NCBI GenBank assembly: GCA_004212795.1
Contig: SHBR01000012.1
Coordinates: forward strand, 1-46,430
Source of the DNA: Candidatus Thioglobus sp.
GTDB lineage: Bacteria > Pseudomonadota > Gammaproteobacteria > Arenicellales > UBA868
DNA length: 46,430 nt
Reading direction: 5' to 3'
The notes under the pieces were generated by a model. The model did no database searches, was not told where the DNA came from, and was given only the letters and a program-made list of their open reading frames with translations. How positions within the stretch are numbered: position 1 is the first letter of the stretch; each line of letters opens with the position of its first letter. Below, piece after piece: positions 1-46,430 of the stretch. The position numbers were made by a program, and so were the translations under genes.

Positions 1-115
1 TCCCAGATTCGGGTAAAAATTTCTGATCAGTTGAGAACATTTGCTTGATGAGGGTTATACTGTTTCAATAGAAAATAATCTGATTTTAAAAAATTAAAAA
101 AGGAAAGATTGACCG

Positions 116-544
116 ATGGCTGGCGTAAATAAAGCAATTGTGGTGGGAAACTTAGGTAATGATCCGGAAATCCGCTATGCAGCAAACGGTAGTGCGATCG
201 CGAGTATTTCGGTGGCGACTTCTGAACGCTGGAAAGATAAAAATAGCGGTGAGCAGCAGGAGCGAACCGAGTGGCATCGTATTAAGCTGTTTGGTCGCCA
301 GGCGGAACTTGCGGGAGAGTATCTCAAGAAAGGATCACAAGTTTATATTGAGGGACGAATTCAGACCTCTAAATACCAAGATAAAGATGGGAATGATCGC
401 TGGTCTACTGAGATTGTTGCTCGAGAGATGACGTTTTTAGGTGGCCGTGGGGGTGGAGGTGACTCCCAAAGTGCACCGTCGGCAAGTCCGCCGCAGCGTG
501 ATTCTGGCCCTAGTGGCGATTTTGACGATGATATCCCTTTCTAA
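116..544 (+). CDS. ssb: Single-stranded DNA-binding protein SSB
   Basis: SSB binds and protects single-stranded DNA during replication, recombination and repair and recruits partner proteins through its C-terminal tail. The 142-residue product has the usual N-terminal OB fold (about residues 1-110, starting [14 protein letters not shown], with the [12 protein letters not shown] strand), then a Gly/Ser/Pro-rich linker and the acidic tip DFDDDIPF that docks partner proteins. Length is somewhat short of the roughly 178 residues of E. coli SSB because the linker is short, which is common. The ATG at 116 follows an AGGAAAG ribosome-binding site. It stands alone, followed by a strong terminator at 615. 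Confidence 0.97.
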
Positions 545-614
545 TCTGATGTCGCTCAGTTCTGGTTAAACGGACTGCCCCTTGAGCGCGTATTATTCAT
601 GCGCAAGCTAATTA

Positions 615-645
615 AGCGCCCGACATCGTCGGGCGCTTTTTCGTT
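615..645 (+). terminator. Rho-independent terminator after ssb
   Basis: A perfect 10-bp stem (AGCGCCCGAC at 615-624 with GTCGGGCGCT at 628-637) and a 3-nt loop are followed by a T-rich tract. It lies 70 nt past the ssb stop and isolates ssb from the ligase-transporter operon. Confidence 0.92.
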
Positions 646-678
646 TTCTATCTAAAAATCCGCTATTTAAGTCTAGTT

Positions 679-707
679 TTGCCCTTCGCAACCTAAGTCA
701 TCATAAT
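679..707 (+). promoter_or_regulatory. Candidate sigma70 promoter of the ligase/Liv operon
   Basis: TTGCCC at 679-684 and CATAAT at 702-707 are separated by exactly 17 nt, a good sigma70-type pair. The predicted start falls near 713-714, about 90 nt before the ligase ATG. Prediction from sequence pattern only. Confidence 0.55.
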
Positions 708-713
708 AGGTCG

Positions 714-732
714 GACGCGTTAGTAACGCGTC
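714..732 (+). promoter_or_regulatory. 19-bp perfect palindrome, candidate operator
   Basis: GACGCGTTA-G-TAACGCGTC is a perfect inverted repeat sitting directly at the predicted transcription start of the operon. A symmetric site there is typical of a dimeric repressor such as TetR or GntR types. No regulator gene of that kind is visible in the window, so the binding protein is unknown. Confidence 0.5.
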
Positions 733-801
733 ATCGAGCTGACCGGGCCTGATCCATATGGAGAGGGTAAAAAGAGTTGAGCCGAATACAGAGAAGAGGA
801 T

Positions 802-2760
802 ATGGATGGTTCTAGTGAATCAGAAGCGGGCACGTTTCCGCAACTTCTAAGAATTCGTAGAAAAAAAGATGGTGCAACGCCGGCCATGCGCGAAAAAGCA
901 TTCGGCATATGGCAGACGTGGAGTCTTGATGAGTTTTGTGATGAGGCTTTTTTTCTTGCGTCGGGCTTAATGTATCTCGGGATGTCCCGAGGCGACACGC
1001 TCGTGATTATTGGCGATAACCGCCCCCGCCTGTATGCCAGCATGCTGGCGGCCCAGTCAATTGGCGGAATTCCCGTGCCCGCGTATCAAGATTCGATCGC
1101 TAAGGAAATTGAGTACGTTGTTGATCACGCCGAGGCGCGTTTCATCGTTGCTGAAAACCAAGAGCAGGTTGATAAGGCGCTTGAGATTCGCGAGCAGTGC
1201 CCGCGTATCGAAAAAATTATCTACTGTGATCCCAAAGGTTTAAGAAAGTACGATCAGGATATAGTTATCGATATGCGGCATATCGTCACACGAGGTCGCG
1301 ACTTGCTTGAATCGGATCCGGATCGAGTCAATATTGAGATTGATAAAGGGCTATCATCCGACACCGCGGTTATTCTTTATACCTCTGGTACGACAGGTCG
1401 ACCCAAAGGGGTTGTGCTTTCGAATGAGAACCTTCTTGTGACGGCTCGCAATACGAGTGCGTTTGATAAAGTGACTGCAGATGAGGAGGTGCTCGCTTAC
1501 CTGCCGATGGCATGGGTCGGTGATAACGCATTCTCATTTGCAATGGGTCTGGTGGTTGGGTTTTGCGTTAATTGTCCTGAAAACGCCAGCACGGTCGCGC
1601 AGGATCTTCGAGAGATAGGGCCGACTTACTACTTTGCACCGCCCCGGGTTTTTGAGAACGTCCTCACTAGCGTCATGATCCGCATGAAAGACGCGGGCAG
1701 TTTTAAGCGGACGCTCTTTAATCACTTCATGAAAGTGGCAAAAAAAAGCGGTGCTCGATTACTGGATGGCCAAAAAGTTTCAGTCATAGACCGCTTGCAC
1801 TATCAGATTGGAGAGCTGCTGATTTTTGGGCCAATTAAAAACTCTCTAGGGCTTAATCGTGTTCGTGTGGCATACACCGCAGGTGAAGCAATTGGGCCAG
1901 AGATTTTTGAGTTCTACCGGTCGCTTGGCGTCAACTTGAAACAGCTTTACGGGCAGACCGAAGCGACTGTATTTATCACGATGCAGCCTGACGGAGCGGT
2001 CAGGTCAGAGAGTGTCGGTACGCCACCACCGGGTGTCGAAATTCGGATTGAAGACAGTGGCGAGGTGCTTTACCGAAGCCCCGGTGTGTTTCAGAAATAT
2101 TTTAAAAATCCTGAGGCTACTTCTGAAACCAAAACCAGTGACCGCTGGGTCCGAACCGGCGATGCAGGGTATTTCGATGATGAGGGGCATCTGCGAATCA
2201 TTGACCGTGCGAAAGATGTGGGCAAACTTAATGATGACAGCATGTTTGCGCCAAAGTTTTTAGAGAATAAGCTTAAATTTTATCCAGAGATTCAAGAAGC
2301 GGTCACTTTCGGTGACGGACGCGATTTTGTCACTGCATTTATCAATATTGATCTTGATGCGGTGGCAAATTGGGCAGAACGAAATAACGTCGCGTATGCA
2401 AGCTATCAGGAACTCGCTGCCAATCCTAAGGTCTATGATTTGATTCAGGACTGCGTTGAGAAGGTTAATCGAAGTATTGCTAAAGATGCTTATCTTGCGA
2501 CCTCACAGATTAGGCGTTTTCTGGTTCTTCACAAAGAGCTTGATCCGGATGACGGCGAGTTAACACGTACGCGAAAAGTCCGGCGGAGAATTGTCAATGA
2601 TAGGTATAGTGATCTGATTGAAGCGCTTTTCGATGGCCGACAGCAGTGCTTTGTCAGTACCGAAGTCATGTTTGAGGATGGTCGCCAGGGAAAGATCGAG
2701 GCGAATCTCGAGATACGTGATGTCGATGTGACGTCACTACAGGCTCGAGCAGTCGCTTAG
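802..2760 (+). CDS. Long-chain-type acyl-CoA synthetase (AMP-binding)
   Basis: Adenylate-forming ligase expected to activate a carboxylic acid to its CoA thioester using ATP. The 652-residue protein shows the AMP-binding P-loop YTSGTTGRPKG at about residues 193-203, the YGQTEA motif near residue 380, and the hinge region WVRTGDAGYFDDEGHLRIIDRAKD near 448-470. Size and the linker region fit the FadD/ACSL-like class that travels with Liv-type transporters. The ATG at 802 has GAAGAGGAT upstream. It is the first gene of a run with livG, livH, livM, a binding protein, livF and a second ligase, which suggests that the imported substrate or a derivative is CoA-activated. The substrate cannot be read from sequence. 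Confidence 0.88.
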   Translation: MDGSSESEAGTFPQLLRIRRKKDGATPAMREKAFGIWQTWSLDEFCDEAFFLASGLMYLGMSRGDTLVIIGDNRPRLYASMLAAQSIGGIPVPAYQDSIAKEIEYVVDHAEARFIVAENQEQVDKALEIREQCPRIEKIIYCDPKGLRKYDQDIVIDMRHIVTRGRDLLESDPDRVNIEIDKGLSSDTAVILYTSGTTGRPKGVVLSNENLLVTARNTSAFDKVTADEEVLAYLPMAWVGDNAFSFAMGLVVGFCVNCPENASTVAQDLREIGPTYYFAPPRVFENVLTSVMIRMKDAGSFKRTLFNHFMKVAKKSGARLLDGQKVSVIDRLHYQIGELLIFGPIKNSLGLNRVRVAYTAGEAIGPEIFEFYRSLGVNLKQLYGQTEATVFITMQPDGAVRSESVGTPPPGVEIRIEDSGEVLYRSPGVFQKYFKNPEATSETKTSDRWVRTGDAGYFDDEGHLRIIDRAKDVGKLNDDSMFAPKFLENKLKFYPEIQEAVTFGDGRDFVTAFINIDLDAVANWAERNNVAYASYQELAANPKVYDLIQDCVEKVNRSIAKDAYLATSQIRRFLVLHKELDPDDGELTRTRKVRRRIVNDRYSDLIEALFDGRQQCFVSTEVMFEDGRQGKIEANLEIRDVDVTSLQARAVA

Positions 2761-2795
2761 GCAGGATACAAAGCCTTCCAGAACGATAACGACAA

Positions 2796-3584
2796 ATGAC
2801 AGCCGATTCAAGAAACGAAATACTGCTAGAAGTGGAATCAATTTTCCTTTCGTTTGGGGGTGTTCACGCATTGTCGGACGTGAGTTTCGACATTCGGAAA
2901 GGAGAAGTGCGTTCGATTATTGGGCCAAATGGAGCAGGTAAGAGCTCAATGCTCAACGTCATCAATGGCTTTTATCACCCGCAGGAGGGCAGTATCACTT
3001 ACCAGGGGAAAAGGCGATCGCAAATGAAACCGCATGAAGCGGCTTTAGGCGGTATTGCCCGAACCTTCCAGAATATTGCGCTTTTCCGGGGAATGAGCAC
3101 TCTCGATAACATCATGACGGGTCGAAATACGAAGATGAGCAAAGGCCTATTCTGGCAGGCGCTCCATTTTGGTCCTGCTAAGCGAGAGGAGATCGAAAAT
3201 CGCGAGTTTGTTGAGCATGTGATTGATTTTCTTGAGATCCAGACGATACGAAAAACACCGGTTGGGCGACTGCCTTACGGTTTGCAAAAACGAGTCGAAC
3301 TGGGTCGGGCACTTGCTGCTGAGCCCACTTTGTTGCTGTTGGATGAGCCTATGGCGGGCATGAATCTCGAGGAGAAAGAGGATATGAGCCGGTTTATCCT
3401 AGAAACCAACGAAGAGTTCGGGACGACGATTGCGCTCATCGAGCATGATATGGGTGTCGTGATGGATATATCAGATCGGGTCGTGGTGTTGGACTACGGG
3501 CGGAAAATTGCAGAGGGCACTCCAGAGGAAGTGCGGGCGAACCAAAATGTGATTGATGCATATCTTGGAGTCAGTCATGATTAA
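2796..3584 (+). CDS. livG: Branched-chain-type ABC transporter ATPase LivG
   Basis: One of the two cytoplasmic ATPases of a hydrophobic amino acid/carboxylate (HAAT) ABC importer. It shows Walker A GPNGAGKSS near residue 43, a Q-loop in GIARTFQNIALF, Walker B LLLLDEPMAGMN and the switch His in IEHDMGVV. The 262-residue length and the short signature region PYGLQKRVELGRAL match LivG rather than LivF. It starts 35 nt after the ligase stop, and livH follows. The start ATG has only a weak ribosome-binding site. The transporter class takes branched-chain amino acids, urea, or aromatic and aliphatic acids; here the flanking ligases favour an acid. Confidence 0.92.
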   Translation: MTADSRNEILLEVESIFLSFGGVHALSDVSFDIRKGEVRSIIGPNGAGKSSMLNVINGFYHPQEGSITYQGKRRSQMKPHEAALGGIARTFQNIALFRGMSTLDNIMTGRNTKMSKGLFWQALHFGPAKREEIENREFVEHVIDFLEIQTIRKTPVGRLPYGLQKRVELGRALAAEPTLLLLDEPMAGMNLEEKEDMSRFILETNEEFGTTIALIEHDMGVVMDISDRVVVLDYGRKIAEGTPEEVRANQNVIDAYLGVSHD

Positions 3585-3637
3585 CATGACGGTTATGCGA
3601 CCAGAGACTTTCTTTTTTTGGTTTTTAGGAGGGAAAG

Positions 3638-4570
3638 ATGGCATTTGATTTGTTTCTCCTTGAGGTTGTCATTAGCGGCTTGATGACCGGCGTCATGTAT
3701 GCCTTGGTCGCGCTCGGGTTTGTCTTGATTTTTAAAGCCTCAGGTGTATTTAATTTTGCCCAAGGCGTTCTCGCCCTTTTTGCTGCGCTCGCGCTGTACG
3801 ATTTTCTCGCGGAGGATGGCTGGTTCTTCGCGGTGTTCGGATTCACCTTGCCGGTATGGCTTGCGATCCCGGCTACTGCGCTGATCATGATTCTCCTGGC
3901 TTGGGTAATCGAGCGTGCGGTGCTTAGATTTCTTGTCAAGCAAGAAGAGATCATCTTGTTTATGGCAACGATCGGTCTCGCTTTCGTTCTTGAAGGTCTG
4001 GGTGATCTTTTGTTTGGGTCTGATGTAAAGCCGCTTGATATCGGGATTCCGCAAGGCGCGTCCGATTGGCTCTTGGATAATTTTAATCTCTATGTTGAAA
4101 AGCTTGAGATTGTCGCTGCCGCTACCGCGGCAGTATTGGTTACCGCTCTTGCTATTTTCTTTCAGAAAACTCGAGTCGGACGCGCGCTACGAGCAGTAGC
4201 GGATGATCATCAGGCGGCGCTAAGTGTTGGGATTTCTCTGGACAAGATATGGGTAATCGTTTGGTCCGTGTCAGGTATTGTCGCTTTGGTCGCAGGCATT
4301 ATGTGGGGCAGCAAGTCCGGTGTGCAGTTTTCGTTATCGCTGATTGCGCTCAAGGCCCTTCCCGTTTTGATATTAGGCGGGTTTACTTCGGTGCCAGGCG
4401 CGATTGTGGGGGGGCTCATCATCGGCGTGGGAGAGAAAGTGGCTGAAGTTTACGTTGGGCCATTGGTTGGGGGCGCTATTGAGAACTGGTTTGCGTATGT
4501 TCTTGCGCTGGGGTTTCTGCTGTTTAGACCGCAGGGTTTGTTCGGCGAGCGAATCATTGAGAGAGTTTGA
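3638..4570 (+). CDS. livH: Branched-chain-type ABC transporter permease LivH
   Basis: Inner-membrane permease of the HAAT importer, 310 residues, with multiple hydrophobic segments throughout. It contains the family features GLMTGVMYALVALGFVLIFKASG near the N-terminus, the EAA-like loop RALRAVADDHQAALSVGI at about residues 180-200, and the C-terminal end LFRPQGLFGERIIERV typical of LivH. The ATG at 3638 is preceded by a strong TAGGAGGG. Its stop overlaps the region of the livM start, consistent with translational coupling. Confidence 0.93.
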   Translation: MAFDLFLLEVVISGLMTGVMYALVALGFVLIFKASGVFNFAQGVLALFAALALYDFLAEDGWFFAVFGFTLPVWLAIPATALIMILLAWVIERAVLRFLVKQEEIILFMATIGLAFVLEGLGDLLFGSDVKPLDIGIPQGASDWLLDNFNLYVEKLEIVAAATAAVLVTALAIFFQKTRVGRALRAVADDHQAALSVGISLDKIWVIVWSVSGIVALVAGIMWGSKSGVQFSLSLIALKALPVLILGGFTSVPGAIVGGLIIGVGEKVAEVYVGPLVGGAIENWFAYVLALGFLLFRPQGLFGERIIERV

Positions 4571-4572
4571 CC

Positions 4573-5649
4573 ATGTTCTATCGAGAAAACGGTCAGTTTA
4601 AATCGAGCTACAGTGCAGATCAGGCGATCTTTCCGATCGCACAAGATCGCGTGTTTGTCATCGGCATACTCCTGGTTGCTTTTTGTGTTGTGCCATTTGT
4701 CATCAACGAATACTGGGCTAATGCAATATTGATACCGCTTTTGGTTTACGCGCTTGCAGGGCTCGGACTCAACATTCTGACTGGATATTGCGGACAAGTT
4801 TCTTTGGGGACGGGCGCATTTATGGCAGTTGGCGCTTATGCCTCTTTTAAGCTGGTGGGTTTCTTTCCCGAGGTTAACTACCTCATCTTGATATTTGTTT
4901 CGGGTCTGGTGACGGCGGCAGTTGGCGTTGTGTTCGGATTGCCTAGCCTTCGGATTAAAGGTTTTTATCTTGCTGTTGCTACGCTTGCGGCACAGTTTTT
5001 TCTTATATGGTTATTTAATAAGGTGGGATGGTTCTACGATCATAGCCCTACCGGAATGATTACGGTTCGACCGATTGATTTTTTTGGGGTTCGAGTCACG
5101 GGTCCTGAAGCGACGCCGGCGGCAAAGTATTTGTTTACGCTTGCGATTATTGCCACGTTGACGCTCACGGCGAAGAATATTGTCCGAGGTCGTGTGGGTC
5201 GATCATGGATGGCTATTCGAGATATGGATATTGCGGCGGAACTGATTGGTATCAAACCTCTTCAGGCAAAGCTGTCGGCTTTTGCGGTCAGCTCGTTTTA
5301 CATAGGGGTTGCGGGCGCTCTTTATTTTGGCGTTTATCTGGGTTCGGCGGAGCCGTTAGAGGCCTTTGATATCAATCAATCTTTCTACGTTCTTTTTATC
5401 ATCATCATCGGTGGTCTTGGGAGCATTCTAGGCGCCTTTCTAGGAGCCGCCTTTATTGTGCTGCTTCCCATTTTGATGAAAAACCTTATGGTGGGTGGCT
5501 TCGGTGTCGCATCCGGTACCGCGGGCCACGTCGAGATTCTGTTGTTGGGTGCTTTGATAATCTTCTTCTTGATTGTGGAGCCACATGGTCTGGCGAGGCT
5601 ATGGCAGATCACTAAGGAGAAGCTACGACTTTGGCCGTTTCCGCATTAG
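4573..5649 (+). CDS. livM: Branched-chain-type ABC transporter permease LivM
   Basis: Second permease of the importer, about 358 residues. The open frame extends up to a TTG at 4567 that overlaps the livH stop; the ATG at 4573 is the more natural start and was chosen. Family motifs include NILTGYCGQVSLGTGAFMAVGAYAS, the cytoplasmic loop GRSWMAIRDMDIAAELIGI, and GGLGSILGAFLGAAFIVLLP near the C-terminus. Several hydrophobic segments span the whole protein. It sits between livH and the binding-protein gene. Confidence 0.92.
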   Translation: MFYRENGQFKSSYSADQAIFPIAQDRVFVIGILLVAFCVVPFVINEYWANAILIPLLVYALAGLGLNILTGYCGQVSLGTGAFMAVGAYASFKLVGFFPEVNYLILIFVSGLVTAAVGVVFGLPSLRIKGFYLAVATLAAQFFLIWLFNKVGWFYDHSPTGMITVRPIDFFGVRVTGPEATPAAKYLFTLAIIATLTLTAKNIVRGRVGRSWMAIRDMDIAAELIGIKPLQAKLSAFAVSSFYIGVAGALYFGVYLGSAEPLEAFDINQSFYVLFIIIIGGLGSILGAFLGAAFIVLLPILMKNLMVGGFGVASGTAGHVEILLLGALIIFFLIVEPHGLARLWQITKEKLRLWPFPH

Positions 5650-5704
5650 AGGCGGCCATTGATATAAATGCTGTATTAACCACAAACCTAAGAGGAGGCT
5701 AATG

Positions 5705-7024
5705 ATGAATCTTAGAAAACTGACAGGAGTCGCTGTAGCTGCTGTATTGGCATTGCCAATGTTTGCATCTCATGCGAATGCCTACGAGTTGGTGATTCCA
5801 ACGTTAGATTATCGAACCGGCCCTTATGCGCCGAACGGAATTCCCCTCGCTAATGCGTATAGCGACTACATCAATTTGCTGAATGAGCGAGACGGTGGCA
5901 TTGAGGGTGTGAAGATCAAGCATGTGGACTGCGAGACGGGCTACAACACTAAAAAAGGTGTGGAGTGTTATGAGAATATCAAAAACACGGCGCCCTCGAG
6001 AGCTCTGGCTATCCAGCCATTTTCCACCGGGATCACATATCAATTAATCCCAAAATCAGCGGTTGATGAAATTCCAATTTTCTCGATGGGATATGGCCGA
6101 ACGTCTGCAGCTAACGGAAAAGTATTCCCTTGGGTCTTTAATTTTCCGGCGACTTACTGGAGTCAGGCGACCGCGTTGGTTCAGTACATTGCTGATCAGG
6201 AAGGCGGCATGGCCAGTCTCAAAGGGAAAAAGATTTATCTCGTCTACCATAATTCTGCCTATGGAAAAGAGCCGATTCGAACGCTTGAAGCACTGGCGGA
6301 AAAGTACGGTTTTGAATATCGTGGTTTGCCGGTTGATCATCCGGGTCAGGAGCAAAAAGCCACGTGGCTCCAAATTCGCAAAGAGCGACCTGATTGGGTT
6401 CTGATGTGGGGTTGGGGCGTAATGAACCAAGTTGCCATCAAAGAGGCTGCCTCGATTCGATTCCCAATGGATCGGTTTATCGGCGTTTGGTGGTCAGGAT
6501 CAGAGAATGACGTTTTGCCTGCAGGTGATGCCGCTGATGGCTATCTCTCCGGCGCGTTCCACGCGGCAGGCGGAGATTTTGCCTTGCATGACGATATCCG
6601 AAAACATGTTTATGACAAGGGGATGGGTGCTGGCGATCGTGATCGAATCGGTGAAGTCCTTTACAACCGGGGACTGGTTGCGGTGATGTGGACAGTGGAA
6701 GCCATTCGTAATGCGATGAAGATTCATGGAACCAAAGAGGTGACTCCTGCGATGGTCCGTGATGGTTTCGAAAGTCTCGAAGTCGATGAAGCTCGACTCG
6801 CCGAATTGGGCTTGAAAGACTTTACCTATGGCATCAAGATTACCTGCGAGAACCATGAAGGACCTGGTCGAGTTGCCGTGCAACAGTGGGACGCAAAAGC
6901 TAAGAAATGGAGCATGGTCTCCAAGTTCTATGATCCGCTTCGTGAGATTACGGCACCGCTCATTGAAGAGGATTCAATGGCTTATGCCAAAGAAAATAAC
7001 GTGACCCCTCGAACCTGCAGTTAG
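5705..7024 (+). CDS. Periplasmic substrate-binding protein of the Liv-type importer
   Basis: Type I periplasmic binding protein (LivJ/LivK-like fold), about 439 residues, that captures substrate for the neighbouring permeases. It begins with a clear Sec signal peptide: basic MNLRKL, a hydrophobic core, then ASHANA before the mature start at Y. Mature motifs include the two lobes with YGKEPIRTLEALAEKYGFEY and a hinge near MGYGRTSAANGKVFPWVF. Two ATGs lie in tandem at 5702 and 5705; 5705 has better spacing from the AGAGGAGG site. It is longer than typical LivJ (about 370), as in carboxylate- and aromatic-linked relatives. The ligand is unknown. Confidence 0.88.
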   Translation: MNLRKLTGVAVAAVLALPMFASHANAYELVIPTLDYRTGPYAPNGIPLANAYSDYINLLNERDGGIEGVKIKHVDCETGYNTKKGVECYENIKNTAPSRALAIQPFSTGITYQLIPKSAVDEIPIFSMGYGRTSAANGKVFPWVFNFPATYWSQATALVQYIADQEGGMASLKGKKIYLVYHNSAYGKEPIRTLEALAEKYGFEYRGLPVDHPGQEQKATWLQIRKERPDWVLMWGWGVMNQVAIKEAASIRFPMDRFIGVWWSGSENDVLPAGDAADGYLSGAFHAAGGDFALHDDIRKHVYDKGMGAGDRDRIGEVLYNRGLVAVMWTVEAIRNAMKIHGTKEVTPAMVRDGFESLEVDEARLAELGLKDFTYGIKITCENHEGPGRVAVQQWDAKAKKWSMVSKFYDPLREITAPLIEEDSMAYAKENNVTPRTCS

Positions 7025-7064
7025 TCAGGCAGTTGGGTAATCGTATGATGACGAGGGAGGATCG

Positions 7065-7892
7065 ATGAGTGCGGTGATCCAGTCTGAGCGCGAGGCATTG
7101 CTCTCGGTCAATAATATTGAGGTCATCTATGACCACGTTATTCTTGTGCTTAAAGGTGTCTCCCTCGAAGTCATGAAAGGTGGTGTGGTGGCCTTGCTCG
7201 GTGCCAACGGCGCCGGCAAGTCCACAACCCTTAAAGCAATTTCTAATCTCCTTGGAGCCGAACGTGGCGATGTCACCAAAGGCTCAATTACGTTTCAGGG
7301 TGAGGATGTCCAAAGCCTTTCGCCTAATGAGTTGGTTCGCCGCGGTGTAATCCAGGTGATGGAGGGCCGGCATTGCTTTGAACATCTGACGGTAGAGGAA
7401 AATTTACTTACAGGCGCTTACACCCGTACGGATGGCCGCAGCAGGGTCGCGGAGGATCTGGATCTGGTTTACCAGTATTTTCCACGTTTAAAAGAAAGGC
7501 GTACGAGTCAGGCTGGATATACTTCAGGCGGTGAACAACAGATGGTTGCGGTGGGTCGGGCATTAATGGCACGACCTGCCGTAATTTTGCTTGATGAACC
7601 ATCAATGGGTCTGGCGCCACAACTGGTCGAAGAAATCTTCGAGATCGTCAAACGGCTAAATGAAGATGAAGGGGTGACCTTCTTGCTTGCCGAGCAGAAC
7701 ACGATGATGGCGCTTCGATATGCTAATTACGGGTATATCCTGGAAAACGGACGCGTCGTGATGGACGGTGAAGCATCTGTTCTAGCGGAAAACGAAGATG
7801 TAAAAGAGTTTTATCTTGGCGTGAGTGGAGATGATCGCCGGAGTTTCAGAAATGTCAAAGCCTATCGTCGCAGAAAGCGTTGGTTGAGTTAG
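7065..7892 (+). CDS. livF: Branched-chain-type ABC transporter ATPase LivF
   Basis: Second ATPase of the importer, 275 residues. It has Walker A GANGAGKST near residue 46, the signature region SGGEQQMVAVGRALM, Walker B VILLDEPSMGLAP and the E/Q pair of LAEQNTMMALRYA. The C-terminus carries a basic extension (DRRSFRNVKAYRRRKRW) beyond the usual end of LivF, which may simply be lineage-specific. GAGGGAGG precedes the ATG. It lies 40 nt after the binding-protein gene and 75 nt before the PaaK-like ligase. Confidence 0.92.
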   Translation: MSAVIQSEREALLSVNNIEVIYDHVILVLKGVSLEVMKGGVVALLGANGAGKSTTLKAISNLLGAERGDVTKGSITFQGEDVQSLSPNELVRRGVIQVMEGRHCFEHLTVEENLLTGAYTRTDGRSRVAEDLDLVYQYFPRLKERRTSQAGYTSGGEQQMVAVGRALMARPAVILLDEPSMGLAPQLVEEIFEIVKRLNEDEGVTFLLAEQNTMMALRYANYGYILENGRVVMDGEASVLAENEDVKEFYLGVSGDDRRSFRNVKAYRRRKRWLS

Positions 7893-7967
7893 AGGCCTGA
7901 TTGTCCAAAGGTGGTCTGTATTCTAGAGCGAGATTGTTATTTTTCGACTACCTAAGAGTGGGTAATT

Positions 7968-9212
7968 ATGAAAGAATTTTTTGATGAACTCGAGACTCGT
8001 TCGGACGATTTGCGATCAAGAGAACAGTTTGAACGATTGCGCAAGCAGGTTCATCATCTGAAGGCGCATGTGCCGGCGTACTCGGATCGACTAAAAGATA
8101 TTGATCCGGAAAGTGTGATTGATCGCGATACTCTGGGGCTTTTACCCGTCACACGAAAATCAGAATTGGCTCAGGCGCAATCAGAAAATCCGCCGCTGGG
8201 CGGATTTTCTGATCTGACAGGTCGGTCTATGCTCCGGATTTTTGCATCCCCCGGTGCGATTTTTGAGCCACAGGCCAATGTCGAGGATTTTTGGCGAACG
8301 GCACGCGCGCTTTTCGCGGCGGGGTGTCGAAGCGGCGATTTGGTCTATAACACGTTTTCCTATCACTTTACCCCGGCCGGTTTTATGCTCGAGGGCGGCG
8401 CGCACAAAATCGGCTGCACCGTGTTTCCTGCGGGTGTTGGACAGAGCGAATTGCAAGTTCAGGCGATTGCGCACCTTAAGCCATCCTTTTACGTGGGGAC
8501 ACCTTCCTTTCTAAGTATCCTGTCGGACATGGCGGAAAAATTATCGCTGGACATTTCAAGCCTCAAGTATGGTCTTGTTTCGGGAGAGGCCCTGCCGGCT
8601 ACATTGCGGGATGCGCTGTCCAGTAAAGGGGTTAAGGTACTCCAGGCCTATGCAACCGCAGACGTTGGATTAATCGCCTATGAGTCGTCGGCGCGAGATG
8701 GCCTCATTATTGATGAAGATGTTATTGTTGAGATCGTTCGTCCTGGCACGGGCGATCCGGTGAGTCGGGGTGAAGTGGGCGAAGTGCTTGTTACACCGCT
8801 TAGTTCAGGCTACCCGTTGATTCGTTTTGCCACGGGAGATCTGTCAGCATTTTTGGATGGCGCAAGCGCCTGTGGACGAACTGGACCGCGAATCAAGGGT
8901 TGGATGGGCAGAGCGGATCAGACGACCAAAGTACGGGGGATGTTTGTACATCCAGAACAAGTCGCCACGGTGATTTCCCGTCATTCAGAAATTATTCGTG
9001 CGCGGCTTGTTGTGACTCGAATTGAAAATTCAGATGCGATGACCTTGAAATGTGAAATTTCGAGTACGGGTGTCGACAAAGCTGGTTTAGTGTCGTCGAT
9101 CACGGATAGCGTCCGCGCGATTTGCAAGCTTCGGACTGAGATAGCGTTTGAAGATGAAGGCGCGCTACCAAACGATGGCAAGGTAATTGATGATCAACGA
9201 CCTATTGATTGA
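7968..9212 (+). CDS. PaaK-like adenylate-forming CoA ligase
   Basis: 414-residue member of the phenylacetate-CoA ligase family, smaller and more divergent than FadD-type ligases. Visible features are an N-terminal region like PaaK (LRKQVHHLKAHVPAYSDRL), YVGTPSFLSIL, the YATADVGLIAYE motif, GEVLVTPLSSGYPLIRFATGD, and the C-terminal subdomain GRADQTTKVRGMFVHPEQV. PaaK homologues activate aryl or alkyl carboxylates for catabolism. It is the last gene of the ligase/Liv run and likely acts on the same imported compound class as the first ligase. The ribosome-binding site is weak (AGAGTGGG). Confidence 0.8.
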   Translation: MKEFFDELETRSDDLRSREQFERLRKQVHHLKAHVPAYSDRLKDIDPESVIDRDTLGLLPVTRKSELAQAQSENPPLGGFSDLTGRSMLRIFASPGAIFEPQANVEDFWRTARALFAAGCRSGDLVYNTFSYHFTPAGFMLEGGAHKIGCTVFPAGVGQSELQVQAIAHLKPSFYVGTPSFLSILSDMAEKLSLDISSLKYGLVSGEALPATLRDALSSKGVKVLQAYATADVGLIAYESSARDGLIIDEDVIVEIVRPGTGDPVSRGEVGEVLVTPLSSGYPLIRFATGDLSAFLDGASACGRTGPRIKGWMGRADQTTKVRGMFVHPEQVATVISRHSEIIRARLVVTRIENSDAMTLKCEISSTGVDKAGLVSSITDSVRAICKLRTEIAFEDEGALPNDGKVIDDQRPID

Positions 9213-9301
9213 TTTTGGATATAGTTGTTTAAGAGCGAAATTGCCAATTTTTCTGATGCCACTCTGGTGTTGGAAAGCAGTAAATACCACAGGACTATTT
9301 T

Positions 9302-10240
9302 ATGGGCGACTTTGATATTCGGGACGACGCGTCCTCTTATTCAAACCTTTTTGGCTTCCTGGGAGCACCTCTAGATCTGGTGGGAGCGTCCGATGCCAAT
9401 ATTGCGATTCTCGGCGTTCCATTTGATCTTGGAACAACAGGCCGATCGGGTACCCGTAGTGGTCCGGCAGCCATTCGGCATGCGTCGGGCACTCTTCGCT
9501 GGGAAGAAGCGCATTGGCCCTGGACCTATGCTTTAGCCGACCATTTAAAGTATGTTGATTGTGGCGATCTTATTTTTCCGCCTGGGGACAGTAAAGCATT
9601 TTGCGAAAATCTCGAAAATAAGGCCCTTGAGATTATTCGATCAGGAAAAACGCTTTTATCTCTTGGAGGCGATCACTTTATAACTCTTCCCCTGCTAAGA
9701 GCGCACCATACCGTGCATGGTGAAATGGCGTTGGTTCATTTTGATGCGCACACAGATACTTACGAACAAGGTTCAGCGGTCGATCATGGGACGATGTTTT
9801 ATCACGCACCGAAAGAAGGGCTAATTGATCCGGCAACCTCAGTCCAGATTGGTATTCGAACCCCTTATGATTATGATACCCATCAATTTTTAGTCCTAAA
9901 CGCAGATGCGGTAAATAACAACGCGGCACCGGCGCTCATCGAAAAAATACGCGAGAGGGTTGGCAATCGAAAGATTTATCTTACCTTTGATATTGACTGC
10001 CTCGACCCTGCATATGCGCCAGGGACGGGTACTCCGGTGGCGGGCGGGCTCACCAGCAATAAAGCCCTGCAAATTCTTCGTGGTTTAAAAGGATTAGATA
10101 TTGTTGGCATGGATGTGGTCGAGGTGGCGCCATCGTATGATCACGCTGAGCTAACGGCGCTTGCAGCCGCGACGATCGCAACTGAGTGCCTCTATTTGCA
10201 GGCAGAACGCTCCCAGGTAAGCAAGGGTAAGTCCGGTTAA
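9302..10240 (+). CDS. speB: Ureohydrolase family protein, agmatinase-like
   Basis: Binuclear manganese hydrolase of the arginase/agmatinase family, which releases urea from a guanidino compound. Metal-ligand motifs are all present: [36 protein letters not shown], and the C-terminal [16 protein letters not shown]. Length (312) is normal. Agmatinase is the default call, but guanidinobutyrase, guanidinopropionase and other ureohydrolases share these motifs, so substrate is uncertain. An AGGA precedes the ATG. It lies 89 nt after the PaaK-like gene and 141 nt before an AGXT-type aminotransferase, so it may be read from the upstream operon. Confidence 0.85.
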
Positions 10241-10302
10241 TTTTCATTATCGATAAAAATAATGACTTGATTGGAAATAGATAATAATGTTTTCATAATG
10301 GT

Positions 10303-10319
10303 AGTGATTAGAAATCACT
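10303..10319 (+). promoter_or_regulatory. 17-nt inverted repeat between ureohydrolase and aminotransferase genes
   Basis: AGTGATT-AGA-AATCACT is a perfect 7-bp inverted repeat with a 3-nt centre, about 63 nt before the aminotransferase start. It could be a DNA operator or an RNA hairpin; sequence alone does not decide. Confidence 0.4.
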
Positions 10320-10342
10320 GTCATACAGGTCTTTAACGACAC

Positions 10343-10377
10343 GTATCCTTTAGGAGACGATTATCATCTCAGGATAC
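10343..10377 (+). promoter_or_regulatory. Leader hairpin sequestering the aminotransferase ribosome-binding site
   Basis: GTATCCT (10343-10349) pairs perfectly with AGGATAC (10371-10377), and inside it GAGA (10354-10357) pairs with TCTC (10367-10370). The right arm contains AGGA, which is the Shine-Dalgarno for the ATG at 10382. A second AGGA at 10352-10355 could compete for the same TCCT. Translation of the next gene may therefore be structure-controlled. Confidence 0.45.
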
Positions 10378-10381
10378 AACA

Positions 10382-11542
10382 ATGGAAAACGTTGTTAGCT
10401 TGCCGATTAAAACCCTGCCCATTCGGACTTTGATGGGGCCTGGGCCATCTGAAATCAATCCACGAGTCCTGACCGCCCTGGCGCAGCCGGCTATTGGTCA
10501 TCTCGATCCTGCATTTATCTCTTTAATGGATGAAGTTAAGGAGTCATTGCGCTATGTATTCCAGACGGACAACCGATTGACGTTTCCGGTTTCCGGACCA
10601 GGATCAGCCGGAATGGAAACTTGTTTCACCAATATCGTAGAGGCTGGGGACAAGGTGGTTGTGGCGCGGAATGGAGTTTTTGGCAAGCGTATGGAAGAAA
10701 TGGCGATTCGGCTCAGGGCAAATGTTGTCACGATCGATGATGAATGGGGTCAACCGGTCGACCCGGCGAAGCTCGAAGACGCCTTGAAGGCTAATCCGGA
10801 TACGAAAGTTGTTGGGTTTGTGCACGCAGAAACGTCTACAGGCGCGCTTTCTGATGCGAGAACGCTTGCGGGTATTGCTCAGCAATATGACTGTTTGACT
10901 ATTGTCGATACGGTGACGTCTCTCGTGGGGTCGCCTCTTTATGCCGATGAATGGGGTCTAGATGCTGTTTATTCGGGTGCGCAAAAATGCTTATCCAGTG
11001 TCGCGGGGATTGCGCCTGTGACTGTGGGTGAAAGAGCCCTTGAGAAAATTAGTCAGCGATCAGAGCCTGTGGGCACATGGTTTCATGACCTGAGCTTGAT
11101 CGATAGTTATTGGTCAGAAGGTAGTAAACGCGCTTATCATCACACGGCTCCGGTCAACAGTATTTTTGCACTGGCCGAGTCGCTTCGCTTGGTGCGGCAA
11201 GAGGGTTTAGAAAAATCATGGGAGCGTCATCGACATATTTCCGAGCGACTAGTTGAAGGACTCAGAGAGATGGGGTTACAGATGCTCGTCGAAGACAGTA
11301 GCATTCGTCTTGGCCAATTGAATGTTGTCAAGGTTCCGGACGGGATCGATGAAGCTGAGATTCGAACCCGTCTTTTGAATGAGGACAATTTAGAAATAGG
11401 TCCAGGGCTTGGTCCACTGGCCGGAAAAGTGTGGCGGATTGGTTTGATGGGCCACTCATGTCGAATGGAAAACGTAGAAAGACTGTTGGCTTGTCTAAAG
11501 CGAGTGCTCAACGAGCCTTCCCAGGCCCAAGCGATCTCATGA
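10382..11542 (+). CDS. Alanine-glyoxylate/serine-pyruvate-type aminotransferase
   Basis: PLP-dependent class V aminotransferase of the AGXT family, 386 residues. The PLP lysine is K202 in VYSGAQKCLS; GPGPSEINPRVL at the N-terminus, SGPGSAGMET and the HAETSTG segment are typical. AGXT-type enzymes transfer amino groups between alanine or serine and glyoxylate or pyruvate; some bacterial members use other amino donors. Its neighbour encodes a ureohydrolase, so disposal of an amino product is possible. The ATG follows AGGATACAACA; that AGGA lies in a predicted hairpin. It ends before a strong terminator at 11591. Confidence 0.88.
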   Translation: MENVVSLPIKTLPIRTLMGPGPSEINPRVLTALAQPAIGHLDPAFISLMDEVKESLRYVFQTDNRLTFPVSGPGSAGMETCFTNIVEAGDKVVVARNGVFGKRMEEMAIRLRANVVTIDDEWGQPVDPAKLEDALKANPDTKVVGFVHAETSTGALSDARTLAGIAQQYDCLTIVDTVTSLVGSPLYADEWGLDAVYSGAQKCLSSVAGIAPVTVGERALEKISQRSEPVGTWFHDLSLIDSYWSEGSKRAYHHTAPVNSIFALAESLRLVRQEGLEKSWERHRHISERLVEGLREMGLQMLVEDSSIRLGQLNVVKVPDGIDEAEIRTRLLNEDNLEIGPGLGPLAGKVWRIGLMGHSCRMENVERLLACLKRVLNEPSQAQAIS

Positions 11543-11587
11543 TTCAAAGGGGCTAAAACGGCGGTTCCGTGGGCAACAAAAATGGGT

Positions 11588-11620
11588 TAAAAAGACTCAG
11601 CTTCTGCTGGGTCTTTTTTT
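11588..11620 (+). terminator. Rho-independent terminator after the aminotransferase gene
   Basis: An A-rich run, the stem GACTCAGC / GCTGGGTC with a TTCT loop, then seven T residues. It ends transcription of the 802-11542 gene run. Confidence 0.92.
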
Positions 11621-11667
11621 AGACAACACTTCGTTACATGTTTTTATGGCCAACCCTAGGGGCGACG

Positions 11668-12033
11668 TTATTGAAACACCTTTAGGATCGATTCAATGAG
11701 TGACGCCAAACCCAATGAAAACTCGGTCTCGAGCGGGAATGACAACATGCCCATGACCGAATAACCCATAAGCCACGGCATCAGGTAGAAGCGAATCATG
11801 TAAAAAAACCAGGCGATGTAGAGCGGAACCAGAGGTCGAATAAGGAAGTTTGGTGTGATCGGGCTGAAGAGCTTCACTAACGGATTAGTGATTCGAATAA
11901 AAAATCGAGCAAAGAAAAAGTGAGTATCCTCTCGCAGAAAAATAGACATTCCAAATCGTCCAATTAAGGTCCACATTGTGGCGCCTAATATATAATCGAT
12001 GGCGATTACCCACACCGGGAAAGCTTCGGTCAT
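11668..12033 (-). CDS. YggT-like integral membrane protein
   Basis: 121-residue hydrophobic protein with about three membrane segments. The central region FFIRITNPLVKLFSPITPNFLIRPLVPLYIAWF resembles the YggT family pattern (a TNP turn followed by proline-bounded helices), a family linked to membrane and cell-envelope organisation without a settled biochemical role. The start has a strong TAAGGAG. It lies on the far side of a terminator from the SSS symporter gene, so it is probably expressed on its own. The family assignment is by pattern and moderate. Confidence 0.6.
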   Translation of the reverse strand: MTEAFPVWVIAIDYILGATMWTLIGRFGMSIFLREDTHFFFARFFIRITNPLVKLFSPITPNFLIRPLVPLYIAWFFYMIRFYLMPWLMGYSVMGMLSFPLETEFSLGLASLIESILKVFQ

Positions 12034-12052
12034 TTAATCTTCTCCTTAGGGC

Positions 12053-12087
12053 AAAAAAAACCGGGGCGAAGAGAATCTCCGCCCCGG
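12053..12087 (-). terminator. Rho-independent terminator after the SSS symporter gene
   Basis: Read on the minus strand: CCGGGGCG, a short inner stem, CGCCCCGG, then eight T residues. It lies about 20 nt after the symporter stop codon. Confidence 0.93.
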
Positions 12088-12109
12088 CGATCAGTTTACG
12101 TGATCCAGT

Positions 12110-13930
12110 CTAGTGGCGTGAATCGAGTACCGACTCACCTCGCGGAATGCGAACTTCGTCCACCATCCGTTGAGTTTCTTCGTCGGGTTCAGCAGTTGCC
12201 AAGCTCACCACGATCATTGCCACGAGGCTGACGCTGGCGCCAATAATACCGAAGCGCAAATGGTCGATGTAGAGCCATGGCTCCATTCCGCCCCATCGGA
12301 CTGCGTACAAATAGGCAGTTCCTGCCAGTAAGCCAAAAAACATTCCTGCGATGGCGCCCTGACGGTTAGCTCGCTTCCACCAGACACCAAGGACGAGCGG
12401 GAAGAACAGGCCCGACATCGCAAAGTCAAAGGCCCAAGCCACCGCCCCAAGGATGCTCGTTAATTTGAGACTGGCAACAAACGCACCTGCACCACCAATT
12501 AAAATTAGCAGGACGCGGGCCACAATGAGCCGATGTTTCGTATCTGCCTTTGGATCGATGATCTTGTAATAAAGATCATGTGAAAGCGCGTTCGCGATTG
12601 CCAGCAGTAGACCATCCGCAGTAGACATCGCCGCTGCCATACCCCCGGCTGCAACCAGACCCGAGATGACATAGGGCAAGCCCGCGATTTCTGGAGTCGC
12701 AAGTACGACGATGTCGCCTCGCATGAAGAACTCCGTAATTTGCAGGATGCCATCTCCATTAGCGTCTGAGATCGCGAGCATTTTGACTGCGCTCCACTTC
12801 TGAATCCAGTCTAAAGCGCTGACTTCGGCGATTGATTTACCAATAATGCTGGTTGCAAGACTGGGGTCAAGCAGTTGCAGCTTGGTAAAGGTCGCAAGGG
12901 CGGGCGCTGTGAAATAAAGCAGGAATATAAAGAACAGCGACCAGGCCACTGATTGACGAGCGGCTTTCACACTTGGGGTTGTGAAGTAGCGCATCAAAAT
13001 ATGCGGCAAGGATGCCGTACCCGCCATCATACAAAAAACGAGGGTAACGAATTTCCACTTGGAAGCAAAGTCAGTCCCTGCTTCGTAATAGGGCACTGTT
13101 AATGCCTTCAGACCCGGGAAAGCCTCGGCCGGTTGGGTGCCCACGCCAATTAGACTTTCAAGCTCTCCAATTCGCATGATGGCGTCGCCGTACACAAACT
13201 GGGGTATGAGGCCAAAGCCCTGTTTATTGGACATCCAGACCACTGGCACGACATACGCGATGATGAGAACAATATATTGAGCGACCTGAGTCCAGGTGAC
13301 TGCGCGCATTCCACCTAACATAGAGCACAGCAGAATACCGAGTAGACCGAACCAGACTCCCACTTCAAACGGAATCTGAAGGGCCCGTGATGCGATCGTT
13401 CCGGTAGCGTTAATTTGGGCAGTCACGTACGTAAACGAGGCAATGACCAGAACGAGCACCGCCAGAAACCGTGCAAGATTTCCACCGTACCGGGTGCCGA
13501 TAAAGTCCGGCACCGTATAGCAGCCAAATTTTCTTAGATAGGGCGCCATTAATGCAGCGACCAATACGTAACCACCGGTCCAGCCCACAATAAACGCCAT
13601 ATAGCCGTGGCCGCCAAAGTAGATTCCACCGGCGAGCGCAACAAAAGAGGCCCCTGACATCCAGTCAGCGCCCGTTGCCATGCCGTTAAAGACCGCTGGC
13701 ACCTGACGTCCCGCAACGTAGTAGGCATCGACCTGCATTGTGCGTGACATCCAGCCGATGGCGGCATAAATGACTACAGTAAATGCAACAAAAAGGATGC
13801 CGATGGTATCAGCACCGACTCCAGCCTGCTCAAGAATCGCCATCAGCAGGATGAATACGAGGAACCCGCCCGTATAAAGCCCGTAGACTTTGGGCAGGTT
13901 GTCTATAAAGTCACCTTTAATTACAGACAT
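12110..13930 (-). CDS. Sodium:solute symporter, SSS family (VC_2705-type large subunit)
   Basis: 606-residue inner-membrane transporter of the SSS/SLC5 family, related to ActP. It has about 13-14 hydrophobic segments, the family segment GATWMSG-like (ATGADWMSGASFVALAGGIYFGG) and IVARVLLILIGGAGAFVAS. An extra soluble stretch with ANGDGILQITEFFMRGD reads like an EF-hand loop, which is seen in this subfamily. Pairing with the upstream DUF4212 small protein is characteristic of the VC_2705 subfamily, thought to move short organic acids such as acetate, lactate or pyruvate. AGGAG precedes the ATG. Expression probably comes from the sigma54 promoter at 14298. Confidence 0.88.
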   Translation of the reverse strand: MSVIKGDFIDNLPKVYGLYTGGFLVFILLMAILEQAGVGADTIGILFVAFTVVIYAAIGWMSRTMQVDAYYVAGRQVPAVFNGMATGADWMSGASFVALAGGIYFGGHGYMAFIVGWTGGYVLVAALMAPYLRKFGCYTVPDFIGTRYGGNLARFLAVLVLVIASFTYVTAQINATGTIASRALQIPFEVGVWFGLLGILLCSMLGGMRAVTWTQVAQYIVLIIAYVVPVVWMSNKQGFGLIPQFVYGDAIMRIGELESLIGVGTQPAEAFPGLKALTVPYYEAGTDFASKWKFVTLVFCMMAGTASLPHILMRYFTTPSVKAARQSVAWSLFFIFLLYFTAPALATFTKLQLLDPSLATSIIGKSIAEVSALDWIQKWSAVKMLAISDANGDGILQITEFFMRGDIVVLATPEIAGLPYVISGLVAAGGMAAAMSTADGLLLAIANALSHDLYYKIIDPKADTKHRLIVARVLLILIGGAGAFVASLKLTSILGAVAWAFDFAMSGLFFPLVLGVWWKRANRQGAIAGMFFGLLAGTAYLYAVRWGGMEPWLYIDHLRFGIIGASVSLVAMIVVSLATAEPDEETQRMVDEVRIPRGESVLDSRH

Positions 13931-13960
13931 GTGAATTTCTCCTAATTCTGATGATCTTAA

Positions 13961-14227
13961 TTATTCTTCTTCAGCCACACCGTGCTCTGTATCTATTGCA
14001 TGCTGTCGTCTAGCAAACCAGAAGATCAGCACAACAAATACTACTAAAGAGCCCTGAGCGGACATATAGAAGCCAAGTGGGAATCCAAGGAATGTGACGC
14101 TGTTTAATCCGTCAGCAAACCAGTGAACAAGGTACGAGAAGATGAACCAGACGATAAGAGTTGTAATCATCAACCCCTTGGTCTTGGCCCAATGCGCTTC
14201 ACGTGTAGACTGATCCACGTTAGTCAT
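13961..14227 (-). CDS. DUF4212 protein, small subunit of the SSS symporter
   Basis: 88-residue protein with two membrane helices (about residues 18-38 and 50-75), matching the probable solute:sodium symporter small subunit family that always precedes VC_2705-type SSS genes. Residues REAHWAKTKGLMITTLIVWF and GFPLGFYMSAQGSLVVFVVLIFWFARR are typical. It starts from an ATG preceded by TTGGAGGG and is separated from the large subunit by 30 nt. Its role is inferred to be assembly or activity of the large subunit. Confidence 0.9.
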   Translation of the reverse strand: MTNVDQSTREAHWAKTKGLMITTLIVWFIFSYLVHWFADGLNSVTFLGFPLGFYMSAQGSLVVFVVLIFWFARRQHAIDTEHGVAEEE

Positions 14228-14263
14228 TTATTTACCCTCCAACTGCAGTTGTTGTTAAACCTC

Positions 14264-14283
14264 CGCGACAACTGTTTGTCGCG
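14264..14283 (-). promoter_or_regulatory. Hairpin near the 5' end of the symporter mRNA
   Basis: CGCGACAA / TTGTCGCG forms a perfect 8-bp stem with a 4-nt loop, lying within a few nucleotides of the predicted sigma54 start site. A 12-nt palindrome CAACTGCAGTTG (14240-14251) lies between it and the Shine-Dalgarno. A 5' stem may stabilise the transcript. Confidence 0.45.
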
Positions 14284-14297
14284 TTGGACTAAAGGAA

Positions 14298-14313
14298 GCA
14301 ATTTTCATGCCAA
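14298..14313 (-). promoter_or_regulatory. Sigma54 promoter of the DUF4212/SSS operon
   Basis: On the minus strand the sequence TTGGCATGAAAATTGCT fits the -24/-12 consensus (TGGCAC-N5-TTGCA) with one deviation at the last -24 base. The invariant GG and GC are separated by exactly 10 nt. The predicted start is near 14286, about 59 nt before the DUF4212 ATG. The adjacent cbrB gene encodes a sigma54-type activator and paired sites lie 75-125 nt upstream. Confidence 0.85.
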
Positions 14314-14372
14314 GACTGACATAAAGTAGTAAAAGCCGAAACATAGTGCAAAAAGGTCATTTTGAATGAAAG

Positions 14373-14421
14373 TGTTACGAATCATATGTTACGTTTAGTG
14401 ACACATTTCAGGACAGTAACA
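14373..14421 (-). promoter_or_regulatory. Upstream activator sites for a CbrB-type regulator
   Basis: TGTTAC occurs at 14373-14378 and 14387-14392, GTGACA at 14398-14403 and GTAACA at 14416-14421. The central pair, TGTTAC-N5-GTGACA, has the same 5-nt spacing as the perfect palindrome before the cbrA operon. The centre lies about 109 nt upstream of the predicted sigma54 start, a usual enhancer distance. From memory, TGTTAC/GTAACA half-sites are the reported Pseudomonas CbrB signal. Confidence 0.65.
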
Positions 14422-14451
14422 CCCCTAGGATTGAGGCCAATAACAAAAGAT

Positions 14452-15810
14452 CTACTCTGACCTATTTTTATCTGGAAGATTTCGGGGTATGCCAAATCTT
14501 TGACGTCTTTCCCAAAGTGTCTTTCGGCTAATCCCCAGTTCCCGGGCCAACTCGGTTTCATTCATTGCCGATTCGTGCTGACGGACGAAAGTAACAAAGT
14601 ACTCATCGAGCGATTTTTTGGATGACGTTGAGTTGCTATCCTGATGAAAATTCTGGCTGGTCTTTTCAAGATTTAGCAGATCAGGCGTAATCTCGGATCC
14701 CTCACAGAGAATCAACGCTCTTTCGATTGCATTTTCAAGCTCACGTACATTCCCTGGCCAATCGTACTCACCCATTTTTTTGACCGCACCAGGCGAGAAA
14801 CCCTGGACTTCGCTATTCAGCTTTGCCCTAGTCCGTTGCAAAAGATGTTCTGCCAAAGCAGGAAGATCGTCTTTGCGATTTCGCAATGGAGGCAGGTCGA
14901 TCTCAATGACTTTTAATCGATAGAGCAAGTCATCCCGAAAGCGACCCTGGCCGACCCGAGCGACGAGGTCGCGATGTGTTGCGGCGAGGACTCTAACATT
15001 TATACGTTTAGTTTTGGTTGATCCCAAGCGTCGAAGTTCGCCTTCTTGCAGTACTCGAAGAAGTCCTGCTTGAGCTGATGGGGATAATTCTGCAACCTCG
15101 TCTAAAAAGAGAGTGCCATTGTCAGCGCTTTCGATGAGCCCTTGTGTTGATTTTTCAGCACCAGTGAATGCACCTTTTTCGTAACCAAATAATTCAGATT
15201 CAATTAGGCTGTCCGGTATTGCGGCGCAATTCATTGTGACCAGTGGAATACTTTTGCGCGCGCCCTGCTCATGGATTGCGCGGGCGACCAGCTCTTTTCC
15301 TGTACCGGATTCTCCATAGATCAACACGGTTGAGTCCGTTGCAGCGACCTTTTCAATTCGGGAGAACACTTGCTTCATAGCGTTCGAATCTCCCACCATT
15401 CCAGACACCGGATATGTTTGTTTAATTTCCCTTTTTAAGATTCGATTTTGTCGAAAAATGACATTTTGCCGGATAAGACGTTCAGTCACGATAAGAATCT
15501 CATCGTGGTTAAAAGGTTTTGCGATGTAATCGGCAGCTCCCGCTTTCATCGAGTCAACGGCCGAGCTAATACTCGCGTAGCTGGTCATAATTAAAACTGG
15601 AGTTTCGCCACATCGACCGATCACTTCGGTTCCGAGTCCGCCGGGCAATCGGAGGTCAGCAATGATGAGGTGAAATGAGTCCAGGCTGTGATTTTCCTCT
15701 CCTTCTGCGACGGAACCTGCTTCAAAAACTGCATACCCTTTTCGCTGAAGTAGTTTTGATAACGCCCGACGGATGACGACTTCATCTTCAATAACCAGTA
15801 TGCGTTCCAT
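14452..15810 (-). CDS. cbrB: Sigma54-dependent response regulator, CbrB-like
   Basis: 452-residue NtrC-family activator. The receiver domain has the acidic pocket (E8, D9), phosphoacceptor D52 in ADLRLPG, and K98 in AKPF. The AAA+ domain has Walker A GESGTGKE (166-173), the sigma54-contact loop GAFTGA (213-218) and GTLFLDEVAEL as Walker B. A Fis-type HTH ends the protein (NETELARELGISRKTLWERRQRFG). It lies 8 nt after cbrA and is presumably its phosphorylation partner. In Pseudomonas CbrB controls carbon/nitrogen utilisation genes; here the adjacent sigma54 symporter promoter is the obvious target. Confidence 0.88.
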   Translation of the reverse strand: MERILVIEDEVVIRRALSKLLQRKGYAVFEAGSVAEGEENHSLDSFHLIIADLRLPGGLGTEVIGRCGETPVLIMTSYASISSAVDSMKAGAADYIAKPFNHDEILIVTERLIRQNVIFRQNRILKREIKQTYPVSGMVGDSNAMKQVFSRIEKVAATDSTVLIYGESGTGKELVARAIHEQGARKSIPLVTMNCAAIPDSLIESELFGYEKGAFTGAEKSTQGLIESADNGTLFLDEVAELSPSAQAGLLRVLQEGELRRLGSTKTKRINVRVLAATHRDLVARVGQGRFRDDLLYRLKVIEIDLPPLRNRKDDLPALAEHLLQRTRAKLNSEVQGFSPGAVKKMGEYDWPGNVRELENAIERALILCEGSEITPDLLNLEKTSQNFHQDSNSTSSKKSLDEYFVTFVRQHESAMNETELARELGISRKTLWERRQRFGIPRNLPDKNRSE

Positions 15811-15818
15811 AGAAAATC

Positions 15819-18752
15819 TCAGGGCAGAGGGAGGTAGATCCGAACTTCTGTACCGGCGCCGGGAAAACTGTCCACCTCGATATTTCCATCGTGGTCTCGG
15901 ATAATCCCATAGGTTAGCGCCATACCAAGACCCGTGCCTTCTCCCGGCTGTTTGGTGGACATAAAAGGCTCAAAAATACGTTCGCTGATTTCGTCACTCA
16001 TGCCATGACCAAAGTCGCGAATGCTAATTTTAATTTGATGAACGTTTTGAGACACAAGAACCCGTACAACGTCGCCAGTCTGACTCGCGTCATAAGCATT
16101 ACTAAAAACATTGACAAGAACTTGAGAGATTTGTTGACGATCACCCGCTATTTCGATTTCTTTTGCGCAGTTGATAATCAAATCAATTAATTTTCCGGGA
16201 CGCGCTATTCGCACAAGATCTTTTGCATCATCAAGACAATCCGTTATCGAGAAACGATGTTTCTGAATAAATTCAGTCTCGCCCCGTCTCGCGAAGTTAA
16301 CCAAGGTTTGAACGATGTTATTAATTCGATAGGTTTGCTCAAGAATATCCTGGATTTCTGAATTGATTTTGGGATCTGAGATTTCTGCTTCGAGATTTTG
16401 TGCGAGACAGGCAATGCCCGTGACAGGGTTGCCAATCTCGTGAGCAACGCCGGACGCGAAGCGTCCAATTGATGCAAGTCGCTCACTATGGGCAAGTTGA
16501 TTTTCCATTAAGTGAAACTCGGTGATGTCATGAACCAAGATGCTCGTGCCAAGTAACTCGTTGCCCGATGTCTCATGGTCCGATTGAACACTCTTTATTG
16601 ACGCCTTGGATAAACTGAACCATCGGGCGCCAGCTTCCAGGGCTAGAAATTTTTTGTGGACATGGGTGTGATCGCTTTCGATAAAATCGCCGAAAAGTTG
16701 ATTCCAGGGCATGACTAGAGATTGCGGTCGCAATCCTATGGCGGTGTTTTTTGGAATTCCAGATACCGTCTCCATTTCCCGATTCCAGCCTGTGATCTCA
16801 CCGTCTAAGCTGATTGAACACACACCGATGGGTAACTCTTCGAGCACTTGTCGATGATACCGCCTCATTGAATCGAGTTGAGCCGCGAGACCGCGAAGTC
16901 GCCTTCTGGAGGTCTCAAGGATCAGCTCCATTGAATGGAGCTGATCAGTTTCTGCTGACCGGATTTCACGATCAATAGGTAGGCGAATATTGACAACGTC
17001 CCGGGCTAATTGTGGCCCAACAAGACCGGATAAATTCCGTTCGATCCGCTCTCGAAGCCGGCTTAGAATTCGGGTATCAGTCTCCTCATCCTGTATTTTG
17101 AGATCCTGCTGGGCCCGTTTCACTTCGAATTTTGCGGTTTCAGGGCCAAGCGTAGGAGTTAAAGCGGGTACAAATTCTTTAGGCGACTGAAGTCGCACGC
17201 GGTTTCGATACGGCGCTGTCAATTCTTGTGCGCAAAGCGCGGCGGCTTCTTTCTCAGCAGGGCTTTGGCGCATGAGAATCGAAAAGGTAATGAAGAGAAG
17301 AGAATTAATCGAAAGGGTGGACAGTGTGACAAAGGTCCATTGATCCTGTCCTGACCAATTCCATAGCGGAAGCCTCGAGGTGCTTGCGGTTTGATCAAAT
17401 TCGCTAAGTAGTGGCAGAACTAGAACAATAAACCAGACAAATCCACCGCCGATAAGCCCCGCAATAAATCCAAATCGATTGGCAACAGGCCAAAAAAGTG
17501 TGCCAATGATTCCCGGCAAGAATTGAGCGATGGCAACAAAGGAAATCAATCCTGTATTAACAAGTTTATTACTCTCCTCGAAAGGTTGGCAGAGAATGTA
17601 TGCGGAGAAAACAATGACAGCGATAATGATTCTTCTTCCCCAAAGTAGCCAGCGATATAGGCTGACATGTGTACTTGGCGTTCCAATAGCCGGAAGCACA
17701 ATATGGTTGATGGCCATACCCGCGATTGCTAACGTGCTGACAATCACGACGGCACTAGCAGCTGATGCACCGCCGAAAAAGACAAGAAGGGTTAAAGCTG
17801 TGGATTCGCTTTTTTGCGCGATACCTAGCACGGCATAATCAGACGAAGTATCCAGATTTGACTGAATTGATGCCCATAGGACGATCGGGATCGAGAGACT
17901 GAGTACAAGAAGAAATAAGGGTAGCCCCCAGGCCGCATGCTGCAGCGTTTTTGGAGAGATGTTCTCGGTGAACATCATATGAAATTGGCGCGGTAGCAGA
18001 AATGCTGCAGCGAATCCAAGAATGATGATGCTCACCCAAGGACCGTTTTGCCCGGGCTTGGTCATTTCTGCAATCACTTCAGGGTGTCCAGCTAGCCAAT
18101 TTTCGAGGTTTGCAACCCCGCCAAAAATTCCGAAAACGGAAAATCCAGCAACCATCAAGAGTGCGATCAATTTAATTAGCGACTGAAAAGCGATTGTGAC
18201 TATAAGGCCCTCATGCTTTTCCTGCGGAGAAATATGGCGGGTTCCGAACAAGGCGGTGAATAGAACAATTAGAATACAGAAACCTATCGCTGTCCCATCC
18301 GATGGAAATTCGCCCGTTAAAATTCGAGTTGACTCGATGACGGTTTGGATCTGCAGTGAGATGAAGGGAAGGATGCCGGCGAGCGTAAATAAAGTGACTA
18401 CAATACCAACCGCTTGACTTCTAAAGCGAAAGGCAAATAAATCAGCGAGTGAGGTTAGTTGATATTCGCGAACGAGGCGAAGAATCGGAGTAATTAATAT
18501 CGGCGTCAAAATAAATGCGATTGTCAGCCCCAAGTAGGTTGCTAAAAACAAAAATCCGTTATCGTGGGCAAAACTGATGCTCCCGTAAAAGCTCCATGAC
18601 GTGGCGTAGACGCCGAGTGAAAATATATAGATCAGTGGGTGCCTTGTTACCGAGGGCGGCAGCCATCGCTTATCGGCCGCATAGGCAATCAAAAGCATTA
18701 TTAAGAAGTAGATGAGACAGCTTACAAACAGCGTTTCGGCCGCTACGGTCAC
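15819..18752 (-). CDS. cbrA: Transporter-fused sensor histidine kinase, CbrA-like
   Basis: 977-residue membrane kinase with an N-terminal SSS/SLC5-like transporter domain (about residues 1-520, many hydrophobic segments), a soluble linker that looks like the STAC region (about 545-630), a PAS segment (LPIGVCSISLDGEITGWNREMETVSG), a HisKA domain with the phospho-His in GVAHEIGNPV near residue 770, and a HATPase with NVFSNAYDAS and GEGTGLGMALTYGI. It probably senses a transported or bound solute and phosphorylates CbrB. It starts with GTG at 18752, overlapping by 4 nt (GTGA) the stop of a small membrane ORF, as cbrA does in Pseudomonas. Confidence 0.88.
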   Translation of the reverse strand: MTVAAETLFVSCLIYFLIMLLIAYAADKRWLPPSVTRHPLIYIFSLGVYATSWSFYGSISFAHDNGFLFLATYLGLTIAFILTPILITPILRLVREYQLTSLADLFAFRFRSQAVGIVVTLFTLAGILPFISLQIQTVIESTRILTGEFPSDGTAIGFCILIVLFTALFGTRHISPQEKHEGLIVTIAFQSLIKLIALLMVAGFSVFGIFGGVANLENWLAGHPEVIAEMTKPGQNGPWVSIIILGFAAAFLLPRQFHMMFTENISPKTLQHAAWGLPLFLLVLSLSIPIVLWASIQSNLDTSSDYAVLGIAQKSESTALTLLVFFGGASAASAVVIVSTLAIAGMAINHIVLPAIGTPSTHVSLYRWLLWGRRIIIAVIVFSAYILCQPFEESNKLVNTGLISFVAIAQFLPGIIGTLFWPVANRFGFIAGLIGGGFVWFIVLVLPLLSEFDQTASTSRLPLWNWSGQDQWTFVTLSTLSINSLLFITFSILMRQSPAEKEAAALCAQELTAPYRNRVRLQSPKEFVPALTPTLGPETAKFEVKRAQQDLKIQDEETDTRILSRLRERIERNLSGLVGPQLARDVVNIRLPIDREIRSAETDQLHSMELILETSRRRLRGLAAQLDSMRRYHRQVLEELPIGVCSISLDGEITGWNREMETVSGIPKNTAIGLRPQSLVMPWNQLFGDFIESDHTHVHKKFLALEAGARWFSLSKASIKSVQSDHETSGNELLGTSILVHDITEFHLMENQLAHSERLASIGRFASGVAHEIGNPVTGIACLAQNLEAEISDPKINSEIQDILEQTYRINNIVQTLVNFARRGETEFIQKHRFSITDCLDDAKDLVRIARPGKLIDLIINCAKEIEIAGDRQQISQVLVNVFSNAYDASQTGDVVRVLVSQNVHQIKISIRDFGHGMSDEISERIFEPFMSTKQPGEGTGLGMALTYGIIRDHDGNIEVDSFPGAGTEVRIYLPLP

Positions 18753-18913
18753 CGGTTGAACAGCCGGCTATGTGCCCATGGGATCATTACAATAATGAGC
18801 AGCCATATTAGGTAAGCGAGATACCAGGGAAGCGTGGGCCTAAGCCACCAAGATAAGATTGGCGATAGAAATACGAGTGCCGAAAGCCCTAGAACAAGAA
18901 TAATCCGATCCAT
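18749..18913 (-). CDS. Small two-helix membrane protein translationally coupled to cbrA
   Basis: A 54-residue ORF, short enough to be missed, starting at ATG 18913 (MDRIILVLGLSALVFLSP...) and ending ...AHSRLFNR with its TGA at 18749-18751 overlapping the cbrA GTG in the tetranucleotide GTGA. Two hydrophobic stretches (about residues 3-22 and 29-46) predict a hairpin membrane protein. CAGAGG six nt upstream is a plausible ribosome-binding site. Pseudomonas species carry a small ORF, cbrX, overlapping cbrA in the same way; position, size and overlap support equivalence, though I cannot align the two. The role is inferred to be coupling of cbrA translation or modulation of CbrA. Confidence 0.78.
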   Translation of the reverse strand: MDRIILVLGLSALVFLSPILSWWLRPTLPWYLAYLIWLLIIVMIPWAHSRLFNR

Positions 18914-18942
18914 TGGAGCCTCTGAGAGAGTGCCAAATAGTT

Positions 18943-18959
18943 GTTACAAAATGTAACAT
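18943..18959 (-). promoter_or_regulatory. Palindrome TGTTAC-N5-GTAACA before the cbrA operon
   Basis: TGTTACAAAATGTAACA has perfect 7-bp arms around a 3-nt centre and lies 30 nt upstream of the small ORF start, between divergent genes. It matches the half-sites and spacing found upstream of the symporter operon, suggesting autoregulation by the adjacent CbrB-like protein. No sigma54 motif with correct spacing accompanies it, so binding here might repress rather than activate. Confidence 0.6.
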
Positions 18960-19027
18960 AGGGGTCAGGCAAGGCAAACCGAATTTTGCGGCTTAATGGC
19001 GCTCTTGGATGGCGGGGATAAAGATTG

Positions 19028-19654
19028 GTGATAAATAAGATCAAGGAGGCGTTAACCGCGTTAAAGATACAGTTCTGGCATCGGCGAGAGAAGCTAGGTC
19101 CGATCACAGATAAAGAAAAGCTCGCAGAATTCATCACGAGTCGCGCAAGCATGGTCGGACAGACGTCCCTGTACGGTTATATCAAAACTCGAGCCGGTAC
19201 TCGCTTTCCAGAACTTTTTAAAAACGACACATTTGTGGCATCTATCAATATCGCTAAATGGCAGATCTGGTCAGCCTGCGTCTCTGATCTTGTGGTTTAT
19301 GCCGGGAGTTTGATTTGTCGTGAGCACGCACAGACGACCGAGGTGCGCGCGACAATGCAGTCAGTCGCGAACCTGGTCTTCAATAGCATTGGGAGTCCAG
19401 AGGAGGCTGGGCCAGATTTCAAACAGTCAATTGAAAGGATAAAAACTCGGCTGAGTTCATGTGAATTTGATCAATCCCTGGACCTGGATGTCATATTCAC
19501 TCAAAGCCCTGACGCACTAGTACATTGGTCTCCAATTGTCGATGAGCTTAAGGTTCTCGATGAGGATATCGTGCGAAATTCGATACGATTCCGATGGCAG
19601 GAACCCAGGCGTGAGTTGCGTGACGCGTTACAGGTTGGACCATTGATGAATTAA
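19028..19654 (+). CDS. Conserved-looking protein of unknown function
   Basis: About 208 residues, predicted soluble and largely helical, with no signal peptide, membrane segment or motif that I recognise. The N-terminus is basic (INKIKEALTALKIQFWHRREKLG) and the middle includes KWQIWSACVSDLVVYAGSLICR. The C-terminal third is acidic, then WQEPRRELRDAL. TTG at 19025 and GTG at 19028 are both possible starts; GTG with GCGGGGAT upstream was preferred. It is divergent from the cbrA operon and shares its 18914-19024 intergenic region, including the palindrome. A function should not be assigned. Confidence 0.7.
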   Translation: MINKIKEALTALKIQFWHRREKLGPITDKEKLAEFITSRASMVGQTSLYGYIKTRAGTRFPELFKNDTFVASINIAKWQIWSACVSDLVVYAGSLICREHAQTTEVRATMQSVANLVFNSIGSPEEAGPDFKQSIERIKTRLSSCEFDQSLDLDVIFTQSPDALVHWSPIVDELKVLDEDIVRNSIRFRWQEPRRELRDALQVGPLMN

Positions 19655-19757
19655 AACCTGGATCAATCTTCAATTGAACTGAAAATGACTATCGCCAATA
19701 CTGCAGTTCTTGTTTGATATTCCACTCAAATTACCAATCAATTAAATCGATATATAT

Positions 19758-20348
19758 ATGAATGAAAAGCAAATCAGCCGTTATCCTGTTCCTGATATCA
19801 ATGAATTACCTGAAGATCTAAGAGACCGCATTCTTGGTGTTCAGGAAAAAGCCGGGTTTGTTCCCAACGTATTTCTGACACTCGCCCATCGTCCAGACGA
19901 GTGTAGAGCGTTCTTTGATTATCATGACGCGCTTATGTCTCGTGAAGGCGGGCTATCGAAAGCTGAGAAAGAGATGATTGTGGTTTCGACATCTGGCGCT
20001 AATAGCTGCCAGTATTGCGTTGTTGCGCATGGAGCAATTCTTAGAATTTATGCCCGCGATCCGCTGGTTGCCGATCAGGTCGCGATTAACTTTCGAAAAG
20101 CGGATATCACCGCAAGGCAAACCGCAATGCTGTATTTTGCGGACAAAGTCGCACAAGACTCAGCCGCGCTCGAAGATCGGGACTACGAAGCGCTTAGAGA
20201 TCATGATTTCAGTGATGAAGATATATGGGACATTGGCGCTATCACGGCATTTTTTGCGCTATCGAACCGCATGGCGAATCTGATCGGAATGCGGCCGAAC
20301 GATGAATTTTATTTAATGGGAAGATCGCCGCGCGAGAAAAGCGCGTGA
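19758..20348 (+). CDS. AhpD-like/peroxidase-related protein (CMD family)
   Basis: 196-residue protein of the carboxymuconolactone decarboxylase/AhpD superfamily, matching the uncharacterised peroxidase-related subgroup. The redox motif SCQYCVVAHG supplies C84 and C87 with H91, the catalytic arrangement of AhpD-type alkylhydroperoxide reductases. Upstream helices (GFVPNVFLTLAHRPDECRAFFDYHDALM) are typical. It overlaps the next gene by GTGA, so the two are translationally coupled. Likely roles are thiol-dependent peroxide reduction or stress defence, inferred from family. Confidence 0.86.
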   Translation: MNEKQISRYPVPDINELPEDLRDRILGVQEKAGFVPNVFLTLAHRPDECRAFFDYHDALMSREGGLSKAEKEMIVVSTSGANSCQYCVVAHGAILRIYARDPLVADQVAINFRKADITARQTAMLYFADKVAQDSAALEDRDYEALRDHDFSDEDIWDIGAITAFFALSNRMANLIGMRPNDEFYLMGRSPREKSA

Positions 20349-20731
20349 TTAATTCGTCGGATAAGACGCCGGCGATTCGAACGATCGCGATGCCAGCCGA
20401 TGCCAACCCGAATGGGGATATTTTTGGCGGGTGGATTATGGCGCAGATGGATCTTGCAGGCGGCGCGCACGCGTTTGCTGTTGCAGGGGGTCGTGTCACT
20501 ACCGTGGCCGTTGATGGGATGACTTTTCATCGACCGGTTCAAATCGGTGACCAGGTGAGCTGTTACTGTACAACTGAATGCATCGGTAATACTTCCATCG
20601 CAGTAAGGGTTGAAACCTGGGTTCACCGTCGGGAGAGTCAGGTTGAAGAGCGCGTAACCGAAGGTCTTTTTACATTCGTGGCGATTAATGAGAGTGGTCA
20701 TCCGATATCGGTAAAAAGGGCAACCCGGTGA
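20345..20731 (+). CDS. yciA: YciA-like acyl-CoA thioesterase
   Basis: 128-residue hotdog-fold thioesterase that hydrolyses acyl-CoA esters. Diagnostic segments are ANPNGDIFGGWIMAQMDLAGG (with the catalytic Asp region), TVAVDGMTFHRPVQIGD and SIAVRVETWV. Length matches YciA (about 130). It starts with GTG inside the GTGA overlap with the AhpD-like gene and itself ends in a GTGA overlap with the DUF1285 gene, making a tightly coupled three-gene operon. Confidence 0.9.
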   Translation: MINSSDKTPAIRTIAMPADANPNGDIFGGWIMAQMDLAGGAHAFAVAGGRVTTVAVDGMTFHRPVQIGDQVSCYCTTECIGNTSIAVRVETWVHRRESQVEERVTEGLFTFVAINESGHPISVKRATR

Positions 20732-21315
20732 CCAGCAGGGATAACGATCAACTTGGGGCTCTCGAGCAGTTGGCCCGTCAGGCGAAACATGAAAAGCGCC
20801 CCCCGCTGGGTTCATGGTCTTCAGGCGTTGCACGCGACTTTCCGTTACGTATCAGCCGTGATGGTCGATGGCATTATCTTGGCTCTCCTATTGAGCGCGC
20901 TAGCCTTGTAAAACTGCTGTCTAGGGTAATGGTGCGCGAGGGCGACGAATTCTTTTTGGTTTCTCCAGAAGAAAAACTCCGAATTGAAATCGAGGACGCG
21001 CCTTTTTTAGTGGTCGAAATGGAACAGATCGGAACTGGAGAGCTACAAAAACTTGTCTTTCGCACTAATGTGGATGACGTCGTTATTGCCGGCGTGGATC
21101 ATAAGATCTGGGTAAATGAGAACCCAGATACCCAAGAGCCTTCTCCCTATATTGAAATCAGGGATGGCCTTGATGCGCTGATTAATCGGGCCGTCTTCTA
21201 TGATCTAGCTGAACTGGCGATCCGTACTTGTGGTAGTCCGAATAAAGATCTGTGCGGTGTGATGAGCGATGGATATTTCTTTAACCTGGCCGAAAGTGGC
21301 GACGACCAAGCCTGA
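20728..21315 (+). CDS. DUF1285 family protein
   Basis: 195-residue cytoplasmic protein of the DUF1285 family, recognised by FPLRISRDGRWHYLGSPIERASLVKLLSRVM, then EGDEFFLVSPEEKLRIEIEDAPFLVV and the region IEIRDGLDALINRAVFYDLAELA. No enzymatic role is established for the family. It starts with GTG overlapping the yciA-like stop by 4 nt. The coding run ends here and is followed by a long hairpin at 21348-21410. Confidence 0.88.
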   Translation: MTSRDNDQLGALEQLARQAKHEKRPPLGSWSSGVARDFPLRISRDGRWHYLGSPIERASLVKLLSRVMVREGDEFFLVSPEEKLRIEIEDAPFLVVEMEQIGTGELQKLVFRTNVDDVVIAGVDHKIWVNENPDTQEPSPYIEIRDGLDALINRAVFYDLAELAIRTCGSPNKDLCGVMSDGYFFNLAESGDDQA

Positions 21316-21347
21316 GCTAAAGCACTCGTGCGGAAAAAAAGATAGGT

Positions 21348-21410
21348 TTTGATCTGCCACTCGTTTCCTTTAACAAGAGTTAACGGAAGGCGAGTGGCAG
21401 AATTATCAAA
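21348..21410. repeat. Long near-perfect inverted repeat between convergent genes
   Basis: TTTGAT (21348-21353) and ATCAAA (21405-21410) flank TCTGCCACTCG (21353-21363) pairing with CGAGTGGCAGA (21391-21401). An inner stem (TTTCC/GGAAG, then TTAAC/GTTAA) closes on an AAGA loop. There is no strong T tract on either strand, so it is not a textbook terminator, but it lies exactly between the convergent DUF1285 and cystathionine lyase genes. It may be a bidirectional terminator, an mRNA 3'-end stabiliser or a copy of a dispersed palindromic repeat. Confidence 0.75.
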
Positions 21411-21432
21411 TTGCTAAGACACCTGTGAGGTG

Positions 21433-22575
21433 TTAGGATTTTTCGAGCGCTTTTTCGAGATCTAAAATAATATCCTCAACATCTTCAATTCCGACCGAGA
21501 GGCGAACAATTCCATCGGTAAGGCCACGCTTGCGTCGGTCTTCAACCGGAACATCAACGTGAGTCATGCTGGCAGGATGGGTGATCATTGTTTCAACGCT
21601 GCCGAGCGATTCGGCGAGTCCGCAAAGCTGCACATTGTTCATGAGTGTTTTACCGGCTTCAGTCCCCCCCTTAAGCTCAAAGGTAATCATTCCACTAAAT
21701 CCGGACATTTGGGCTTTTGCGATAGCGTGTTGCGGGTGCGAGGGAAGCCCGGGATACAGGACGCGGTCGATTTTTGGGTGCGCTTCAAGAAAGGCAGCGA
21801 TCTGAAGTGCGGATTCTTCATGGCGCTTCATTCGCAGGTGCAATGTTTTAAGTCCGCTTAGATTAAGCCAGCAGTCAAAGGGGCTTGAGACCGCTCCAAT
21901 CGTTTTTTGAATGTACTTCATTTTGTCAAAAACATGCTCATGATTCGTGATCAGTACGCCACCAATAATCTGGTTATGACCTGCCAGATATTTGGTTGTG
22001 CTGTGCATGACAATATCAGCGCCAAATTCAAGTGGGCGCAGGAAGACGGGCGTTGCGAAGGTTGCATCAACGCCTAGCAGGATGCCAGCGTCTCTTGAGA
22101 TCTTTACCATCGCCTCCATGTCGCTGACTTTCAAAAGGGGATTGGTCGGGGTCTCAATCCAAAGCATTTTGGTTTCGGATGTAATAGCTGCTTTAACGGC
22201 GTCAGTATTGGTGGTGTCGACATAGGTAATCGACAATCCCTGCTGGGCAGTCACATTATCAAGCAGCCGTGTAACGCCGCCATAAACGTCATCGCCGCAA
22301 ACAATATGATCGCCAGCGGTCAGTAACTTAAAGCAGGCATCTACTGCAGACATTCCACTGGCAAAACTGATGGCATATTTACCATTGTCAATTGCCGCCA
22401 GGTTAGCTTCCAGGACCTGGCGTGTTGGATTGGATGAGCGGGTATAGTCAAATCCAAGATCTTTTCCTACTTCAGGAAGAACAAAAGTAGCGGTTTCATA
22501 AATAGGCGGCAAAATCGAGCCGGTCGTTGGATCGGGTTCAATTCCTGCTCGAACGACTTTAGTGTCAAATTTCAA
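21433..22575 (-). CDS. Cystathionine gamma-lyase/gamma-synthase family enzyme
   Basis: PLP enzyme of the Cys/Met metabolism family, 380 residues. The PLP lysine is K195 in HSTTKYLAGHNQ; Y44-T45-R46 (YTRSSNPT) and FASGMSA are the phosphate-binding elements. Directly upstream on the same strand is cystathionine beta-synthase, so gamma-lyase acting in reverse transsulfuration (homocysteine to cysteine) is the better guess; gamma-synthase or beta-lyase activity cannot be excluded. An ACACCT/AGGTGT hairpin starts at the stop codon. It lies 33 nt after the cbs-like gene. Confidence 0.85.
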   Translation of the reverse strand: MKFDTKVVRAGIEPDPTTGSILPPIYETATFVLPEVGKDLGFDYTRSSNPTRQVLEANLAAIDNGKYAISFASGMSAVDACFKLLTAGDHIVCGDDVYGGVTRLLDNVTAQQGLSITYVDTTNTDAVKAAITSETKMLWIETPTNPLLKVSDMEAMVKISRDAGILLGVDATFATPVFLRPLEFGADIVMHSTTKYLAGHNQIIGGVLITNHEHVFDKMKYIQKTIGAVSSPFDCWLNLSGLKTLHLRMKRHEESALQIAAFLEAHPKIDRVLYPGLPSHPQHAIAKAQMSGFSGMITFELKGGTEAGKTLMNNVQLCGLAESLGSVETMITHPASMTHVDVPVEDRRKRGLTDGIVRLSVGIEDVEDIILDLEKALEKS

Positions 22576-22608
22576 TGCGGTTCTCCAAAGAGTGTTTAGA
22601 TTTTTGAG

Positions 22609-23997
22609 CTAAGCGCTCTGATGACTTTTCTTGTTTAGGAACTCAAGTAGGTCAATTTTGTTTACGATTCCTGCGATTGTGCCACTATCAACAACAACAG
22701 CAACGTTATTCTGCTCGAATATTTGCTGAACATGTGAAAGGCTGTCAGACAGGCTGACTCGACCTTCCAGAGGTCGCGCGACGTCACGAACACTGTCGTC
22801 GAGGCCGTGCTCATTACTTGCGACTGCCCTCAGAATATCGAGTTCTTCAATCATCCGCAGGTCACCGTTGCCCGAGGTCACTGGCATCTGGGATATGCCT
22901 TTGGCAGCCATTCGAGCGATCACATCCCGCAATGTTTCATTGGGAGATGCGGAGGAGACATCTTGATTTCGGGTATCAAGTAACTCCTGTACAGTGCCAA
23001 GATGTGCTTCTGGAGCGAAGTATCCCATGTCACGCATCCACTCGTCGTTGAAACATTTACTAATGTATCTATCTCCTGAATCGCACACGATTGCGACCAC
23101 GATTTTCCCGGGCCCCAGTTTTCGCGCCTCTTGAAGCGCGCCGGCGAATACGGTGCCTGTTGATCCACCTGACAAGATGCCTTCGTGTCTCGCAAGACGC
23201 CTCGCGGTGAGAAAAGAGTCTCGATCGGAAATGTTGATCACTTCATCTACGACCGTCAGATCAAGTGTGTCCACCATGAAGTCATGGCCAATACCCTCGA
23301 CACGATAGAGTGATGGGGTGCTCCACTCACCTTTTTCATGAGCTTCCTTATAGATGCTGCCGAAGGGATCGGGGCCAACCACTCGAACTGTGCGCCCTGT
23401 TTCCGCCGCCTTTTCTTTAAGATATTTCCCGGTGCCTGAAATAGTGCCGCCTGTCCCGAGACCTGCGATGAACGAATCGATTTTTCCGTCTGTGGCTTCC
23501 CAGATTTCGGGACCGGTTGTGAGGTAGTGGGCTTCAGGATTATTTGGATTGGAGTATTGATCAGTATAGAAAGACCCGGGCGTTTCCCTGGCAACGCGTT
23601 TAGCAACTTCGACATAGCTGTCTGGGTGATGATGATCAAGATCAGTCGCTGTAACAATCACTTCAGCACCATAGGCTTTCAGCATGTCTATTTTTTCCTG
23701 ACTCATTTTGTCAGGGATCGTGAAAACGCAACGGTATCCACGCACGGCTGCAGCCATTGCCAGTCCTAGGCCGGTGTTTCCCGAGGTGCTTTCCACGATC
23801 GTACCGCCGGGCCTGAGAAGTCCTGCGTCCTCGGCGCGTTTTACCATATTAATTGCCATACGATCTTTAACAGACCCTGATGGATTTAAGTTTTCCATCT
23901 TTGCATAAACGGTTGCCATGTCATCATCGACAATATTATTCAGTCGAACAAGCGGTGTTCCGCCAACAAGATCGATCACACTTTCAGCTGATTTCAT
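22609..23997 (-). CDS. Cystathionine beta-synthase with CBS domain pair
   Basis: 462-residue PLP enzyme condensing serine and homocysteine to cystathionine. The fold II catalytic domain has the PLP lysine K44 in NPSGSVKDR, STSGNTGLG for phosphate and substrate binding, and GTGGTISGTGKYLKE. A C-terminal pair of CBS motifs (about residues 335-460) follows, as in eukaryotic-like CBS, which can bind adenosyl ligands such as SAM in some homologues. It lies between the cysteine desulfurase-like gene (68 nt) and the lyase gene (33 nt). Confidence 0.93.
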   Translation of the reverse strand: MKSAESVIDLVGGTPLVRLNNIVDDDMATVYAKMENLNPSGSVKDRMAINMVKRAEDAGLLRPGGTIVESTSGNTGLGLAMAAAVRGYRCVFTIPDKMSQEKIDMLKAYGAEVIVTATDLDHHHPDSYVEVAKRVARETPGSFYTDQYSNPNNPEAHYLTTGPEIWEATDGKIDSFIAGLGTGGTISGTGKYLKEKAAETGRTVRVVGPDPFGSIYKEAHEKGEWSTPSLYRVEGIGHDFMVDTLDLTVVDEVINISDRDSFLTARRLARHEGILSGGSTGTVFAGALQEARKLGPGKIVVAIVCDSGDRYISKCFNDEWMRDMGYFAPEAHLGTVQELLDTRNQDVSSASPNETLRDVIARMAAKGISQMPVTSGNGDLRMIEELDILRAVASNEHGLDDSVRDVARPLEGRVSLSDSLSHVQQIFEQNNVAVVVDSGTIAGIVNKIDLLEFLNKKSHQSA

Positions 23998-24065
23998 GCG
24001 TGCCTACTTTTAACTTGTTAAGGTAAATTTATGAATATCGGATTAGAGACAAACACTGGGATCCG

Positions 24066-25277
24066 TTAGGCTTCCGCAAGATCTTTCACTGCATCAATGG
24101 CCTGTTTGATATCCTCTTCATCAGTAAAATATCCGGCGGCAAAACGAACCGTACCGTTCTGAGCGACTGTTCCCAGCAGTTCATGAACATCAGGGGCGCA
24201 ATGAAGTCCGGGTCGGACGCATACAGCATGATCTGCATCAAGCATTGCACCCACTTGGTCTGCGGGCATTTCCCGAATGTTGATCGAGAGAGTAGCCACT
24301 CGGGGCTGTCCAATTGACGGGCCGTAAATTTTTACACCATCAATTTGTTCGAACGCGCTGACCAGTTGTTCGGTAGCGGAACTTTCTACTTCGTGAATAT
24401 GTGCCAGAGCTGCACCACAGGCCTGCCCATGCGTGGCATCCTCAGGGGCGCCGTGCTTTTTGCCTAGTTCTGCAAACCATTTTTGTCCGGCGTGAAGGCC
24501 TGCAATACCCGGAAGGCAATGTGTTCCCGTCTCAAGGCGGTAGGGATACTCATCAGGCTGAAAAGGGGAGATCGAATTAACGCCAGTACCGCCAACACGA
24601 GGCGCTTTTATGTCGACATTCTCTCCTACGATCATTCCGCCGATGCCCATTGGACCAAACAATCCCTTGTGTCCGGTGTAGACGAGAACGTCCACACCCC
24701 AGTCGTCCATTAAGATGGGAACGACGCCAGCCGTTTGGCAGGTGTCCAGTATATAAAGAGCATCAGAATCGCGGACATGTTTACCGATTGCTGCCGCATC
24801 TTGAAGAGAGCCGGTGACATTTGAGGCATGATTGATAACCACTGCGCGAGTATTCGGACGAATGCTTTTTTGAATGTCTTCAGGATTTACATATCCCTGA
24901 CTGTCCGCTGCTATCCGTGTGACTTCAATGCCATGATCTCTCTCGAAGTGATTGGCCGGACGTAATACACAGTTATGTTCCATTCGGGTAATGATCAGAT
25001 GGTCGCCAGGATTCAGGATTCCAGCCAGCGCTGCATTCATTGAATCAGTTGCGTTCTGCGAGAAGGTCACGCGGGCGGGATCGCCAGCATAGCCAAAAAA
25101 TTCGCCAAGCATCCGACGCGTTTGGACGATCATCGCTTCTGCTTCAACTGCGAGTTGGTGGCCCGATCGACCAGGGTTAACGCCGTGACTTCTGTAAAAT
25201 TTATCAATGAATTGATAGACCGGCTCCGGTTTTGGCAGGGTCGTAGCGGCGTTATCAAAATAATAGTGTTCTTTCAT
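24066..25277 (-). CDS. Cysteine desulfurase-like class V aminotransferase
   Basis: 403-residue PLP enzyme resembling the cysteine desulfurase family typified by Enterococcus EF2568 (TIGR01977), which releases sulfur from cysteine or selenium from selenocysteine. The PLP lysine is K204 in YTGHKGLFGPMGIGG, and the presumed persulfide cysteine is C360 in RPGLHCAPDVH. It sits inside the transsulfuration operon rather than in an isc or suf cluster, so it may channel cysteine sulfur to a dedicated acceptor. The insert carrying GTHCLPGIAGLHAG contains a further cysteine, C253. Confidence 0.85.
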   Translation of the reverse strand: MKEHYYFDNAATTLPKPEPVYQFIDKFYRSHGVNPGRSGHQLAVEAEAMIVQTRRMLGEFFGYAGDPARVTFSQNATDSMNAALAGILNPGDHLIITRMEHNCVLRPANHFERDHGIEVTRIAADSQGYVNPEDIQKSIRPNTRAVVINHASNVTGSLQDAAAIGKHVRDSDALYILDTCQTAGVVPILMDDWGVDVLVYTGHKGLFGPMGIGGMIVGENVDIKAPRVGGTGVNSISPFQPDEYPYRLETGTHCLPGIAGLHAGQKWFAELGKKHGAPEDATHGQACGAALAHIHEVESSATEQLVSAFEQIDGVKIYGPSIGQPRVATLSINIREMPADQVGAMLDADHAVCVRPGLHCAPDVHELLGTVAQNGTVRFAAGYFTDEEDIKQAIDAVKDLAEA

Positions 25278-25301
25278 TGTTGCGGTTCCTGGTGAATTTA
25301 A

Positions 25302-26780
25302 TTAACGCTTTGAAGTGGTTGTTGAAGGAGGACTGCTTGTGAGCGAATTGCGTCGCCTCGAGATCACAAAGGTTTCGTCGTGAAACCAGATTCCTTTATA
25401 TTTTTGCAATACCTTTTGGGTCGCCGACAGATACGCGCCTGATGTTACCGCGTCTTGCAAACGATCGTCTTCGATCTGCGCGACATATGTTGAGGCATTC
25501 CAAGCTGCAAAAAGAGTTGAGGTTCCTATGCTGTCCGCTATCTCGTTGGGAAGCGTTTTCATTTTATATTCAATCACTGACTTGTTATCTGATCCGGCGT
25601 TGAAGTTGTAGTTTGCTGATGACCGCCCGAGTTTATCTTTAAGCGCTTTTATCAGCAGGTGTCGATCTACCTTGAAAGGTTGTTCGTCTGGCCAAATCTC
25701 GTTGATAAGTTCCATTCCAGGGCCGCCGCCGGTGGATTGGACAGCGAGCAATCGACCGCCCGGACGGAGGCTTCGGACAAGCGGTTCCAGAACCTTCTCT
25801 GCTTTAAACTTTGCGCTCATTCGCGCACGCCACGGCTGAGCTGCCAGGATGAGATCGTAATCTCCCGATACCTGCCCTCGTTTTGGAATGACCGAGTCGA
25901 GCAGAAACCGGCAATCTTCCCTGAAAATCACCAGCACTGATGGCCGAACGTACTGCGGATTGCCTGATTTTTCGCTAACTTTAACTTCCCAACCGTTCAC
26001 GAGAAGGTCGTCAATCGCGCGTAATTGTTCTCCGTAAGCCTGGGAAGATGATCCGTGCAGCGCGATCTCATGCCAATTAAGCGCGGCTGCTGAGTCGATA
26101 TTGCCTGGCATAAGCCATGGCGCTTCACTATAAAAGAGGTTCGTAATGCAAATGACGCTTGCCGGATGCTCGGCGAATCGATCGGGGAGATTTTCGAGGC
26201 ATAGCCTTACATCTTCGAGACTGATTTCCTTACCGGCGACAAAGAACGGTATGGTCGGAAATTTCTGATGAGTGGCTCGTAGGAGATGGCTGAGGACAGA
26301 GCCGTCACCAATGCCGGCATCGAAGATTCGAAGTGCAGGCGGAGCAGGCTGTACATGCGATAACTCATGAGATGCTCTCTCGGCGACTTTCCATTTTTCA
26401 TCAGTTGTGTTGACAAAGCCAAGATATTTTTGACGGTTATCATAAAACCGAAAGGGTCGCCCCTGCTTCTTTTCTGAATGAAATTCCGATACTCCGGTAC
26501 CTGATAAAGCTTCAGCCGATGGGACTGCGTCAGATTGCTCATTGTCCTTCGGCGAATTATCATTCTCTTTGATGAATTGTTGAATTCGGTTAACGGTTCT
26601 GAGTGTGACGCCCTTACCACTGCGCAGCCGGTGACAAAGCTTCCCATCATTAACCGCCTGCCGACCGAAGGTCGTTTCAGCGACTTTCTGAGATTGGCAA
26701 AAGTTTTCAATATCGCGAAGCAGGGACTCGACGACGTCACTCGAGTCATGAACCGCGGTCTCTGTAGATTGTTCATTCAT
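25302..26780 (-). CDS. SAM-dependent methyltransferase-like protein with N-terminal HTH
   Basis: 492-residue two-part protein. The N-terminus (about residues 15-70) reads as a helix-turn-helix: ETTFGRQAVNDGKLCHRLRS followed by TLRTVNRIQQFI. A low-complexity linker follows, then a class I methyltransferase-like Rossmann domain with motif I IFDAGIGDGSVLSHLL near residue 150, and LRPGGRLLAVQSTGGGP late in the domain. The target is unknown. It is the first gene of the minus-strand sulfur operon, 24 nt before the cysteine desulfurase-like gene, so it may regulate or support that pathway. The methyltransferase call is by motif; the catalytic role is unproven. Confidence 0.7.
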   Translation of the reverse strand: MNEQSTETAVHDSSDVVESLLRDIENFCQSQKVAETTFGRQAVNDGKLCHRLRSGKGVTLRTVNRIQQFIKENDNSPKDNEQSDAVPSAEALSGTGVSEFHSEKKQGRPFRFYDNRQKYLGFVNTTDEKWKVAERASHELSHVQPAPPALRIFDAGIGDGSVLSHLLRATHQKFPTIPFFVAGKEISLEDVRLCLENLPDRFAEHPASVICITNLFYSEAPWLMPGNIDSAAALNWHEIALHGSSSQAYGEQLRAIDDLLVNGWEVKVSEKSGNPQYVRPSVLVIFREDCRFLLDSVIPKRGQVSGDYDLILAAQPWRARMSAKFKAEKVLEPLVRSLRPGGRLLAVQSTGGGPGMELINEIWPDEQPFKVDRHLLIKALKDKLGRSSANYNFNAGSDNKSVIEYKMKTLPNEIADSIGTSTLFAAWNASTYVAQIEDDRLQDAVTSGAYLSATQKVLQKYKGIWFHDETFVISRRRNSLTSSPPSTTTSKR

Positions 26781-27007
26781 ATCATTGCGCCGTGGGTAAT
26801 AGTTGATACTGGGTCCGAGCCTGCTTCGATCAAATCAAAGCCCAATTGCGCTTACCTTATGGAAAAATTCCAATAAAGTAAAACTTTTTCTTTCAGGAAA
26901 ATAAAAAGTATAAAAATGGGATAAAAACCATTTAAAACCCATTACAATTGATAATAGGCGGAATAACTTGAAATTTTTATCTTTTTTACAATTTTGGCAA
27001 GGAATTC
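26781..27007. other. AT-rich divergent intergenic region
   Basis: This stretch separates the minus-strand sulfur operon from the small ORF at 27008 and the plus-strand metY run. It is strongly AT-rich from about 26860 to 27000 and must carry promoters in at least one direction. Visible symmetry includes TGGAAAAATTCCA (26860-26872) and ATGGG...CCCAT around 26917-26943. I could not fix a convincing -35/-10 pair and see no riboswitch or RNA gene here. Confidence 0.4.
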
Positions 27008-27133
27008 ATGTTGATTAGTGGGAAAGAAACCACAAGTTATTGGGCGATTCCCGTGCTGACGGCAGGGCGACCGTTCGAGAGCAACGTAATTCAAGTTTTT
27101 TCTGAAGCAGTTTTTATACGATCGCGGACTTAA
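27008..27133 (+). CDS. Possible 41-residue small protein, or sRNA
   Basis: ATG at 27008, five nt after AAGGAATT-type Shine-Dalgarno, opens a 41-codon ORF (MLISGKETTSYWAIPVLTAGR...) ending TAA at 27131. The product has no membrane segment or known motif. The stop codon lies in the loop of a terminator hairpin at 27118-27155, so the unit looks self-contained: leader, short ORF, terminator. It could equally be a small regulatory RNA of about 150-200 nt with a fortuitous ORF. It is upstream of the CoA-binding protein gene on the same strand. Confidence 0.4.
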   Translation: MLISGKETTSYWAIPVLTAGRPFESNVIQVFSEAVFIRSRT

Positions 27134-27155
27134 ACATGTGCGACGATCGTTTTTA
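27118..27155 (+). terminator. Terminator-like hairpin in the metY upstream region
   Basis: ACGATCG (27118-27124) pairs with CGATCGT (27144-27150), extended by a C-G pair set with a GCG bulge, and is followed by TTTTT. It would stop transcripts coming from the AT-rich region before the CoA-binding gene. Confidence 0.6.
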
Positions 27156-27277
27156 TAATTGAGGCCCCAAGCTTTTTATGCAGAGTTTTGCGCGGCTGGG
27201 TGATTTCTGGATAATGGTTTCTGATAGGGTTGGAGCGATTCGGGATAGAAAAACTAGAATCATAATTCGAGAATAAA

Positions 27278-27757
27278 ATGATTACAGATATTGAAGACGT
27301 TCGAAGGGTGTTGGTCGAGAACAAGGTCATTGCGGTTGTTGGACTTTCCGCAAACTGGTGGCGCCCGAGTTTTTTTGCGGCCAAATATATGCAGGACCAT
27401 GGCTACCGGATCATCCCGGTTAACCCCAATTACGAGGAAGTCCTGGGAGAAGTTTGTTATCCGTCTCTCGAGGCGATTCCATCCGATTTGGGGGTTGAGA
27501 TGGTAGATATTTTCCAGAGGCCTGAGGCAGCGCCGAAGCTAGCCGAAAGCGCGGTAAAAATTGGCGCCAAGGTGTTTTGGTTGCAACTGGGTGTTTTAAA
27601 TGATTCAGCTGTCGACATCGCCGAGCAGGGCGGACTTGAAGTTGTTTCAGACCGTTGTGTAAAAATTGAACACGCTAGATTGTTAGGCGGTCTTAACCTG
27701 CTTGGCATCACAACTAATGTCATTTCTGCGAAGCGGCCGAAATGGCTTGTCTATTGA
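27278..27757 (+). CDS. CoA-binding domain protein (YccU-like)
   Basis: 159-residue single-domain CoA-binding protein of the YccU/CoA_binding_2 family. The Rossmann start IAVVGLSANWWRPSFFAAKYMQDHGYRIIPVNP and the segments VDIFQRPEAAPKLAESAVKIGAKVFWLQLGV and VSDRCVKIEHARL are characteristic. Its biochemical role is not established; related domains occur in acyl-CoA synthetases. It ends 9 nt before metY and is probably co-transcribed with it. The ribosome-binding site is weak. Confidence 0.9.
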   Translation: MITDIEDVRRVLVENKVIAVVGLSANWWRPSFFAAKYMQDHGYRIIPVNPNYEEVLGEVCYPSLEAIPSDLGVEMVDIFQRPEAAPKLAESAVKIGAKVFWLQLGVLNDSAVDIAEQGGLEVVSDRCVKIEHARLLGGLNLLGITTNVISAKRPKWLVY

Positions 27758-29056
<1,299 letters not shown>

Positions 29057-29081
29057 AACTCTGACGCGCTGAAAACAAAAA

Positions 29082-30389
29082 ATGACCTGTTGTCACTACT
29101 ATCAGCTGAGCTCCGGCCAGGAGAATATTTTCTCCGGAGATGTTAGCCGGCTACGCTATGGAGCGGGTGTCACACGGGAGTTGGGGATCGAAGCAATGTC
29201 GTTTGGACTATCCCGAGTCGGTGTATTTACTGACACGCGGGTTTGTCAGATTGAGTTGTTCCAGGAGGCGATTCAATCGCTAGAGCAATCCGGATTGACT
29301 CCTGTTGTTTATGATCAGACTCGCGTTGAGCCGACTAATCGCTCATTTCAAGAAGCCGCAGCATTTGCAATTGACGAGAATCTGGATGGTTTCATCTCCA
29401 TTGGTGGCGGGTCTGTTATTGATACCTGCAAGGCCGCCAACCTATATAGTACTTATCCCGCTGATTTTCTTGATTATGTTAACGCGCCAATTGGCGAGGG
29501 TCGCTCGGTACCAGGAGCATTGAGACCGCATATTGCGTGCCCCACAACAGCCGGGACCGGAAGCGAGGCAACCGGAATCGCGGTATTTGATTTCCTCGAG
29601 ATAGCCTGTAAGACCGGTATTGCATCAAGAGCAATGCTCCCCGATCGAGCCATTGTGGATCCCCGTTGGACGGAAACGCTGCCAACATCTGTATTGGCTG
29701 CGACCGGCTTTGATGCAATCAGTCACGCGCTTGAGGCGCTGACTGCAAAGCCTTATTCCGATCGTCAACCAACAACTCACAGCCTGCCAAGACCCATGAC
29801 TCAGGGAGCAAATCCTTTCAGTGATCTTTTCTGTCGAGAGGCGTTGCGAATTGCCGGCGAGAACCTTGTTTCTGCTGTCACCAACCCATCGGCCTCAGGC
29901 GCCAGACATAATATGATGTATGCCGCCACATTGGCCGGAATCGGATTTGGTAATGCGGGATGTCATTTGCCTCACGCAATGTCCTACCCGGTATCGGGGA
30001 AAATCAAAGACTACCAGCCGAGTGGCTATCCCGACGACCAGCCGATTTGTCCCCATGGGGTGTCGGTTATCTTAAATGCACCTGCAGCATACCGATTCAC
30101 TGGAGTCGGGTGTCCCGAGCGCCATCTGGATGGCGCCAGCTTGCTTGGGGCCGACACTAAAAACGTATCAGAGATAGATGCCGGAGAGATTCTGGCGAGT
30201 CATCTTGAAAATATGATGCGAGAAACCGGTATACCAAACGGTATCTCGGGGGTTGGCTTTGACGCTTCCGATGTGTCAACGCTTGCTGAGGCTGCCAGTG
30301 CTCAAGAACGCCTTTTAGCGGTATCGCCAAGAGTGCTAAAAGACGGCGATCTTGCTCTGTTATACACAGACGCGCTCAAGTACTGGTAG
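29082..30389 (+). CDS. Hydroxyacid-oxoacid transhydrogenase (ADHFE1-like iron ADH)
   Basis: 435-residue group III iron-containing alcohol dehydrogenase closely resembling human ADHFE1, which couples oxidation of 4-hydroxybutyrate to reduction of 2-oxoglutarate. Shared segments include RYGAGVTRELG, VEPTNRSFQEA, GGGSVIDTCKAANLY, FLDYVNAPIGEG, TTAGTGSEATGIAVFDF, GFGNAGCHLPHAMSYPVSG and PHGVSVIL, with the His metal ligands in the last two. It follows metY by 25 nt. The physiological hydroxyacid in this organism is unknown. Confidence 0.88.
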   Translation: MTCCHYYQLSSGQENIFSGDVSRLRYGAGVTRELGIEAMSFGLSRVGVFTDTRVCQIELFQEAIQSLEQSGLTPVVYDQTRVEPTNRSFQEAAAFAIDENLDGFISIGGGSVIDTCKAANLYSTYPADFLDYVNAPIGEGRSVPGALRPHIACPTTAGTGSEATGIAVFDFLEIACKTGIASRAMLPDRAIVDPRWTETLPTSVLAATGFDAISHALEALTAKPYSDRQPTTHSLPRPMTQGANPFSDLFCREALRIAGENLVSAVTNPSASGARHNMMYAATLAGIGFGNAGCHLPHAMSYPVSGKIKDYQPSGYPDDQPICPHGVSVILNAPAAYRFTGVGCPERHLDGASLLGADTKNVSEIDAGEILASHLENMMRETGIPNGISGVGFDASDVSTLAEAASAQERLLAVSPRVLKDGDLALLYTDALKYW

Positions 30390-30439
30390 CAAATCTCGCC
30401 CTCAGGCTTAAACACTTCAACATTGACGCGTGTTGGCCG

Positions 30440-30916
30440 TTAGCTGGAAAGTGCTGTCAGCGTTTTCTGTACGGACTCTGCGTGTCCTTTTGTAGAAACG
30501 CGTCGCCAGTGTTTTGCCACCTTGCCTTTGGGGTCGATTAGCACCGTTGACCGAATGACGCCCTCGGTAATTTTTCCATACATGTTTTTCTCTCCCCAAG
30601 CGTCGTAACGACTCATCATTTTGTGGCTTGGGTCAGATAATAAGCTGATACTGAGTTTGTATTTGTTAATGAATTTTTGATGTGATTCGACCGAATCTGG
30701 ACTGCAACCGAGGACGGTGGCACCTAGTTTTTCAAAATGCTTCAAATCACGCGTGAAATCCTTGGCCTCAATCGTACAACCGGGTGTATCGTCTTTTGGA
30801 TAGAAGTACAGCACGACCCATTTCCCAGAGAGGTCTGACAATTTCACCTTCTGATTTTTTTCATTCTCTAGCGTGAATGCGGGGGCTTTTTTGCCTTCTT
30901 CAATCGACACGTGCAC
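30440..30916 (-). CDS. bcp: Thiol peroxidase of the PrxQ/BCP family
   Basis: 158-residue peroxiredoxin reducing hydroperoxides. The peroxidatic cysteine is C47 in DDTPGCTIEAKDF. The resolving cysteine five residues later in classical BCP is replaced by K52; the only other cysteine is C71 in VLGCSPDS, where most family members have Val or Ile. It may therefore be a 1-Cys enzyme or use C71. It is monocistronic and convergent with the transhydrogenase gene. It is assigned to PrxQ by KDDTPGCT, SPDSVESH and the C-terminal RSTVLIDPKGKV. Confidence 0.92.
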   Translation of the reverse strand: MHVSIEEGKKAPAFTLENEKNQKVKLSDLSGKWVVLYFYPKDDTPGCTIEAKDFTRDLKHFEKLGATVLGCSPDSVESHQKFINKYKLSISLLSDPSHKMMSRYDAWGEKNMYGKITEGVIRSTVLIDPKGKVAKHWRRVSTKGHAESVQKTLTALSS

Positions 30917-31029
30917 TTCTCCTCAGTTTTTCCGGTTGATAATCATTAGCTAAATACGATTAGGGTAGATTTTCTTCACGCGTCGATGAAATAAAAAAGT
31001 CTTCAAATAATGCAGCCTGGGTCAACAAC

Positions 31030-31048
31030 AATGTTATAATATAACATT
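31030..31048 (+). promoter_or_regulatory. Zur box upstream of znuA
   Basis: ATGTTATA-A-TATAACAT at 31031-31047 is a perfect palindrome, extended by one A/T pair on each side, and equals the core of the enterobacterial Zur operator. It includes a TATAAT (31035-31040) that could be the -10 element, so Zur binding would block polymerase directly. It lies 37 nt before the znuA start. The zur gene is the second gene of the same operon, giving negative autoregulation. Confidence 0.9.
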
Positions 31049-31084
31049 AACTTCGCTTCGCTTTTGACTTGAACGAGCATATCA

Positions 31085-32143
31085 ATGAAACAAAAAAAAC
31101 TTAGAACGCTTTCTCACCTGTTACTACCCTTGATGTTATTCAGTGGCTCAGCGAACGCAGACGGACCGCGGGTTGTTGCTGATATTGCACCGATTCATTC
31201 GCTTGTTTCTATGGTAATGGATGGGGTTGGTCAGCCGCAACTGCTGGTTCCGCAAAATATTTCTCCACACCATTATTCGATGCGACCCTCTGAGGCCGAA
31301 GCCCTACAGGAGGCGCAACTGGTCGTTTATGTTGGTCACGATATGTCTCCTTGGTTAGAGCCCGTTCTTGAAACACTTGCAGCATCCGCAAGCGCGCTAG
31401 ATCTTTCGAAAGTGGACAACATAATGCAGTTGGCCTATCGGGAAGGACCGATCTTTGACGGTCACGACGAAGAAGGCCACGACGATCACGACGAAGAAGG
31501 TCATGACGATCACGACGAAGAAGGCCACGACGATCACGACGAAGAAGGTCATGACGATCACGACGAAGAAGGGCATGACGATCACGACGAAGAAGGGCAT
31601 GACGATCACGCGCATCATGATCATGACGGGGTTGATCCTCACGTGTGGCTTGACCCTATGAATGCTAAGCTTTGGCTTTATGCAATTGCTTCCGAACTGA
31701 CTCGAATTGATCCCAAAAATGCCGATCGCTACGACGAAAACGCGAGGTCCTCAAGTCGAACAATCACGCTTGCAATGGCTCAAGCAGAGGGTCATCTAGC
31801 ATCGGGCAAAGATAACGGATTTCTTGTCTATCACGATGCGTACCAATATTTTGAGAAACGCTTTAATCGAGTTGCGGTAGGGTCGATATCCTTGGGCGAT
31901 GCGTCAAAACCGAGTGCCAAAAGACTGAGTGAATTGAAAGCTTTATTTGGGGCTCAAGGGATAAGTTGTGTGCTGACAGAGCCGCAGTATTCGTCAAAAA
32001 TCGTCGATAGCGTATTCGGCGGTTTCAAGCCTACGATCGGCGTTGTAGACCCGATTGGGATAGACCTCGAGTTGGGTACGACCTTGTATCCAGAATTGCT
32101 TGAAAATATCTCTCTAAGCATTGCACAATGTGTGAACCCCTAA
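31085..32143 (+). CDS. znuA: Zinc ABC transporter periplasmic binding protein ZnuA
   Basis: 352-residue cluster A-I metal-binding protein. A signal peptide (KQKKLRTLSHLLLPLMLFSGSANA) leads to the mature start at residue 26. Zinc-ligand segments are SPHHYSMRPSEA, DPHVWLDP, VYHDAYQYF and LTEPQYSS. Between the first two lies a flexible His/Asp/Glu-rich loop of about 60 residues (roughly residues 127-183) built from an 8-residue repeat GHDDHDEE, longer than in typical ZnuA. Such loops are thought to gather or buffer zinc. It is the first gene of znuA-zur-znuC-znuB-pgl. Confidence 0.95.
   Translation: MKQKKLRTLSHLLLPLMLFSGSANADGPRVVADIAPIHSLVSMVMDGVGQPQLLVPQNISPHHYSMRPSEAEALQEAQLVVYVGHDMSPWLEPVLETLAASASALDLSKVDNIMQLAYREGPIFDGHDEEGHDDHDEEGHDDHDEEGHDDHDEEGHDDHDEEGHDDHDEEGHDDHAHHDHDGVDPHVWLDPMNAKLWLYAIASELTRIDPKNADRYDENARSSSRTITLAMAQAEGHLASGKDNGFLVYHDAYQYFEKRFNRVAVGSISLGDASKPSAKRLSELKALFGAQGISCVLTEPQYSSKIVDSVFGGFKPTIGVVDPIGIDLELGTTLYPELLENISLSIAQCVNP
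31460..31630 (+). repeat. 24-nt in-frame tandem repeat in the ZnuA metal loop
   Basis: About six copies of a 24-nt unit encode GHDDHDEE. The Gly-His codons cycle GGC CAC, GGT CAT, GGC CAC, GGT CAT, GGG CAT, GGG CAT, revealing a 48-nt duplication followed by a 24-nt one. Because units are multiples of three, copy-number changes keep the reading frame. Confidence 0.93.
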
Positions 32144-32159
32144 TCATGCCGGCTTAAAT

Positions 32160-32669
32160 ATGAAATCCAAAAAAGATGAGATAGGGTCTTTGGCGGTAAC
32201 TTTTCGTGAACACGACCACGCAAAGTGCGCAAGTTTGCTACTGGATGCAGCACGTGACCTTTGTGCCGAGCGGGGGCTTCGGCTGACGCCAGTGCGTGAG
32301 AAAGTACTTAAGCTGTTACTAAAGTCACACGCGCCGCTTGGTGCGTATGACATCTTGGCAGAGCTCTCGACCTCAGGGTTTCGGGCGCAGCCCCCTGTTG
32401 CATACCGCGCGCTTGATTTTCTTGTCGAAAATGGATTGGCCCATCGTATTGAAAAAATAAATGCATTTGTGGCGTGTAGTCAGCCACACGCAAAACATTC
32501 GCCAATCTTTATGATCTGCAATGACTGTGAGCAAGTTGCAGAGACTTCGATCAAGTCCCAAGGTAGCTCACTTGATCGAACGGCTCGTGCGATCGGATTT
32601 GATATCCGCCATACGGTGGTAGAGGTGGAGGGGTTGTGTGCCGCGTGTCGTGAGCGAGCACCGTTGTGA
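32160..32669 (+). CDS. zur: Zinc uptake regulator Zur (Fur family)
   Basis: 169-residue Fur-family repressor. The winged helix is LCAERGLRLTPVREKVLKLLLKSHAPLGAYDILAELSTSGFRAQPPVAYRALDFLVENGLAHRI, and the structural zinc site uses the two CxxC pairs CNDC (near residue 120) and CAAC near the C-terminus. The context between znuA and znuC, and the Zur box upstream, set it apart from Fur. Binding of zinc should enable repression of the operon. It overlaps znuC by 4 nt (GTGA). Confidence 0.95.
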   Translation: MKSKKDEIGSLAVTFREHDHAKCASLLLDAARDLCAERGLRLTPVREKVLKLLLKSHAPLGAYDILAELSTSGFRAQPPVAYRALDFLVENGLAHRIEKINAFVACSQPHAKHSPIFMICNDCEQVAETSIKSQGSSLDRTARAIGFDIRHTVVEVEGLCAACRERAPL

Positions 32670-33406
32670 GCCTTATTCAGACTCAAGGAGTTGGCGTACG
32701 CGTTGGATCGCGACGAATTCTGGATGGTGTTGATCTTTCTATCCGGAGACGTGAAATCGTTACCGTTGTTGGACCCAATGGCTCTGGTAAAACTACGCTA
32801 CTCAAAATACTGATTGGCGCGCAGGCGCCGTCTGAGGGGGCCGTCTTGCGCCAGGCGGGTTTGAAGATCGGTTACGTGCCACAACGACTTGCTATTGATC
32901 AAGCCATGCCGCTGACGGTTTCCCGATGGCTCAGTTTATCCGGATCTAACGGTGGGGAAAAACACTCCAAGGTCGCCGATCAGGTTGGGATAACCAATTT
33001 GCTAGGACAACAGATGACATCCCTTTCGGGTGGAGAGTTTCAGAGGGCATTGCTCGCTCACGCACTATTAGTTCGGCCTGATCTGCTAGTGCTGGATGAG
33101 CCAACCCAGGGTCTAGATCAGCCGGCAGTCGCATCTTTCTACCGACTTATTGAAGGTGTCCGTGAGGATCTTGACTGTGCCGTACTTATGGTAAGTCATG
33201 ATCTGCACGTGGTGATGCGGTCGTCTGATCATGTGATCTGCTTAAACGGGCATGTTTGTTGTCAAGGCACCCCTACACGGGTTTCTGCCGCGCCAGAGTA
33301 TCAAGCGTTGTTCGGGCAGGACACTGAGGGCGCATTAGCACTGTATCGACATGAACATGATCATCGACATGATCAAGCAGGGAATTGCGAAAGTGATACT
33401 GGATGA
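32666..33406 (+). CDS. znuC: Zinc ABC transporter ATPase ZnuC
   Basis: 246-residue ATPase energising ZnuB. Walker A GPNGSGKTT, signature LSGGEFQRALLAHALL, Walker B LLVLDEPTQGLD and switch MVSHDLHVVM are present. The C-terminal tail is His-rich (YRHEHDHRHDQAG). The start is GTG within the GTGA overlap with zur. Its 3' end overlaps the possible znuB start by 56 nt. Confidence 0.95.
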   Translation: MSLIQTQGVGVRVGSRRILDGVDLSIRRREIVTVVGPNGSGKTTLLKILIGAQAPSEGAVLRQAGLKIGYVPQRLAIDQAMPLTVSRWLSLSGSNGGEKHSKVADQVGITNLLGQQMTSLSGGEFQRALLAHALLVRPDLLVLDEPTQGLDQPAVASFYRLIEGVREDLDCAVLMVSHDLHVVMRSSDHVICLNGHVCCQGTPTRVSAAPEYQALFGQDTEGALALYRHEHDHRHDQAGNCESDTG

Positions 33407-34196
33407 TTTTCTTTGGCGTTCGGCCCTTGCCGGTATCGCTCTCGCTTTAGCCTCGGGACCGCTCGGTTGCTTTGTCGTCTGGCGCCGGATGGCATATTTT
33501 GGGGATGCTACAGCGCACGCCGCAATCTTAGGTGTCGCCTTATCGCTTGCTTTCTCTATCTCTGTTTTCATTGGTGTGATGGTGGCTGCGCTCGCGATGG
33601 CTTTTATGATTCTTTCTCTTTCTGGAAGGATGTTTGCCGTCGACACTCTTCTTGGCGTGGCAGCTCATGGCGCTCTGGCTCTTGGACTGGTAGCAATTAC
33701 CTTTATCCCCGGGGTTCGCGTAGATTTAAGCGCCTATCTTTTTGGAGACATTCTTGCCGTCGGTAGGATCGATCTGCTCGTCATTTGTATGGGGTCAGCG
33801 CTTGTTTTGCTGGTGCTTTGGTTGCGGTGGGAGAGACTGCTACTGTTAACCTTGAATGTTGACCTTGCAGCTGCTCGGGGGGTCGATACTCGACGTGAGA
33901 GTATGATACTGGTGGGCATATTGGCCGTCCTGGTTGCGGTGGCGATCAAGATTGTGGGTGCCTTGCTGATCACCGCGATGCTGATTATTCCTGCTGCCGC
34001 CGCACGGCCTATTTCCCGAACCCCTGAGTGGATGGCAGGGGTAGCAGTAACCGCGGCGGTGATAGCGGTTGTTGGAGGACTTTCCGCCTCTTTTTATTGG
34101 GATACACCGACAGGCCCCAGCATCGTGGTTGTGGCTTCGGTATTGTTTGCCGCCGCTACGCTCTTGACCATCCGAAGACCGAAACCAAAGCATTGA
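33351..34196 (+). CDS. znuB: Zinc ABC transporter permease ZnuB
   Basis: 281-residue ABC-3 family permease with about eight hydrophobic segments. The conserved stretch GPLGCFVVWRRMAYFGDATAHAAILG, AVDTLLGVAAHGALALGL, VRVDLSAYLFGDILAV and VGALLITAMLIIPAAAARPISRTPEWMAG match E. coli ZnuB closely. The ATG at 33351 lies inside znuC; ATG codons at 33357 and 33369 would shorten the unusually long overlap and are also possible. It ends with TTGA overlapping the next start. Confidence 0.93.
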   Translation: MNMIIDMIKQGIAKVILDDFLWRSALAGIALALASGPLGCFVVWRRMAYFGDATAHAAILGVALSLAFSISVFIGVMVAALAMAFMILSLSGRMFAVDTLLGVAAHGALALGLVAITFIPGVRVDLSAYLFGDILAVGRIDLLVICMGSALVLLVLWLRWERLLLLTLNVDLAAARGVDTRRESMILVGILAVLVAVAIKIVGALLITAMLIIPAAAARPISRTPEWMAGVAVTAAVIAVVGGLSASFYWDTPTGPSIVVVASVLFAAATLLTIRRPKPKH

Positions 34197-34882
34197 CTGC
34201 AGCCTTTAAAGCCCGACAGTTCAATAACAAACGCACCGCTGTGCAGTCAGCAGCAGAATCTATTGCCACCAGTTTAAGCAGGGCACTTTCGGTAAAAGGG
34301 CGGGCAACTTTGGGAGTATGTGGTGGTAGCAGCGCTGAGTTAATCTTTCCAATACTATCCGAGGCGCCCATTTCCTGGTCATTAGTCCGCGTTGTTCTTG
34401 TTGATGATCGATGGGTGTCGCTAGAGAGTGAGCACAGTAACGAGTCTTTGGTTCGAAAAAAACTGTTGCAGAATCATGCTGCAGATGCGGAATTATTTTC
34501 ACTTAAAACGCATCATAGTCATCCGCAAGATGCGTTAACTTTTATTGATGATCAGCTTGAAACGCTACAGTTTCCGGTGGATACACTCTTGGTGAGTATG
34601 GGGCTAGACGGTCATATTGCGTCGCTCTTTCCGGGCGGCGTGGAAAATCAGGAGGCCAAGTTGCGGGTGGTGGCGTCAACTGCTCCGGTTGCGCCCTTTG
34701 AACGAATAAGCTTGAGCCCCTGCGTAATTCGCGAATCCCGCCATATCGTGTTGCCCGTGTTAGGAGCAGAAAAGCGAGATATTTTTGATCAAGCTGCGCA
34801 ACCGGGTCCCGAAAGTCAATTCCCAGTACGACACGCTTTGTTTTCGCCGGACGCTGAATGCGACGTATTTTTATCGGCCTGA
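34193..34882 (+). CDS. pgl: 6-phosphogluconolactonase
   Basis: Hydrolyses 6-phosphogluconolactone in the oxidative pentose phosphate or Entner-Doudoroff route. The 229-residue length fits the DevB/Pgl family, with motifs LGVCGGSSAE, VVLVDDRWVSLESEHSNESLVRKKLL and SMGLDGHIASLFPGG. The open frame extends further upstream inside znuB, but the homology begins just at the TTG at 34193, which overlaps the znuB stop in the tetranucleotide TTGA. No zwf or edd is present in the window. Its place as last gene of a zinc-uptake operon is unusual. Confidence 0.85.
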   Translation: MTAAFKARQFNNKRTAVQSAAESIATSLSRALSVKGRATLGVCGGSSAELIFPILSEAPISWSLVRVVLVDDRWVSLESEHSNESLVRKKLLQNHAADAELFSLKTHHSHPQDALTFIDDQLETLQFPVDTLLVSMGLDGHIASLFPGGVENQEAKLRVVASTAPVAPFERISLSPCVIRESRHIVLPVLGAEKRDIFDQAAQPGPESQFPVRHALFSPDAECDVFLSA

Positions 34883-34948
34883 AATATTAGTTTTGTTGTC
34901 GATAATTCATTGTCGATTTTTTTCTGGGTTTAGAAGTAATATTTGGGC

Positions 34949-36604
34949 ATGAAAATAGTCGATACCTTTTTTGATCGTTCTGCAGGCAATTTTGATGACA
35001 TTGGAGCATCTTTTTCCTGGAAAATTCCTGCCAATTTTAATCTAGCGGAAGCCGTGTGCGGGCGTCACAAAAAGATCTCCAAACAAGTTGCACTTTTCTG
35101 TGAAAATGATCGTGGAGAGTCGGCACGCTATACATTCGGCGATCTCGAAAAACTCTCGAACCGATTGGCAAATGTGCTAATCAGTTTGGGATTAAAACCC
35201 GGTGACAGGGTTGCGATTTTATTGCCGCAGAGAGTGGAAACTGGGATCACCCATCTTGCGGCGTGGAAAGCGGGCGCATTGTCGTTACCACTCTCAATCC
35301 TCTTTGGATCAGAAGCCCTTCGTTATCGACTGGAGGATAGTGGTGCCCGTTTTGTGATTACAACGAAAGAGGCATCGGAGGTGCTACAGCAGCTTGGCCC
35401 TGATCTACCTAATCTTGAAACGATTATTAATTGCGACGATCGTGAATCGGGATTCTGGGCGTTAATCGATAAGGCATCCGATCAGTTTAGTTCGGTTGTC
35501 ACGCAGGCTAATGATCCGGCGCTTGTGATTTATACGTCCGGGACAACGGGGCCACCAAAAGGCGCCGTGTTAGCGCATCGGTGTCTTCTTGGTAATTTAA
35601 CCGGATTTGAGCTTTCACAGAATTTCTTCCCGCAGCCCGATGACCTCATGTGGACACCAGCTGACTGGGCGTGGACCGGTGGACTGCTTGATGGCTTGAT
35701 GCCGTCCTGGTTTTATGGGCGCCCGGTGCTGGGATTTGATGGTGGAAAATTCGATCCTGAGCGAGCGTGTGATCTCGTGAGTCATTATCGGGTCAAAAAT
35801 GCGTTTATCCCGCCAACTGCATTGAAGATGCTCCGCCAAGTCTCGGATAAATCAATTAAAAGCCTTGATTTTCGAAGCATCATGTCGGCGGGGGAATCGA
35901 TGGGGGCCCATATTTTTCAGTGGGCTGAGGAGGTACTGCATGTCAAAGTGAACGAGATGTGGGGCCAAACAGAATTCAACTATCTCGTCGGAAATTGTTC
36001 AAGCATTATGACGGTCAAGCCCGGAGCGATGGGCAAGCCCTATCCCGGTCATCGCGTTGAGCCGATTGACGAAAATGGAAATGTGTTGGCAGATGGTGAG
36101 ATAGGCGAACTATGCGCTTGGCGAGATGACCCCGTTATGTTTTTGGGCTACTGGAATCGTGATCAGGCAACTCGGGACAAGTTTATTGGCCCATGGTGGT
36201 CGACGGGCGACCTTGGCTACCGCGATTCAGATGGATATCTTTGGTTCATGGGTCGCAAAGATGATGTGATTTCAAGTGCAGGTCACAGAATCGGCCCTGG
36301 TGAGATCGAAGATTGCCTCTTGAAAAATCCTTCAGTCTCTCAAGCAGCGGTGGTCGGTATACCTGATGAACTGCGAGGTGAAATAATCAAAGCCTTTGTC
36401 GTGCTGGCCCCGGGGCATCAGTCATCGGAGGCTTTGAAAAAAGAGATTCAGAGCCAAGTTCGCCGTGAGCGGTCCGAGTATGAGTATCCGCGGGAAATCG
36501 AGTTTCTTGCGCAGTTGCCTATGACCACGACAGGTAAAATTCGCCGCGTCGCGTTGCGTGAACTTGAAGAGAAGCGCAGGCAATCAATAGTCGATCAGGC
36601 TTAG
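34949..36604 (+). CDS. Acetyl/medium-chain-type acyl-CoA synthetase
   Basis: About 551-residue AMP-forming ligase. The P-loop [11 protein letters not shown] lies near residue 195, [13 protein letters not shown] near 336, [39 protein letters not shown] near 416-454, and the catalytic C-terminal lysine in MTTTGKIRR. The segment [19 protein letters not shown] is typical of the acetyl-CoA synthetase/ACSM (medium-chain) branch. The ATG at 34949 was preferred to a TTG two codons earlier. Its stop (TAG) overlaps the stop of the convergent HIT gene by two bases. Confidence 0.88.
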
Positions 36605-36957
36605 GACGGCAGTTTTAGCATGGGTCCAAGTGGGCGGCCCCCCAACAGGTGCATGTGTAAATGAAAAACTTCTTGATTCGCATGTTGACCGCAATTTATC
36701 AGAAGTCGGTAACCATTAGAGTCGATCCCTTCGGATTTGGCGATCTGATGAGCCACTATAAATAGATGTCCGAGGGTCGCCTCGTCTTCGGTGGTGACAT
36801 CGTTAACCGTCGGGATGATTTTGTTAGGCACGATCAAGATATGAGTCGGCGCTTGAGGATTGATGTCCCGAAAAGCCGTCACTTGGTCGTCTTGGAAAAC
36901 AATATCGGCAGGGATTTCCCGCCTAACAATCTTGCTAAATAACGTATCTTCGGGCAT
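36601..36957 (-). CDS. HIT family nucleotide hydrolase (HinT-like)
   Basis: 118-residue histidine-triad protein. The triad [15 protein letters not shown] lies near the C-terminus, and [44 protein letters not shown] is the standard HinT N-terminal half. HinT proteins hydrolyse adenosine 5'-phosphoramidates and acyl-adenylates; the convergent neighbour forms acyl-adenylates, an association that may be coincidental. It ends on a TTAG overlap with that ligase gene. Confidence 0.95.
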
Positions 36958-37121
36958 TTTTGACTCGCGGTAATTGAGGTAAAAAAATTAAGATATCGGC
37001 AAACTTGAGGTTCATCAAGTTATCAAATTGGCTTTGGCATGAATTGACGCGTTAGAATTTAGGATAATTTTTCTGTCGGCCCATAACTAGAGACATCGCC
37101 GACCTATATGGAGATCAGACT

Positions 37122-38111
37122 ATGCCTTTTAAGGCTTTCAGAATACACCAACAAGAAAAAGGTGTCAGCACCGGTTTTGAAGATTTAGAAGTGGAAAACC
37201 TGACTGACGGCGATGTCGTCGTGCGGGTGGCCTACTCAGGTATTAATTTTAAAGATGCACTTGCAGCTACCGGCGCAGCAAAAATTCTGAGAGCGCCAGA
37301 ATTAAACGGCGGTATTGATTTTTCCGGTGTAGTGGAAAGCAGTGAAAGTCCAAATTTTAGTGTAGGGCAAAAGGTGCTCGTTTGCGGGTGTGGGTTGTCT
37401 GAAACCCGTGATGGCGGATTCTCTGAGGTCGCGCGAGTGCCGGGCGAATGTGTGGTCAATGTGCCAGACAGTCTTGATCTGCGAGAAGTGATGGCGATTG
37501 GAACGGCGGGCTTCACGGCTGCGATTGCAATGATTCGTCTGGAGGAGAACGGACAGGATCCATCTCAGGGCCAGATGATTGTCACGGGCGCTACTGGCGG
37601 GGTTGGCAGTATTGTGATTGATATGTTGTCGGCAAAAGGGTTTGAAGTGGTTGCTTTAACCGGAAAGTCAGATCAACATGAATATCTTCGTCAACTCGGT
37701 GCGTCAGATTTTATTGATCGGCATTCGGTTGAGATGGGTAGTCGACCGCTCGAGAAAGGTCTTTGGGGTGGGGCTGTCGACAATGTGGGTGGAGAAACTT
37801 TAGGATGGCTCACCCGAACGGTTCAGCCGTGGGGCAGCATCGCCTCGATCGGTAATGCGAGTGGAATTAAACTCGAAACCACGGTCATGCCATTTATTTT
37901 AAGAGGTGTTTCATTGCTCGGAATCAACTCAATTGAAATGCCTTCCAGTCTGCGGAACAAAGCATGGAAGCGCTTGAGCGAGGATTTAAAACCTGCTCAC
38001 TTGGACCTGATCGCGCCTCGAACAATTGATTTTGCGGATTTACCCAATGCCTTTGATGAGTATTTAACCGGTTCAGTAGTCGGTCGAACAGTGGTTAGGG
38101 TTGGGGGTTGA
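37122..38111 (+). CDS. YhdH/AcuI family NADPH-dependent oxidoreductase
   Basis: 329-residue zinc-independent medium-chain dehydrogenase/reductase. Family members include AcuI, which reduces acryloyl-CoA to propionyl-CoA, notably in marine bacteria degrading DMSP. Diagnostic stretches are SGINFKDALAATG, GIDFSGVVE, the NADPH motif TGATGGVGSI near residue 160 and the end GRTVVRVGG. A 6-bp stem GTCGGC/GCCGAC lies in the leader (37075-37103). It overlaps the thioesterase gene by TTGA. Confidence 0.9.
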   Translation: MPFKAFRIHQQEKGVSTGFEDLEVENLTDGDVVVRVAYSGINFKDALAATGAAKILRAPELNGGIDFSGVVESSESPNFSVGQKVLVCGCGLSETRDGGFSEVARVPGECVVNVPDSLDLREVMAIGTAGFTAAIAMIRLEENGQDPSQGQMIVTGATGGVGSIVIDMLSAKGFEVVALTGKSDQHEYLRQLGASDFIDRHSVEMGSRPLEKGLWGGAVDNVGGETLGWLTRTVQPWGSIASIGNASGIKLETTVMPFILRGVSLLGINSIEMPSSLRNKAWKRLSEDLKPAHLDLIAPRTIDFADLPNAFDEYLTGSVVGRTVVRVGG

Positions 38112-38572
38112 ACCGTTCAGCAACGGCTTCAGGCTTGAGTGCCGGGCGCAAGGATTTTTTTTATTGGCAGTCGATTAGTACCCGCTGGGGAGATAACGAC
38201 ATTTATGGACATGTCAATAATGCCGTTTATTTCACCTATATTGATAGCGTTGTTAACCAGTTTCTGATCGAGAAAAGACTGATTGATATTCAAAACGGTG
38301 ACCTCATTGGCCTTGTCGTGTCATCGCAATGCCAGTTTTTTGCGCCCCTAAATTATCCTGGGCGGGTAGACTGCGGATTGAGAGTTGACCGGATAGGAAA
38401 TTCTAGCGTGACGTACTCGGTGGGCCTATTTGCACACGACAATGATGAAGCAGTAGCGATTGGCGGGTTTACGCATGTTTATGTGAAGCGCGATGATCGT
38501 CGACCTTGTGCTTTGCCTGATGGGTTGAGATCGGCATTGGAAAAATTAGTTTGGATTGAAGGCTGTCAATAG
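38108..38572 (+). CDS. 4-hydroxybenzoyl-CoA thioesterase-type hotdog protein
   Basis: 154-residue acyl-CoA thioesterase of the 4HBT/YbgC type. STRWGDNDIYGHVNNAVYFTYIDSVVN carries the active-site Asp and His-Asn helix. Its start is a TTG overlapping the stop of the YhdH/AcuI-like gene by 4 nt, so translation is coupled. Together the two could act on the same small acyl-CoA pool, for example removing CoA from a reduced or stalled intermediate. Inference from context only. Confidence 0.88.
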   Translation: MNRSATASGLSAGRKDFFYWQSISTRWGDNDIYGHVNNAVYFTYIDSVVNQFLIEKRLIDIQNGDLIGLVVSSQCQFFAPLNYPGRVDCGLRVDRIGNSSVTYSVGLFAHDNDEAVAIGGFTHVYVKRDDRRPCALPDGLRSALEKLVWIEGCQ

Positions 38573-38573
38573 T

Positions 38574-39419
38574 ATGTATCGAAATAATCTATCCGGTGCT
38601 GAATTCTGGACGTCGCCCCATAAAGCGATCACACTTCTCGGAATGTCTGGAGCCGGGAAAACAACACTTGCATCCAGGCTGCCGCAGCGCACTTGGTTTC
38701 ATTATTCTGGCGATTATCGAATTGGTACCCGTTATCTTGGTGAAGCCATCCTCGACAACGCAAAACGGGAGGCGATGAAGTCTCCACTTCTGGCCGAATT
38801 GTTGCGTTCTGACTCTATTTATTTGTGTAACAACATTACGATAAACAATTTGAAACCGCTTTCTGGTTTCTTGGGTATGGTTGGCGACCCGGCGTTGGGT
38901 GGATTAGGGATTGACGAATTTAAGCGTCGACAAGCGCTCCATCGTGATGCAGAGGTTTGTTCGATGCTGGATGTTCGTGAATTTATTGATAAATCTTCAG
39001 AGATTTACGGTTACCCCCATTTTATTAACGATGCGGGAGGGAGTCTTTGCGAGCTTGATGAGCCTGGTGTCTTAGAGCAGCTTGCTGAAGATACGTTGAT
39101 TGTTTATTTAAAACCGTCCGACGAGATGCTCGAAAAAATTATCGAGCGGTCGATGGATGAACCCAAGCCCATGTATTATCGAAGCGAATTCCTTGATCAC
39201 GTGCTTCCGGAGTATTTAGAGGAGTTTAGCTTGTCTCATCCTAATGAGATTGTTCCGAGCGATCTGTTTCGTTGGATTTTCCCTCGATTAGTTAACCATC
39301 GACTCCCCCGCTATGAGCGAATTGCGGAAGAGTTCGGCGTGGTGTTACCCGCAGACCGTATTGACGAGATTCATGGAGAGACTGAACTTATTGAATTAAT
39401 CTGTGAGGCATTGGGATAG
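38574..39419 (+). CDS. P-loop ATPase of unknown function
   Basis: About 281 residues with a clear Walker A, LLGMSGAGKTTLAS, near residue 23, followed by a Pro-Arg turn and ...HYSGDYRIGTRYLGEAI. The residues DTLIVYLKP and a late SLSHPNEIVPSDLFRWIFPRLV are notable. It looks like a kinase/ATPase of the nucleoside-phosphate transfer type, with no closer assignment possible. ATG 38574 follows the thioesterase stop by one base; a TTG at 38556 in the same frame would overlap that gene. It ends 2 nt before the MetA-like gene, suggesting a functional link. Confidence 0.75.
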   Translation: MYRNNLSGAEFWTSPHKAITLLGMSGAGKTTLASRLPQRTWFHYSGDYRIGTRYLGEAILDNAKREAMKSPLLAELLRSDSIYLCNNITINNLKPLSGFLGMVGDPALGGLGIDEFKRRQALHRDAEVCSMLDVREFIDKSSEIYGYPHFINDAGGSLCELDEPGVLEQLAEDTLIVYLKPSDEMLEKIIERSMDEPKPMYYRSEFLDHVLPEYLEEFSLSHPNEIVPSDLFRWIFPRLVNHRLPRYERIAEEFGVVLPADRIDEIHGETELIELICEALG

Positions 39420-39421
39420 AG

Positions 39422-40483
39422 ATGCCGATAGTTGCCAACACGGGGTTACCCAGTTTTGAACGATTTCGCTTGGAAGGGGGCGATGTGCTCTCGCGGGATC
39501 GCGCTGTTTCGCAGGATATTCGAGAGTTACATATTGGATTAATGAATAATATGCCTGACGCAGCGATGGCGGCGACAGAGCGTCAATTTCTCAGGTTAAT
39601 TGGCGGCTGCAATCGGATCGCACAGTTTTATGTTTATCCTTTCTCACCGCCTCAGATTAAAAGAGGAGCTGACGCCAAGCGGCATATTGACAAGTATTAT
39701 TATGATTTTGATCAGCTAAAGCTGGATGGATTAGATGCACTGATTGTGAGCGGTGCAAATCCTGTTTGCGCTGAACTTCCCGACGAGTCGTTTTGGGGGC
39801 CCATGGTGGAGACGTTGGACTGGGCAAATGAACATGTTACATCAACGTTGTGCGCATGCCTGGCAACACATGCCGCGTTTCTCCACCTGCACAAGGTGTC
39901 TCGACGACCGTTATCTGAAAAGCGTTGGGGTGTATTTCCTAATCGCGTCGTAGCTGATCATCCACTGGTTCGAAATATTAATAGCCGCTTTGACGTGCCA
40001 CATTCTAGATGGAATGATATCAGCGCAATTGATATGCGAAGTGTGGGGCAACAGGTGTTGGTCGAAAGCGAAGAGGCTGGCGTGCACTTAGCAACGAGTG
40101 CAGATGGTCTTCGATTAATATTCTTTCAAGGGCATCCTGAGTACGATAACTTCTCACTTCTAAAGGAATACAAGCGAGAGGTAAATCGCTTCCTAGCCGG
40201 TGAGGTCGATCGATATCCACCATTCCCGACGCACTATTTCATGCCTGAAATGATTCCGGTGTTAGATCAGTATCGCGCGGATGCTGAGGAAGCCCGGCGT
40301 CTGGGAATCGACTGTCGGGAATTCCCCGAATCCGATATCCTTGTCGATAACACCTGGGGCGATACCGGGAAAATCGTATTTAACAACTGGCTCGGGACAA
40401 TCTACCAACTCACTAATCCCGACCGGCGAAAACCGTTTATGGATGGAATTGACCCGAAAAATCCACTTGCTCGTATTTTCTGA
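39422..40483 (+). CDS. metA: Homoserine O-acyltransferase, MetA family
   Basis: 353-residue homoserine acyltransferase that activates homoserine for methionine synthesis. The cysteine nucleophile is in TSTLCACLATHAAF, aligned with the E. coli CWAVQAA motif; the His and Glu are in FFQGHPEYDNF. It is longer than E. coli MetA (309) with a C-terminal tail. The position that separates succinyl (Gly) from acetyl (Glu) users in this family is here Val, in SGANPVCAEL, so acyl donor is not predictable. It immediately follows the ATPase gene. Confidence 0.87.
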   Translation: MPIVANTGLPSFERFRLEGGDVLSRDRAVSQDIRELHIGLMNNMPDAAMAATERQFLRLIGGCNRIAQFYVYPFSPPQIKRGADAKRHIDKYYYDFDQLKLDGLDALIVSGANPVCAELPDESFWGPMVETLDWANEHVTSTLCACLATHAAFLHLHKVSRRPLSEKRWGVFPNRVVADHPLVRNINSRFDVPHSRWNDISAIDMRSVGQQVLVESEEAGVHLATSADGLRLIFFQGHPEYDNFSLLKEYKREVNRFLAGEVDRYPPFPTHYFMPEMIPVLDQYRADAEEARRLGIDCREFPESDILVDNTWGDTGKIVFNNWLGTIYQLTNPDRRKPFMDGIDPKNPLARIF

Positions 40484-40524
40484 CGTCTTTGCCCACCTTT
40501 GTAGTGGGAATTTGCCCACGACCT

Positions 40525-40533
40525 TGTTATAAT
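40525..40533 (+). promoter_or_regulatory. Extended -10 promoter of the riboswitch transcript
   Basis: TGTTATAAT is a consensus -10 (TATAAT, 40528-40533) with the extended TGn element. No good -35 hexamer is visible, as is tolerated with extended -10. The predicted start near 40540 coincides with the beginning of the riboswitch P1 stem. Confidence 0.7.
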
Positions 40534-40540
40534 TCTTTTA

Positions 40541-40595
40541 AGCGCCGATTTGATCATCAGCTTGCGGGCGCTATACAAGTTTGCTAAAGCGAGTG
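40541..40595 (+). ncRNA. SAM-II riboswitch aptamer
   Basis: The RNA follows the SAM-II pattern known from alphaproteobacterial metA/metX leaders: P1 strand AGCGCC (40541-40546), conserved GATTTG, then GCTTGC, the closing P1 strand GGCGCT (40567-40572), an A-rich joint and GCTAAAG (40583-40589), which can pair back into the loop (GCTT with AAGC) as a pseudoknot. SAM binding should lower expression of the downstream homocysteine methyltransferase. Confidence 0.85.
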
Positions 40596-40605
40596 GTGAC
40601 TATAG

Positions 40606-40642
40606 AGCCCGCTTTAGCGAAAGCTGACGCGGGTTTTGTTTT
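40606..40642 (+). terminator. SAM-controlled intrinsic terminator
   Basis: CCCGC/GCGGG plus an inner TAGC-GAAA-GCTG stem, then a T-rich run. The left arm CGCTTTAGC (40610-40618) can instead pair with GCTAAAGCG (40583-40591) of the aptamer, forming a 12-bp antiterminator when extended through 40580-40591/40610-40621. The two structures exclude each other. Confidence 0.85.
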
Positions 40643-40692
40643 GCGCAGGCATTTCAATTACCTATTTATCCGAGCGAATAAGGAGATAAGTA

Positions 40693-41736
40693 ATGTCACC
40701 GAGTCGATGGGAAAAGGTTTTGAACGAGCGAGATTGGCTGCTTGCTGATGGTGCGACCGGCACTAATTATTTTGCGATGGGATTACAGTCCGGTGATTCA
40801 CCAGAGCTTTGGAATATCGATCATCCTGATCGAGTCGCTTCTTTGCACCGTCAGTTTGTTGAGTCGGGAGCTGATATTATTTTGACCAATAGCTTTGGAG
40901 GTTCCGCTTACCGGCTTAAGCTTCATCAAGCTGAAAGTAGGGTAAGAGAGCTTAATTATGCAGCGGCTCAGATTGCGCGTGGGATCGCAGATGTTTCGGA
41001 ACGCCAGGTTATTATTGCAGGATCGATTGGACCAACGGGTGAAATTCTTGAACCGATTGGATCGTTGAGTATCGCTGACGCCACTGCGGCGTTCGAGGAG
41101 CAAGCAGCCGCTCTGGTCGACGGAGGTGTAGATATCATCTGGCTTGAAACCATGTCATCTAAGGAGGAGCTTCAGGCGGCAGGGGTGGGTGCTGCGAAAG
41201 CGGAGGCTCCCATCGTGGCGACGATGACATTTGATACCAACGGAAGCACAATGATGGGCGTGCCGCCAGCTCAACTGGTCGATATTTACCACGCAACCGT
41301 GCCGCGACTAGCCGCGTACGGCGCGAATTGTGGCGTTGGCGCAGCAGACCTTATCGGAACAATCTCAGCGATGAGGCGACACTCGAGCCCTCAGGATATT
41401 CTGGTCGCAAAAGGAAATTGCGGGATTCCCCAATTCGTAGACGGTGAAATCAAATACAGTGGTACCCCGGAGTTGATGGCCGAGTATGCGTGTCTTGCTC
41501 GAGATATCGGTGCGCGAATTATTGGCGGGTGTTGCGGCACGACACCAACGCACTTAGCTGCAATGCGGGATGCATTAGTCGCTCATCAAGTGAGAACCCC
41601 GCCCGAGATTGACACCATCGTCGATATCTTGGGGCCGGTTACTGCGGGAACAAGAGCTGTGTGTACGTCGACGGGCAGTCTACCGGAGACAGATGCCAAT
41701 CCTCGCCGAAGCCGTAACAGTCGTCGTCGAAAGTGA
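40693..41736 (+). CDS. Homocysteine S-methyltransferase, betaine-type (BHMT-like)
   Basis: 347-residue zinc enzyme of the homocysteine S-methyltransferase family that makes methionine from homocysteine and a methyl donor. Zinc cysteines lie in YGANCGVGA and GGCCGTTP. N-terminal LLADGATGTNYFAMGL and TNSFGGSAYRLKLH resemble bacterial betaine-homocysteine methyltransferases (BmtA), though S-methylmethionine as donor is possible. AAGGAGAT precedes the ATG. The SAM-II switch upstream fits an enzyme feeding SAM synthesis. Confidence 0.88.
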   Translation: MSPSRWEKVLNERDWLLADGATGTNYFAMGLQSGDSPELWNIDHPDRVASLHRQFVESGADIILTNSFGGSAYRLKLHQAESRVRELNYAAAQIARGIADVSERQVIIAGSIGPTGEILEPIGSLSIADATAAFEEQAAALVDGGVDIIWLETMSSKEELQAAGVGAAKAEAPIVATMTFDTNGSTMMGVPPAQLVDIYHATVPRLAAYGANCGVGAADLIGTISAMRRHSSPQDILVAKGNCGIPQFVDGEIKYSGTPELMAEYACLARDIGARIIGGCCGTTPTHLAAMRDALVAHQVRTPPEIDTIVDILGPVTAGTRAVCTSTGSLPETDANPRRSRNSRRRK

Positions 41737-41770
41737 TCTGGCAAATTGCAAAAAATGATATGCTGACCGA

Positions 41771-42703
41771 ATGAGACACGCTTTTGTTATGGACCCGCTT
41801 GAGCGGGTCAAGCCCCACAAGGATACAACCTATTTTCTAATGCTGGCTGCGCGCGAACGTGGTCATGATGTGTTTTACGTTGATCCCAGCGCTTTGCATC
41901 TTCGACATGATCAAGCTTGGGCGTCAGCCACAAATGTTGATGTTTTAGATGACCCTGATCATCCGTTTGAAACACTATCGACCGAAATTGTCTCGCTCGC
42001 GACTATGGATGTTGTTTGGATTCGTACAGATCCGCCGTTCGACAGGGGTTATTTCTATGTGACGTTGCTGCTCGATTGCTTGCCGGATCGCGTGCAGATT
42101 ATTAACCGACCCTCTACTGTGCGCGACTGGAATGAAAAACTTGCCGCACTCCGATATCCACACTTTACGCCGCGCACGTTGGTATCACGTAATTCAATGG
42201 ACATTCAGAAATTTCTTTCAGCGCATGATCGAATTACGATTAAGCCTGTGGATGGGCATGGCGGCAAGGGTATTATTTTTCTGGATAACACCGTGTCGGC
42301 AGAAACCCGGGAGGGTGACATTGACCGAGCGACACGGGGTGGCCGGCATTGGGTGGTGGTGCAGGAGTATTTGCCCGCAGCTCGAGATGGAGATAAACGT
42401 ATTCTTTTATTGGATGGTAAGCCGCTCGGCGCAATTTTACGGGTTCATGCGGAAGATGGGGAGCTCAATAATCTTGATCAAGGAGGTCGGGCAATAAGTG
42501 CGGAGCTCGATCATAGAGATCAGGAAATATGTGATGCCGTCAAAGATGATCTTATCGCCTATGGTGTCCGATTCGCAGGTATTGATGTAATTGGCGGAAT
42601 GCTAATTGAGGTGAATATTACGAGTCCCACGGGTCTGCGGGAGATGAGTGATTTCGACGGTACCAAATACCACCACAAAGTCATCGAAGCATTAGAGGTT
42701 TAA
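41771..42703 (+). CDS. gshB: Glutathione synthetase
   Basis: 310-residue ATP-grasp ligase joining gamma-glutamylcysteine and glycine. Family segments include FVMDPLERVKPHKDTTYFLMLAARERGH, IRTDPPFDRGYFYVT, INRPSTVRDWNEKL, KPVDGHGGKGI, VVQEYLPAARDGDKRILLLDGKPLGA and EVNITSPTGLREM. Length equals E. coli GshB (316). Its stop overlaps that of the convergent ggt gene in TTAA. Confidence 0.96.
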   Translation: MRHAFVMDPLERVKPHKDTTYFLMLAARERGHDVFYVDPSALHLRHDQAWASATNVDVLDDPDHPFETLSTEIVSLATMDVVWIRTDPPFDRGYFYVTLLLDCLPDRVQIINRPSTVRDWNEKLAALRYPHFTPRTLVSRNSMDIQKFLSAHDRITIKPVDGHGGKGIIFLDNTVSAETREGDIDRATRGGRHWVVVQEYLPAARDGDKRILLLDGKPLGAILRVHAEDGELNNLDQGGRAISAELDHRDQEICDAVKDDLIAYGVRFAGIDVIGGMLIEVNITSPTGLREMSDFDGTKYHHKVIEALEV

Positions 42704-44478
42704 TTTCCTTTTGCCAGTCCCTCGCGACGAGGATCCGCGCCGCCAATCAGTTGGCCGTCAGGCAAAATCTGGATGACATGTAGCCCGCTGTTCATTTCCT
42801 TGATGCTGATATCATGACCGCTCGAAATCAGAACATTGCGTGTCGTTTCGGAAGTTTGAAATTCGAGATCTGTTTTACCGTTTCGATTGCAAAAATGCGG
42901 CGTTGATACCGCTTCCTGAGGCCGCATGTTCCACTCGAGTATGTTGACAATCGTTTTGGCAACATAGCAAATGATTCGGCTGCCACCCGGTGATCCGGCG
43001 ACTAAAACAGGGTCACCATCTGCATTAAATACGATGGTGGGTGCCATTGAACTGCGAGGGCGCTTCGAACCTTCAACCCGGTTGGCAACAGGTCTATTCC
43101 CGGCGCTTTTTCTAAAAGAGAAATCTGTCATTTCGTTATTAAGCAAAAACCCTTGTGTCATGATTGTGCTACCGAATCCAGACTCGATCGTTGTTGTTAA
43201 TGAGACAATATTTCCCTGTTGATCGACAATGCTCAAGTGGCTAGTGCCCACCGATTCAGGATGGTAGAAAGTCGCGTGGCTTAGATCCGCCCCCGGCGGA
43301 TTACCAGCTTGAGCTTTACCCATGGCCGTTTCGGTCTTAACAAGGCCAGCGCGTTTCTTTAAATATTCAGGATTAATTAAGCCTTCAACCGGAACAGAGA
43401 CAAAATCGCTATCCGCCATAAATCGGGCGCGATCCGCAAAAGCAAGGCGCGACGCCTCGAGAACGATATGAATGCCGTCGGGAGTGGGTCCCATACCCTG
43501 GAGATCGAAATGCTCGCTGATGCCCAAAATTTGCCCAACCGTTAGCGCGCCTGAACTGGGTGGACCCATTCCGCAAATCGAAAAGCCTTTAAAAGGCACA
43601 CACACCGCTGGCCGTGGAATTGCCTGGTAGGCGCGCAGATCATCTTTGGTCATCAACGACGGTAGTTCGGATGTATTACTTAAGGATTCGAGAATCTTGT
43701 CTCCAATCGGCCCATCGTAGAAAACGCTGGGACCGTTGTTAGCAATTAAAGATAACGTTTCAGCAAATGCGGGGTTCTTTAAAATGTACCCGACAGGCAA
43801 AGGTTCAGCGGCTTGTGTGAAGAAGTATTCCGCCGCTTCGGGAAATGTTTTCAGGTATTTTGAGGCACCTGCTATTGATCGAGATAGTCTGGGTGAAACT
43901 GAAAACCCTTCGCGCGCAAGATCTATAGCAGGTTGAAAAAGCTCTGCCCAATGATGATCACCGAATTGCCGGTGAGCCATGTGTAAAAGATCAAGCGTGC
44001 CTGGTACGCCAACGGCGCGGCCACCAATTCGAGCCTGCCACCATTTTAGGAGATCGCCAGAGGGTTTTCGAAAATAGTCTTCATCAGCAAGCGCAGGCGC
44101 CGTTTCGCGACCGTCAAAAGTCTGCAAGATTTTCTTTTCGGCATCCCAATAAACGAGAAAAGCCCCGCCACCAATTCCCGAGGATTGAGGCTCGACAAGA
44201 TTGAGAACCAGTTGTGCCGCAACCATTGCGTCGATTGCATTTCCACCGGTTGATAATACGTCGACGGCGACCTGAGTAGCGATAGGATTTGCTGTGACTG
44301 CCATGTATTGATTCGCAGTAACTTCCGGTTTGCCTTGCCATCCGGTGGCGGGTTCCGGCGCCGCCGTCGTTACGTTCCCAATCGCTTTCAAGGGAAGGGC
44401 AAGCGCCAGACATGTCATGATAAAAATATTGGCATTCAGTAAGACAAAATTGTCGATTTTTTTAAGTAGGCTTATCAT
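42700..44478 (-). CDS. ggt: Gamma-glutamyltransferase
   Basis: 592-residue periplasmic Ntn-hydrolase that removes or transfers the gamma-glutamyl group of glutathione. The autoprocessing nucleophile is the Thr in VGTSHLSIVDQQGNIVSLTTTIESGFGS, near residue 412; SSGIGGGAFLVYWD and GFSICGMGPPSSG are also conserved. The N-terminal hydrophobic stretch NIFIMTCLALALPLKA looks like a signal sequence, and the true start could be an internal ATG. It starts in an ATGA overlap with the RDD gene. Confidence 0.95.
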   Translation of the reverse strand: MISLLKKIDNFVLLNANIFIMTCLALALPLKAIGNVTTAAPEPATGWQGKPEVTANQYMAVTANPIATQVAVDVLSTGGNAIDAMVAAQLVLNLVEPQSSGIGGGAFLVYWDAEKKILQTFDGRETAPALADEDYFRKPSGDLLKWWQARIGGRAVGVPGTLDLLHMAHRQFGDHHWAELFQPAIDLAREGFSVSPRLSRSIAGASKYLKTFPEAAEYFFTQAAEPLPVGYILKNPAFAETLSLIANNGPSVFYDGPIGDKILESLSNTSELPSLMTKDDLRAYQAIPRPAVCVPFKGFSICGMGPPSSGALTVGQILGISEHFDLQGMGPTPDGIHIVLEASRLAFADRARFMADSDFVSVPVEGLINPEYLKKRAGLVKTETAMGKAQAGNPPGADLSHATFYHPESVGTSHLSIVDQQGNIVSLTTTIESGFGSTIMTQGFLLNNEMTDFSFRKSAGNRPVANRVEGSKRPRSSMAPTIVFNADGDPVLVAGSPGGSRIICYVAKTIVNILEWNMRPQEAVSTPHFCNRNGKTDLEFQTSETTRNVLISSGHDISIKEMNSGLHVIQILPDGQLIGGADPRREGLAKGN

Positions 44479-44939
44479 GAGATATCCAATTTTTGCTTAT
44501 CAGAGGATGGACGCCAAACTAAATACGTCCCCGAGAGTCTGTCGTGCCAGGCTTGTTTCTTGCTATCAAAGACTGCCCAAATAAATCCCAATCCACAACT
44601 GGCCACCGATACACACGCGCTCAGATATCGTGTCAGCGCTCTTTTCCAGCTCAGGGGTTGACCATTCTGACAAATAATTCGCAGTCTCCAGGCTTTCATT
44701 CCAACGGTTTGCCCCCCGTATACCCAAAATCCGCCAAGATATAAAAAGATGACGCCGAGGAGGTATGTGGGTTTGATAAAAGCTGCCCACCGCATATCTG
44801 ATGTAAAAGAGTCAAGCAGGGGCAGGGGTAGTCCCGCGATGAGTAAAATTCCCAGCAATACGATCAGATCATAAAAAATTGCCCCAAGTCTTCGGCCAAA
44901 TCCGGCGGCAGGGTAGTCGGCTAAGTTGACTTCATTCAC
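44475..44939 (-). CDS. RDD family membrane protein
   Basis: 154-residue protein with about three membrane helices. It has the family pattern GRRLGAIFYDLIVLLGILL at the N-terminus and GMKAWRLRIICQNGQPLSWKRALTRY with the second conserved half. The role of RDD proteins is not settled; some are implicated in ion or solute transport. It overlaps ggt by ATGA and so is translated with it. Confidence 0.9.
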   Translation of the reverse strand: MNEVNLADYPAAGFGRRLGAIFYDLIVLLGILLIAGLPLPLLDSFTSDMRWAAFIKPTYLLGVIFLYLGGFWVYGGQTVGMKAWRLRIICQNGQPLSWKRALTRYLSACVSVASCGLGFIWAVFDSKKQAWHDRLSGTYLVWRPSSDKQKLDIS

Positions 44940-45040
44940 TTATCGTTATCTCATAAGACGTTCGAATCATAATCGGCGAAACGCTAACGTGACTCGTTGA
45001 TTTCCAATAGGTTATTCACAACGTAACTGTTGATGATAAG

Positions 45041-45335
45041 TGGCGTCCCCGGCAAGATTCGAACTTGCGACCTATCGCTTCTTACCCCTACGGCTTTCGC
45101 CGCCAGATTTATCTGTTTGGAGTCTGGACTTTCTCTTCACCAGTAGGCGCTTGCGCCCTTAGGTGCTGCCCGTCAAGTCTCTACACCTTCCCTTTGGGGC
45201 TTGGCTCGGTATTGCCACCATCTTCCATGCTGAGGGTTCACCGAATTTGAGCAGATTCACGCAGACCGTTTCCGTTGTCTGGTGCCCAGATACGTTTAGG
45301 AGGCGATTGCTCTATCCTAGCTGAGCTACGGGGAC
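45041..45335 (-). tRNA. tRNA-Arg(CCU), split by a group I intron
   Basis: On the minus strand the 5' exon (45335-45298) has the acceptor strand GTCCCCG, D arm and anticodon strand ATCGC, ending CTCCT. The 3' exon (45080-45041) starts AA, then GCGAT, a T arm GCAAG-TTCGAAT-CTTGC, CGGGGAC, discriminator G and encoded CCA. Joining gives a 78-nt cloverleaf with loop CTCCTAA and anticodon CCU (45300-45298). A TATACT -10 lies at 45345-45350 on the same strand. Confidence 0.95.
45081..45297 (-). ncRNA. Group I self-splicing intron (IC3-like) in tRNA-Arg(CCU)
   Basis: 217 nt inserted after U36 of the anticodon and ending in the required terminal G (45081). Core elements are recognisable by comparison with cyanobacterial tRNA-Leu introns from memory: GGCAATACCGAGCCAAGCC, GAAGGTGTAGAGACTTGACG (P7 side) and GAAGAGAAAGTCC. 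Stem-loops with GAAA tetraloops (P2-like CAGAC...GTCTG; P9-like CGGC-GAAA-GCCG) and GGCG-CAAG-CGCC (P8) are visible. P1 is CCU paired with GGG about 11 nt into the intron. There is no endonuclease ORF. Confidence 0.92.
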
Positions 45336-45374
45336 GATAGCGCCAGTATACCAATCCGGCGTGAGTGGAGGTGG

Positions 45375-46007
45375 CTATTGTGTTGGCAAATATTGCTCGT
45401 GCTGGCGCAATACAACATTAAAAGAAACCGAAATTCGTTCGTTTTCAGACAGGTTGGGATGAACGGCGTGATGCAAAAATGCGGGCCACAATAGAATCTC
45501 GCCAACCTTTGGTTGTACCCGGTGCTCGGGATCGACTTGGCCATCTTTGTTGATGGCGTTCATGTTCGCCTGTGGCCGGGGATCAAAAAAAGATATTGCG
45601 CCCGGTGTCCGATCGGAACGACCGGGAAGGTCGATCGGCGTCTCGGGAACTGCGACATAGTAGGTTCCAGAGAGCCAAGCATGCGGATGATTATGCAGGT
45701 TGTGATAATCACCGAAGCGATTAATGTTTGCCCATCCTTGCAGGTGCCAATCAAGCGCATAGTCAATCTCGCTATTTTTGATGTAACGAGTTACGGCATG
45801 GTGGATACAGTCTCTTAGCCAGCTAATCGCAGGATGCTCAGAGGACAGCAGATTTGTGTCCCGATAGGCTGTTGTCATGCCCTCAAGTTCACCGTCTAGA
45901 CGTAAAAGTTCTTTCCTCAACATCTCATTAATCCGAGGATCTAATGGTATCTGGTCCCGCATTAACACCGTGGGCCAGAGTAGAAAAAAGTTTTTATTAT
46001 TCGGCAT
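45375..46007 (-). CDS. 2OG-Fe(II) oxygenase family protein (TIGR02466-like)
   Basis: About 210 residues from ATG 46007 (MPNNKNFFLLWPTVLM); the frame is open to an ATG at 46034. The pattern WANINRFGDYHNLHNHPHAWLSGTYYV gives the first His/Asp iron region and GEILLWPAFLHHAVHPN with ERISVSFNV supplies the distal His and the 2-oxoglutarate Arg. This matches the uncharacterised TIGR02466 2OG-Fe(II) oxygenase family; the substrate is unknown. It lies upstream of the tRNA gene on the same strand. Confidence 0.82.
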   Translation of the reverse strand: MPNNKNFFLLWPTVLMRDQIPLDPRINEMLRKELLRLDGELEGMTTAYRDTNLLSSEHPAISWLRDCIHHAVTRYIKNSEIDYALDWHLQGWANINRFGDYHNLHNHPHAWLSGTYYVAVPETPIDLPGRSDRTPGAISFFDPRPQANMNAINKDGQVDPEHRVQPKVGEILLWPAFLHHAVHPNLSENERISVSFNVVLRQHEQYLPTQ

Positions 46008-46042
46008 TTTTGACACTACTTTACTGACTAGCATACATGCAG

Positions 46043-46360
46043 TTACAAATCCTGCAAATTTTCTTCTTCGCTTAAACTATCGATCGGAGCATCGAGATTA
46101 GCGAAATCGACGCCACGTTCGACAGCGTAGGCTCTCATTGTGCTCAACCGAGATGTCGTGTTCGTTAAATGACCTCCCACCGATCGCAGCAGGTGGGTTG
46201 CCACCATGGCATCGTTTTGAATGACCGCAAGATCACCGATGAGTCGTCCTGGCGCGATTTCAGTCACTAATCGACTTCCTCCATCTTGCGCCCAATACAG
46301 ACCCGATAAGCCGCTAACATAAAGAAACGCAGTATCAGTTTCTTCCCCGACTTCAGTCAC
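46043..46360 (-). pseudogene. Cyclic-nucleotide-binding-like domain, 5' end broken or unresolved
   Basis: 105 codons from a GTG at 46360. TAFLYVSGLSGLYWAQDGG and LVTEIAPGRLIGDLAVIQNDAMVATHLLRS resemble the core of a cNMP-binding domain, but the first strands are missing. The same frame is closed by TGA at 46385-46387, and the sequence just upstream holds a 7-nt tandem duplication (CGCAAAC at 46389-46395 and 46396-46402), which could be a frameshift. The window ends 43 nt later, so a real N-terminus in another frame cannot be excluded. Function unknown. Confidence 0.45.
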
Positions 46361-46430
46361 GTTCTGGTCGCAGTGGCAGTGAGGTCAACGCAAACCGCAA
46401 ACCGCAACATCGTAACCCTGGTAAAGAGTT

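Follow-up and report, generated by a model that had tools for sequence, protein, structure and literature searches.

What controls the betaine–homocysteine S-methyltransferase gene (bhmT) that lies 209 bases downstream of metA, on the same forward strand, in an uncultured marine gammaproteobacterial lineage? The window considered here is the whole 46 430-nt stretch of DNA analyzed; in it, the metA–bhmT gap holds, in this order, an extended −10 element, a SAM-II-like aptamer, an intrinsic terminator and a Shine–Dalgarno sequence (Table 1). The initial annotation, made from the sequence alone, had described this gap as a SAM-II riboswitch with a complete antitermination platform ahead of a betaine-type homocysteine methyltransferase gene, and protein family scores bear out the gene assignment. 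Our reading, to which we give a probability of about 0.92, is that a SAM-II riboswitch with a transcription-terminating platform controls bhmT as an OFF switch; betaine-dependent methionine synthesis in this lineage would then be under predicted SAM feedback.

The gene order, kinase-like gene, metA, bhmT and gshB, was the same in all loci of the family with sufficient flanking sequence. The first of these genes (window positions 38556–39419), present directly upstream of metA in every such locus, codes for a kinase-like P-loop protein of 287 aa that matches no Pfam family; NF040667, a homoserine kinase model, matches its P-loop weakly (22 bits against a cut-off of 197).

Table 1. Features of the metA–bhmT region (positions in the window)
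Feature	Positions	Strand	Basis
metA, homoserine O-succinyltransferase; upstream neighbor, outside the switch	39422–40483	+	NCBIfam NF003776, 452 bits (cut-off 358)
Extended −10 element TGTTATAAT	40525–40533	+	sequence; transcription start expected near 40540
SAM-II aptamer, RF00521 match, model positions 1–79	40532–40608	+	27.5 bits, E 2.4e-4
P1 stem, AGCGCC (40541–40546) with GGCGCU (40567–40572), enclosing loop L1 (GAUUUGAU, CUUGC)	40541–40572	+	RF00521 alignment
GCUAAAGCG, 3′ strand of pseudoknot P2, alternatively 5′ strand of the antiterminator	40583–40591	+	core invariant in 48/48 aligned sequences
Antiterminator hairpin, 12 pairs including one G·U, UUUGCUAAAGCG (40580–40591) with CGCUUUAGCGAA (40610–40621)	40580–40621	+	−16.6 kcal/mol
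Intrinsic terminator: stem, GAAA loop (40619–40622), U-tract UUUUGUUUU (40634–40642)	40602–40642	+	−23.1 kcal/mol
Shine–Dalgarno AAGGAG of bhmT, outside the switch	40680–40685	+	sequence
bhmT-type gene, betaine–homocysteine S-methyltransferase, 347 aa, predicted regulated gene	40693–41736	+	NCBIfam NF005718, 470 bits (cut-off 338); Pfam PF02574

Identity of the aptamer

A search with the Rfam SAM-II model RF00521 (SAM_alpha) had been proposed as a check. When 401 bases (40400–40800) were run through cmscan against 4227 Rfam families, this covariance model did match, though under its gathering score of 36, a curator's threshold that describes no structural feature; because of that threshold a default Rfam scan of the window lists nothing. 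A whole-genome search with RF00521 missed the window site found by the direct scan, and negatives from that search were thus left unused. No match to SAM-V was seen in the same 401 bases up to E 10.

Like other members of RF00521, the window element combines P1 with a pseudoknot P2 and the GAUUUG, CUUGC and GCUAAA core, and stands just after a promoter, at a methionine gene and with a terminator behind it, as many members do; it differs in belonging to a group that mostly scores under the Rfam cut-off. P1 closes a loop carrying GAUUUG and (A/C)UUGC, in the sequence as in the RF00521 alignment. The bases that would form P2 between this loop and the 3′ GCUAAA strand are complementary (C40565–G40583, G40564–C40584, U40563–A40586 and U40562–A40587) and invariant in 48/48 sequences. 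In SAM-II and SAM-V structures (PMC6061858) the counterpart of the GCUAAA strand is paired with UUGC in the loop of P1, a bulged U contacts the adenine of SAM, and a U-A·U triple recognizes its charged sulfur; by our own mapping of these roles onto the window, U40585 would be the base pairing with the adenine of SAM. The long C–G helix P2a, found in about 60% of SAM-II members (PMC6061858), is unconserved in the window's group, where only C40558–G40591 is invariant and U40557–A40592 is common. A long P2a helix UCAUCA/UGGUGA (40554–40559 with 40594–40599) would fit the window, but was rejected as it is restricted to the three closest genomes.

Relatives were collected by searches with the downstream protein and come nearly all from uncultured marine gammaproteobacteria. 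The metA–bhmT element was present at the same place in essentially every related genome examined, dozens in all, with the leader core conserved base for base. Each of 16 sampled loci matched RF00521 or its long-loop relation with 24.6–36.3 bits; the sole one past the cut-off was a sister with the element at the same place, ahead of the same gene (L023, 36.3 bits). As this locus and two metZ-linked ones, among 20 fetched in the class search described below (L128, 39.0 bits; L138, 38.3 bits), pass the threshold, the whole group can be tied to the SAM-II family. Alignment of 48 sequences showed GAUUUG, CAG-(A/C)UUGC and GCUAAA to be invariant or nearly so, a core of 27 bases being conserved at methionine genes; the associated genes of methionine or SAM metabolism are bhmT in the family, and metZ and metK elsewhere. 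From this alignment, which includes the window sequence by construction, a model was derived. Of 109 genomes in the order, 78 contained a match to it, as did 65 of the 398 sampled across the phylum; in the window's own genome (78% complete) only the bhmT leader site was significant.

One could suppose, given the sub-threshold Rfam score, that the resemblance arose by chance, with the hairpin being a metA terminator plus bhmT leader sequence. The 27-base core kept in 48 sequences at methionine genes, and sisters scoring above the cut-off, already refute this explanation, for which we see hardly any room. A SAM-II-like fold with a different ligand, such as S-adenosylhomocysteine (SAH), appears very improbable too: the low score and the divergent relatives with altered core bases that the genus holds would agree with it, but the window copy has all the ligand-site bases that can be named from SAM-V and SAM-II structures, and the U-A·U triple that discriminates SAM from SAH (PMC6061858) is conserved.

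Covariation contributed little. P1 cells were paired in 94.8% of cases (n = 48), with the outer pair changing from A–U to C–G in five sequences; this signal is modest, and a structure slid by +2 performed comparably on some measures. The P2 core pairs never vary in the 48 sequences, so that covariation neither supports nor opposes the pseudoknot pairing. With both results in view, covariation alone would not prove the fold, and the case is one of homology, conservation and context. These confirm, at the level of sequence comparison, that the window element is a real SAM-II-class switch; the identity proposed at the outset is upheld by the RF00521 match along the whole length, by the sisters above the cut-off and by the invariant core in relatives.

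Promoter, antiterminator and terminator

The extended −10 element ends 8 bases upstream of P1. The claim of a readable promoter stands as far as this element goes; a −35 hexamer was not found at 16–18 nt from it, and a consensus promoter scan did not list the site because no −35 lies at the right distance. Relatives from other genera have promoters of the TTGACA-N17 type at the equivalent place.

A palindrome, TGGG-N6-CCCA, is present at 40505–40518 of the window and upstream of bhmT in the sisters. Most genomes of the window's genus have it between −41 and −53 relative to the aptamer core, a place taken by the TTGACA −35 box in the family's other genera; it is possibly the operator of some regulator, or else the end of the metA transcript.

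An intrinsic terminator is present, as had been described; it has a GAAA loop and a U-tract, its stem consists of pairs 40602–40612/40629–40639 plus 40614–40618/40623–40627, and a slightly larger piece had a z-score of −3.9 versus shuffles. The terminator 5′ arm, CGCUUUAGC (40610–40618), is complementary to the aptamer strand GCUAAAGCG at every position, and the 3′ strand of the antiterminator covers both the 5′ arm and the loop of the terminator; the U-tract terminator and the antiterminator built on the aptamer strand are thus mutually exclusive. Stepwise folding gave P1 together with the antiterminator for transcripts ending at 40620–40632, and the terminator from 40636 onward. A point against the reading is that minimum-energy folding without pseudoknots finally favors the terminator, so that antitermination must be kinetic.

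From these parts and from the homology to SAM-II we infer that SAM is the ligand, in which order the RNA folds and which way control runs. RNA polymerase would start near 40540 and transcribe the aptamer first. At low SAM, the free aptamer strand would capture CGCUUUAGC as it emerges, completing the antiterminator by about 40621, before the 3′ arm of the terminator emerges (about 40634), and polymerase would read through into bhmT. At high SAM, the ligand would hold GCUAAA in its pseudoknot with the P1-loop bases CUUGC; the released CGCUUUAGC would close the terminator stem with its partner arm, and transcription would stop at the U-tract. Competition between the hairpins follows the usual order, and binding of SAM should shift the balance to termination. 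This OFF logic, already put forward in the initial annotation, survived the tests of homology and complementarity and stays a prediction from sequence.

Comparison within the family brings further evidence. The motif CGCUYUAGC in the terminator 5′ arm was kept in 28 of 28 family sequences, at 25–28 nt from GCUAAAGCG, while the 3′ arm varied (GCUGA, GCCGG, GCCAG, GCUGG, GCUAA); a 5′ arm that is fixed while its partner varies indicates a constraint beyond terminator pairing. The suggested double use of the aptamer strand, in the pseudoknot and in the antiterminator, is well supported by this conservation and by the complementarity of the arms. The quality of the platform is nevertheless uneven across the family. 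The perfect match of CGCUUUAGC to GCUAAAGCG was seen in the window and its near-identical sisters, and the remaining 26 of 28 sequences have CGCUCUAGC, with one A·C mismatch; the C to U change in the window's clade accompanies a U–A pair in the terminator stem; in several sisters this pair is C–G. The 12-bp antiterminator that had been noted is thus present in the window, but its perfect form is peculiar to a small clade. The U-tract was kept in 25 of 28 family sequences; in three genomes of one sister genus (L029, L031 and L032) the aptamer and the hairpin precede bhmT with the U-tract lost, and here control may have shifted to translation, or decayed.

These three genomes, keeping the aptamer without the U-tract, also bear on another explanation, that a real SAM-II aptamer exerts mainly translational or promoter-based control, with the terminator being a constitutive attenuator that yields a short RNA. 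Sinorhizobium meliloti metA does have a terminator behind a translation-regulating SAM-II (PMC9373788), and in most of the window's genus the TGGG-N6-CCCA palindrome overlaps the promoter region. On the other hand, the Shine–Dalgarno sequence lies about 40 bases 3′ of the terminator, with no partner noticed in the aptamer, and what conservation preserves in the terminator arm is its complementarity to the aptamer strand. We consider this explanation unlikely, and prefer control by transcription termination.

Two other comparisons were set aside. A pairing of the aptamer loop CAGCUUGC with AAGCUGA of the terminator was dropped, as sisters differ there (GCCGG, GCCAG). Longest-run complementarity with G·U scored equal to G–C was uninformative, because U-tracts yield long G·U runs, and the conserved arms were instead compared directly.

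Known counterparts and the family RF02424

The 2005 description of SAM-II (Corbino et al. 2005, PMC1273637) already had many members followed by terminators and P1 directly preceded by a near-consensus promoter; by 2009 the class had been recorded in beta- and gammaproteobacteria (PMC2704228). The view that it often acts on translation needs correcting, as the majority of SAM-II switches are stated to be transcriptional in a structural study (PMC6061858). Nor is a terminator-coupled SAM-II at bhmT anything special: a terminator follows SAM-II in all 120 of the original SAM-II/SAM-V tandems (PMC9481103), and such a tandem stands ahead of bhmT in Pelagibacter (PMC11508383; also PMC2704228). The window shares with the Pelagibacter tandem the succession of SAM-II and terminator ahead of a betaine–homocysteine methyltransferase gene; it differs in having no SAM-V match, and Pelagibacter is an alphaproteobacterium. 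A Pelagibacter-like genome (G653) has a SAM-II terminator with the identical pair of GCUAAAGCG and CGCUUUAGC, but before a metF-like gene rather than bhmT. The experimentally studied SAM-II of S. meliloti metZ resembles the window element in its predicted transcription termination upon SAM binding (PMC9373788) and differs from it in gene and bacterial class. Both mechanism and gene association are already known, and the window is a further example.

The reverse strand of the window element weakly matches RF02424, 'Burkholderia sRNA Bp2_Cand287' (Bp2_287). When the class was searched with RF02424, SAM-II aptamers came up on the opposite strand, most of them with terminators, and mostly ahead of metZ, some ahead of metK. 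In the best RF02424 member found (L168, positions 1425–1601; 157 bits, cut-off 70), the RF02424 match is on the forward strand, and SAM-II and metZ are on the reverse; a purF-like gene lies upstream and the opposite-strand metZ-like gene downstream, with the SAM-II core and the terminator legible on that strand. While its reverse strand thus carries the same aptamer and terminator as the window, RF02424 is filed in Rfam as an opposite-strand sRNA gene, and its joining region carries an additional insert, GGGGCAACCC. Its discovery used RT-PCR with oligo(dT) priming, a procedure that, going by its description, does not tell the strands apart, and the discovery paper itself suggested a cis-acting role in methionine metabolism (PMC3521395). 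Judging by these sequences, RF02424 is very probably the SAM-II riboswitch of metZ with its terminator, entered on the wrong strand; this likely error is a concrete correction for the database.

We did not adopt an equation of this branch with the betaproteobacterial 'metXZ element' of Leyn et al. That element, the consensus of which is given only in a figure, is placed ahead of metX in most betaproteobacteria (PMC4239095), and the SAM-II element in a Burkholderia-type genome precedes metZ, not metX, which is why the two were kept apart.

It is probable that there exists a large beta- and gammaproteobacterial branch of SAM-II, at bhmT, metZ and metK, whose members stay below the cut-off and therefore mostly go unlisted in Rfam, and part of which is filed as the antisense-strand 'sRNA' RF02424. 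Its members would share one platform, with the terminator arm being the complement of the ligand-binding strand; some in the window's genus have a mutated core (CUUAC/GUUAAA, GGUUU) and perhaps a changed ligand or affinity. Standard Rfam annotation hides a sizeable set of SAM-II switches.

At four loci (L124, L132, L135 and L136) a SAM-II-like aptamer stands before metK, and an SAH riboswitch (RF01057, 52–69 bits) follows about 1.3 kb on, after metK.

Second sites and divergent copies

In several genomes of the window's genus (loci L181, L182, L193 and L195) a metZ-like gene is preceded by another SAM-II-like site, likewise with a terminator. The terminator arm at these sites (CGCUCUGG, CGCUUCAG) fits the aptamer strand worse than at bhmT.

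Divergent SAM-II-like copies were also observed in sister genomes, in L191 (about 1575–1650), L192 (reverse strand, about 1964–2027), L194 (reverse strand) and L197–L200. Within the order, a strict pattern of the divergent core picked out 3 genomes out of 109, each from the window's genus; a looser one had no match in 369 genomes sampled from the class. The core of these copies is changed to GGUUUA, CUUAC and GUUAAA; the shift from CUUGC/GCUAAA to CUUAC/GUUAAA is compensatory, a G–C core pair being replaced by A–U. A changed ligand or affinity is possible. Two of the divergent copies stand in tandem behind a terminator-bearing SAM-II, ahead of AAA ATPase-like and rhodanese-like genes.
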